Positions 1 to 37,198 of a stretch of 37,198 nucleotides of DNA are shown here, in pieces. Source of the DNA: Holosporaceae bacterium (GTDB taxonomy: Bacteria > Pseudomonadota > Alphaproteobacteria > UBA3830); contig JAIROP010000021.1 in NCBI GenBank assembly GCA_031257475.1, forward strand, positions 1 to 37,198. The letters run 5' to 3'. The translations under genes and the position numbers were made by a program. Under the pieces are notes generated by a model. That model saw only the letters and a program-made list of their open reading frames with translations, ran no database searches and was not told the origin of the DNA. The stretch's first letter is position 1, and the number at the start of each line of letters is the position of its first letter.

Positions 1-574
1 TCTCTCCTCGGAATAACTCAGAAGGAAAAGGCTGAAACACGCAGAATTGTTGTCTTGTTTAACGAAATGTTTTTTGCCGACGTCATCAAAAATACTGTTT
101 TCGAGAGGGTGATGAAAAAATATCTTGAAAAAACTTCTCCGGATTCTGCAAATATCCGCAGAGGCAACAGTAATATGAAAATCTATTTCAATTATATATC
201 GCGGCTTATTGACAGGAGAAATTGGCTATTCTGGGGATAATTTTTCTCTCGCGGATATAGTAGCTTCATCCCATGTGTCATGTCTGGACTATGTCGGATC
301 CATAAAATGGGACGATTTTCCCAGCGTGAAGGACTGGTACATGCGCATAAAGTCTCGTCCATCATTTCGCGAACTACTTGGTGATAGAATCCAAAACGTC
401 TCGCCTCCAAATCACTATTCAATTCTTGATTTTGGATTATTACGCAACGGTTCCACTGAGGCTGGAGGCCTGATGGAAACGAATGACATATCCGTTTCCG
501 CATGTCTCCATGTCCTTGGTTCTGCCAGTCCAAACTACCGTTCCTTGGTTCAAAACCGAAACGCGATCCGCTAA
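1..574 (+). pseudogene. fzlA: FzlA-like glutathione S-transferase-fold protein, 3' part, frameshifted
   Basis: Frame 1 is open from the window edge and reads as the GST C-terminal helical domain (LLGITQKEKAE, then YISRLIDRRNWL). It hits a stop at 238-240. Homology continues in frame 2 from about 230 (SGDNFSLADI, LDYVGSIKWDDFP, DWYMRIKSRPSFRELL, PPNHYSILDF). Dropping one T at 229/230 joins the halves into one continuous protein. The motif series SLADI, KSRPSFR and HYxxLDF is typical of the alphaproteobacterial FzlA group, GST-like proteins that bind FtsZ in Caulobacter. Recognisable homology ends at 433, and the frame then runs on to 574 antisense to mlaF, so the original stop may also be lost. 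The 5' end lies outside the window. The function is probably lost unless the single-base shift is a sequencing error. Confidence 0.75.
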
Positions 575-1186
575 AAATTCGGCGACTTTCAGATCATGGG
601 TTATTGTGAGAGCGGTTACTCCTAGCGACTTAATGGTATTCTTCAAAAGATTACAGATCACGCCTCCGGTGATCGGATCGAGTCCCGACGTGGGTTCATC
701 GAACAACAGTATTTCTGGTTCCACCGCTATGGCCCGCGCCAGAGCTGCTCTCTTCTGCATACCCCCAGATATTTCAGCCGGATATAGGTCAAAAACACGC
801 TTTTCAAGTCCCACCGCAAATAATTTCTCCTCTGCCAGCTTTCTGCACTCGAACTTATCTCTACGAACCTGATTAGCTCCAAAAATCACATTTTCAAGAA
901 TCGTCATTGAATCGAACAAGGCATTCCCCTGGAATAATATACTGAATTTCCTAAGATATTCTCCAAACCGTCTTTCATCTTGGACGCTGATGCCATCCAC
1001 AATAATGTCCCCACTTGTGATTTTTTGGATTCCAAGTAGACATTTGAGCAGTACAGACTTTCCGCATCCAGATTGTCCAAGTATTATGTGGGACTCTCCT
1101 TTCTCGATGCCGAGTTGCACTCCATTCAGTACCTGGAGGCCACCTTCGAACGATTTACATAGTCTTTCAAAATGTATCTTGGTCAT
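440..1186 (-). CDS. mlaF: MlaF-type ABC transporter ATP-binding protein (phospholipid trafficking)
   Basis: This 248-residue protein is a complete ABC ATPase. It has Walker A GQSGCGKS (about residues 37-44), a Q-loop region, the signature ISGGMQKRAALARAI and Walker B ILLFDEPTSGLDP, followed by the H-loop THD. The SGGMxKRxxLARA signature and the GLDP D-loop are typical of the Mla/Ttg2 subfamily. That system moves phospholipids between the inner and outer membranes to keep the outer membrane asymmetric. The start overlaps the end of mlaE by 4 bases, so the pair is translationally coupled. The usual MlaD substrate-binding partner is not encoded next to it. The 3' end converges on the broken fzlA-like gene with almost no spacer. 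Confidence 0.9.
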   Translation of the reverse strand: MTKIHFERLCKSFEGGLQVLNGVQLGIEKGESHIILGQSGCGKSVLLKCLLGIQKITSGDIIVDGISVQDERRFGEYLRKFSILFQGNALFDSMTILENVIFGANQVRRDKFECRKLAEEKLFAVGLEKRVFDLYPAEISGGMQKRAALARAIAVEPEILLFDEPTSGLDPITGGVICNLLKNTIKSLGVTALTITHDLKVAEFLADRVSVLNQGTVVWTGRTKDMETCGNGYVIRFHQASSLSGTVA

Positions 1187-1986
1187 ATTCCAAAAAACAG
1201 CGCGGTTAATAAATAATTTAGAACCAGGATGCCGATGCAGGAGGAGACAACAGCCCTTGTAGTAGCATTTCCTACTCCACGGGCACCGAGATCACAGCAA
1301 AAACCGTGGTAGCATCCAAAGGTGGTCAAGGAAAAACCAAACACTGCGGCTTTTACGAGTCCAGAAATTACATCTATGGCCGCCAGGTTCTGGACAGTCT
1401 GCGAAATGTAAGATCCAACGGAAAAATCCAACAAAGTTGTAGATACAAGAAACCCTCCCATGACTCCAATGACATCGGCGACCAGCACCAGAAGCGGGAC
1501 CATAGTAACTCCAGCTAAAATTCTCGGAACCACAAGGTATTTAAAAGGATCCACCCGAAGCGTTCTAAGAGCATCGATCTGTTCGCTGACACGCATCGAT
1601 CCTATCTCAGCTGCAATGGAGGAGCTACCCCGTCCTGCGACCATCAATCCGGCCATAACCGGCCCCAGCTCCCGGGTGATCGATATCACGACAACCGAGG
1701 CTACGGCTCCAGCCGCATTAAATCGGGAAAATCCAACGGAAGTCTGAAGCGCAAGGACCATGCCAGTAAAGACAGCAGTCAACCCAACTATTGGCAGAGA
1801 GTAAAATCCCACAATTACCAGCTGGCTAATAATCTCTCGAAAATAGAATGGAGGAACAAAACAATTCTTTAAACCCTGCACAGAAAATATAAAAACTTTA
1901 CCGATTTCATTCAAAGTTGCGAGGGTATATCTTCCAAGAGTCGCTAACGCTTGCATCTGACCTAATCTCCACGACATGTACATCAC
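1183..1986 (-). CDS. mlaE: MlaE-type ABC transporter permease
   Basis: This protein of about 267 residues is an integral membrane MlaE/DUF140 permease with five to six hydrophobic segments. The family core is obvious: the TGMVLALQ segment, ITRELGPVMAGLMVAGRGSSSIAAEIG, and MRVSEQIDALRTLRVDPFKYLVVPR. It forms the membrane channel of the Mla phospholipid transporter with MlaF, whose gene follows with a 4-base overlap. The first possible start is GTG, immediately followed by ATG; no strong ribosome binding site is visible, so the start could be any of the first few Met codons. A 71-base gap separates it from dnaB upstream, and readthrough from dnaB is possible. Confidence 0.9.
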   Translation of the reverse strand: MMYMSWRLGQMQALATLGRYTLATLNEIGKVFIFSVQGLKNCFVPPFYFREIISQLVIVGFYSLPIVGLTAVFTGMVLALQTSVGFSRFNAAGAVASVVVISITRELGPVMAGLMVAGRGSSSIAAEIGSMRVSEQIDALRTLRVDPFKYLVVPRILAGVTMVPLLVLVADVIGVMGGFLVSTTLLDFSVGSYISQTVQNLAAIDVISGLVKAAVFGFSLTTFGCYHGFCCDLGARGVGNATTRAVVSSCIGILVLNYLLTALFFGI

Positions 1987-2057
1987 ATTGACCAGTGTAT
2001 AATCCGTATCGCTGGCTAAGGCAACCTAATTTTAATTTCACAAGTCCAAAGATCTCT

Positions 2058-3512
2058 TCACTCATAGCTACTTTTCCTCGCATCCGACAGATTATCAAAT
2101 TTTGTATAGCGTCCATCGAAGAATAGGCGAATTGTTCCGATGGGACCATGCCTTTGCTTGGCCAAAATCACCTCCGCCAGATTATAAATCTTGGACATTC
2201 TATTCAGCCACTCCACATGCCTATCTGTGCCAGGAGTTGGCTCGCGCCGCGCCTCGTAATACTCTTCCCTGTAGACGAACATTACCACATCCGCATCCTG
2301 TTCTATGGATCCGGACTCACGAAGATCAGCCAGCTGTGGGCGCTTGTCGTCTCTAGTCTCCACAGCTCTTGACAGCTGCGACAGGGCCAGCACCGGAATA
2401 TCCAACTCTTTTGCCAACGCTTTCAATGATCGGGTAACTTCAGAGATTTCCTGTACCCTGTTTTCGTTGCGTTTGTCCTCACTCCCCTGAAGAAGCTGCA
2501 GATAGTCCAACACTATCAGATCGATTCCGTGCTGGCGCTTCAATTTTCTGGCTCGGCTTCTCACAGATGAAATTGTTAAGGCCGGAGTATCATCTATAAA
2601 CAGCGGCAGTTCCATTAATTTTTTGTGTGCCTCCACGATTTTTGCGAAATCTTCCTCTTTGATTTCTCCACGACGAATCTTTTCGGACGGAATTACACAT
2701 TCCTGAGCCAAAATTCTCGTGACCAATTGTTCCGATGACATCTCCAGCGAGAAAAAGGCAACTTTTCCTCCACCTTCTGTTTTTTTGGCATAGGCCACAG
2801 CCGCATTGAAGGCCATGTTGGTGGCGAGAGCCGTCTTTCCCATAGATGGGCGACCAGCAAGCACGATTAAATCTGATCTGTTCAGGCCGCCCAACCATTT
2901 ATCCACATCTATGAATCCGCTTGTGATTCCAGTAATGCTGTTATCGCTTCTGTAGGCACTTTCAACAACCTCCAATGTATCAATGAGAGCGCTGGAAAAT
3001 GTTACAAAACCCCCACGTCTATCGGCTACGGATAACTCATATAGCCGCGATTCCGCATTTTCGATTTGATCTGGAATTCTGGTATTTATTTCAAAGGCAG
3101 CGGCGTTGTATGACATGTCTTCGCCAATCAGGATCAGCTGACGCCGCAGATACATATCGTGTATTAGCTTTGCGTAATCGTTTACTCCAGCTATGGAAAC
3201 CACAGAATTCACCAGCTGAACTAGGTAATCGCCACCGCCAACTTCCTGCAGCTCGTCTTTTTTCTCAAAATAGGCTCGAAGAGTTATGGGGTCCGCTACC
3301 AATCCTTGGGATGCAAATTTGCCAATTGCTTCGTAAATTTTTCCATTGATGGGAATTGCAAAGTGCTGGAACAACAAAAACTCCGAGACGTTCTCGAAGT
3401 ACTCATTATTCAGCATAATTGCTCCCAGAAGAGACTGCTCTGCCTCTATGTTTTGGGGCAAAACTCTCATTTTCTGATTCTGCTGCATGTCAACCAATTT
3501 GGAAGAAGTCAA
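2058..3512 (-). CDS. dnaB: Replicative DNA helicase DnaB
   Basis: At 484 residues this has the usual DnaB length. The N-terminal domain begins with the family signature PQNIEAEQSLLGAIMLNNE. The RecA-like C-terminal domain carries Walker A AGRPSMGKTAL, VAFFSLEMSSEQL, Walker B IDLIVLDYLQLL, the NRVQEISEVTRSLKALAKEL segment, LSQLSRAVE and an arginine-finger region near KQRHGPIG. It unwinds the parental duplex at the replication fork as a hexamer and interacts with primase. The longest start is TTG; ATG codons 8 and 14 residues later (3488 and 3470) are equally possible because no clear Shine-Dalgarno decides. tRNA-Leu lies 87 bases upstream on the same strand. No intein or frameshift is present. 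Confidence 0.95.
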   Translation of the reverse strand: MTSSKLVDMQQNQKMRVLPQNIEAEQSLLGAIMLNNEYFENVSEFLLFQHFAIPINGKIYEAIGKFASQGLVADPITLRAYFEKKDELQEVGGGDYLVQLVNSVVSIAGVNDYAKLIHDMYLRRQLILIGEDMSYNAAAFEINTRIPDQIENAESRLYELSVADRRGGFVTFSSALIDTLEVVESAYRSDNSITGITSGFIDVDKWLGGLNRSDLIVLAGRPSMGKTALATNMAFNAAVAYAKKTEGGGKVAFFSLEMSSEQLVTRILAQECVIPSEKIRRGEIKEEDFAKIVEAHKKLMELPLFIDDTPALTISSVRSRARKLKRQHGIDLIVLDYLQLLQGSEDKRNENRVQEISEVTRSLKALAKELDIPVLALSQLSRAVETRDDKRPQLADLRESGSIEQDADVVMFVYREEYYEARREPTPGTDRHVEWLNRMSKIYNLAEVILAKQRHGPIGTIRLFFDGRYTKFDNLSDARKSSYE

Positions 3513-3599
3513 CTCATATCTCTTTCACAAATTATAGAAAGTATAATTATACAGTTCAGGAACAAAAATTGGAAGACTCTGAGACTTGATGAACGCCAT

Positions 3600-3686
3600 T
3601 GGTGCCCCTGGAGGGACTCGAACCCCTACGTCCTTACGGACAACAGATTTTGAGTCTGTCGCGTCTACCAATTCCGCCACAGAGGC
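3600..3686 (-). tRNA. tRNA-Leu (anticodon CAA)
   Basis: The minus strand folds as a class II tRNA. The acceptor GCCUCUG pairs with CAGGGGC, the D-arm contains AAUUGGUAGA, the anticodon loop is CUCAAAA with CAA, a long variable arm UGUCC/GGACG is present, and the T-loop is UUCGAGU. The discriminator is A, and CCA is encoded. The gene lies just upstream of dnaB on the same strand. Confidence 0.95.
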
Positions 3687-3831
3687 AATCACTGTGGTTA
3701 GATACACCAGTTCCGTCCTATAATCAAGGGTTGGCACTATGTAACGGTCTCTTATAATGCAACAGTCTTAAGTCTACAGTCTATTTTTATTCTGGAATTT
3801 ACGGGATGCATCATGTAGTATGCTGCGTCCT

Positions 3832-3907
3832 TGGGGTGTAGCCAAGTGGTAAGGCAGCGGGTTTTGGTCCCGCTATTCCGTGGGTTCGAGTCCTACCACC
3901 CCAGCCA
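3832..3907 (+). tRNA. tRNA-Gln (anticodon UUG)
   Basis: This is a cloverleaf with acceptor UGGGGUG paired to CACCCCA. The anticodon stem is GCGGG/CCCGC around the loop UUUUGGU, giving anticodon UUG, and the T-arm loop is UUCGAGU. The discriminator is G, with encoded CCA. The U1-A72 pair is typical of bacterial tRNA-Gln. It is transcribed away from the neighbouring tRNA-Leu. Confidence 0.95.
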
Positions 3908-3936
3908 TATTTTCGTGCGCTGTATAGGCGATTCTG

Positions 3937-4206
3937 CTATGCTGGATCCTTTGGATCAGAATCTTGCAAGGGAGTAGCCGAGTAGGCACGGTTATTTTTC
4001 TCATCGTTGGATGGTGGAAAGTATTTGGTAAAGGAAAAACGTTGAGTATTTTTTCCATTGTCCATGATGGAACCATCGGTTTCCTGAGATAATGTTTCGC
4101 AGCGACTATTTTTTCGAGATTTTGCTTGACAAAAATGCATTAGCCTTCCGACAAACAGACCAGAGAGAAAAGTCAGAGAAAATTTCAGAAACGTTACTTC
4201 ATCCAT
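3937..4206 (-). CDS. Possible small membrane-anchored protein of unknown function
   Basis: This 89-codon frame starts with a hydrophobic stretch (residues 5-26, containing FLKFSLTFLSGLFVGRLM) that could be a membrane anchor. A polar, asparagine-, serine- and lysine-rich tail follows. I do not recognise a family. The upstream sequence has no convincing ribosome binding site. The frame sits in the 400-base gap between tRNA-Gln and the arn operon, on the operon strand and downstream of it. It may be real or chance; nothing else in this gap looks coding. Confidence 0.3.
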   Translation of the reverse strand: MDEVTFLKFSLTFLSGLFVGRLMHFCQAKSRKNSRCETLSQETDGSIMDNGKNTQRFSFTKYFPPSNDEKNNRAYSATPLQDSDPKDPA

Positions 4207-4309
4207 TTTTAGCCGTCATAATAACTCACGACTCCGCCAACACATGGACAAGCAATAGCACAATTTCGTTCCCAGGTCCATCCTGCCACGAACAAGCAGC
4301 GGTGAAATA

Positions 4310-5320
4310 TTACTCGAAGTAGAAATCCATTGTCTTCCGCAGCATATCGTGGAGATTTATCTGTGGGGTCCAACTCAGTATGGTTTCAGCTTTTTTTATG
4401 GATGGAACCCTCCTGGATACATCCTGGTATGATTTATCATAGTACTCGTTGGAATCCACCTGCACTATTCTGACTTTGCACACCGTGTCTTTTAGACTGT
4501 CATATTTTTGGGCGAGGACCAGCAAGTTGTCTGCCAATGTTCTAATGCTGCATTCATTAAGCGGATTCCCAATGTTAAATATTTGCCCATCGGCGCAATC
4601 GCTTTCCAAAATTTTTATAAGAGCGCTGATGCCATCGGAAATGTCGGTGAAGCAGCGAATCTGGAAACCGCCATTTACCAAACAGATGTCCTGTCCGTGC
4701 AGGATATTGCTCATAAATTGTACCACCACCCGGGAACCTCCGTTAGTGGTGTCATAAATGTTATCCAGGCGCTGTCCGACCCAATTGAATGGACGAAAGA
4801 GTGTGTAGCGTAATCCATCTCGCAGTCCGTAGGCGTAGATCACCCTATCAAGCATTTGTTTGGAGCAGGAATATATCCACCTTTGTTTGCAGATTGGACC
4901 GGTTACACAGCAGGAAGTATCCTCATCAAATTCAGAGTCTCCACACATGCCATAGACCTCCGAGGTGGACGGGAAAATGAGTCGCTTCCCATGCTTTACA
5001 GCCGCCCTTACTATGCTAAGATTGGCTTCAAAATCCAGTTCGAAAACCTTCAGTGGATTTTTGACGTAGATCAGAGGATTTGCTATGGCCGCCAGCGGAA
5101 AAACTACGTCGCATTCCTTTACATGTTCCTCCAGCACATCTCTATCTTTTAGTATATCAATTTCAATCACTCTTAACTGCTCTTCTCCTAACAGATGTTC
5201 AATCTTTGTAAACGAAACGTCAACAGCTGTCACTTGCCAATCTTTACGATTCTTCAAAATCCATTCGCACAGGTGACTGCCAATGAAACCACCTGCGCCA
5301 ACAATCAGCAGGCGCATCAC
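4310..5320 (-). CDS. arnA: ArnA-type UDP-glucuronate oxidative decarboxylase, stand-alone domain
   Basis: This is an extended short-chain dehydrogenase of about 336 residues with an N-terminal NAD-binding GAGGFIGSH (residues 8-16). The catalytic region PSTSEVYGMC contains Ser120 and Glu121, matching the ArnA catalytic pair. YSCSK (Tyr150, Lys154), RPFNWVGQRLDN and QIRCFTDISDG (Arg222, matching the ArnA catalytic arginine) follow. These motifs separate it from plain UDP-xylose synthases and match the C-terminal half of ArnA, which makes UDP-4-keto-pentose from UDP-glucuronate. The N-terminal formyltransferase domain of Enterobacteria ArnA is absent. The start (GTG 5320 or ATG 5317) overlaps the stop of the preceding arnC gene, so it is the last gene of the operon. 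UDP-glucose dehydrogenase is not in the window. Confidence 0.85.
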   Translation of the reverse strand: MMRLLIVGAGGFIGSHLCEWILKNRKDWQVTAVDVSFTKIEHLLGEEQLRVIEIDILKDRDVLEEHVKECDVVFPLAAIANPLIYVKNPLKVFELDFEANLSIVRAAVKHGKRLIFPSTSEVYGMCGDSEFDEDTSCCVTGPICKQRWIYSCSKQMLDRVIYAYGLRDGLRYTLFRPFNWVGQRLDNIYDTTNGGSRVVVQFMSNILHGQDICLVNGGFQIRCFTDISDGISALIKILESDCADGQIFNIGNPLNECSIRTLADNLLVLAQKYDSLKDTVCKVRIVQVDSNEYYDKSYQDVSRRVPSIKKAETILSWTPQINLHDMLRKTMDFYFE

Positions 5321-6321
5321 TCACCGTCCTTTTTCTTTAATATATCCCGAATAACAAAGCGTGGATGTTCACAGACGGCAAAATACGCTCTCCCTAGATA
5401 TTCTCCGAGCAATCCAACGCCCAGGATAAGAACACTCAACAGTAGGAATAGGAAAGCGAAGTGCAATCCGTATCCATGATGATGACCAATAACTTTCTTG
5501 AATAATTCCACAAAAAAGTAAATGCAGCTGGCGAAGGAAATTACCATACCTACCAGAGTGAACACCTGCAAAGGAACCAGAGAAAATCCTGTCAAAAGAT
5601 CAAATGCTATGCGTATCAGTTTGTATAAATTGTATTTTGATCCTCCGGCAGCACGCTCCTCGTGTGCCACAGGAATGTCCACCGGATTCCCAGCAAATTT
5701 TTGGGCGAGAGCGGTAATAAACGTGGACGTCTCTCTGGTCTTTACAACCTCATCTATTATAAATTTTTTATAGGCCCTTAGCATGCAGCCGTGGTCCTTC
5801 ATCTCAAGCCCTGTGGTCTTGGCGCGGATAACATTTATGATCCTGGAAACATATGTGCGAAAGATATTATCCTGCCGTCTGGCCCGATATCCTCCCACCA
5901 GATCGTACCCATCGGCCATTTTATTCAATAGATTAGGTATTTCTTCGGGCGGATTCTGCAAATCGGCGTCCAGAGTCACGATGGTATCTCCGCTCACATG
6001 TTCGAACCCAGCCAAAATAGCCACATATTGCCCATAATTCCCGTTGAATGTAATGACTTTCACGACGTCGGGACGTTTTTTGAATAGCTCTCTAAGTTTT
6101 TGTGGAGTTTCATCCCGACTGCCATCATCCACAAAAATAATTTCGTATTTCCTTCCAAGGTTATCCATGGTTCTCAATAGCCTGGCGCTTAGCAAATCAA
6201 TGGTTTCTTGTTCATCGAAAACGGGAATAACGACAGACACGTCTACGCCCGTGGTATCCTGCCCTGCAGTTCGTTTTCTCCTAGCAACATCTTTATTGGG
6301 ATCCTGTGCTCTCAGTGTCAT
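5317..6321 (-). CDS. arnC: ArnC-type undecaprenyl-phosphate amino-sugar transferase (GT2)
   Basis: This 334-residue protein has a GT2 catalytic domain: VSVVIPVFDEQETID, the IIFVDDGSRDET diphosphate-binding acidic motif, VTLDADLQNPPEEIP, and MKDHGCMLRAYKK. Two C-terminal membrane helices follow (about residues 245-275 and 285-310), ending in LLGEYLGRAYF. This is the DPM1-like/ArnC layout; the enzyme transfers a (formylated) Ara4N moiety from UDP to undecaprenyl phosphate at the cytoplasmic face. An AGGAG ribosome binding site about 8 bases upstream supports the start at 6321. The first 25 residues are a charged extension not needed for the fold. Only 15 bases separate it from arnB upstream, and it overlaps the next gene by 4 bases. 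Confidence 0.88.
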   Translation of the reverse strand: MTLRAQDPNKDVARRKRTAGQDTTGVDVSVVIPVFDEQETIDLLSARLLRTMDNLGRKYEIIFVDDGSRDETPQKLRELFKKRPDVVKVITFNGNYGQYVAILAGFEHVSGDTIVTLDADLQNPPEEIPNLLNKMADGYDLVGGYRARRQDNIFRTYVSRIINVIRAKTTGLEMKDHGCMLRAYKKFIIDEVVKTRETSTFITALAQKFAGNPVDIPVAHEERAAGGSKYNLYKLIRIAFDLLTGFSLVPLQVFTLVGMVISFASCIYFFVELFKKVIGHHHGYGLHFAFLFLLLSVLILGVGLLGEYLGRAYFAVCEHPRFVIRDILKKKDGE

Positions 6322-6336
6322 TTTGTCCGCTCCTTT

Positions 6337-7488
6337 CTATGAGAAGAATTCTTTAACGCTGTCGATCACGTAGTCCTGCTCATTATCCTCTAACCCCGGA
6401 TAAAGAGGTATGCACACCAGGCGTTCGCCCAGGTATTCGGTATTTGGAAAATCCCCCTTTTTATATCCAAACACCTTCTGGTAGTAACTAAATAGGTGCA
6501 AAGGAGTGTAGTAGGGAGTTGTGCCAATGGATCTCTCCCTCAGAAAAGTCATAAAATCATTGCGCCTGGTCCCATCCCGCAAACAAATCGGGAAAAGATG
6601 CCCGGAATGTATGTGCTCAAAAACAGGGATGTTCTGAAAAGAGATTTCACTATTCAGATCTACGAAAGCTCGACGATACCTGTTACACAAGTGACGTCTT
6701 CGTGTATTCAGCGCCTCGAGTTTCTCCAGCTGATGCAAACCTATGGCTGCCTGTATGTCAGATAGATTGCTTTTAAATCCTGGAAATACGACATCATAGC
6801 AGCCGCATCCGTTTTGGGAAAACCGCTCCCATATGGATCGATCTATGCCATGAAATCTTTGTAACGCTAGAAATTTCTGTTCTTCAGGAGAATCCACAAC
6901 TACGCATCCTCCTTCTCCGGACGTCATATTTTTAATGGGATGAAAGCTGAACACCTGCACGTCTCCAAATGTGCCAATCCTGCGATTTTTATAACAGGCT
7001 CCTGCAGCATGGGCAGCATCCTCTATGACCCGCAAATTACGTTGCGCTGCAGCTTCATATAGGGGATCCAGATCAACTGGTAATCCCGCATAGTGCACCG
7101 GCATAATGGCTTTAGTTTTTGAAGTGCAGGCACTCAGTATTCTGTTTGGATCAATGTTGAAGGTGGCCAGCTCCACATCTACGAACACTGGTCGGGCTCC
7201 AAGCATGGAGATGACATTTCCTGTGGCTGTAAAAGTGAGAGGCGTGGTGATTACCTCATCCCCCTTGCCAATGCCAATGGCAATCAACGCTGCATGAAGT
7301 CCTGCCGTCGCAGATGTGAAGCATAATACTCCTCTGTTGCCGAAATATTCCGACAGTTTCTGCTCAAATTTTTGAGCCCTGGGGCCTGTAGCTAACCATC
7401 CCGACCTCAGCACATCCACCACGTCCTGAATGGTTTCCTCACTCAGCGTTGGTCGGGAGAGTGGTATAAATTTTTTAACTTTTTGCAA
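6337..7488 (-). CDS. arnB: ArnB-type UDP-4-amino-4-deoxy-arabinose aminotransferase (DegT family)
   Basis: This PLP-dependent DegT/DnrJ/EryC1 aminotransferase has 383 residues, the normal length. It begins IPLSRPTLSEETI and contains LRSGWLATGPRAQKFE, FTSATAGLHAAL, VIEDAAHAAGACY and the Schiff-base lysine Lys186 in FHPIKNMTSGEGG. The motif order is close to that of ArnB, which converts the UDP-4-keto-pentose made by the ArnA domain into UDP-Ara4N using glutamate. It overlaps the preceding small transporter gene by 14 bases and lies 15 bases before arnC. Other sugar aminotransferases in the family share the fold, but the neighbours make the ArnB role the best call. Confidence 0.88.
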   Translation of the reverse strand: MQKVKKFIPLSRPTLSEETIQDVVDVLRSGWLATGPRAQKFEQKLSEYFGNRGVLCFTSATAGLHAALIAIGIGKGDEVITTPLTFTATGNVISMLGARPVFVDVELATFNIDPNRILSACTSKTKAIMPVHYAGLPVDLDPLYEAAAQRNLRVIEDAAHAAGACYKNRRIGTFGDVQVFSFHPIKNMTSGEGGCVVVDSPEEQKFLALQRFHGIDRSIWERFSQNGCGCYDVVFPGFKSNLSDIQAAIGLHQLEKLEALNTRRRHLCNRYRRAFVDLNSEISFQNIPVFEHIHSGHLFPICLRDGTRRNDFMTFLRERSIGTTPYYTPLHLFSYYQKVFGYKKGDFPNTEYLGERLVCIPLYPGLEDNEQDYVIDSVKEFFS

Positions 7489-7828
7489 CCAGAATTACCC
7501 CCATCAATATCAGCAGAATACCACCACCTTGACACAGGTTAATATCCTCTGCGAAAAAAAACCACCCTCCCAGGGCTGCCAAAATGTAGGATAGACTCCC
7601 AAAGGGGTACAGAAAACTCAGGTCGAATTGTGACAGGAGATAAAGCCATAAAATAAGTGCCATGACAAATATCGATACTCCGCAAAAAATATAAAAATTG
7701 GAAATAATAGATAAAAACACATCACATAACTGCTGGTGAAAATCGACCATTCCAACGCCTTTTTTCAACAGCAGCTGCGCAGAAGTATTTAGGAAAATCT
7801 GGAATAATATTAGAAGAACATTGGTCAT
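7475..7828 (-). CDS. arnE: ArnE/ArnF-like small membrane flippase subunit (EamA/SMR fold)
   Basis: This 117-residue protein is almost entirely hydrophobic, with four predicted helices (about residues 3-20, 38-60, 66-88, 97-115). The first helix contains the SMR-like ILFQIFLNTSAQLLLKKG, and a conserved LSFLYPFGSLSYILAAL segment follows. This is the size and pattern of ArnE/ArnF, which are thought to flip undecaprenyl-phosphate-Ara4N across the inner membrane. Enterobacteria encode two subunits, while here there is only one, so a homodimer or a second copy elsewhere is implied. The ATGA overlap with arnT upstream and the 14-base overlap with arnB downstream show co-translation. The E versus F assignment is arbitrary. 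Confidence 0.7.
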   Translation of the reverse strand: MTNVLLILFQIFLNTSAQLLLKKGVGMVDFHQQLCDVFLSIISNFYIFCGVSIFVMALILWLYLLSQFDLSFLYPFGSLSYILAALGGWFFFAEDINLCQGGGILLILMGVILVAKS

Positions 7829-9510
7829 TTGTTCATTATCACCACAAAATTTTTATCAAAATCCAGAACCCGGTGAGCAGGATTCTCTGCCGCAAAGATC
7901 TCTCGGTACCGTTCCCGAGACAATAGCAGAAAAATTCTTTTATTTGCAGTGGTCCACAGCTGCCAAAATTCATTTTTTGTTAGTAATCTGCTACCATGTT
8001 GCTCCGAAGATGCTCCAAATTCCAGTTCCCCTACAAAATCAACTACTCCAACTGTGGACCTTAAATATACGGGAAAATCCTGATAATAACGGCCATAGCA
8101 ATAGACCAAATCCTCTGATTTTCGCAGATTGAAATTTATTGTTTCTGCCATTCGTTTGGTGCTGGGTTTTTTAACCTCTTGATAAAACACTGCCGCCTCG
8201 TTGATTGTCCACATCATGTTCATCGAAACGAATACATAGGCCAGCAGGGTGGCGACCGGAGGAATTTTGCAGGAAAACACCAAAATAGCCAGGGAAGCAA
8301 CTAACAATCCTGCAAAAACATTCACCAAAAACATCGCGTCTTGATTTTTGAGGACGTCGACAACAGCTGGTTTCCCCAAAAAAAGATAGGCTATGAAGAC
8401 GACAACTAGCAAAATTACACTGCTCCAAATTCCATTTTTTAAATCCTTTCCTCCTGTATCCAATGAATTCACTAGAGAAATTCCGGTTGTCAATGCAAGG
8501 GGAGGAAGGATCGGTAGAATATATGGAACAAGTTTCGATTCGGACAGGGAGAAGAAAATTAGCCCGCAAAAAATCCAACACAGGAAAAATATGTTTTCTG
8601 AATCTTGTACTGCTATCGCCTTTCTAAATGCGTTTTTTATGCCCACCAAAGCAAATCCTGTCCAGGGCATAAATCCCAACAATAGAATTGGGATAAAAAA
8701 CCAGAAGGGCTGACACCTGTTGTGGATGGTAGATGTGTATCGCAGAAAATGTTCCACCACGAAGTAAAAATGGGCAAAATCTGCATGTCTCAGACACATT
8801 ACAACATGCCACGGCAAAAATATGATTAGAAACACACAAATTGCCGGAATATGGAATATCTCTTTGATTTTTTTCAGATTTTTCGTACAGATCATCCAAA
8901 AAAATACAATGATACCTGGCAGTACAATGCCTATTAATCCCTTGGTAAGGCAGGCCAATGCTGCAAATACGCCGGACAGCATCATATAGCTCCCACTGAA
9001 TCCGCCTAGTGGTTTCACAAAAGCCAGGAAAAAACACCACAGAGCACCTCCAATGAATATGGATAAAACCAGATCAAGGATAATCAATCTGCTGTGTGCA
9101 TAGTATAAAATATTGGTGGCCAGTATGGCGGATGACGTGAGTCCAACGGCGGTTGAATAGTATTTTGTTCCCACAAAAAATACCCCAAGACATCCAAGAA
9201 TAGCAAAAAAAAACACCCACAATCGCATGGAAGTTTCACTGATACCGAGAACTTTCTGGATCACAGCTTGCATCCAGTAGAAAAGTGGTGGTTTTTCAAA
9301 ATACCTGAAGCCGTTCAACCGCGGCGTAATAAAGTCTCCGCTGTCCACCATCTCTCTGGATATTTCCACGTAGCGCCCCTCGTCTGGATCTGCAAAATGT
9401 CTATTTCCCATTCTATAGGAAAAGAATATCGCCAACAGGATGGCCAGAAGAAATGCTCCAGTCTTGCCCCCAGGCCAACTAACTTTGTCGATGAGTCCCC
9501 GATTTTGCAT
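7825..9510 (-). CDS. arnT: ArnT-type lipid A aminoarabinose transferase (GT83)
   Basis: This 561-residue inner-membrane protein has about twelve hydrophobic segments and a C-terminal soluble region. The first periplasmic loop carries the GT-C motif FADPDEGRYVEISREM (Asp-Glu pair), followed by GFRYFEKPPLFYWMQ, which is typical of ArnT/PMT-family lipid A glycosyltransferases. The enzyme moves the amino sugar from undecaprenyl phosphate to lipid A phosphates in the periplasm, lowering the negative surface charge and raising resistance to cationic peptides. It is the first protein gene of the minus-strand operon, starting 18 bases after tRNA-Gly, so the tRNA and the operon probably share a transcript. 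The Asp-Glu motif is intact and no truncation is visible. Confidence 0.88.
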   Translation of the reverse strand: MQNRGLIDKVSWPGGKTGAFLLAILLAIFFSYRMGNRHFADPDEGRYVEISREMVDSGDFITPRLNGFRYFEKPPLFYWMQAVIQKVLGISETSMRLWVFFFAILGCLGVFFVGTKYYSTAVGLTSSAILATNILYYAHSRLIILDLVLSIFIGGALWCFFLAFVKPLGGFSGSYMMLSGVFAALACLTKGLIGIVLPGIIVFFWMICTKNLKKIKEIFHIPAICVFLIIFLPWHVVMCLRHADFAHFYFVVEHFLRYTSTIHNRCQPFWFFIPILLLGFMPWTGFALVGIKNAFRKAIAVQDSENIFFLCWIFCGLIFFSLSESKLVPYILPILPPLALTTGISLVNSLDTGGKDLKNGIWSSVILLVVVFIAYLFLGKPAVVDVLKNQDAMFLVNVFAGLLVASLAILVFSCKIPPVATLLAYVFVSMNMMWTINEAAVFYQEVKKPSTKRMAETINFNLRKSEDLVYCYGRYYQDFPVYLRSTVGVVDFVGELEFGASSEQHGSRLLTKNEFWQLWTTANKRIFLLLSRERYREIFAAENPAHRVLDFDKNFVVIMNK

Positions 9511-9527
9511 AGATATTCCAGTATCAA

Positions 9528-9601
9528 TGGAGCGGGTGAAGGGAATCGAACCCTCGTAACAAGCTTGGGAAGCTTATGCTCTGCCATTGAGCTACACCCG
9601 C
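9528..9601 (-). tRNA. tRNA-Gly (anticodon CCC)
   Basis: The minus strand gives acceptor GCGGGUG/CACCCGC, D-arm GCUC/GAGC, and anticodon stem UAAGC/GCUUG around the loop UUCCCAA, hence CCC. The T-loop is UUCGAUU, the discriminator is U, and CCA is encoded. It lies directly upstream of arnT on the same strand. Confidence 0.93.
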
Positions 9602-9790
9602 CGGAAAGTTCATCATATCAATTTTTCTGTGAAATACAATCTCCGTATTTTCTGCGTTTCTGGCGTTACCTATGGCTTTTTCCCAAAATTGCCACGAAAA
9701 ATCCGTCTGTTTTATGCTGAAATGGAGTTAATTTTAGATAATTCCCCGGTGAATTGCCTATTCTTTTTTTGCACAAATTCCCGATGATTA

Positions 9791-9953
9791 TTGGACTTCT
9801 TTCAAAACTGTCATAAAGCATTCTCCCGGTTGCATATTGCGGCGGTGAGATTAAATAACCGTGTTCGTTTATTAGACCTCTTTCGAAACTCGTCATTATA
9901 TTTCCTGGTTGTATATTGCAGAGATCAAATTGAAACGTAATCCAAATCGTTTT
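9791..9953 (+). repeat. Two tandem degenerate ~81-bp repeats resembling IS/MITE ends
   Basis: Copy 1 starts at 9791 and copy 2 at 9872, both in the same orientation. Both begin TTrGACyTCTTTCrAAACT and later share CCyGGTTGyATATTGC, so the units align over about 80 bases. The first 20 bases are close to the terminal inverted repeat of the small element at 35879-36020 (GACTTCTTTCGAAACCGTC). They therefore look like ends of related transposable elements left in a gene-free region. Confidence 0.6.
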
Positions 9954-10444
9954 CGACGGTTTCTGTACCTGTCGGAGATTATTTTAAATCTTTTACGGTT
10001 CTGGAGCCGAGTCGGGATGGGCAACCTTCCTGGCTTAGGTAACGGTAGAATTTTAGGCATTATTGCTGACCTTTGAAAGGATTTTACTGGAAATACAAAG
10101 CAGCAAAGCTAGGCGCCGAGCGGTTGGAGGTGGCTGCAAGGGGATTTTATTCGACGCGAAGCTTAAACTTTGGAGAAAATCATACGGGATTATCCGGAAA
10201 AACCAGAATGGGTTCAAAAGGCAGCCACAATGTTAAGAAAATTAGGCTAGGTAAAATTCAAGGCACAGCTGTTTTGTCGCCAGAGGTGGAGGGGCAAGAC
10301 AAAACTAAAAAAATTGTTGACGTTTTATGTATGTTCCGTTATGTAGTAATGAGATAGTGTTGCTATGTGGCACAGTGTGGATCTGTCTGCATAGTGCTAT
10401 CGTGGGTTGGTGTTTGTGTGGAGAGTAGTTATGGAAAAGTAGTC
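9954..10444 (+). other. Gene-poor stretch with decayed coding-like fragments
   Basis: No convincing gene is seen. A 94-codon frame starting with TTG at 10073 is lysine- and arginine-rich and has no clear ribosome binding site. Overlapping it in another frame, a short stretch ending near 10250 (IIRDYPEKPEWVQKAATMLRKLG, then stop) has protein-like composition but is cut off upstream by a stop. Together they look like remnants of a decayed gene rather than a functional one. I could not name the family. 9602-9790 likewise shows nothing beyond AT-rich sequence. Confidence 0.35.
10317..10345 (+). promoter_or_regulatory. Possible sigma-70-type promoter for the hybrid kinase gene
   Basis: TTGACG at 10317-10322 is followed after 17 bases by TATGTA at 10340-10345, about 100 bases before the likely start codon of the kinase gene. 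The -35 is good and the -10 is weak. Confidence 0.3.
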
Positions 10445-13165
10445 ATGCCAAAAGAAAATTTGATGGATAGTAGTTCCGGTGAGATTCAGTCCATTATAGC
10501 ACAGATTCGCAATTTTTCTCCGGAAAAACCGATCAGGAATGCTGTGATCTATTTCTGGGAAAGCCATACTGATAAAAATAATGATCCAAGGAAAATTTAT
10601 GCAACGATAGATCTAATCTATAGAGAATTTGATCTATCTGCATGTGAAAAGTATGAAGTAAGAACTGGCTATCTGAGTCGGTATAATTTTCTATCAAAGC
10701 CCATAGATGAATCTTCTCAAAAGGAAAAAGAAGAGGCTATTATTAAAGGGAAACAACAACAAAATGAGTGGATCGACAGGTGTAAACCAGAACTTCCAGG
10801 ATTTAAAATAAAAGATTGGCGGGAGTGTATTTTTAAGGATGAAAACCCGTTTCTTGAGGGATGTGTGGAACTTGTGCGAGAAAAGATTAAAGATAATGGT
10901 GAATTTGAAAACGCTGTCGCGAGTAGCGTTAATGATTTCGCACAGAAATATGGTACCAATGTCTCCAATGGTCAAAGGTACATTATTGAAGAAGTATCGT
11001 GGATGCTGACATTGCCGCTACTACATTCAGACCGGCCAATATATTTAGTACATGTTGATGCGGCAAATGAAGCAGTTGATGCTATGTTTCATCATTTCCC
11101 AAATCTTAAAAAAGCGGTGAGATGGCTATCTCCAAGATTCAATACGGTTGTTTTCAAAAATGTTTATGACTTTCTTCTAGATTACAGGAATGGTAAACAT
11201 ACGGGGTACTCGTATGCAATAGAAAATAGCGCTGCCACAAAAGACTTGAAAAGAGAGGCAGTACAAGAAGAAACAAAAACAAGCAGAAATCCTTTGCTAA
11301 GTGTGTTTGAATATACAAATGCAGAGAGGAATTTATTGCGCTCAATCATAGGGAAACTTCCTGGTCATGTATATTGGACAAACGAAGAGAATGTGTATTT
11401 AGGATGTAATGATGGCCAGGCACAGTTATTAAAGTTGAAATCTCGTGAAGAAATTATAGGAAAAACAAATTATGATTTCCATTCAAAGGAGGAAGCAGAA
11501 AAAATAAATCAAATTAATAAAGAAGTTATGAAAAGTGGTATATCCTACGAAGGAGATGAATCTTCCTCAACAGAGTCTGGTGGATGCAGGAGCTATGTGT
11601 CTAATAAAAGGCCACTTTATGACCCGTTTGGCAAGATTATTGGTTTACTGGGGGTGTCGATTGATATAACCGATCGCAAGCGTGCGGAAGAGTTGGAAAC
11701 CCAAAATAAGGTTCAGAGGAAAATTAACAGACTAGCAGAGCAGGTGTTTCATGATATTCAGACGCCATTGCAGACTTTGAGCATGATTTTAGAGGTTAAT
11801 AAGAACCTCCCTGAAAAGGCGCAGGCAGCTTTCCAAGATTCAGTAAATAACATCAAGAAGATCTTGCAGGTGTTTCTGGAGTATTCCACCGGAAAGGACG
11901 TTTCTGTGGATTTTCGGCCAATTCTAGTTTCAAAAATTTTGGCGGATATTCTCGACCAGAAAGAGATTCAATACAAAGATAGAAGGGTGAAGTTTCAGTA
12001 TTTATTTGATCCGTCTGCACGATTCTCATTTATTTATGGAAGGGATGTTAATTTTGAGCGTATGATAAGCAATATAATAAACAATTCAGTGGAAGCTTGT
12101 GAAACAAAAGATGGGATTATAAAACTTGTTCTCTCTGCCGATGATGACAGCGTAAAAATTACCATCCAAGATAATGGGAAAGGCATGCCCTCGGAAATTG
12201 TGGAAAAGTTAATGAAAAATGAGTCTGTTTCCAGCACCAAAGAATGTGGATACGGAATTGGGATGCCGCAAATTCAAGATACGTTACAAGAACTTAATGG
12301 AACGCAAGTTATTGAGTCTACGCAAAATGTTGGAACGAAGATCATGCTCACAATTCCAAGATATGAGAAGTTATGGTGGGAGACAGAGAAGATTGACATT
12401 CGCAGAGGTCAGATTGTGGTCATTGTAGATGATGATGTTGGGATACATGGGAAGTGGAAGGAGAGGTTGGGAAAATATACTCCTGGTATCTCTTTGAAAT
12501 TCTTTAGAGAAGGTCAGGCAGCGGTAGATTTTATAAATACTTGTGGGAGAAGAGAGGACGTTTTCCTGTTATCGGACTATGAACTAAGAAACCAGCCACT
12601 GAATGGTTTGGATGTTATACAAAAGAGCGGTATAGGGAGGCATCAATCTATTCTGGTCAGTGAGCATTACGGTAGCAAAGGAATAGAGAAAAAAAGCAGA
12701 GGAGTTTGGGCTGCGGGGGGGGTGTTGCCCAAGGAATTCATTAATGATGTTCGCATTGTTTTTGAAGGAATGAAAGTCGGTAATTTATCATTTGAAAAGG
12801 TCGATGTGATTATGTTGGACGATGAGAAGTTTTTTGTGAACTTACTCAGTGATGTTTTGAGATCCAGTGGCCTTGTGGTTGACATCTATTACGATCCTCG
12901 GACCTTAAAGGAGAATTTGTCCAAGTACAGCTGTGAAACTAGAATAATTATAGATAATTGGTTTGATGGAAAAGAGGACGGAGATGTCTTGGCTAACCTG
13001 CTGTCCGAGAAAGGCTTTAAAAATCTATGTGTGCTCACAGGACTTGTTCTGGATAGTATGTGTTTGAAATATCCCGATGGAACGAAATTCATATCCAAAG
13101 GCAGCGATAATTGTGAGGCTCAGATCTTAGACTGGTGTAAAAGGAGATGCAGGGTGATTTCCTAG
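10445..13165 (+). CDS. Hybrid histidine kinase with an N-terminal cyclodipeptide-synthase-like domain
   Basis: This protein has about 906 residues from ATG 10445; a GTG at 10367 would add 26 unlikely residues. Residues 30-230 resemble tRNA-dependent cyclodipeptide synthases. The stretch around Ser40 (nucleophile position) is followed by a KIYATIDLIYREF helix, TGYLSRYNFL and QNEWIDRC, then GEFENAV and RYIIEEVSWM (Tyr179, Glu183) and IYLVHVD (Val202-His203 where AlbC has Tyr-His). A PAS domain follows (298-412, ending IDITDRKRAEE), then an H-box with His436 (FHDIQTPLQTL) and an ATPase domain (NIINNSVEA, DNGKGMP, GYGIGM). Two receiver domains end the protein (DDD 662-664 with Asp711 and Lys763; DD 792-793 with Asp837 and Lys885). 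No membrane helix is seen, so it is cytoplasmic. The last codons and stop derive from an inserted IS end. The CDPS call rests on pattern recall, not a profile search. Confidence 0.8.
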   Translation: MPKENLMDSSSGEIQSIIAQIRNFSPEKPIRNAVIYFWESHTDKNNDPRKIYATIDLIYREFDLSACEKYEVRTGYLSRYNFLSKPIDESSQKEKEEAIIKGKQQQNEWIDRCKPELPGFKIKDWRECIFKDENPFLEGCVELVREKIKDNGEFENAVASSVNDFAQKYGTNVSNGQRYIIEEVSWMLTLPLLHSDRPIYLVHVDAANEAVDAMFHHFPNLKKAVRWLSPRFNTVVFKNVYDFLLDYRNGKHTGYSYAIENSAATKDLKREAVQEETKTSRNPLLSVFEYTNAERNLLRSIIGKLPGHVYWTNEENVYLGCNDGQAQLLKLKSREEIIGKTNYDFHSKEEAEKINQINKEVMKSGISYEGDESSSTESGGCRSYVSNKRPLYDPFGKIIGLLGVSIDITDRKRAEELETQNKVQRKINRLAEQVFHDIQTPLQTLSMILEVNKNLPEKAQAAFQDSVNNIKKILQVFLEYSTGKDVSVDFRPILVSKILADILDQKEIQYKDRRVKFQYLFDPSARFSFIYGRDVNFERMISNIINNSVEACETKDGIIKLVLSADDDSVKITIQDNGKGMPSEIVEKLMKNESVSSTKECGYGIGMPQIQDTLQELNGTQVIESTQNVGTKIMLTIPRYEKLWWETEKIDIRRGQIVVIVDDDVGIHGKWKERLGKYTPGISLKFFREGQAAVDFINTCGRREDVFLLSDYELRNQPLNGLDVIQKSGIGRHQSILVSEHYGSKGIEKKSRGVWAAGGVLPKEFINDVRIVFEGMKVGNLSFEKVDVIMLDDEKFFVNLLSDVLRSSGLVVDIYYDPRTLKENLSKYSCETRIIIDNWFDGKEDGDVLANLLSEKGFKNLCVLTGLVLDSMCLKYPDGTKFISKGSDNCEAQILDWCKRRCRVIS

Positions 13166-13254
13166 GCGTTCAAGATTTTTGTTATTTTTTCTATAAAAGT
13201 CTTAAAGTTCAGTAGATTTAGTCTGATAGCAGTTCTGATGTTTGAGCCTTTTTC
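13150..13254 (+). mobile_element. Solo end of the ISAs1-type element
   Basis: About 105 bases match the left end of the IS at 35358-35466 with only a few differences, beginning with the same terminal repeat CAGGGTGATTTCCTAGG and continuing past GTTCAGTAGATTTAGTC. Similarity stops at about 13254, and no right end is present nearby. The terminal repeat supplies the stop codon (TAG 13163-13165) of the upstream kinase gene. Confidence 0.85.
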
Positions 13255-13272
13255 CTTTTGTAATGCTCTGTA

Positions 13273-13307
13273 AGCTACGAGGAATACATCCCAAATAGAG
13301 ATTTAAA
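13273..13307 (+). repeat. Dispersed repeat copy 1 (GGAATAyATCCC-AAATAGAGATT family)
   Basis: GAGGAATACATCCC followed by AAATAGAGATTTAAA recurs at 18904 and, inverted, at 36783. The rest of the 312-base gap 13166-13477 holds only the IS end and the pal terminator. Confidence 0.65.
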
Positions 13308-13403
13308 TGAAAACTTTCCTAAAAATTCTTAGAAATATCATTGTTTCAAAAGCTGTCTGACGCATTTTTGATAAACAGCCCCCAGGCAACAGTGAGACGA
13401 ACA

Positions 13404-13429
13404 GAAAAAAAACCCTACGGACAGGGTTC
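13404..13429 (-). terminator. Rho-independent terminator of pal
   Basis: On the minus strand AACCCT and AGGGTT pair around a 6-base loop and are followed directly by eight T residues. It lies 50 bases after the pal stop codon. Confidence 0.75.
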
Positions 13430-13477
13430 ACTACTGTGCCAGTGGGGCTCGCCCAAAAACTCAGCCAACGAAAAATG

Positions 13478-13972
13478 TTAGTCTTCCACCACTGATATTG
13501 CCACACGATTTAGCTGATGTATCTCCTCTGTTGAACCAAGAGCCGCAACCGGGCGATCTTTGCCGTAGGAAATCGTTCGCACACGTTGACCAGAAATACC
13601 ATTAGCCAGGAAATGTTTTGCAACTGCGTCCGTACGACGTTCTCCCAACCCAAGATTGTACTCCCTGGTTCCTCTCTCATCGCAATGGCCTTCTACCAAT
13701 ATTTTCTTGGTTTCATGATGTTTAAGCCACGCCACCTGCCTGTCCAGGGTTATCTCAGCCTCTTTGGACAAGTTAGACTTATCGTAGGCAAAATAAACAC
13801 GATCCCCAGCGTTAGCGATAAAATCCGCAGCACTTCCTACAAAAGAATTGTCCTCCACAACGGCTACCTGAGGCGGCGAACTAACCGCCTTTTTAGGTTT
13901 TTTCCCACATTCGCAAGCTGCCAACAGTGCCAAAACAGCGAGCGAAACCAAACTTCCCACTTTATTCTCCAC
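13478..13972 (-). CDS. pal: Peptidoglycan-associated lipoprotein Pal
   Basis: This protein is about 164 residues from a GTG at 13972, which is preceded by a strong GGAGGGG ribosome binding site; a TTG 18 bases upstream lies before that site. A lipoprotein signal peptide ends in LLAAC (Cys20). After a lysine- and proline-rich linker comes an OmpA-like peptidoglycan-binding domain with VYFAYDKSNL, VEGHCDERGTREYN, LGERRTDAV and the SYGKDRP segment. Pal anchors the outer membrane to peptidoglycan as part of Tol-Pal, which also helps constriction at division. The usual tolB and ybgF genes are not adjacent, so the tol operon is split in this genome. A hairpin terminator follows the gene. Confidence 0.93.
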   Translation of the reverse strand: MENKVGSLVSLAVLALLAACECGKKPKKAVSSPPQVAVVEDNSFVGSAADFIANAGDRVYFAYDKSNLSKEAEITLDRQVAWLKHHETKKILVEGHCDERGTREYNLGLGERRTDAVAKHFLANGISGQRVRTISYGKDRPVAALGSTEEIHQLNRVAISVVED

Positions 13973-14148
13973 TTTATTTCCCCTCCCCAATATACAAGAA
14001 CATTATGGAGCCATTATATTAATTAAACGTTACCTATTCAATAAATTCTTTTGATTATATCGAATAGCATGTTACTTTTTATGATGTAGTGTGATTTTTT
14101 TGCAAGACTGCCAAGTGTATATTTGGGCAAACTGATGGGGAAAACGAT

Positions 14149-15066
14149 TTGGCGCCTTCATTGGAGAGCTGCATGGAGAGTTGGCTGAACGAATTAACGG
14201 TTCAGCTGTGTTTTTCCCCAAATACCATAAGCGCCTATGGGCGGGACCTGTTGGATTTTAAGAATTTTCTTGCAATGCACAATGGAGAGGAGCCGTCCCT
14301 GGGCATCCTACGAAACCTAAAAATTTCAGATTTCCGTTCCTGGTTTTCCCACCGTGTCAGTAGAGGATTGACGGCGCGTTCTAATGTAAGGGCTCTGTCG
14401 GCCATGAAGTCATTTTTTAACCACCTTGCTCGGAGAGATCTGATCGATCTGAAAACCATAAATTCCGTCAGACGCCCGAAGCTATCCGTACTCTTGCCAA
14501 AACCGATATCCGAGGATGTCATTATGCGTTTTCTTGATCTGAAATACTTTTTCGACCAGGATCCAAATTGGGTAACCCGACGGGACAGAGCCCTCTACAC
14601 ACTTCTCTATTGCACGGGATTGAGGATAAATGAGGCGCTAAATATCAAAACAAATGATCTAGATCGCGAAATAAGGATTCTGGGTAAAGGGAAAAAAGAC
14701 AGAATTGCCGTGCTACTACCTCTAGCGCTCGACAGGATTCACGACTACATTTCTGCCTGTCCCCATGATTTGTATGGAGGATTTTTATTCGTGGGAATTC
14801 GTGGAAAGCGACTGCATGCGTCGTATGTGGATAATCGGCTGCAAAAGCTTAGATTACTGCACAATCTTCCAAACCATGCCAGCGCCCACGCCTTCAGGCA
14901 TAGCTTCGCCACGCATCTGATTCAGCACGGAGCGGATCTACGCTCGGTGCAAGAATTGCTGGGTCATGAGTCCGTGTCCAGCACACAAATATACGTGGAC
15001 GTGGATGATTATAGTCTTCTGAAAGTGTATCAAAAAACTCATCCTTTGGCGAAACGTTCGCGCTAG
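14149..15066 (+). CDS. xerC: Tyrosine recombinase XerC/XerD (chromosome dimer resolution)
   Basis: This tyrosine recombinase is about 305 residues long. The N-terminal SAM-like DNA-binding domain contains LCFSPNTISAYGRDLLDFKNFL. The catalytic domain has Arg159 (CTGLRINEAL), Lys182 (LGKGKKDR), His247 and Arg250 (HAFRHSFATHL), His273 (LGHESVSST) and the nucleophile Tyr282 (TQIYVDVD). Length and motifs fit XerC/XerD, which resolve chromosome dimers at dif with FtsK, rather than phage integrases. XerC is favoured over XerD by overall feel only. Start options are TTG 14149 or ATG 14173, the latter preceded by GGAG. A terminator-like hairpin follows. The gene is divergent from pal. Confidence 0.88.
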   Translation: MAPSLESCMESWLNELTVQLCFSPNTISAYGRDLLDFKNFLAMHNGEEPSLGILRNLKISDFRSWFSHRVSRGLTARSNVRALSAMKSFFNHLARRDLIDLKTINSVRRPKLSVLLPKPISEDVIMRFLDLKYFFDQDPNWVTRRDRALYTLLYCTGLRINEALNIKTNDLDREIRILGKGKKDRIAVLLPLALDRIHDYISACPHDLYGGFLFVGIRGKRLHASYVDNRLQKLRLLHNLPNHASAHAFRHSFATHLIQHGADLRSVQELLGHESVSSTQIYVDVDDYSLLKVYQKTHPLAKRSR

Positions 15067-15116
15067 GTAATGTATACTGAACGAGATTTAATTTGACAGT
15101 GCTGCATTCCTAGCCT

Positions 15117-15151
15117 CCCGAATTGTCATATAACGCAGTATTCGGGTTTTT
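15117..15151 (+). terminator. Likely rho-independent terminator after xerC
   Basis: CCCGAAT pairs perfectly with ATTCGGG across a 16-base loop and is followed by TTTTT. It sits 50 bases after the xerC stop. The long loop lowers confidence somewhat. Confidence 0.6.
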
Positions 15152-15291
15152 ATGGAACTTTATTTTTGGTTTTACAAGGCATTATTTTCTGCTTTTCTTG
15201 GAGTCCCTCGGGCTCAGACGCAAAAAATACCTTTTGCAACAGGTCTATTATGTTATATGGTCATAGGGCAGTCTCAATACAATATAGCCAA

Positions 15292-15319
15292 TTGACTTCC
15301 TATGATAAATTGATATCCT
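15292..15319 (+). promoter_or_regulatory. Possible promoter of tRNA-Ile2
   Basis: TTGACT at 15292-15297 and TATCCT at 15314-15319 are 16 bases apart. The tRNA begins 9 bases after the -10 box, the expected spacing. Confidence 0.45.
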
Positions 15320-15327
15320 GAGCGCTC

Positions 15328-15400
15328 GGGCCTGTAGTTCAGCGGTTAGAGCCCTCCGCTCATAACGGAGTAGTCGTAAGTTCGAATCTTACCGGGCCCA
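15328..15400 (+). tRNA. tRNA with CAU anticodon, probably tRNA-Ile2
   Basis: The acceptor GGGCCUG pairs with CGGGCCC (one G-U), the anticodon stem is CUCCG/CGGAG around CUCAUAA, and the T-loop is UUCGAAU. The G1-C72 pair argues against initiator tRNA. The GGGCC acceptor is typical of isoleucine tRNAs, favouring the lysidine-modified Ile2 over elongator Met. Unlike the other three tRNAs here, CCA is not encoded (GGA follows the discriminator A). Confidence 0.88.
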
Positions 15401-15407
15401 GGATATG

Positions 15408-15446
15408 CGCAGTAAGGGACTTCTCTCCGGGGAGAGTTGATCTGCG
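15408..15446 (+). other. Possible RNA hairpin between tRNA-Ile2 and ychF
   Basis: CTCTCC and GGAGAG (15423-15436) form a short hairpin, and CGCAG (15408-15412) can pair with CTGCG (15442-15446) outside it. No T-run follows, so it is not a terminator. It could be a processing signal or a leader structure of a tRNA-ychF transcript. Confidence 0.3.
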
Positions 15447-15493
15447 TCAGTTGGTCAATCTCAAGTATTGATTAAGGCTAGGATGAGGTAGCT

Positions 15494-16585
15494 GTGGGAT
15501 TTAACTGCGGAATCGTTGGGTTGCCGAATGTAGGCAAGTCAACTCTATTTAATGCATTAACTCAGACAGCATCCGCAGAGGCGCAGAACTATCCTTTTTG
15601 CACCATAGATCCTAACCTTGGAAAAGTAAGAGTCGCGGATCCAAGGCTGGACAAGTTGGCTCAGATAGCTGGCAGTGCCAAAATCATCCCAACCCAGATG
15701 GAAATAGTCGATATTGCAGGATTGGTAAAAGGAGCCAGTCAGGGCGAAGGTCTCGGCAATCAGTTTCTTGGCCACATAAGGAACACGGATGCAATTCTGC
15801 ACATTGTGAGATGTTTCGATAACGACGATGTGATTCACATAACCGGAGGTGTGGATCCCATTCGTGACATAGAAGTTGTCGAGATGGAATTAATGCTTGC
15901 AGATCTTGAGAGTTTAAAAAATAGGGATGCGCAGATAGCTAAAAAAAATAATCTGGAGCTATCCGGGGAAAAAACGCTTCTTCGGAAATTAATCGAATGG
16001 CTCGAGGGAGGAGAACCTGTCTCTCAATTGAATCTTACCTCTGAGGAGCGTAGATTCATGAATTCTTTCCATTTAATCACCGAAAAGCCTGTTTTATATG
16101 TTTGTAATGTGAAAGAAAGTGAAATCGTTTCCGGCAATGCTTATTCCAGAGCGGTCGAAGAATTTGCCAACAGACGGAATTGCCAGGCCATTATTGCGTC
16201 AGCGGTTATAGAATCCGAAATAGCTATTATGAATGATGAAGTGGACCGATCCGAATACATTCAATCCATTGGATTAGCCGAATCTGGGCTGGCACGGATC
16301 GTTCGCCGTGGCTATGACCTACTTAATTTGATAACATTTTTTACAGTCGGTCCCACGGAAGCTCGAGCCTGGACAATAGTCCGTGGAACCAGGGCTCCCG
16401 GGGCTGCAGCAGTAATCCATACGGATTTCGAACGGGGATTTATCTGCGCAGAAACAATAAACTATGAAGATTTTGTCTTTCATAATGGCGAGGGTGGAGC
16501 CAAATTGGCCGGAAAAATGCGTCTGGAGGGGAAAGAATATGTGGTAAATGACGGCGACATACTTCATTTTCGATTCAATGTGTGA
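15494..16585 (+). CDS. ychF: YchF/Obg-family ATPase
   Basis: This 363-residue protein is the full family length. The G domain begins at once: CGIVGLPNVGKSTLFNALT (P-loop), YPFCTIDPN, VDIAGLVKGASQGEGLGNQFL (G3 with the YchF-type extension) and YVCNVKESE in place of a canonical NKxD, consistent with the family's ATP preference. The C-terminal TGS-like domain is present (LITFFTVGPTEARAWTI, GAAAVIHTDFERGFICAE, YVVNDGDILHFRFNV). YchF associates with ribosomes and is linked to translation and stress responses. The start is GTG at 15494 with GAGGTAG upstream. It lies 93 bases after tRNA-Ile2, and no terminator separates them. Confidence 0.95.
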   Translation: MGFNCGIVGLPNVGKSTLFNALTQTASAEAQNYPFCTIDPNLGKVRVADPRLDKLAQIAGSAKIIPTQMEIVDIAGLVKGASQGEGLGNQFLGHIRNTDAILHIVRCFDNDDVIHITGGVDPIRDIEVVEMELMLADLESLKNRDAQIAKKNNLELSGEKTLLRKLIEWLEGGEPVSQLNLTSEERRFMNSFHLITEKPVLYVCNVKESEIVSGNAYSRAVEEFANRRNCQAIIASAVIESEIAIMNDEVDRSEYIQSIGLAESGLARIVRRGYDLLNLITFFTVGPTEARAWTIVRGTRAPGAAAVIHTDFERGFICAETINYEDFVFHNGEGGAKLAGKMRLEGKEYVVNDGDILHFRFNV

Positions 16586-16696
16586 TTTCTCTTTTTTATT
16601 TTAGGCTACAGATAATGATACTTGATTCGTAGCACTTTCTAATAATGACTTTGGATTTGGTTTCGGATACCATGGGCCAGCAACGGTGTTTTTGCC

Positions 16697-18886
16697 ATGG
16701 AATCGGGGGAAAAAAGTCGGGTTACAGAGAAGCTTCGGGGGCAATTGGAAAGAATTACCTATGCCAGCGAGGAAAATGATTATGTTGTGGCCAAGGTAAG
16801 AGTATACGGTCGAGCGGATTTGGTGACGATTGTTGGCAACATCCCGTCGCCAACACCGGGAGAGATTCTGGATATGTCAGGAACCTGGTCGAATCATCCC
16901 AAATTTGGCGAGCAGTTCAAGGTTGCGTTTTGCTTCTGTTCAGTTCCTGCTTCGGTCAATGGAATAGAAAAGTACCTTGGGTCAGGATTAATACGAGGCA
17001 TTGGACCAGTCATGGCCAAAAGAATTGTGAAGATGTTTGGTGAAAAAACGCTGGATATCATCGAAAAATCTGCCGATAAATTAATGAGCATCGAGGGAAT
17101 TGGTAAACAACGTATTAAAATGATCGCAGGTGCCTGGGCTGAGCAAAGAGAAATCCGTTCCGTGATGGTGTTCCTGCAGGCGCACGGAGTCAGCTCAGCC
17201 TACGCAGCTAAAATATACAAAAAGTACGGTAATGACGCCATAGCAATCGTGAAGGCAAATCCCTACAGGCTAGCCCATGATATTTTCGGAATCGGCTTTT
17301 TGACGGCAGACAGCATCGCACGCAAACTGGGATTCGATGAGAAATCTCCATTGCGTGCAGAGGCCGGTATCATGTTTGCTCTGTCCGAATTGGCAGAGGA
17401 TGGACATGTCTATTATCCCAAGGATAGTCTCATTTCCAAAGCTAAAGAAATGCTTAATGTGGATGAATCGGTGCTGGAAATAGCCATGGAATCCCTTCTG
17501 GTAGAGAATAGAATAGTTATTGAAAATCTGCGTTCCTCTGAAGTGGAGAGCCTCGGCGTCTTCCTGTCGAAATATCACATGGCCGAGGTACAGATAGCGA
17601 AAAAAATGAAGGAAATTCGTGATTCACCAAAAAATATCAAAGATATATATATCGATTCAGTTTTGAAATATGTTCAGAAAAAACTATCTTTGTCGTTGGC
17701 AGAGAAGCAAATTGACGCCGTGAAAGCCGCAATCGAGCATAAATTGCTTGTCATCACAGGAGGTCCAGGAACGGGAAAAACGACCATCACCAAGGCCATA
17801 ATAGAGATTTTCTCGCTGGTTACGGACAAAATTCTGCTGGCAGCTCCCACCGGACGAGCTGCAAAGCGCATGTCGGAGGCCACCGGGCGAGAGGCTAAAA
17901 CTATTCACCGATTGCTGGAGTTTGATCGGACACGCGGCGGATTCAAGCACAACGAGGATTTTCCTCTGATTTGTGATCTTATAATCCTCGATGAAGCATC
18001 GATGATCGATACGCTGCTCATGTACCATCTACTCCGGGCCATTCCCGCGCAGGCTACGCTGATTCTCGTCGGTGATATTAATCAGCTGCCTTCGGTTGGA
18101 GCCGGCAACGTGCTGAAGGACATTATTAACTCAAACAGTTTTACAGTGGTCGAATTAAATGAGATTTTCCGCCAAGCCAAGCAGTCCGCGATAATCACGA
18201 ATGCTCACCGCATAATTAACGGGCAATATCCACGTATTGATAATGAGTCGGATACAGATTTTTATTTTATAAACGAGGATGATCAGGAGAAGGTTTTGGA
18301 GAAGATTATTCTCATGGTAAAGCAACGTATTCCAAGAAAGTTTGGCTATAATCCCCTGTGCGACATCCAGGTGCTAACGCCCATGAATCGCGGTGTTGTT
18401 GGAACAATGAAAATTAATGAATCTCTGCAGGAAGCGCTAAATCCAGAAGGATTCGAGATAATACGCGGAGGTCGGAGCTACCGTGTCGGAGATAAGGTTA
18501 TGCAAATACGCAACAACTACGATAAAAATGTGTTCAACGGGGACATAGGCTCCATCACCAGCATAGATTCTGAAAATCAAGTAATAACGATCGTCGTTGA
18601 CGGTCGGAACGTGGCCTATGCCTATTCAGAACTGGATGAATTGGTTTTGGCCTATGCCGTTTCTGTACATAAAAGTCAGGGCAGCGAATATCCCGCGGTG
18701 GTTATGCCCCTGGTGACCGCTCACTACATTATGCTGCAGCGCAACCTTGTGTACACAGGGGTCACTCGGGGAAAAAAATTGGTGATTCTGGTAGGCTCCA
18801 AGAAAGCAATGTTCCTGGCAATCAATAATAATAAGATTTCCTGCAGATACACTTATCTCGGTGCACGGCTGGGAGAACGCAAATAA
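16697..18886 (+). CDS. recD2: RecD2-type superfamily 1B DNA helicase
   Basis: This 729-residue protein has the RecD2 layout: an N-terminal OB-like region, tandem helix-hairpin-helix segments (LIRGIGPVMAKRIV, LMSIEGIGKQRI, HDIFGIGFLTAD), then the SF1 motor with Walker A TGGPGTGKTT (about 354-363), APTGRAAKRM, Walker B LIILDEASM, VGDINQLPSVGAG, and the C-terminal SVHKSQGSEYPAVV and VYTGVTRGKK motifs. It translocates 5'-3' on single-stranded DNA and acts without RecBC. No recB or recC is in the window. The ATG at 16697 is preceded by only a weak ribosome binding site. The 3' end is followed closely by a dispersed repeat that can form a GCGGC/GCCGC hairpin. Confidence 0.92.
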   Translation: MESGEKSRVTEKLRGQLERITYASEENDYVVAKVRVYGRADLVTIVGNIPSPTPGEILDMSGTWSNHPKFGEQFKVAFCFCSVPASVNGIEKYLGSGLIRGIGPVMAKRIVKMFGEKTLDIIEKSADKLMSIEGIGKQRIKMIAGAWAEQREIRSVMVFLQAHGVSSAYAAKIYKKYGNDAIAIVKANPYRLAHDIFGIGFLTADSIARKLGFDEKSPLRAEAGIMFALSELAEDGHVYYPKDSLISKAKEMLNVDESVLEIAMESLLVENRIVIENLRSSEVESLGVFLSKYHMAEVQIAKKMKEIRDSPKNIKDIYIDSVLKYVQKKLSLSLAEKQIDAVKAAIEHKLLVITGGPGTGKTTITKAIIEIFSLVTDKILLAAPTGRAAKRMSEATGREAKTIHRLLEFDRTRGGFKHNEDFPLICDLIILDEASMIDTLLMYHLLRAIPAQATLILVGDINQLPSVGAGNVLKDIINSNSFTVVELNEIFRQAKQSAIITNAHRIINGQYPRIDNESDTDFYFINEDDQEKVLEKIILMVKQRIPRKFGYNPLCDIQVLTPMNRGVVGTMKINESLQEALNPEGFEIIRGGRSYRVGDKVMQIRNNYDKNVFNGDIGSITSIDSENQVITIVVDGRNVAYAYSELDELVLAYAVSVHKSQGSEYPAVVMPLVTAHYIMLQRNLVYTGVTRGKKLVILVGSKKAMFLAINNNKISCRYTYLGARLGERK

Positions 18887-18903
18887 ATAATCACCTGCGG
18901 CCA

Positions 18904-18939
18904 GCCGCGGGGAATATATCCCTAAATAGAGATTCAAAC
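18904..18939 (+). repeat. Dispersed repeat copy 2 (GCCGCGGGGAATATATCCC family)
   Basis: GCCGCGGGGAATATATCCC is followed by TAAATAGAGATTCAAA, the best-preserved plus-strand copy. Just upstream, GCGGCCAGCCGC can form a small hairpin that might terminate recD2 transcription. Copies also lie at 13273, 25682 (partial) and 36783 (inverted). Confidence 0.7.
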
Positions 18940-19004
18940 ATGGACAGATCTAATGAACCAGTGACCGTTTACAAAAAGCTTAGTTCGTAAACAGCCCCTC
19001 CCTA

Positions 19005-20060
19005 TTATTGCCACACAGACCTTATATGCCCGTAAATCTCTAGGCTTATTCCAAAACTATCTTTGTGCTCTATTTTTACCCACTGGTTCTGGTTAAAGCT
19101 CATATTTCCTCGACTTCCCCAGCGTTCTGTACCAGGCAAATTACTTCCAGGTGGAATGACGTATGGATCGTATGGTAGCTCCACACTCTTGGACCGTCCT
19201 CCTATCCAGATAGCTCTGATAGCAACAGACCAGTATTTACCAAACGGATAGGCAACGCCAACGCCACCCATTGGGAAAATGCCATTCCACGATTGTTCTA
19301 CATCACCATGGCCAATCACAGTTTTCTTGACGCGCGCCCCAAATATAATATGTGGAAGCACTCTTAAATATGGGAGTCGACCGCCCACTACGACCATTCC
19401 ATCCCAGAAAAATCCACCACTCTCACTCCACCCAATAGCACAATCCTTTCGTTCTTTTTGCTTAAAACCAAATGTGGTTTCCAGGGATACATGGAGTTGC
19501 TTGTACTGCACCCCTCCTCCCAATGTAAACAGAGGAACAAGATTATTTTTCTTTCCTCCTGCCTGAAATGGAGTTGTAGAACGTGCAAACCGCATGCCGG
19601 CAGCGGGCAATGTTTCAAGTGGTCCCCAAGCATCTAGGTTAATTGGCCCCCCAGCATTATTTACAAAGTCAGCGACTTGTGGTGCAGAGCCATCCACATG
19701 GGTTAGCGAAATGCCCAATCCTGCAAAGTAAGCTACCAAGCGATCCAAAGTTGCTTGATTTATGGGCCCTGGGCCTATTGCTGCTCCTTGGGCCTGTACA
19801 ACCATGTCTCCGCCTCTGGAGAGGATCGTGGATCTTACTACCGACTCCGACGTGGCATTCACCTCACTTTGATCGAAATAACCACCTAGACCAAAATAAA
19901 AACCTCTATATTGATGATCTAGATCATTGGCCTCTGCTGCATCTTTAGCAGCCTGCTTTCCTGCTGCAGATTCTTCATCTTCAACTGCTGCAGTTGGCTC
20001 CGCCGATACAAAATTTACCGGCGTAAGCAGCATCATTAGTCCTAAAACCACTTTCTTCAT
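19005..20060 (-). CDS. Putative outer-membrane beta-barrel protein
   Basis: This 351-residue protein has a clear signal peptide (MKKVVLGLMMLLTPVNFVSA, cleavage after residue 20). A short acidic, alanine-rich linker follows, then GFYFGLGGYFDQSEV, an outer-membrane-barrel-like opening. Alternating hydrophobic strands rich in glycine and aromatic residues run to the end (LFTLGGGVQYKQLHVSLETTFGF, LPHIIFGARVKK, WSVAIRAIWIGG), and the protein closes with an aromatic Trp-Gln. Residues about 75-165 form a long non-barrel segment, probably an extracellular loop. I do not recognise the specific family. An excellent AGGAGGG ribosome binding site precedes the ATG. The gene is divergent from radC, with an inverted repeat between them. 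Confidence 0.75.
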   Translation of the reverse strand: MKKVVLGLMMLLTPVNFVSAEPTAAVEDEESAAGKQAAKDAAEANDLDHQYRGFYFGLGGYFDQSEVNATSESVVRSTILSRGGDMVVQAQGAAIGPGPINQATLDRLVAYFAGLGISLTHVDGSAPQVADFVNNAGGPINLDAWGPLETLPAAGMRFARSTTPFQAGGKKNNLVPLFTLGGGVQYKQLHVSLETTFGFKQKERKDCAIGWSESGGFFWDGMVVVGGRLPYLRVLPHIIFGARVKKTVIGHGDVEQSWNGIFPMGGVGVAYPFGKYWSVAIRAIWIGGRSKSVELPYDPYVIPPGSNLPGTERWGSRGNMSFNQNQWVKIEHKDSFGISLEIYGHIRSVWQ

Positions 20061-20150
20061 AAAACCCTCCTACTTCAAACCCGTCCCATTGTTATCACGA
20101 TATTGGTTAACGTAAAGGAAAAATCATTGGTTCTTTTCATATTTTTTGGG

Positions 20151-20176
20151 AATTGTGGTACTTTTATCACACAATT
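20151..20176. promoter_or_regulatory. Inverted repeat between the outer-membrane protein gene and radC
   Basis: AATTGTG and CACAATT form a perfect 7-bp inverted repeat with a 12-base spacer, about 90 bases before the outer-membrane protein start on the minus strand. It could be an operator for a dimeric regulator. No T-run follows. Apart from this and the repeat at 20254, the 332-base gap shows nothing. Confidence 0.35.
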
Positions 20177-20253
20177 GGGTAAAATCCCCGGGTAATTGAT
20201 GTGAAATACATTAAATCCGAAGGAACGGAAAAATTTTTATTCATTTCTATGCA

Positions 20254-20326
20254 GATGTACATGGAAATCCGAACAGCGGAGTGGCCCATAAATTGCCAGA
20301 AGGACGAATGCGACGAAAGAAATCTA
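20254..20326 (+). repeat. Degenerate partial copy of the MITE found at 35879-36020
   Basis: This stretch aligns with bases 35951-36023: both contain GTAC.TG, ATCCGA.CA, CGGAG, AAATT, CC.GAAGGACGA and end CGAAAGAAnTCTA. The left half of the element is not recognisable here. It lies 67 bases before the radC start. Confidence 0.6.
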
Positions 20327-20392
20327 TTGTTAGCGGACAATTAACCTTCAAGAATTAGCATAAAAGAATGAAAATTGGAGGAGCAACGGTCA

Positions 20393-21073
20393 ATGACAGA
20401 GGAGGCGAAGCATTACTGTGGTCATCGGGAGAGGCTACGCGATAAATTTACCACTCATCCAGAAGCCCTTGCCGACTACGAATTGTTGGAATTGCTGCTG
20501 TTCTATGTCCTTGCCCGTAGGGATACTAAGCCGCTGGCCAAGGCGCTGATCGAGCGTTTCGGATCGCTGCGTGGAGTGGTCCTAGCAGACCTGGGTGACC
20601 TGGAGTCGATGGAAGGCGTAGGAAAGGCATCATCGCATCTGATGACATTAATCCATGAAATATTTAATAGATCTCTGCTCGGGGAAATTCACGAATTCAC
20701 GTCTATAATGTCCACCTCCCAGGTGTTGGACTACTATAAGAGCATCATGGAACAGTTAAAAAAAGAACAATTTCGGGTGATGTTCCTCAGCAATACAAAT
20801 AAACTCATCCGGGAAAGTCTTATGCAGGAGGGGACGATAAATAGCACATCCATATACCCTAGGGAAATTATACAGAAGGCGCTAAACTACGGGGCAAGCG
20901 CGATAATCATGGTGCACAACCATCCAGGCGGTAATCCAAGACCTTCTCGGCAGGATATGATCATGACCAGAACCGTGCTCGACGTGGCTCAGAAGCTGGA
21001 CATCGCGCTCCTAGACCATCTAATCATTGGGAAAAATACTCACGTTTCCTTGAAGGATGGCGGAATAATCTGA
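20393..21073 (+). CDS. radC: RadC/YeeS-type JAB/MPN-domain protein
   Basis: This 226-residue protein starts at ATG 20393, chosen because GGAGGAG lies 9 bases upstream; a TTG 18 bases earlier overlaps that site. The N-terminal helix-hairpin-helix region includes LADLGDLESMEGVGKAS. The C-terminal JAMM metalloprotease-like domain has the zinc-binding pattern VHNHPGGNPRPSRQD, a conserved upstream glutamate in RESLMQEGTINS, and the terminal DHLIIGKNTHVSLKDGGII. The family is widespread and was once linked to DNA repair; its true function is unsettled. It converges on rpmA, with only 9 bases between the stop codons. Full length, no lesions. Confidence 0.93.
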   Translation: MTEEAKHYCGHRERLRDKFTTHPEALADYELLELLLFYVLARRDTKPLAKALIERFGSLRGVVLADLGDLESMEGVGKASSHLMTLIHEIFNRSLLGEIHEFTSIMSTSQVLDYYKSIMEQLKKEQFRVMFLSNTNKLIRESLMQEGTINSTSIYPREIIQKALNYGASAIIMVHNHPGGNPRPSRQDMIMTRTVLDVAQKLDIALLDHLIIGKNTHVSLKDGGII

Positions 21074-21082
21074 ACCTCAAGG

Positions 21083-21337
21083 TTATTCAGAAACAATTGA
21101 AACAATACTCTTTCCACAGGAGCTCCGGCTAAAACACACACGGCCGTTTTTCATGGCAAAAAGGGTATGATCTCTCCCAAGTCCGACATTTTCACCTGGC
21201 TTCATTCTGGTCCCACGCTGTCTTACGAGAATATTTCCAGATTCCACCAGCTCTCCACCAAACCTCTTTACTCCTAACCGTTTACTTTCGGAATCACGCC
21301 CGTTTTTGGAACTCCCGCCAGCTTTTTTGGTGGCCAT
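21083..21337 (-). CDS. rpmA: 50S ribosomal protein L27
   Basis: This 84-residue protein has the L27 sequence: [39 protein letters not shown] and [21 protein letters not shown]27 sits near the peptidyl-transferase centre with its N-terminal tail close to the tRNA ends. It follows rplU by 9 bases, the conserved L21-L27 pair. The N-terminus begins directly with the mature-type Ala-Thr-Lys sequence, so no Firmicutes-type leader cleavage is needed. Confidence 0.97.
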
Positions 21338-21346
21338 CTTCCTCTC

Positions 21347-21658
21347 CTAGTGAATGATGCTTTCTATTTTTAAAATCGTCACTGGTTGCCTGTGTCCATT
21401 TTTTCTACGATAGTTCTTGCGTCGTCGTTTCTTGAATACCAAGACCGTGCGATGTTTTTTCTGCTCCACCACCGATGCCTTTACGAAAGCTCCAGGAATG
21501 AAGGGACGACCAACTTCTATGCCACCTTCCCGCTCTATCATAAGAACTTCTGAAATCTCTACGCTTGCACCAACGTCCTGGGGAAGTTTTTCAACAGACA
21601 CAAAACAACCCTCTTTCACTTTATACTGCTGACCGCCAGTTCTTACGACCGCAAACAT
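21347..21658 (-). CDS. rplU: 50S ribosomal protein L21
   Basis: This 103-residue protein starts at ATG 21658 (MFAVVRTGGQQYKVKEG), the conserved L21 start; a GTG 18 bases earlier is in frame but less likely. Conserved features include the YKVKEG strand, the VVEQKKHRTVLVFKKRRRKNYRRKNGHRQ-type basic region near residues 70-90, and the final ILKIESI. It binds 23S rRNA with L20. It lies 70 bases after the lnt stop and 9 bases before rpmA. Confidence 0.96.
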   Translation of the reverse strand: MFAVVRTGGQQYKVKEGCFVSVEKLPQDVGASVEISEVLMIEREGGIEVGRPFIPGAFVKASVVEQKKHRTVLVFKKRRRKNYRRKNGHRQPVTILKIESIIH

Positions 21659-21728
21659 GTTTGCTTTCTTTCCCACAATTGTCGAATACTACTAAACTAT
21701 TTATCCGAAATTTGCAAGGCAAACTTCT

Positions 21729-23186
21729 TCAGAGAATTATTTTTTGCGGAATTGGGCTTTCGAATGCTCCCGCCTGATTCATTGGAACTCTAGAAATTTC
21801 CCGGCCACAGGGATCGAAAATTGCGCTTATTCCAACATTTGTCGCCCTTACCACCGGCAATCCTGTTTCTATGGCCCGAGCCCGCGATATCTGCAGATGT
21901 TGAAATGGTTCCGTCGTATATCCAAACCAGCCGTCATTTGTGACATTCACAATGACATCTGCCTTGGAAAAATCAATCGTCGCGGCTGTTCCCAGCCTGC
22001 GGGAAAAGACGATTTCGTAGCAAATTGCTAATATGATCTTTAGATCGCCCACCTCGATTAAATTGGAAAGCTGACCAAAGGTAAAATCATCAATCTCACT
22101 GGCAATCGCGTGAAACAGAGGAATGCGGAATGGAATATATTCACCAAATGGCAGCAGGTGAATCTTGTCATATTTTGCCACATTTTCTCCACTGGAATTT
22201 ATCACCACAACGCTATTGTAGAAATCTTCGGTGCACTGATCCTTTCTCACTACGCCGGTTAACAGATGTTCGCCATCTGCCAAGCAGGACTTCAGCAACA
22301 CATGGAGTTTGGTAAAATTCTCATGGTACAGGTATGGAACGGATGCTTCCGGCCATACAATCAGATCCACTTTACTTTCATGGCGACTCAAATTCAGATG
22401 TTTTCTGAGATTTGGATAGGCAAACGCCGACGCACTCTTCTGTTCATGCTGAATATTCCCCTGGACTACTATCACCTTTTTATCGGTGAATTTGGTTGGA
22501 TTATTGACAAGTCTAAAATGACCAAATAGCACAAGAAACAAAAATATTATCACGGCCAATAGGGCTGACTTTTTTGCACTTTCCCATCGTCGTGCCATGT
22601 AATTCCACAACGATTCTCCGAGAAATCCGGAAATCAGCAGAGTTACGAAACTCAGACCGTATATCCCGTACAGGCTTAGGGTTTGGAGAAAAATTTCGTG
22701 GCAATTCCAGATATATCCTGGCAAAACCCAGGGAAATCCCGGTAGAAAATTTCCATAAAACATCATCGTTAGAGTGAAAAAGGCAGCAAAAATCATAGGC
22801 GTCACCTGAGAAGACATCAGCCTGGTCTTGGCAGATTGTTCACACTTCCTGAGACAAAAGACAGGAACAAGCAAAAACAGCGATAGATAAGCAGGAATCA
22901 ATGTGATGGCAAAAGGAATAAGTATCCAATATTTGTGTAGGTTAAGTGTCAGCGGGTATATCAGCCAATATATACACCCAATGTGGAGGCAGCAGAAAAA
23001 ACAGAAAGCCTGCTTCATCAATTCTGCTATTCTGGAAGTTTCGCGTATTTTTAGAAACAGCCAGGCAAAGGTGGCTAGGAATATGGGAAATAGGTTAAAT
23101 GGAGCGAACGCCAGTGCGGTCACTGCTCCTAAAATTCCGCTTTTCAAAAACTGACTTCCAGGGCAGAGGGCTACGCGGTTCCTCAT
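21729..23186 (-). CDS. lnt: Apolipoprotein N-acyltransferase Lnt
   Basis: This 485-residue protein has an N-terminal membrane part of about seven helices (residues 15-225) and a nitrilase-like periplasmic domain. The catalytic triad is visible: Glu280 in IVWPEASVPY, Lys341 in KYDKIHLLPFGEYIPFR and Cys389 in ILAICYEIVF, followed by NVTNDGWFG and the RAIETGLPVVRATNVGIS motif. It adds the third acyl chain to outer-membrane lipoproteins such as Pal. The start overlaps the cckA stop by 4 bases, so it is translationally coupled to cckA. The C-terminus is slightly shorter than in E. coli but the domain is complete. Confidence 0.94.
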   Translation of the reverse strand: MRNRVALCPGSQFLKSGILGAVTALAFAPFNLFPIFLATFAWLFLKIRETSRIAELMKQAFCFFCCLHIGCIYWLIYPLTLNLHKYWILIPFAITLIPAYLSLFLLVPVFCLRKCEQSAKTRLMSSQVTPMIFAAFFTLTMMFYGNFLPGFPWVLPGYIWNCHEIFLQTLSLYGIYGLSFVTLLISGFLGESLWNYMARRWESAKKSALLAVIIFLFLVLFGHFRLVNNPTKFTDKKVIVVQGNIQHEQKSASAFAYPNLRKHLNLSRHESKVDLIVWPEASVPYLYHENFTKLHVLLKSCLADGEHLLTGVVRKDQCTEDFYNSVVVINSSGENVAKYDKIHLLPFGEYIPFRIPLFHAIASEIDDFTFGQLSNLIEVGDLKIILAICYEIVFSRRLGTAATIDFSKADVIVNVTNDGWFGYTTEPFQHLQISRARAIETGLPVVRATNVGISAIFDPCGREISRVPMNQAGAFESPIPQKIIL

Positions 23187-25672
23187 TTGAGACCGTTGCC
23201 CCCTAGAACCTCTTTTACTTTGCCTGCGAGTTCCTTCAAATTAAATGGTTTTGGAAGGAAATGGACATCATATTCATCGTTGTTCAGCGAATCCTGGAGA
23301 CTCTCTTCCGTGTACCCGGATATAAAAATAACTTTCATTTTCGGGTTGTACTCTTTGATGTGTTTCATTAGCGTTGGGCCGTCCATCCGGGGCATGACCA
23401 CATCCGTTATTATTAAATCTATGCCTTTTCCCCCCTTACTGATAAATTCGAGAGCTGCCTCTCCATTGGATGAGTCGATCACGGTGTATCCCTTATCCCG
23501 AAGGGCTCTGGCGCTGAACATTCGCACGGCGTCTTCGTCCTCCACCAGCAAAATTGTACCCATTCCTGTCAGATCAAGGACTCGATTATCAACAGCTTTA
23601 ACCTCCTGGGCTGCCTGTTCTTCTTCGGAAACTTCTGGAAAGTACAGGCAAAATTTCGTTCCACAGCCTATTCCACTTTCCACGGAAATGAACCCTCCTG
23701 TTTGATTAACAATTCCATAAACCGTGGACAATCCAAGACCAGTTCCATGTCCCTTTTCCTTGGAAGAAAAGAAGGGATCGAATATCCTATTCAAGTTTTG
23801 CTCCTCTATGCCACATCCGGTATCAATTACCTCTATCAATACGTAATTACCGGGAGGCATGGTCTCTCCACGCAAAAATTTTGGTTCACTGGATGAATAG
23901 GAGGAGGTTTGAATGGTTAAAACGCCGCCGTCAGGCATTGCATCCCGAGCATTAACCGAGAGATTTATGATAACCTGTTCAAACTGAATTTGATCCACTT
24001 TTATAAGACGAACATCTCGTCCATGAACCACCTTCAGATCGATCTTGGCCCCAAGCAGCCGTTTCAGGAGCGCCGTTAGTTCACTTATCATATCATTGAT
24101 GCGCAACAGCTGTGGTTCCAGTTTTTGTTGTCTGGAGAAAGCCAACAGCTGCCTTACCAGATTCGCAGCTCTGTTGGCATTTTGCTTTATCTGTATAATA
24201 TCGTTGAAAGATTGATCTGATGGAAGAAACTTTTCCAGCAGCAAATCGCAGTAGCCGATCATTGCCGTAAGCAGATTGTTAAAATCGTGCGCGATGCCTC
24301 CGGCCAATTGTCCTACAGCCTGCATTTTTTGCGACTGCACAAATTGGTATTGAAGTTTTTTCCTTTCGGTTATATCTATGAAGTAAATTATCAAACTATC
24401 AGTCTCGCTGGCGCGTCTGGCTGCATCGACTTTTGTTACATATAGCATGACAGTCATCTTTTCCTGGGCTGTAAACCGAATTTCAAATGGCGTAATGTGA
24501 CCATGCACCGTATCCAACAACTGATATAATTTCTCTCTCACATTTTCTCGATCATCCTCATGTATGTAATCCAAAAAAGAAGTATTTGTTTTATCATTTT
24601 CCGCTAAACTAGCGATATTTTGAAATGTGTGATTATATGCACGGATTATTTCCGCGCCATCGGTTATCACTATGCCCACCGGAGCATCTTCAAAAATATG
24701 CTCGAAGTATTGCTTTGTCTTATTTAGAACCTGGATTATATCGCTGTCATGCATAGTATCCCTGGTGGCCATGTAGATTCTGTTGCCATCCCTATTTATG
24801 AAAATATGGCGCACAATAACTTCACAGTATTTTTCATCTGATTTTAGAGTAATTTTGGCAGGTAAAGATCCCGTAAGTTTCCCACTGTTGGATGGTAGAT
24901 CTTCACTTTTCTCTCTTATTATGTATCTGAAGAAAATATTATTTAGAACTTCATCGACCTTCTTGCCCAACCAATTGGCGAAAGTTAGATTGCAAAATAT
25001 TATTTCATGTTCATCATTAATACAAAAGTATCCCACAGTGGAACTATTGATTATTTCCAACAAAAAACGACTATTAGTCTCCAGAGATTCGATTTTTATT
25101 GCGGATGGTGTAAGGTCAATGATGGTCCAGCCGCTGTACTCCGGATGACCGGAAATTGGAGAAACAGCTATGCGCCAAATGGCAGGATTATCAGCATTTA
25201 ACTTCATTGGAATGTCTATATGAGATTGCTTCGCATTCTCTGCAGCCACCTGAAGGTTGTGGATCGCAGCAACTACCTTGGGATGTTTTCCAAAACAAAA
25301 TATGAAATCTCCAATGGTTCTTATTTTTAGCCCTGGAAATAAATTTTGGGCAGTTCTATTTATAAAAATACATTTCCCATTCTTCGCAAAGACAAAAAAT
25401 GCAAACATGGAGGCATCAAATCCACTGGTAACCACACTCTTCTGGTAACTAATTAAATTATTGTGCCCTTGTATTTTTTTTATTTCACGAAAAAATGAGA
25501 AACAGATGCAGCCGGTAACAAAAACAGCTAGCACAGAACAGTAATTTCCCTCAGATACTCCGGCAACTGCGGCCACTAGAGCGAAAAACAAAAAAGTGCA
25601 CATCAGCATAACATGCTTTAGAGGCATTCGTCTTTTCAGTAGGAAATTTTCTAGATCAACGAAAAAGTCCAT
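23183..25672 (-). CDS. cckA: CckA-type hybrid sensor histidine kinase
   Basis: This 829-residue protein has two N-terminal membrane helices (about 20-38 and 45-62), then three PAS-like segments (about 80-190, 200-300, 320-436, the last ending IIYFIDITERKKLQ). The dimerisation/phosphotransfer helix has His462 in LAGGIAHDFNNLLTAMIGY, the CckA hallmark. The ATPase domain has NLSVNARDAMP, DTGCGI and GTGLGLSTVYGIV. The C-terminal receiver has Asp757 in IITDVVMPRMDGP and Lys808 in LPKPFN. CckA feeds phosphate through ChpT to CtrA in the alphaproteobacterial cell-cycle relay; neither partner is in the window. It heads a co-directional run with lnt, rplU and rpmA. All phospho-acceptors are intact, unlike the kinase at 28839. 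Confidence 0.94.
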   Translation of the reverse strand: MDFFVDLENFLLKRRMPLKHVMLMCTFLFFALVAAVAGVSEGNYCSVLAVFVTGCICFSFFREIKKIQGHNNLISYQKSVVTSGFDASMFAFFVFAKNGKCIFINRTAQNLFPGLKIRTIGDFIFCFGKHPKVVAAIHNLQVAAENAKQSHIDIPMKLNADNPAIWRIAVSPISGHPEYSGWTIIDLTPSAIKIESLETNSRFLLEIINSSTVGYFCINDEHEIIFCNLTFANWLGKKVDEVLNNIFFRYIIREKSEDLPSNSGKLTGSLPAKITLKSDEKYCEVIVRHIFINRDGNRIYMATRDTMHDSDIIQVLNKTKQYFEHIFEDAPVGIVITDGAEIIRAYNHTFQNIASLAENDKTNTSFLDYIHEDDRENVREKLYQLLDTVHGHITPFEIRFTAQEKMTVMLYVTKVDAARRASETDSLIIYFIDITERKKLQYQFVQSQKMQAVGQLAGGIAHDFNNLLTAMIGYCDLLLEKFLPSDQSFNDIIQIKQNANRAANLVRQLLAFSRQQKLEPQLLRINDMISELTALLKRLLGAKIDLKVVHGRDVRLIKVDQIQFEQVIINLSVNARDAMPDGGVLTIQTSSYSSSEPKFLRGETMPPGNYVLIEVIDTGCGIEEQNLNRIFDPFFSSKEKGHGTGLGLSTVYGIVNQTGGFISVESGIGCGTKFCLYFPEVSEEEQAAQEVKAVDNRVLDLTGMGTILLVEDEDAVRMFSARALRDKGYTVIDSSNGEAALEFISKGGKGIDLIITDVVMPRMDGPTLMKHIKEYNPKMKVIFISGYTEESLQDSLNNDEYDVHFLPKPFNLKELAGKVKEVLGGNGLK

Positions 25673-25681
25673 TTTTCCTTC

Positions 25682-25708
25682 GCTCCGCGGGAATATACTC
25701 CTTTAGCA
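25682..25708 (+). repeat. Partial dispersed repeat copy (CCGCGGGAATATACTCC)
   Basis: CTCCGCGGGAATATACTCCT is a shortened, diverged match to the GCCGCGGGGAATATATCCCC family at 13273, 18904 and 36783. It lies between the transglycosylase gene and cckA. Confidence 0.4.
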
Positions 25709-25763
25709 TCCTGAATTCTAACATTTTACGAACGGCACTGTTCAATTTATTTTTGTGTAATGA

Positions 25764-26498
25764 TCAGTTCCCATAAAAAAAATTCGGGACACCGCGGTGC
25801 AGAGTTCGCAGGCCAAGCTGATGAAGTTTCGCGGAGATTCTGCTATCCATTGGAGAATAGTATGAGGGGAGGAAAGATATGTCCGACTTTATTTCACTTG
25901 CGGCCTGCTGAATTCTTGGGGATATGTTAATTACGCGATCTTTCGTGCTCAACCAGGCGTTGTAAACTGCTGTGCAGTATGGTTTATAGTATTTCGCGGA
26001 TTTGGAATGATAATAGCCAACAGCGTGGGTCCAGGAGCTGTAGTTTTTTTTCAAATCCAGAAAGAATTTCGCAGCATAGTCGACATTGTATTTGGGTGTG
26101 AACGCCTCTTCAAGGGTTTTGAAGGCATTTCGATGATGTATCAGATTTACCTGCATGCAACCAATATCAATGTTTTTTTTCCCCTGGGACATTAGCCGTT
26201 TAACGGCCGCTATGGCGGCACTTTTGCAGGAAAAATAGTAGCTTTTGCCAGCGACACAGATTGCCCAGGGATATGGTCGCTTGCGTCTTGTCCCTGCGGA
26301 GTGTCCCGATTCCACCATTCCGATCGCCATGAGCAATCGATGCGGAATGCCATATTTTTTCTCCGCTTTCTCGATTTCGCATTCGCATAGATCATGCTGA
26401 CTAAAGTACGGTGTTTTTACACACCCACTTTCTCCGTGACTCCTATTCGCTGCTAGACAGAACAATGATACAAAAACCACATTATATAACGGCTTCAC
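25764..26498 (-). CDS. Secreted SLT-type lytic transglycosylase
   Basis: This protein is about 244 residues from GTG 26498, chosen because AGAGGAG precedes it at the right distance and the result is a clean signal peptide (MKPLYNVVFVSLFCLAANRS). The SLT domain has the catalytic glutamate in LLMAIGMVESGHS (Glu63), the helper motif DIGCMQVNLIHH, and AVGYYHSKSAKYYKPY near the end, typical of goose-lysozyme-like transglycosylases. It cleaves peptidoglycan glycan strands with 1,6-anhydro product formation. The C-terminal 70 residues are not part of the catalytic domain. Proteins of this type often open the wall for secretion machines, and a T6SS cluster lies 4 kb away, but no direct link is seen. 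Confidence 0.85.
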   Translation of the reverse strand: MKPLYNVVFVSLFCLAANRSHGESGCVKTPYFSQHDLCECEIEKAEKKYGIPHRLLMAIGMVESGHSAGTRRKRPYPWAICVAGKSYYFSCKSAAIAAVKRLMSQGKKNIDIGCMQVNLIHHRNAFKTLEEAFTPKYNVDYAAKFFLDLKKNYSSWTHAVGYYHSKSAKYYKPYCTAVYNAWLSTKDRVINISPRIQQAASEIKSDISFLPSYYSPMDSRISAKLHQLGLRTLHRGVPNFFYGN

Positions 26499-26686
26499 AA
26501 TGGTCACTCCTCTAATTGGTTTACCCTTGATTAGATGGAGCAATAATCGTGCCAGGTTCTCTAAAATTAATAATTATTCATTCATATGAAGCTCTAGGAT
26601 ACCCAAAATATTAAGAACACAGGGGCGTTCACCCAGCTGGAGGAAGCTGCATTAGAAAGTTGTTAACCATAGAACGCGCTTCTATT

Positions 26687-28759
26687 TTATGTCCAACGTA
26701 GATGATAAACCTCCTGTTGGCCAAAACTTTTGGCCAGAGAAATAACTCCGACGTACTCGGTGGAATACCTTTCGAAATATTTCAACCCCTTTTGGACGTA
26801 TTCATTGCGTTCATCATTGGTTTCACCGTAGAGCAGTGCCACAAATTGCTGAGTGGCATAGACCTGGCCCACCGCTGTGACGGGCTCCAGTCGAGCTGCC
26901 CGATTGATGTGTCCTCCGTAGAAGTTTATTTTTTTTATGAATGGATCCTGCGCCAGAAATACCGGCCCCGAATGCAGAGAAATGCGGGCCCGAATGGGAA
27001 ATGGAAATTCTGGATATTTTTTCCCAAGGGCTTCAATGATATCGCAATACCTTAGACCAAAGTCGGCGATTTTCATGGCGTCATCGGCGACGGCAAATAC
27101 GGCATCTCCCCAGGTGTTCAGAGATTCCAGGGATACGCCGATTTTTTCGATGGCACTGTTGAGTTTTTCCAGAAAATCCAAAAAAGACGGTACGTGCTCG
27201 TCTTGCAATTTACTGTAGCCGGATAAATCAGAAAACATCATGGACTTTATAACGCGATCCGGGGATTTTGATATGAACGGATCAAAGCTTAGAGAAAATT
27301 TTTGTGGCTTGATTAGCGATGGATCTATTTTGTCGGTGGTCCTGCCATTCTCCACCAGTTCATCGAGATCTATCAGATGCAGCGTACTTATGTTGGTCCA
27401 TCTGTCTATGAAATCAGCAGGACCACCGGGCATAGAGTCTGTTCTGGAATGCCAAACGGCCATCAGATGGGGTTCCGTGGTCAAAAACTTCCCCCGCATG
27501 ACAGCACTACCGTGCATGACGTGGTTAGAAAATCTGTATAGCATGTCATGTCCCAGATAACGATCTTCGCAGGCAAAGCTAACAGAGTGAGCATTGGCCA
27601 GGACGCATTCGAATCTCTTTTCCCAACGAGGTCCGGCGTGTCTAACATTGGTCTCAACAAAGTCTGATATGGCAAACGGCAAAATGATGTTGACTTCTCC
27701 TCCTAGGCTCTGCAGAGCCTCTATGAATATTATATCAGCGCCGCAGGAAGCTGAGCTGTATCCTATCTTGGCATTTATGGATTGTAGCTTTTCGGTTATT
27801 ATGCGCCTCACGTCTGCTTCCATCTCCTGGGGAAACAGGGGAACCTGAAAGCTGGGATGGTCTATGGCATGGCCGGTAAACACAACAATGGTCGGAGGAA
27901 TCAGGATTTCTAAAGCTTGATGTGGAACCTTAAATCCGGCTTCCCGTAAAAAATATAGCTGTTGTCTGGCAGTAACTATGGAGATATAACTCTCGCTGGC
28001 ACTCTGCTTCATAGCCTCTTCGTAGAGTTTGCAGGAGTCGTCTTCACGGCCCAGCAACAACTGGGCTTCGGCCAGATCTATTAGTTCGCCGAAGGAAGCC
28101 TCAAGCCCGAACGGAGGCAACAGCTTCAATACAGATGCTGCCAGCTGTTTTGCCTGACCATCATCCCCAGTCAGCCAGGATAGCCATCCGGCGTGCATTC
28201 CTGTTCGTGTCTTCTTTTCTTTTTGAAAGGATGCTAGATAGAGTTCCCTTGATATTTCCAGATCTCGACAATGATGGGAATATTTCCAGGCCTCCTTAAA
28301 AATGTGGCCGATGTTGGCGATTATTTCTGAGACCCCATCTGTCAAAAATTTGCTCTCCAGCAGATCATTCACGGTGATCATCATGGCGTCCGTTGTTTCA
28401 TCCCTCTGTGGAACAATATCCAAAATGGAATATACGAGTTTGCGCGACTCCTCCACTGCACCGGTCTTCAGCAGTACAAGTGCGTATGCCTGTGCCAGAC
28501 TGATGTTATTTGGATGCTTTTGAAACGCCTTTTTTGCTATCACATGAGCCTTGAACATATGACCTGTGGCAATCAGATTCATGATATTTTTTTCGATGTC
28601 ATCACAGGAGGACGTCACAACCACATCTTCCTCTTCCGAATCTTCATCACCGCTCGAGATATCGACGGAAAGTGGCTTTTCATTTTTTATTGATTCTTCC
28701 TTTGTATTTGTTGGAAGTGAATCCTTCTTTTCGTCTTCTTCTGCCACGGCTGTCTCCAA
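26687..28759 (-). CDS. TPR / SLOG-like / class III nucleotidyl cyclase fusion protein
   Basis: This 690-residue soluble protein starts with an acidic disordered region (1-55) and continues with TPR-like helices (55-280, including AKKAFQKHPNNISLAQAYALVLLKTG). Residues 290-470 form a Rossmann-like region with VVFTGHAID, SCGADIIFIEAL and EVNIILPF, resembling SLOG/nucleotide-sensing folds. The C-terminus is a class III cyclase domain (about 503-690). Metal-binding Asp511 (MFSDLSGYS) and Asp552 (TWGDAVF) are present, as are transition-state Asn619 and Arg623 (GHINRAARLE). The usual purine-selecting Lys and Asp appear as Asn548 and Asn612, so substrate specificity is uncertain. It is divergent from the kinase-like gene at 28839, suggesting a shared regulatory region. 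Confidence 0.75.
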   Translation of the reverse strand: METAVAEEDEKKDSLPTNTKEESIKNEKPLSVDISSGDEDSEEEDVVVTSSCDDIEKNIMNLIATGHMFKAHVIAKKAFQKHPNNISLAQAYALVLLKTGAVEESRKLVYSILDIVPQRDETTDAMMITVNDLLESKFLTDGVSEIIANIGHIFKEAWKYSHHCRDLEISRELYLASFQKEKKTRTGMHAGWLSWLTGDDGQAKQLAASVLKLLPPFGLEASFGELIDLAEAQLLLGREDDSCKLYEEAMKQSASESYISIVTARQQLYFLREAGFKVPHQALEILIPPTIVVFTGHAIDHPSFQVPLFPQEMEADVRRIITEKLQSINAKIGYSSASCGADIIFIEALQSLGGEVNIILPFAISDFVETNVRHAGPRWEKRFECVLANAHSVSFACEDRYLGHDMLYRFSNHVMHGSAVMRGKFLTTEPHLMAVWHSRTDSMPGGPADFIDRWTNISTLHLIDLDELVENGRTTDKIDPSLIKPQKFSLSFDPFISKSPDRVIKSMMFSDLSGYSKLQDEHVPSFLDFLEKLNSAIEKIGVSLESLNTWGDAVFAVADDAMKIADFGLRYCDIIEALGKKYPEFPFPIRARISLHSGPVFLAQDPFIKKINFYGGHINRAARLEPVTAVGQVYATQQFVALLYGETNDERNEYVQKGLKYFERYSTEYVGVISLAKSFGQQEVYHLRWT

Positions 28760-28838
28760 TGCTGCATATTATGTAGATTTTTAACAAAAAAATGTTAATA
28801 GCGTGTAAAAAACGAAAATTTAAAATATTTTTAACTTT

Positions 28839-30125
28839 ATGTGGATAGAATTCTTTCAACGTCTACAAGACTTAGAAATGGAAGATTTTAACAGTGTAAA
28901 TTTTACCCAAAAATCCGCTAAAATTTTGGTTGTAGACGATCAAGAAAATGCGAGAGCTCTTCTGAAGCGCAGGCTATCCACATATGGTTATGAGATACTA
29001 GCAGCAGCGAGCAACAAACAGGCTCTCGAAATACTGGCGTCGAGCCTGGTGGACGTCATATTCTTAAACATGTTCATGAATGGAGCCAGCAGCTATGATT
29101 TCCTTGTGGAGCTAAAGGGAAATAGTCTATACCGTTCTATTCCTATCATCATGATCTCCAGCGATAGCGATGTTGACCTGGTGGTTAAATGCATAGAAGC
29201 GGGGGCAGAAGATTATTTGGTGAAACCATTAAATCAAACCCTTCTGCGGGCGCGTCTCTCAAATTGCATTGCCCAGAAAGAAGCCCATGATAAGGAAATT
29301 GCCTATCTGGCCAAAATTGAACGGGGAGAAAAACAAATAGTGGCCCAGGAAAAGATGGCTTCCCTGGGCGCTCTGGTTAGTTCGATTTCCCAGGAACTCA
29401 AAAACCCGCTGAATTTTATTATTAATTTTGCATCTGTTAGCGCAGAAATTTGTGAAGAACTTGTGGAAAAAATCGAACAGAATAAAGACTCGCTACCGAC
29501 GGATATTTTCACACTACTGTCGAACAATTTCGGCAAATTTAAATCAAATGTTGTAAAAATCTCCGAATATGGACAAAACGCAGACAAAATTATCCGGTTC
29601 ATGCTAGATCAATCCAAGACTTCCGGCGGAAAAAAACACCCAGCCAGCATAAACAAGACCATTTCACAGACCATAACCATGCTGTTTTCATCCTACAAGA
29701 ACAACGGAATCACAAATCTACCCAAAATCGACTCTCAATTTGATGATTCCATACCACACATCTCCATATCTATACAATCTTTTAGCAAGGCCATTTACAA
29801 TATACTAGATAACGCCATATACTCCGTTATCAATAAATTCCAGAATGTTTCGGAGGCAAAGATCCTCATAAGAACAGAGAATCTGTTATCCAGCATAAAA
29901 ATTCTCATCTATGATAATGGTAATGGGATAGCGGATGGTATCCTGGATAGGATCTTTATACCATTCTTTACGACAAAACCAGAGGGCACGGGACCAGGCC
30001 TTGGACTATCCACTGCCAGAGAGGTTATAGAGGATCATTCTGGAAACATTTCAGTCAATTCCAGAGAAAATGAATTTGCCGAATTCACGATAGTTATACC
30101 GTCTGGCATCGCCCTATCGTCATAG
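28839..30125 (+). CDS. Receiver-histidine kinase protein lacking both phospho-acceptors
   Basis: This protein is about 428 residues long. The N-terminal receiver domain keeps the acidic pair Asp33-Asp34 ([10 protein letters not shown]), the Ser in IIMISSDSD and Lys129 (YLVKPLN), but the phospho-acceptor position is Asn77 ([11 protein letters not shown]). A coiled linker (145-175) leads to an H-box where the expected histidine is Gln185 ([21 protein letters not shown]; most relatives read AHEL.NPLNF). The ATPase domain looks intact: [40 protein letters not shown]. It therefore cannot autophosphorylate in the usual way and may act as a nucleotide-binding scaffold or regulator. The bases (AAC 29067-29069, CAG 29391-29393) are unambiguous. 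No membrane helix. The start could also be ATG 28878. Confidence 0.85.
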
Positions 30126-30145
30126 AAGAGATTGTATAACTACCT

Positions 30146-30169
30146 GTACATGAGGATCCGAGCAGCGGA
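30146..30169 (+). repeat. Short fragment of the MITE family
   Basis: GTACATGAGGATCCGAGCAG plus CGGA matches bases 35954-35977 inside the MITE with two differences. It lies just after the kinase-like gene and before the hsp20 promoter. Confidence 0.5.
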
Positions 30170-30194
30170 AAAGGCGGTTGGGAAATAGTCCCTA

Positions 30195-30223
30195 TTGCAC
30201 TTTTGAAGTTGTAATATTATATA
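30195..30223 (+). promoter_or_regulatory. Likely sigma-70 promoter of hsp20
   Basis: TTGCAC (30195-30200) and TATATA (30218-30223) are exactly 17 bases apart and lie 25 bases before the hsp20 start. No CIRCE element or clear heat-shock sigma sequence is seen. Confidence 0.55.
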
Positions 30224-30247
30224 AGAAGGGGGAAAAAAGGTGGAGAA

Positions 30248-30691
30248 ATGGACGATCGGACATCATTGTTTAGCAGTCCTTTATTTCTTGGGTTTGAGCA
30301 TTTCGAAAGGCTGGTGGATTCTCTTTCGAAGGCTCAGGAGGATTCGTATCCTCCCTACAACATAGAGCAGATAGGGGAACAGGGCTTTAGGATCACTCTC
30401 GCTCTGGCTGGTTTTCAGAAGGAAAGCATACGTATCTCTGTGGAAAACAATCAATTAACTATCCGTGGGAAACAGGAAGCAGACTCCAGGGCTGTATACA
30501 TATATAGAGGCATTGCCACACGTCAATTTATAAAAACTTTTGTTCTGGCGGATGGAGTTGAGGTGAAAGATGCAGACTTTGACAATGGATTATTGCATGT
30601 CAACCTGCTTAGAATTACCAATCCAAGCAGTGTGCGCGTCGTCGAGATAAATTCCTCCAATCCCAAAAAGATTCCGCAGCGCAAAGAATAG
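30248..30691 (+). CDS. Small heat-shock protein (Hsp20/IbpA family)
   Basis: This 147-residue protein has an N-terminal arm LFSSPLFLGFEHFERLVDSL, the IbpA-type pattern, and an alpha-crystallin domain (about 35-130) with YPPYNIEQIGEQGFRITLALAGF, ENNQLTIRGKQ, YIYRGIATRQFIKTFVLADGVEV and NGLLHVNLLR. It is an ATP-independent holdase that keeps unfolding proteins soluble. In relatives the C-terminal tail holds an IxI motif; here VVEIN is the nearest match. A GGTGGAG ribosome binding site precedes the ATG. It lies 76 bases upstream of the T6SS genes on the same strand. Confidence 0.93.
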   Translation: MDDRTSLFSSPLFLGFEHFERLVDSLSKAQEDSYPPYNIEQIGEQGFRITLALAGFQKESIRISVENNQLTIRGKQEADSRAVYIYRGIATRQFIKTFVLADGVEVKDADFDNGLLHVNLLRITNPSSVRVVEINSSNPKKIPQRKE

Positions 30692-30767
30692 TAGTCTGGA
30701 ATAATTTCCTGTGCCATTTTTTAAATAATTTGTTAACCATTCCCTCCTACTATCCTGTGAAAGTATA

Positions 30768-31343
30768 ATGGAGTGGCAGAGGTTGTTAAAGAATCCGTCT
30801 TTTCTGGAACCGCCGGATGGTCTGCTGAAAATACCAGTGGAATTAAGCCGGAGCAGTGGTTTCTGGGGAGATTTTATCCGCTGTGATTGGTGGATTTCCG
30901 CAGATAAGATATTTGGCAGCGAAGCCAAAGGACTGGAGGATTTTTCAAGAATCTACGGCATACATTTCGAAATTTTCCGCCTATCCATTTTTAACAGAAC
31001 AAAAGCAGCAGATGCCGCAGTATTTACCCGAGATGTCGTGGTTTATATGGAGTTATCCGGTTCATTTCCAAAGTTCTTAGATAAACTTAATACTGGAAGC
31101 ATCGTTCCCACAATAATCGTAACCAAAACTGCTTCGGTTAACAATCCCATTGAAAAACTGGAAGAGTTGAAATTTGAGCAATGCGCCTTCCAATCACTCT
31201 CTCTGTATGGGGATCTTGCACTCCTCTCCTTTCAATGTAAATCCTACTCAGATTCCCATACAGGGATCAACGAAGACGGCACCAAGTCAGGAACAGCCAC
31301 GGTGAAAATGGATCTGACCAAATGGAAAGCGGAGAATGCGTAA
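30768..31343 (+). CDS. Putative Hcp-like T6SS tube protein
   Basis: This 191-residue soluble protein has no signal peptide. I do not recognise it by strong motif. The C-terminal half alternates short strands (VPTIIVTKTASV, LEELKFEQCAFQSLSLYG, ALLSFQCKSYSD) and ends TGINEDGTKSGTATVKMDL, compatible with an Hcp/phage-tail-tube beta-barrel. Position supports this: it sits immediately before tssE, and its stop codon overlaps the tssE start (TAATG). That is where hcp lies in many T6SS clusters. Hcp usually has about 160 residues, so this is longer, with an extra N-terminal 50 residues rich in tryptophan. It could instead be a lineage-specific T6SS accessory protein. Confidence 0.45.
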   Translation: MEWQRLLKNPSFLEPPDGLLKIPVELSRSSGFWGDFIRCDWWISADKIFGSEAKGLEDFSRIYGIHFEIFRLSIFNRTKAADAAVFTRDVVVYMELSGSFPKFLDKLNTGSIVPTIIVTKTASVNNPIEKLEELKFEQCAFQSLSLYGDLALLSFQCKSYSDSHTGINEDGTKSGTATVKMDLTKWKAENA

Positions 31344-31756
31344 TGAATACTGCCCCCATTCCTTTGTTTGAAAAATTATTTGACGAAAATACGGATGAGC
31401 AATTTGAAAAAACGCCAAAGAGATTTTCATCCTTTAGAGATCTGCAGAAATCCATACTGCAGGATCTGTCTTATCTGTTGAACACTCGAGCCCCTCCGCT
31501 TTGGCAGGAATCTCCGCTTTCCTATGGCGTGACTGTTACGGCTCCAACATCAGCGGAAAATGTTTTCGAAATTCAGGAGCTAGAATCCAGAATTGATTAC
31601 GTGATTAAAAAGTTCGAGTCACGTCTAACCAATGCAAAATCACATATAACTGGAATTGGTAGTGATCCAAGCCGTATATTCGTTAGCATTGACGCTGCGG
31701 TTACATTGGAAAATCGCAAAATGCCACTATCCTTTCCACTGGTGATAGAGAACTGA
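31343..31756 (+). CDS. tssE: T6SS baseplate protein TssE (gp25-like)
   Basis: This 137-residue protein starts at ATG 31343, which overlaps the upstream stop and has GGAG 9 bases before it. The gp25-like fold is recognised by the order: an N-terminal PLFEKLFDE segment, FRDLQKSILQDLSYLLNTR (the conserved helix after which gp25 proteins carry LLNTR), a glycine-containing YGVTV strand and a C-terminal IDAAVTLENRKMPLSFPLVIE. TssE is part of the T6SS baseplate wedge with TssF and TssG, which follow directly. The stop is 1 base before the tssF start. Confidence 0.82.
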   Translation: MNTAPIPLFEKLFDENTDEQFEKTPKRFSSFRDLQKSILQDLSYLLNTRAPPLWQESPLSYGVTVTAPTSAENVFEIQELESRIDYVIKKFESRLTNAKSHITGIGSDPSRIFVSIDAAVTLENRKMPLSFPLVIEN

Positions 31757-31757
31757 T

Positions 31758-33527
31758 ATGACCCCAAATGATGTGGATGTACTATCCGAGTATTACCAGC
31801 GCGAACTGTCCTACCTAAGAAATGCCGGCAGCGATTTCGCCCACAGGTATCCTAAGATAGCCAGGAGGCTGGACCTATCATTCAGCGAATCTACGGATCC
31901 GCACGTGGAGCAACTCATAGAAAGCGTTGCATTTTTAACAGGTAAATTACAAAAGCAAATAGACGATCAATTTCCTGAAATTGCTGGCACGTTACTTAAT
32001 GTTTTGTACGAACCTCTGACACTACCAACGCCTTCCTGCGTGATGGTGAATTTTGACATCGATCTGCACCGCGCAGCCAAAGCTCCAGGAGTGACTGTGC
32101 CAAAGGATACTATTCTATATTCTAAAAGTTTTTCCGGAGAAACATGTTCCTTTATGACGGCCCACGATCTTTTTCTTTGGCCAGTTGAGGTTACCTCGGC
32201 TATCACAATTCAAAAAGAACATTTGCCGAACTATTTTGCACATTCAACCTATTATCTGAAGCTGGGACTCAACTATTCTCCAGCAAAGGTTTACCCTGAC
32301 AGGCTGCGTTTTTATATCAATGCAGATGCTCTTCTGCGGGGCAAGATTTTCTCGGCCATATTTTCGACAGAAGAAAAAGTTATTCTGCAAAAGGACTCGT
32401 CCTATAAATTATTGAACACAATCAAGCCGGTGGGTGCGGAGGATGTAGATTCACTATTTCCATATCCCAGGACAGTTCACAAGGGATTCCGTCTGCTGCA
32501 GGAATATTGTGCATTTCCGGACAAATTCTATGGATTCGATGTGGAACTACCAAGGAATCAAAATCTTGGTGGCGAAAGTTTCCTATTCATTCCTATGAGT
32601 TACAATATTTCCATGCAAATATCTAGAAAAAATTTCTCTCTCTCCTCCGTTCCAGCAGTAAATTTGTTTCCCAAGGTCACGGAACCTTTGCATCTGGACC
32701 ACAGGCAGGTGGAGTACTGCATGGTGCCAGATTATCGTCGCTACAGCAGCAACGAAATATACATGATCCGTAAAATGGTGGCCGTTGCTTCAATCAATGG
32801 CGATGAAATTTTCGTCCCAGAATTTTTTGCCTGCGGCGAATCCTCACGAAGCACTAACTCGTCGAATATTTTTTGGAAATCTTCGAGAAAAAAATCCTAT
32901 ATAAAAGACGCCTTCGGTGAGGATGTCTACATCTCATTCGTGGATCTAAATTTCGATCCGCAATTTTTCAGCGATAGAATATTCTATGGACACACTTTGT
33001 GCACTAATCGTGGATTGGCGGATCAAATTCCAGCTTTGGGTGAATTACAGATAGAACTGTCTGTGCCTGCTCGAAAAATTTATTGCCAGGATCGCCCGAC
33101 TGCTCAGAAACCGTCCCTGAGAAATGGGGAAATACTTTGGAAATTAATCTCCGCATTGTCACTGAATTCCATTTCCTTTAGCCAGGATGGAATAGGTAAA
33201 ATTCGGGAAGTTCTGCGCGTGTTTGCCAATGTTTTTGGATCAAGTGTGGAGAGGGAGGTTGATGCAATGATTTCGGTTGACAGCAGGATAATTACGCGGC
33301 GATTCGACGAGCAAGCCTGGCGCGGATTTGTGCGTGGAACCAACATTGAAATCACTTTCGATGACTCTGTTTATAATCTTGGACTGCCTCTCAGCTTGGT
33401 GTTATCGCGGTTTTTATCATCCTACACATCTATCAACACCTTCACAGATGTATCTGTGAAAAATATATCCAGAAATGGGATTTTGAAAGAATGGAAGGAA
33501 CAATTCGGAATGAGAAGTTACCTCTGA
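31758..33527 (+). CDS. tssF: T6SS baseplate protein TssF (VasA/ImpG)
   Basis: This 589-residue protein begins with the family signature LSEYYQRELSYLRNAGSDFAHRYPKIARRL and continues with DPHVEQLIESVAFLTGKLQKQIDDQFPEIAGTLLNVLYEPL and PTPSCVMVNF, all diagnostic of TssF/VasA. It then runs as the usual long beta-rich body. Two TssF and one TssG form the wedge core of the T6SS baseplate. The gene follows tssE by 1 base and overlaps tssG by 37 bases, so translation is coupled. No truncation is visible. Confidence 0.93.
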   Translation: MTPNDVDVLSEYYQRELSYLRNAGSDFAHRYPKIARRLDLSFSESTDPHVEQLIESVAFLTGKLQKQIDDQFPEIAGTLLNVLYEPLTLPTPSCVMVNFDIDLHRAAKAPGVTVPKDTILYSKSFSGETCSFMTAHDLFLWPVEVTSAITIQKEHLPNYFAHSTYYLKLGLNYSPAKVYPDRLRFYINADALLRGKIFSAIFSTEEKVILQKDSSYKLLNTIKPVGAEDVDSLFPYPRTVHKGFRLLQEYCAFPDKFYGFDVELPRNQNLGGESFLFIPMSYNISMQISRKNFSLSSVPAVNLFPKVTEPLHLDHRQVEYCMVPDYRRYSSNEIYMIRKMVAVASINGDEIFVPEFFACGESSRSTNSSNIFWKSSRKKSYIKDAFGEDVYISFVDLNFDPQFFSDRIFYGHTLCTNRGLADQIPALGELQIELSVPARKIYCQDRPTAQKPSLRNGEILWKLISALSLNSISFSQDGIGKIREVLRVFANVFGSSVEREVDAMISVDSRIITRRFDEQAWRGFVRGTNIEITFDDSVYNLGLPLSLVLSRFLSSYTSINTFTDVSVKNISRNGILKEWKEQFGMRSYL

Positions 33528-34426
33528 ACAGAGAACTTCTACTTAGGCCAAAACAATTCTCCTTCGAAATGGCTGTAATGATTTTGGAGTTCGGATCCGA
33601 GATTTCATTTGGCCAGGAGACATCGCCAACTGATGCGCCATTTTCCACGAAAAATATCAACACGTTTCATCTGCGTGGAACGGAAATAGAAAAAATTTTA
33701 TTGGAAAACAATCGTCCCGTTATATATACGGAAAGATTGTCCATTTCCGGGTTAAATGGACCATTGCCCACGCCCTACGCGGAATTGATCTTTCGAAGAA
33801 CGCAGGCCAAGGATTTTGCAATCAGTGATTTCCTAAATATCTTTAATACACGTCTGCTTGGAATTTCATACCGAATTAGCAGGCGTCGTTACCTGAATTT
33901 ACAGAATCACGATAGAGCCTGTCCACTGCAGAGGGTGATTTCTACTTTCATGGGTGACTCTCCTGAAATCATGGGCAGAGGAGTATCTCGCCTGTCCCAC
34001 CTGTTTTGGACAAAGGAAAAGAGCGCTGTCGGTCTGGAGGCAGTTATTTCTGCTTTTTTCGGATTTACGACTCACATCAGGCAAATACAGACTCATTGGG
34101 TTGATCAGCAGCGAATTCAATTGCTGGGAAACAATACGAAGCTCGGAATTAACGTGGAACTTGGTAAAAGACTGTCCGTATCTTCCTTTGGAATTGAAAT
34201 TCACCTGACCCATCTGGATTATCAGATGATTTTTCAACTTCTCTTGGACAATAAATATTTAGGCAACCTAAAATGTCTAGTTCGGAAATACCTAGGAGAT
34301 TTCTTCCACTGCTATCTGCGATTAACTCCGCAAAATGTTCCTCCGCTGCGAATGAGTGGCGCATTTCTAGGAAAAACCTCCTGGATTTCTGGGAAAACTT
34401 TAGACTCAGCTAAAATAGTTTGCTGA
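33491..34426 (+). CDS. tssG: T6SS baseplate protein TssG (VasB/ImpH)
   Basis: This 311-residue protein has FEMAVMILEFG near its start, an RLSISGLNGPLPTPYAELIF segment (the TssG GxxGPLP motif), DFLNIFNTRLLGISYR, LEAVISAFFGFTTHIRQ and WVDQQRIQLLGNN with LG.N..LG, all typical of VasB/ImpH. It starts inside tssF (37-base overlap). TssG links TssF and TssE to TssK in the baseplate. It is the last T6SS gene here; TssB, TssC, TssH, TssK, TssL, TssM and VgrG must lie elsewhere if the system works. Confidence 0.9.
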   Translation: MEGTIRNEKLPLNRELLLRPKQFSFEMAVMILEFGSEISFGQETSPTDAPFSTKNINTFHLRGTEIEKILLENNRPVIYTERLSISGLNGPLPTPYAELIFRRTQAKDFAISDFLNIFNTRLLGISYRISRRRYLNLQNHDRACPLQRVISTFMGDSPEIMGRGVSRLSHLFWTKEKSAVGLEAVISAFFGFTTHIRQIQTHWVDQQRIQLLGNNTKLGINVELGKRLSVSSFGIEIHLTHLDYQMIFQLLLDNKYLGNLKCLVRKYLGDFFHCYLRLTPQNVPPLRMSGAFLGKTSWISGKTLDSAKIVC

Positions 34427-34475
34427 TTGCCGTATTATATGAGATTTTTAGCCGTATGGCGAGTGTGAGGAAATC

Positions 34476-35351
34476 ATGTCCCCGGTGGTATCAATTATAG
34501 TTCCCGTATATAATACTGAAAAATGGCTAGCGCGCTGTCTGGGAAGCTTGCTTAATCAGACATTGAAAGATATTGAAATAATATGCGTCAATGATGGGTC
34601 TCTCGATGGCTCTTTTGAAATATTGGAGCAATTTTCACGACAGGATCAGCGCGTTATCGTCATTAATCAGGATAATAGAGGACCGGGGTTTTCCAGAAAT
34701 GCTGCTTTGGAAGTCGCATGTGGAGAATATGTCGGCTTTGTTGACAGCGATGACTGGGTGGAATCTAACTATTTCGAGCAACTTCACGGAGCCGCCGCTA
34801 AATACGATGCCAGCATGGCCTGCTGCAGCATTATAAGAGCGTATCCCTCTGGCAAAATGAGAGAAAAACTGATCATAAAGGAGGAGAGACTCTACTGCTC
34901 CACCATCGACAAGTACAGAATTACGGAATCTCCTCGCAAAGGCTATGTGTACAATAAAATTTATAGGAGATCAGAGATCAATTTGCACAAAATTCGGTTT
35001 CCTAAAGAGCGGGAATTCGAAGATACTGGTTTTACAATCCGAGCTTTGTATTTTCTGAAGACTTTGGTTACCGTTCCAACGACTCGCTACTACTACTGGG
35101 TAAACCAGGAATCCATAACCAGAGTGAGCACAGACAAACGACGCCGAGATATGCTGGCCTCTCGCCGTGATTTTATCGAGTTCAGTGATGCACATCATAT
35201 AAATCTTGGCAATGACGAGTGCTATGTTAAAAAGAAAATTATCTACAAATTTCTGGGAATTCCGCTGATGAAAATATACGAGTGGAAAACCAGGAAGAAA
35301 TATTATCTGTTCTCTATAATCCCGTTATTTGAAAAGAAAATCACTCTGTGA
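34476..35351 (+). CDS. Family 2 glycosyltransferase
   Basis: This 291-residue protein has a GT2/GT-A domain: VSIIVPVYNTEKWLARCLGSL, IIVCVNDG-type IICVNDGSLDGS (nucleotide-binding Asp), NRGPGFSRNAAL, and the metal-binding YVGFVDSDDWVE. The C-terminal part carries YVYNKIYRR and FEDTGFTIRALY, common in LPS or capsule glucosyl/galactosyl transferases. No membrane helix is seen. It probably adds a sugar to a surface glycan; the exact substrate cannot be read. It begins 49 bases after tssG on the same strand and ends 6 bases before the IS end, so a former downstream gene may have been displaced. Confidence 0.85.
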   Translation: MSPVVSIIVPVYNTEKWLARCLGSLLNQTLKDIEIICVNDGSLDGSFEILEQFSRQDQRVIVINQDNRGPGFSRNAALEVACGEYVGFVDSDDWVESNYFEQLHGAAAKYDASMACCSIIRAYPSGKMREKLIIKEERLYCSTIDKYRITESPRKGYVYNKIYRRSEINLHKIRFPKEREFEDTGFTIRALYFLKTLVTVPTTRYYYWVNQESITRVSTDKRRRDMLASRRDFIEFSDAHHINLGNDECYVKKKIIYKFLGIPLMKIYEWKTRKKYYLFSIIPLFEKKITL

Positions 35352-35389
35352 ACTGATCAGGGTGATTTCCTAGGCGTTCAAGATTTTTG

Positions 35390-36631
35390 TCATTTTTTTT
35401 TCATAAAAGTCTCAAAGTTCAGTAGATTTAGTCTGATAGCAGTTCTGATGTTTGAGACTTTTTCAAATCGTAGAAAATTCAAAGCAAAGTCTATGATCAT
35501 CGAAAAAATGTAGGGATTGACTCTTTGAACCGCAAAATCTTCCCTGAAAGCGCTGTCTTTCACGTTATGCAGCCTGTTTTCGATGGACCAATGGTCTCGG
35601 ATACTTTACGCAAATTCGGCTGCACACAACCTCCCGTTGCTTACGTAGTAGGACTCTTCAATTGATGCTTTTTTTGCTGATTGGCTGTCGAAATCTTGTA
35701 ACTCTTATGACTTTTCTGATATAGGGCCAGTCGTTTCGCCATTTGTCGAGCATCGGAGAAGCATCAAACACCTCGTATCTCCGCTTTTCAATTCTGACAT
35801 GATTTTTGTCGATTTCGTCTTCGTGACTTTCAAGCGGCTTTTGTATTATACAGCCATGTTCCAGCTGATTCTTCAGTAGACTTCTTTCGCAACCGAGTAG
35901 TTCCGAGGAATTTTTAGTAGCCCACGGAGCGCAGGACCGCAGAGTACTTTGCGTACGTGAGGATCCGAGCACCGGAGCGACGCAAAAATTACCGGAAGGA
36001 CGACGGTTTCGAAAGAAGTCTAGTATTTTTTGATTGTTTTTCGCCTGCGTAATCAGGATCGCTCCGACCTTTTCTGCTAATTCGAAAGTTTTTTTTGCAA
36101 TGCAAGGCGTCAGCTGTAACAATTTTGTCATGCAAATTAAGATCCTGCAAAAGCTTCTCAAATAACTGAATTTCGTGTTCTTTTTCGGTGTTTAGAGGAA
36201 TATGCGCCAAAACTATTCCGCCAAACTTCGAAAACGCCTCAAAAACACGAACTGGATGCTCGGAATAGCTGCCTCTCAGGGCTTTCCCATCAAAACAAAT
36301 TTGCCGACCTTCAACTGATGATTCCTTCTTCGCCGCATCTTCACGAAAAACTTTCTCTATTTCCTCACTATCAACGCGGGTTAGAGTCTTCCAAATCGTC
36401 GAATGGGTCGGATAACGACGACATTTCAACTTGAAAAAAACTCTTCAGCTTCTCATAATGAGACATTATAAAAAGATATATCTCCTTGTAATTTTGCGCT
36501 CCGCTCATTACTGCAAACAGCGCAAATGTGAGAATATATTCCAATTTGTACTCCCTATCCTTCGATGTCCGCGGATCCATTACTTTTCTAAACATTTCAA
36601 CTATCGCCAATTCAATACAATTCTCCATCAT
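35390..36631 (-). pseudogene. ISAs1-family transposase, multiply frameshifted
   Basis: Joining frames gives a full transposase: FRKVMDPRTSKDREYKLEYIL near the start; CRRYPTHSTIWKTLTRVD and FDGKALRGSY in the catalytic region; VTADALHCKKTFELAEKVG; ESHEDEIDKNH, KRRYEVFDA; and the HWSIENRLHNVKDSAFREDFA motif near the end. Frames change at three homopolymer runs (36434-36440, 36089-36096, 35669-35675), an in-frame TAA lies at 35606-35608, and the MITE adds 48 codons at 35877-36020 without breaking the frame. The start is ATG 36631 and the last stop is 35390-35392. The enzyme is almost certainly inactive unless the homopolymer shifts are sequencing errors. Confidence 0.88.
35879..36020 (+). mobile_element. 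142-bp MITE with TA target duplication inside the transposase
   Basis: The ends are GACTTCTTTCGCAACCG and CGGTTTCGAAAGAAGTC, inverted repeats with one mismatch, flanked by TA on both sides (35877-35878, 36021-36022). Removing the element plus one TA (144 bases) restores a continuous transposase reading KNNQKILLKNQLEHG. Most of the element is itself an imperfect palindrome (TTCCG..AATTTTT in both arms, centre near GTACTTTGCGTAC), so it can fold into one long hairpin. TA duplication suggests mobilisation by an IS630/Tc1-like transposase, which is not in the window. Confidence 0.8.
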
Positions 36632-36782
36632 ATCCTATGACTATACCAAATCACGACGAAAAATAGTTTTTTATGGCCTAATCTTTATTGCAATTTCAGC
36701 ATTTTTTAACTGAATCCCGCCGTGATTGGGTATATATTTATATTTCATCCTCTCTAATATCTCTACCTAGGAAATCGCCCTG

Positions 36783-36817
36783 TTAAATCTCTATTTGGGG
36801 ATATATTCCCCGCGGCT
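36783..36817 (-). repeat. Dispersed repeat copy, inverted, abutting the IS
   Basis: Read on the minus strand, GCCGCGGGGAATATATCCCC and then AAATAGAGATTTAA match the copies at 18904 and 13273. The IS inverted repeat starts directly after the last base, so the IS inserted at the edge of the repeat. Confidence 0.7.
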
Positions 36818-37031
36818 TGTCGCGAAAAACGGCTAAAAGCAAAATCTGCTCAATACCTCGCTGCTTGCTGCGGGGTTGTTTATTAGCCTGAAATCATGTT
36901 TCTTGCCATTGCAAAAAGCTGTACAAATGACATGCCTGGTATTTTTGTCTACTACAACTTGAGATTTTAAAGTGTGCCTTTTCTTTTTTCCGGAATAGGT
37001 AGTGTTCCAGTAAAATGTAAGAAAGACAGAA

Positions 37032-37198
37032 ATGAGGAGGAAGTTTTGCAGAATCTCGAAAAAACTCTCCGTAAGTGTTTTAGGTTCTGTTAGCGAGAAG
37101 CAGAAAATTTTAGGAAAGTTGTATAAACCTTATAAAGGTTTAAAAATGAGGTTTATACAACGATGGATCATAACATACCTGAAGAAGCGTTTCAAAAA
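37032..37198 (+). CDS. Start of an unidentified basic reading frame, cut by the window edge
   Basis: From ATG 37032 the frame is open for 55 codons to the window end and is strongly basic (MRRKFCRISKKLSVSVLGSV, later KPYKGLKMRFIQRW and YLKKRFK). No family is recognised. A second start, ATG 37163 in another frame (MDHNIPEEAFQK), directly follows a perfect inverted repeat and is the better candidate if that repeat is an operator or leader. Only one of the two is likely to be real. 36818-37031 shows nothing else. Confidence 0.25.
   Translation, partial: MRRKFCRISKKLSVSVLGSVSEKQKILGKLYKPYKGLKMRFIQRWIITYLKKRFK
37118..37161. promoter_or_regulatory. Perfect 13-bp inverted repeat at the right edge
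   Basis: GTTGTATAAACCT (37118-37130) and AGGTTTATACAAC (37149-37161) are exact inverted copies separated by 18 bases, and AAACCTT/AAGGTTT forms a second, overlapping palindrome in between. An ATG follows one base later. It could be an operator, a leader hairpin or an IS end. Confidence 0.5.

Follow-up and report, generated by a model that had tools for sequence, protein, structure and literature searches.

Cyclodipeptide synthases (CDPSs) are regarded as enzymes of secondary metabolism, and their biological roles are mostly unknown. Autoinducer synthases of the CqsA/LqsA type are encoded together with a dedicated sensor kinase. An analysis of CDPSs published in 2010 contained only standalone forms (PMC2922099). 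In the fusions surveyed in 2018, the CDPS is joined only to a C-terminal methyltransferase, P450 or ABC transporter, and in the P450 fusion the CDPS at the N-terminus was active when isolated (PMC5816076). That PAS domains often occur close to CDPS genes has been noted, together with a guess at quorum sensing (PMC5767969). The open-access literature that we searched on CDPSs in connection with histidine kinases, two-component systems, PAS domains or Legionella does not describe a fusion of CDPS and kinase.

The window (the whole stretch of 37,198 nucleotides of a Holosporaceae genome that was analysed) contains a gene for a cytosolic hybrid histidine kinase whose N-terminal domain has the CDPS fold (Table 1). 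As in the known CDPS fusions, this domain is the N-terminal part of a larger protein, but the partners in those fusions are tailoring or transport domains and not signalling kinases (PMC5816076). The CqsA/LqsA-type system consists of two proteins and uses another enzyme and another ligand chemistry, whereas the window system is cytosolic and fused. With a gene pair on the Legionella lytica plasmid pLlyPCM2298_1 (NZ_CP071528.1, locus L064) the window protein shares the combination of CDPS and PAS_4 hybrid kinase, with 27% identity over the PAS-kinase part. There, however, the two proteins are separate, the CDPS is an ordinary PF16715 member and the kinase (PAS_4-HisKA-HATPase-REC-Hpt), whose gene is overlapped by the CDPS gene by 14 bases, carries an Hpt domain.

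Table 1. Features of the CDPS-like kinase gene (window positions; residues counted from the ATG at 10445).
Feature	Position	Strand	Evidence
Whole gene, CDPS-like / PAS / hybrid histidine kinase	10445..13165	+	ORF reading; homologues with the same architecture
N-terminal CDPS-like domain (residues 1-258; order begins at about residue 11)	10445..11218	+	AF2, Foldseek, hhalign
Ser40, counterpart of CDPS nucleophile Ser37, invariant	10562..10564	+	family alignment, profile alignment
Tyr179-x-x-Glu182-Glu183, counterparts of AlbC Tyr178 and Glu182 (Glu183), invariant	10979..10993	+	alignments
His203, invariant; Tyr202 slot when aligned to XYP CDPSs	11051..11053	+	alignments
PAS_4 domain	11369..11683	+	Pfam PF08448, E 2.8e-11
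HisKA-like dimerisation/phosphoacceptor region; H-box VFHDIQTP at about 11744-11767	11729..11872	+	Pfam PF00512, weak, E 0.038; sequence
HATPase_c kinase domain	12050..12361	+	Pfam PF02518, E 4.5e-15; genome search
First receiver-like domain (VDDD ... SDYEL ... LPKEF)	12413..12766	+	read from sequence
Second receiver-like domain (MLDDE ... IIIDNW ... FISKGS)	12800..13105	+	Pfam PF00072, weak, E 9.6e-4, aa 814-882

The reading frame runs open between 10358 and 13162 and has its stop at 13165; the ATG at 10445 gives 906 residues and an upstream alternative, the GTG at 10367, gives 932. The kinase part has the make-up of a hybrid histidine kinase, namely PAS, H-box, HATPase_c and receivers. PF08448 and PF02518 matched significantly; HisKA and Response_reg matched weakly, yet their motifs are present. 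The first receiver-like domain of the window protein gave no significant Pfam match, and the homologous region matches Response_reg in two relatives (L111 and L112). The window encodes two more two-component proteins, a PAS/HisKA/HATPase/REC hybrid kinase (23189-25699, minus strand) and a protein with the unusual order REC-HisKA-HATPase (28824-30119, plus strand). Upstream of the kinase gene, at 9740-9960, lie degenerate repeated segments (e.g., 'attagacctctttcgaaactcgtcat' and 'attggacttctttcaaaactgtcat') that resemble old insertion-sequence ends and may mark the route by which the gene arrived.

The AlphaFold2 (AF2) model of the N-terminal domain, built from 26 family members, had a pLDDT of 91.0 and a pTM of 0.87. 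When it was compared to the PDB with Foldseek, the best 37 matches were all CDPS chains, the top one being Fdum-CDPS (5ocd; E 3.7e-9, target TM 0.70). Fdum-CDPS, Nbra-CDPS and Rgry-CDPS, all of the XYP subfamily, were followed by NYH enzymes including AlbC (7e-6) and then by class I tyrosyl-tRNA synthetases. This order is expected of a CDPS, since the CDPS fold is derived from that of the class I synthetases. In profile-profile comparison (hhalign), the family matched six XYP-type CDPSs with 94.4% probability (95.8%, E 7e-9, when PDB fragments were added) and the NYH enzymes with 58%. Among 300 column permutations the maximum score was 27.4, as compared to real scores of 57.5 and 37.7. Sequence searches were silent: Pfam had no credible match within residues 1-300 of the window protein, neither the domain nor its family retrieved a CDPS (PF16715 or TIGR04539) from Pfam, NCBIfam or the PDB, and none of 14 family members matched the PF16715 profile. 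Because of the fold result, we read this silence as divergence and not as absence. The same silence might suggest that the domain has no relation to CDPSs and that its motifs resemble theirs by chance; in view of the Foldseek matches, of hhalign with its permutation controls and of the genuine CDPSs that occupy this position on the same kinase in relatives (see below), we consider this extremely improbable. Homology to CDPSs, CDPS fold and kinase fusion, taken together, are in our judgement nearly certain. What has been uncovered is a branch of CDPSs missed by standard profiles. The window domain descends from CDPSs and may function as they do; we do not class it as a proven CDPS.

A preliminary description of this DNA, made from the letters alone, had claimed a CDPS-like domain fused to a hybrid histidine kinase, and AF2/Foldseek, profile-profile comparison and the Pfam kinase domains bear this out. 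The PF16715 search that it proposed as a check was negative. The structure prediction gave the anticipated CDPS-type, class I aminoacyl-tRNA-synthetase-like Rossmann fold, so that, with the profile-profile match, the outcome named as refuting (neither profile match nor such a fold) did not occur; the fusion, sought in other genomes, is real and recurs in many of them. The domain had been located correctly at residues 30-230 and extends further, to about residue 250-258 (11218). The comparison with AlbC was right as to CDPS fold and homology, but the nearest subfamily is XYP (Fdum, Nbra, Rgry) and not the AlbC-type NYH.

Ser40, Tyr179, Glu182, Glu183 and His203 are invariant in all 26 family members. 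Since 31 of the 258 positions are invariant among these homologues, the probability for four preset positions is 1.7e-4, and the invariance of all four residues named beforehand (Ser40, Tyr179, Glu183 and His203) therefore goes beyond chance. These residues were found at the places given, with Val at 202, and so were all the quoted motifs, in order. In the sequence-based alignment to XYP enzymes, Ser40, Tyr179 and Glu183 fall on the catalytic Ser37, Tyr178 and Glu182. This alignment puts His203-Val204 on Tyr202-Pro203, so His203 most likely sits in the slot of CDPS Tyr202, as far as can be judged from sequence; the mapping of Val202-His203 on Tyr202-His203 proposed earlier agrees with the weaker NYH alignment only. 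Under either alignment Tyr202 is replaced, by His203 or Val202. In AlbC, Tyr202 relays a proton for cyclisation and its change to Phe traps the dipeptidyl-enzyme (PMC7731078), a role disputed by a model in a 2026 review (PMC12945691). The Asp said to replace Asn40 of AlbC does stand three residues after the Ser, as Asp43, and position 43 is variable in the family. Thus, of the XYP signature X40-Y202-P203, the X is satisfied and the other two positions are His203-Val204.

With the XYP enzymes of known structure (5ocd, 5mlq/9i5m for Nbra-CDPS and 5mlp for Rgry-CDPS) the window domain shares the fold, the Ser nucleophile, the Tyr178/Glu182 counterparts and the collinear motifs RhN, RWddW..HP and YLLEE. 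It differs from them in lacking Tyr202-Pro203 and a PF16715 match, in having Trp at the position of Gly35, in being fused to a kinase and in having an activity that is only predicted. With AlbC and the NYH subfamily it shares the overall fold and the catalytic Ser, Tyr and Glu, but it lacks Asn40, Tyr202 and the basic helix alpha4, and its His203 matches in the weaker alignment only. In AlbC-type enzymes, helix alpha4 is a basic patch that binds tRNA (PMC4159871). Its mean charge is -2.8 in the CDPS-like family, as compared to +5.4 in the NYH set and 0.0 in the XYP set. The Gly35 of CDPSs is Trp38 throughout the family, and together with His41, Glu68, Glu71, Trp109 and Trp125, also invariant, it suggests a new pocket.

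The 0.92-Mb genome of the window's organism contains four copies of the domain (contigs 14, 5, 17 and 21), three of which are paralogues 44-59% identical to the window copy. The paralogue on contig 5 (G000:C5:39839-40646; L017:9777-10646) ends 20 residues past the CDPS-like domain, near the contig end, and contig C39 (L079) carries a kinase half that matches it; either the assembly is broken here or the gene is split. Of 50 genomes of the order, 10 have the domain. When 84,980 species genomes were scanned with an alignment (a single-sequence scan of genome contigs returned nothing), it turned up only in metagenome-assembled genomes of Holosporales/Alphaproteobacteria and in Endomicrobium/Endomicrobiellum (Elusimicrobiota). 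It occurs in 16 of 96 Endomicrobia-class genomes, where many copies have decayed. Wherever frame and contig permit reading, it is joined to the same PAS-kinase, and no standalone form was found in the plasmids or phages searched.

In the domain tree, rows of Holosporales and Endomicrobia interleave with at least 5 changes and a single Endomicrobia clade is rejected (AU p 5e-53); therefore, the gene crosses phyla, and a gene family repeatedly exchanged between unrelated symbionts is revealed. Misbinning is an unlikely origin of the Endomicrobium copies, whose loci lie on AT-rich contigs of up to 300 kb; for isolated short contigs, for example L032 (7.3 kb), the origin is uncertain. The Endomicrobium loci have a GC content of 0.29-0.36; that of most Holosporales loci is 0.35-0.45, and an alphaproteobacterial locus from the rumen has 0.32. 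Pseudogenes of both the CDPS-like domain and genuine CDPSs are abundant in Endomicrobia (many in G700, G703, G704, G706, G708, G736, G752 and G754), which suggests frequent gain and loss. Endomicrobia are symbionts of termite-gut flagellates. Obligate symbiosis, mostly with protists, is the way of life of Holosporales (PMC11909080). Because of these habits, the window's organism probably lives inside protists as well.

Genuine CDPSs, defined by a PF16715 match, were searched for in relatives of the window's organism. None was found in 299 genomes of the phylum; sampling of the class and the order did find them. In the same bacterial family, genuine CDPSs with 150-199 Pfam bits precede the PAS_4 kinase or are fused to it. 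One genome (G016) has a CDPS of 196 bits fused to a PAS_4-kinase (L100:6652-8877). Another (G039) has a fused CDPS-kinase (L113:2709-4841; CDPS 152 bits), a two-gene copy with the CDPS directly upstream of the kinase (L112) and one CDPS-like fusion. In a member of the window's genus (G001, L111), PQ-loop gene, CDPS and kinase are consecutive, with the CDPS directly upstream of the kinase, as it also is in another alphaproteobacterial family (G069, L101). Each of six Endomicrobia CDPSs (L120-L125) is directly followed by a kinase gene with at least two PAS_4-type domains, as read by Pfam in five cases and by eye in the partial stretch L124; in those five (L120, L121, L122, L123 and L125), two or three very similar PAS_4 domains stand in tandem. 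Overall, 12 of 12 genuine NYH-type CDPSs with a readable neighbour in these bacteria adjoin or are fused to a PAS_4 kinase, a count that leaves out L126, cut by its contig end. Among the 96 Endomicrobia-class genomes, the CDPS-like domain is found in 16, PF16715 in 12 and both in 10 (hypergeometric P 4e-8, uncorrected for relatedness).

The kinase itself is the same. The G016 kinase matched the CDPS-like kinase family over its full length with E values up to 4e-90 (2e-59 for the window protein), as compared to 1e-9 or weaker for the other kinases of that genome. NYH-type genuine members, with Lys at 203, hold in relatives the slot that the CDPS-like domain holds in the window. In a kinase tree without long branches, the genuine-CDPS kinases occupy two positions amid the CDPS-like ones and a single clade is rejected (AU p 0.019); with very distant rows included, a single CDPS-like clade is not rejected (AU p 0.25). 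The two places in the tree imply that the N-terminal types were exchanged on one kinase chassis, a conclusion that these comparisons support well and do not prove. A gene for a PQ-loop protein of about 90 residues (SemiSWEET-like, PF04193) adjoins both types, in Holosporales and Endomicrobia, at eight loci: the genuine CDPSs of L111, L113, L120, L122 and L123 (after the kinase in L120, L122 and L123, all Endomicrobia) and the CDPS-like fusions of L038, L046 and L048. Next to the window copy there is neither a tailoring enzyme nor a PQ-loop gene. The best explanation of these gene orders is that the window gene represents the fused form of a CDPS and PAS-kinase (and PQ-loop) operon of related symbionts.

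As each of the two N-terminal domains has taken the other's place on a single kinase and in a single operon, both are expected to provide input of one kind. Fusion, operon and domain exchange on one chassis show, at the level of gene comparison, that CDPS chemistry would be what feeds this kinase; spread over two symbiont phyla and Legionella, they link that chemistry directly to phosphorelay. As related symbionts encode the genuine enzyme next to this kinase or in one chain with it, they point to a device that both makes and senses a signal. The question of the cyclodipeptide as a bacterial signal can now be tested with one protein. Our main reading, with a probability of about 0.5, is that the N-terminal domain is a diverged CDPS, with predicted catalysis, that serves as the kinase input by making a small aminoacyl-derived product, which the PAS domain would read. 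We infer catalysis, this product, PAS as its receptor and the PQ-loop protein as its carrier: the domain would load the aminoacyl group of a charged tRNA onto Ser40 and, with His203 replacing Tyr202, complete a cyclic or linear dipeptide; the adjoining PAS_4 domain would bind it and govern autophosphorylation at the H-box and phosphorelay via the receiver domains; where present, the PQ-loop protein would transport the product or a related solute. Product sensing is favoured on two grounds: in most relatives the CDPS is a separate protein, so that only a product or physical contact would let it act on the kinase, and the kinases beside genuine CDPSs have multiplied PAS copies; the two or three PAS_4 domains of the Endomicrobial kinases point to PAS as the reader. 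The loss of Tyr202, the acidic helix alpha4 and the solitary position of the window copy, with no tailoring or PQ-loop neighbour, speak against this reading.

Two other readings bear on the same residues. The domain might only form the aminoacyl- or dipeptidyl-Ser40 intermediate, with no cyclisation, so that its acylation state, and thereby the supply of charged tRNA, sets the kinase directly. The invariance of Ser40, Tyr179 and Glu183 beside a replaced Tyr202 would fit such a sensor, as would the trapped intermediate of AlbC Tyr202Phe (PMC7731078) and the Cys at the Tyr202 position of the fused genuine CDPS in G039 (L113), Tyr202 being kept in the unfused CDPSs that can be read to the C-terminus. 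The fused CDPS of G016, however, retains Tyr202, fused lineages number only three, helix alpha4 is acidic, and in the operon forms the acylation state of a separate CDPS would have to be passed on by contact; we hold this reading to be rather unlikely. Equally doubtful is a catalytically dead domain in which the CDPS pocket is reused to bind an amino acid, a dipeptide or a nucleotide. The lost Tyr202, the Trp38, the acidic helix, the putative new pocket and the 0 of 14 matches to PF16715 are what such a domain would display, but the catalytic Ser-Tyr-Glu set, unneeded for mere binding, is invariant over two phyla and four divergent paralogues, and swaps with genuine CDPSs have occurred on one kinase. 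Within the main reading, production of a product read by the PAS domain, we tentatively consider, as a rather unlikely prospect, a one-polypeptide device in which a dipeptide autoinducer synthase is covalently linked to its own receptor kinase, with the PQ-loop transporter in the operon; bacteria within one protist cell, Alphaproteobacteria and Endomicrobia that exchange the gene, might then make and read a common aminoacyl-tRNA-derived signal.

Four XYP-type CDPS genes (L102, L103, L104 and L106, in G081, G184, G167 and G068, respectively) lie directly downstream of a gene for an XRE-type helix-turn-helix regulator. These regulators share a conserved C-terminal domain, and the arrangement is a possible second CDPS-regulator pairing, undescribed in the literature examined.
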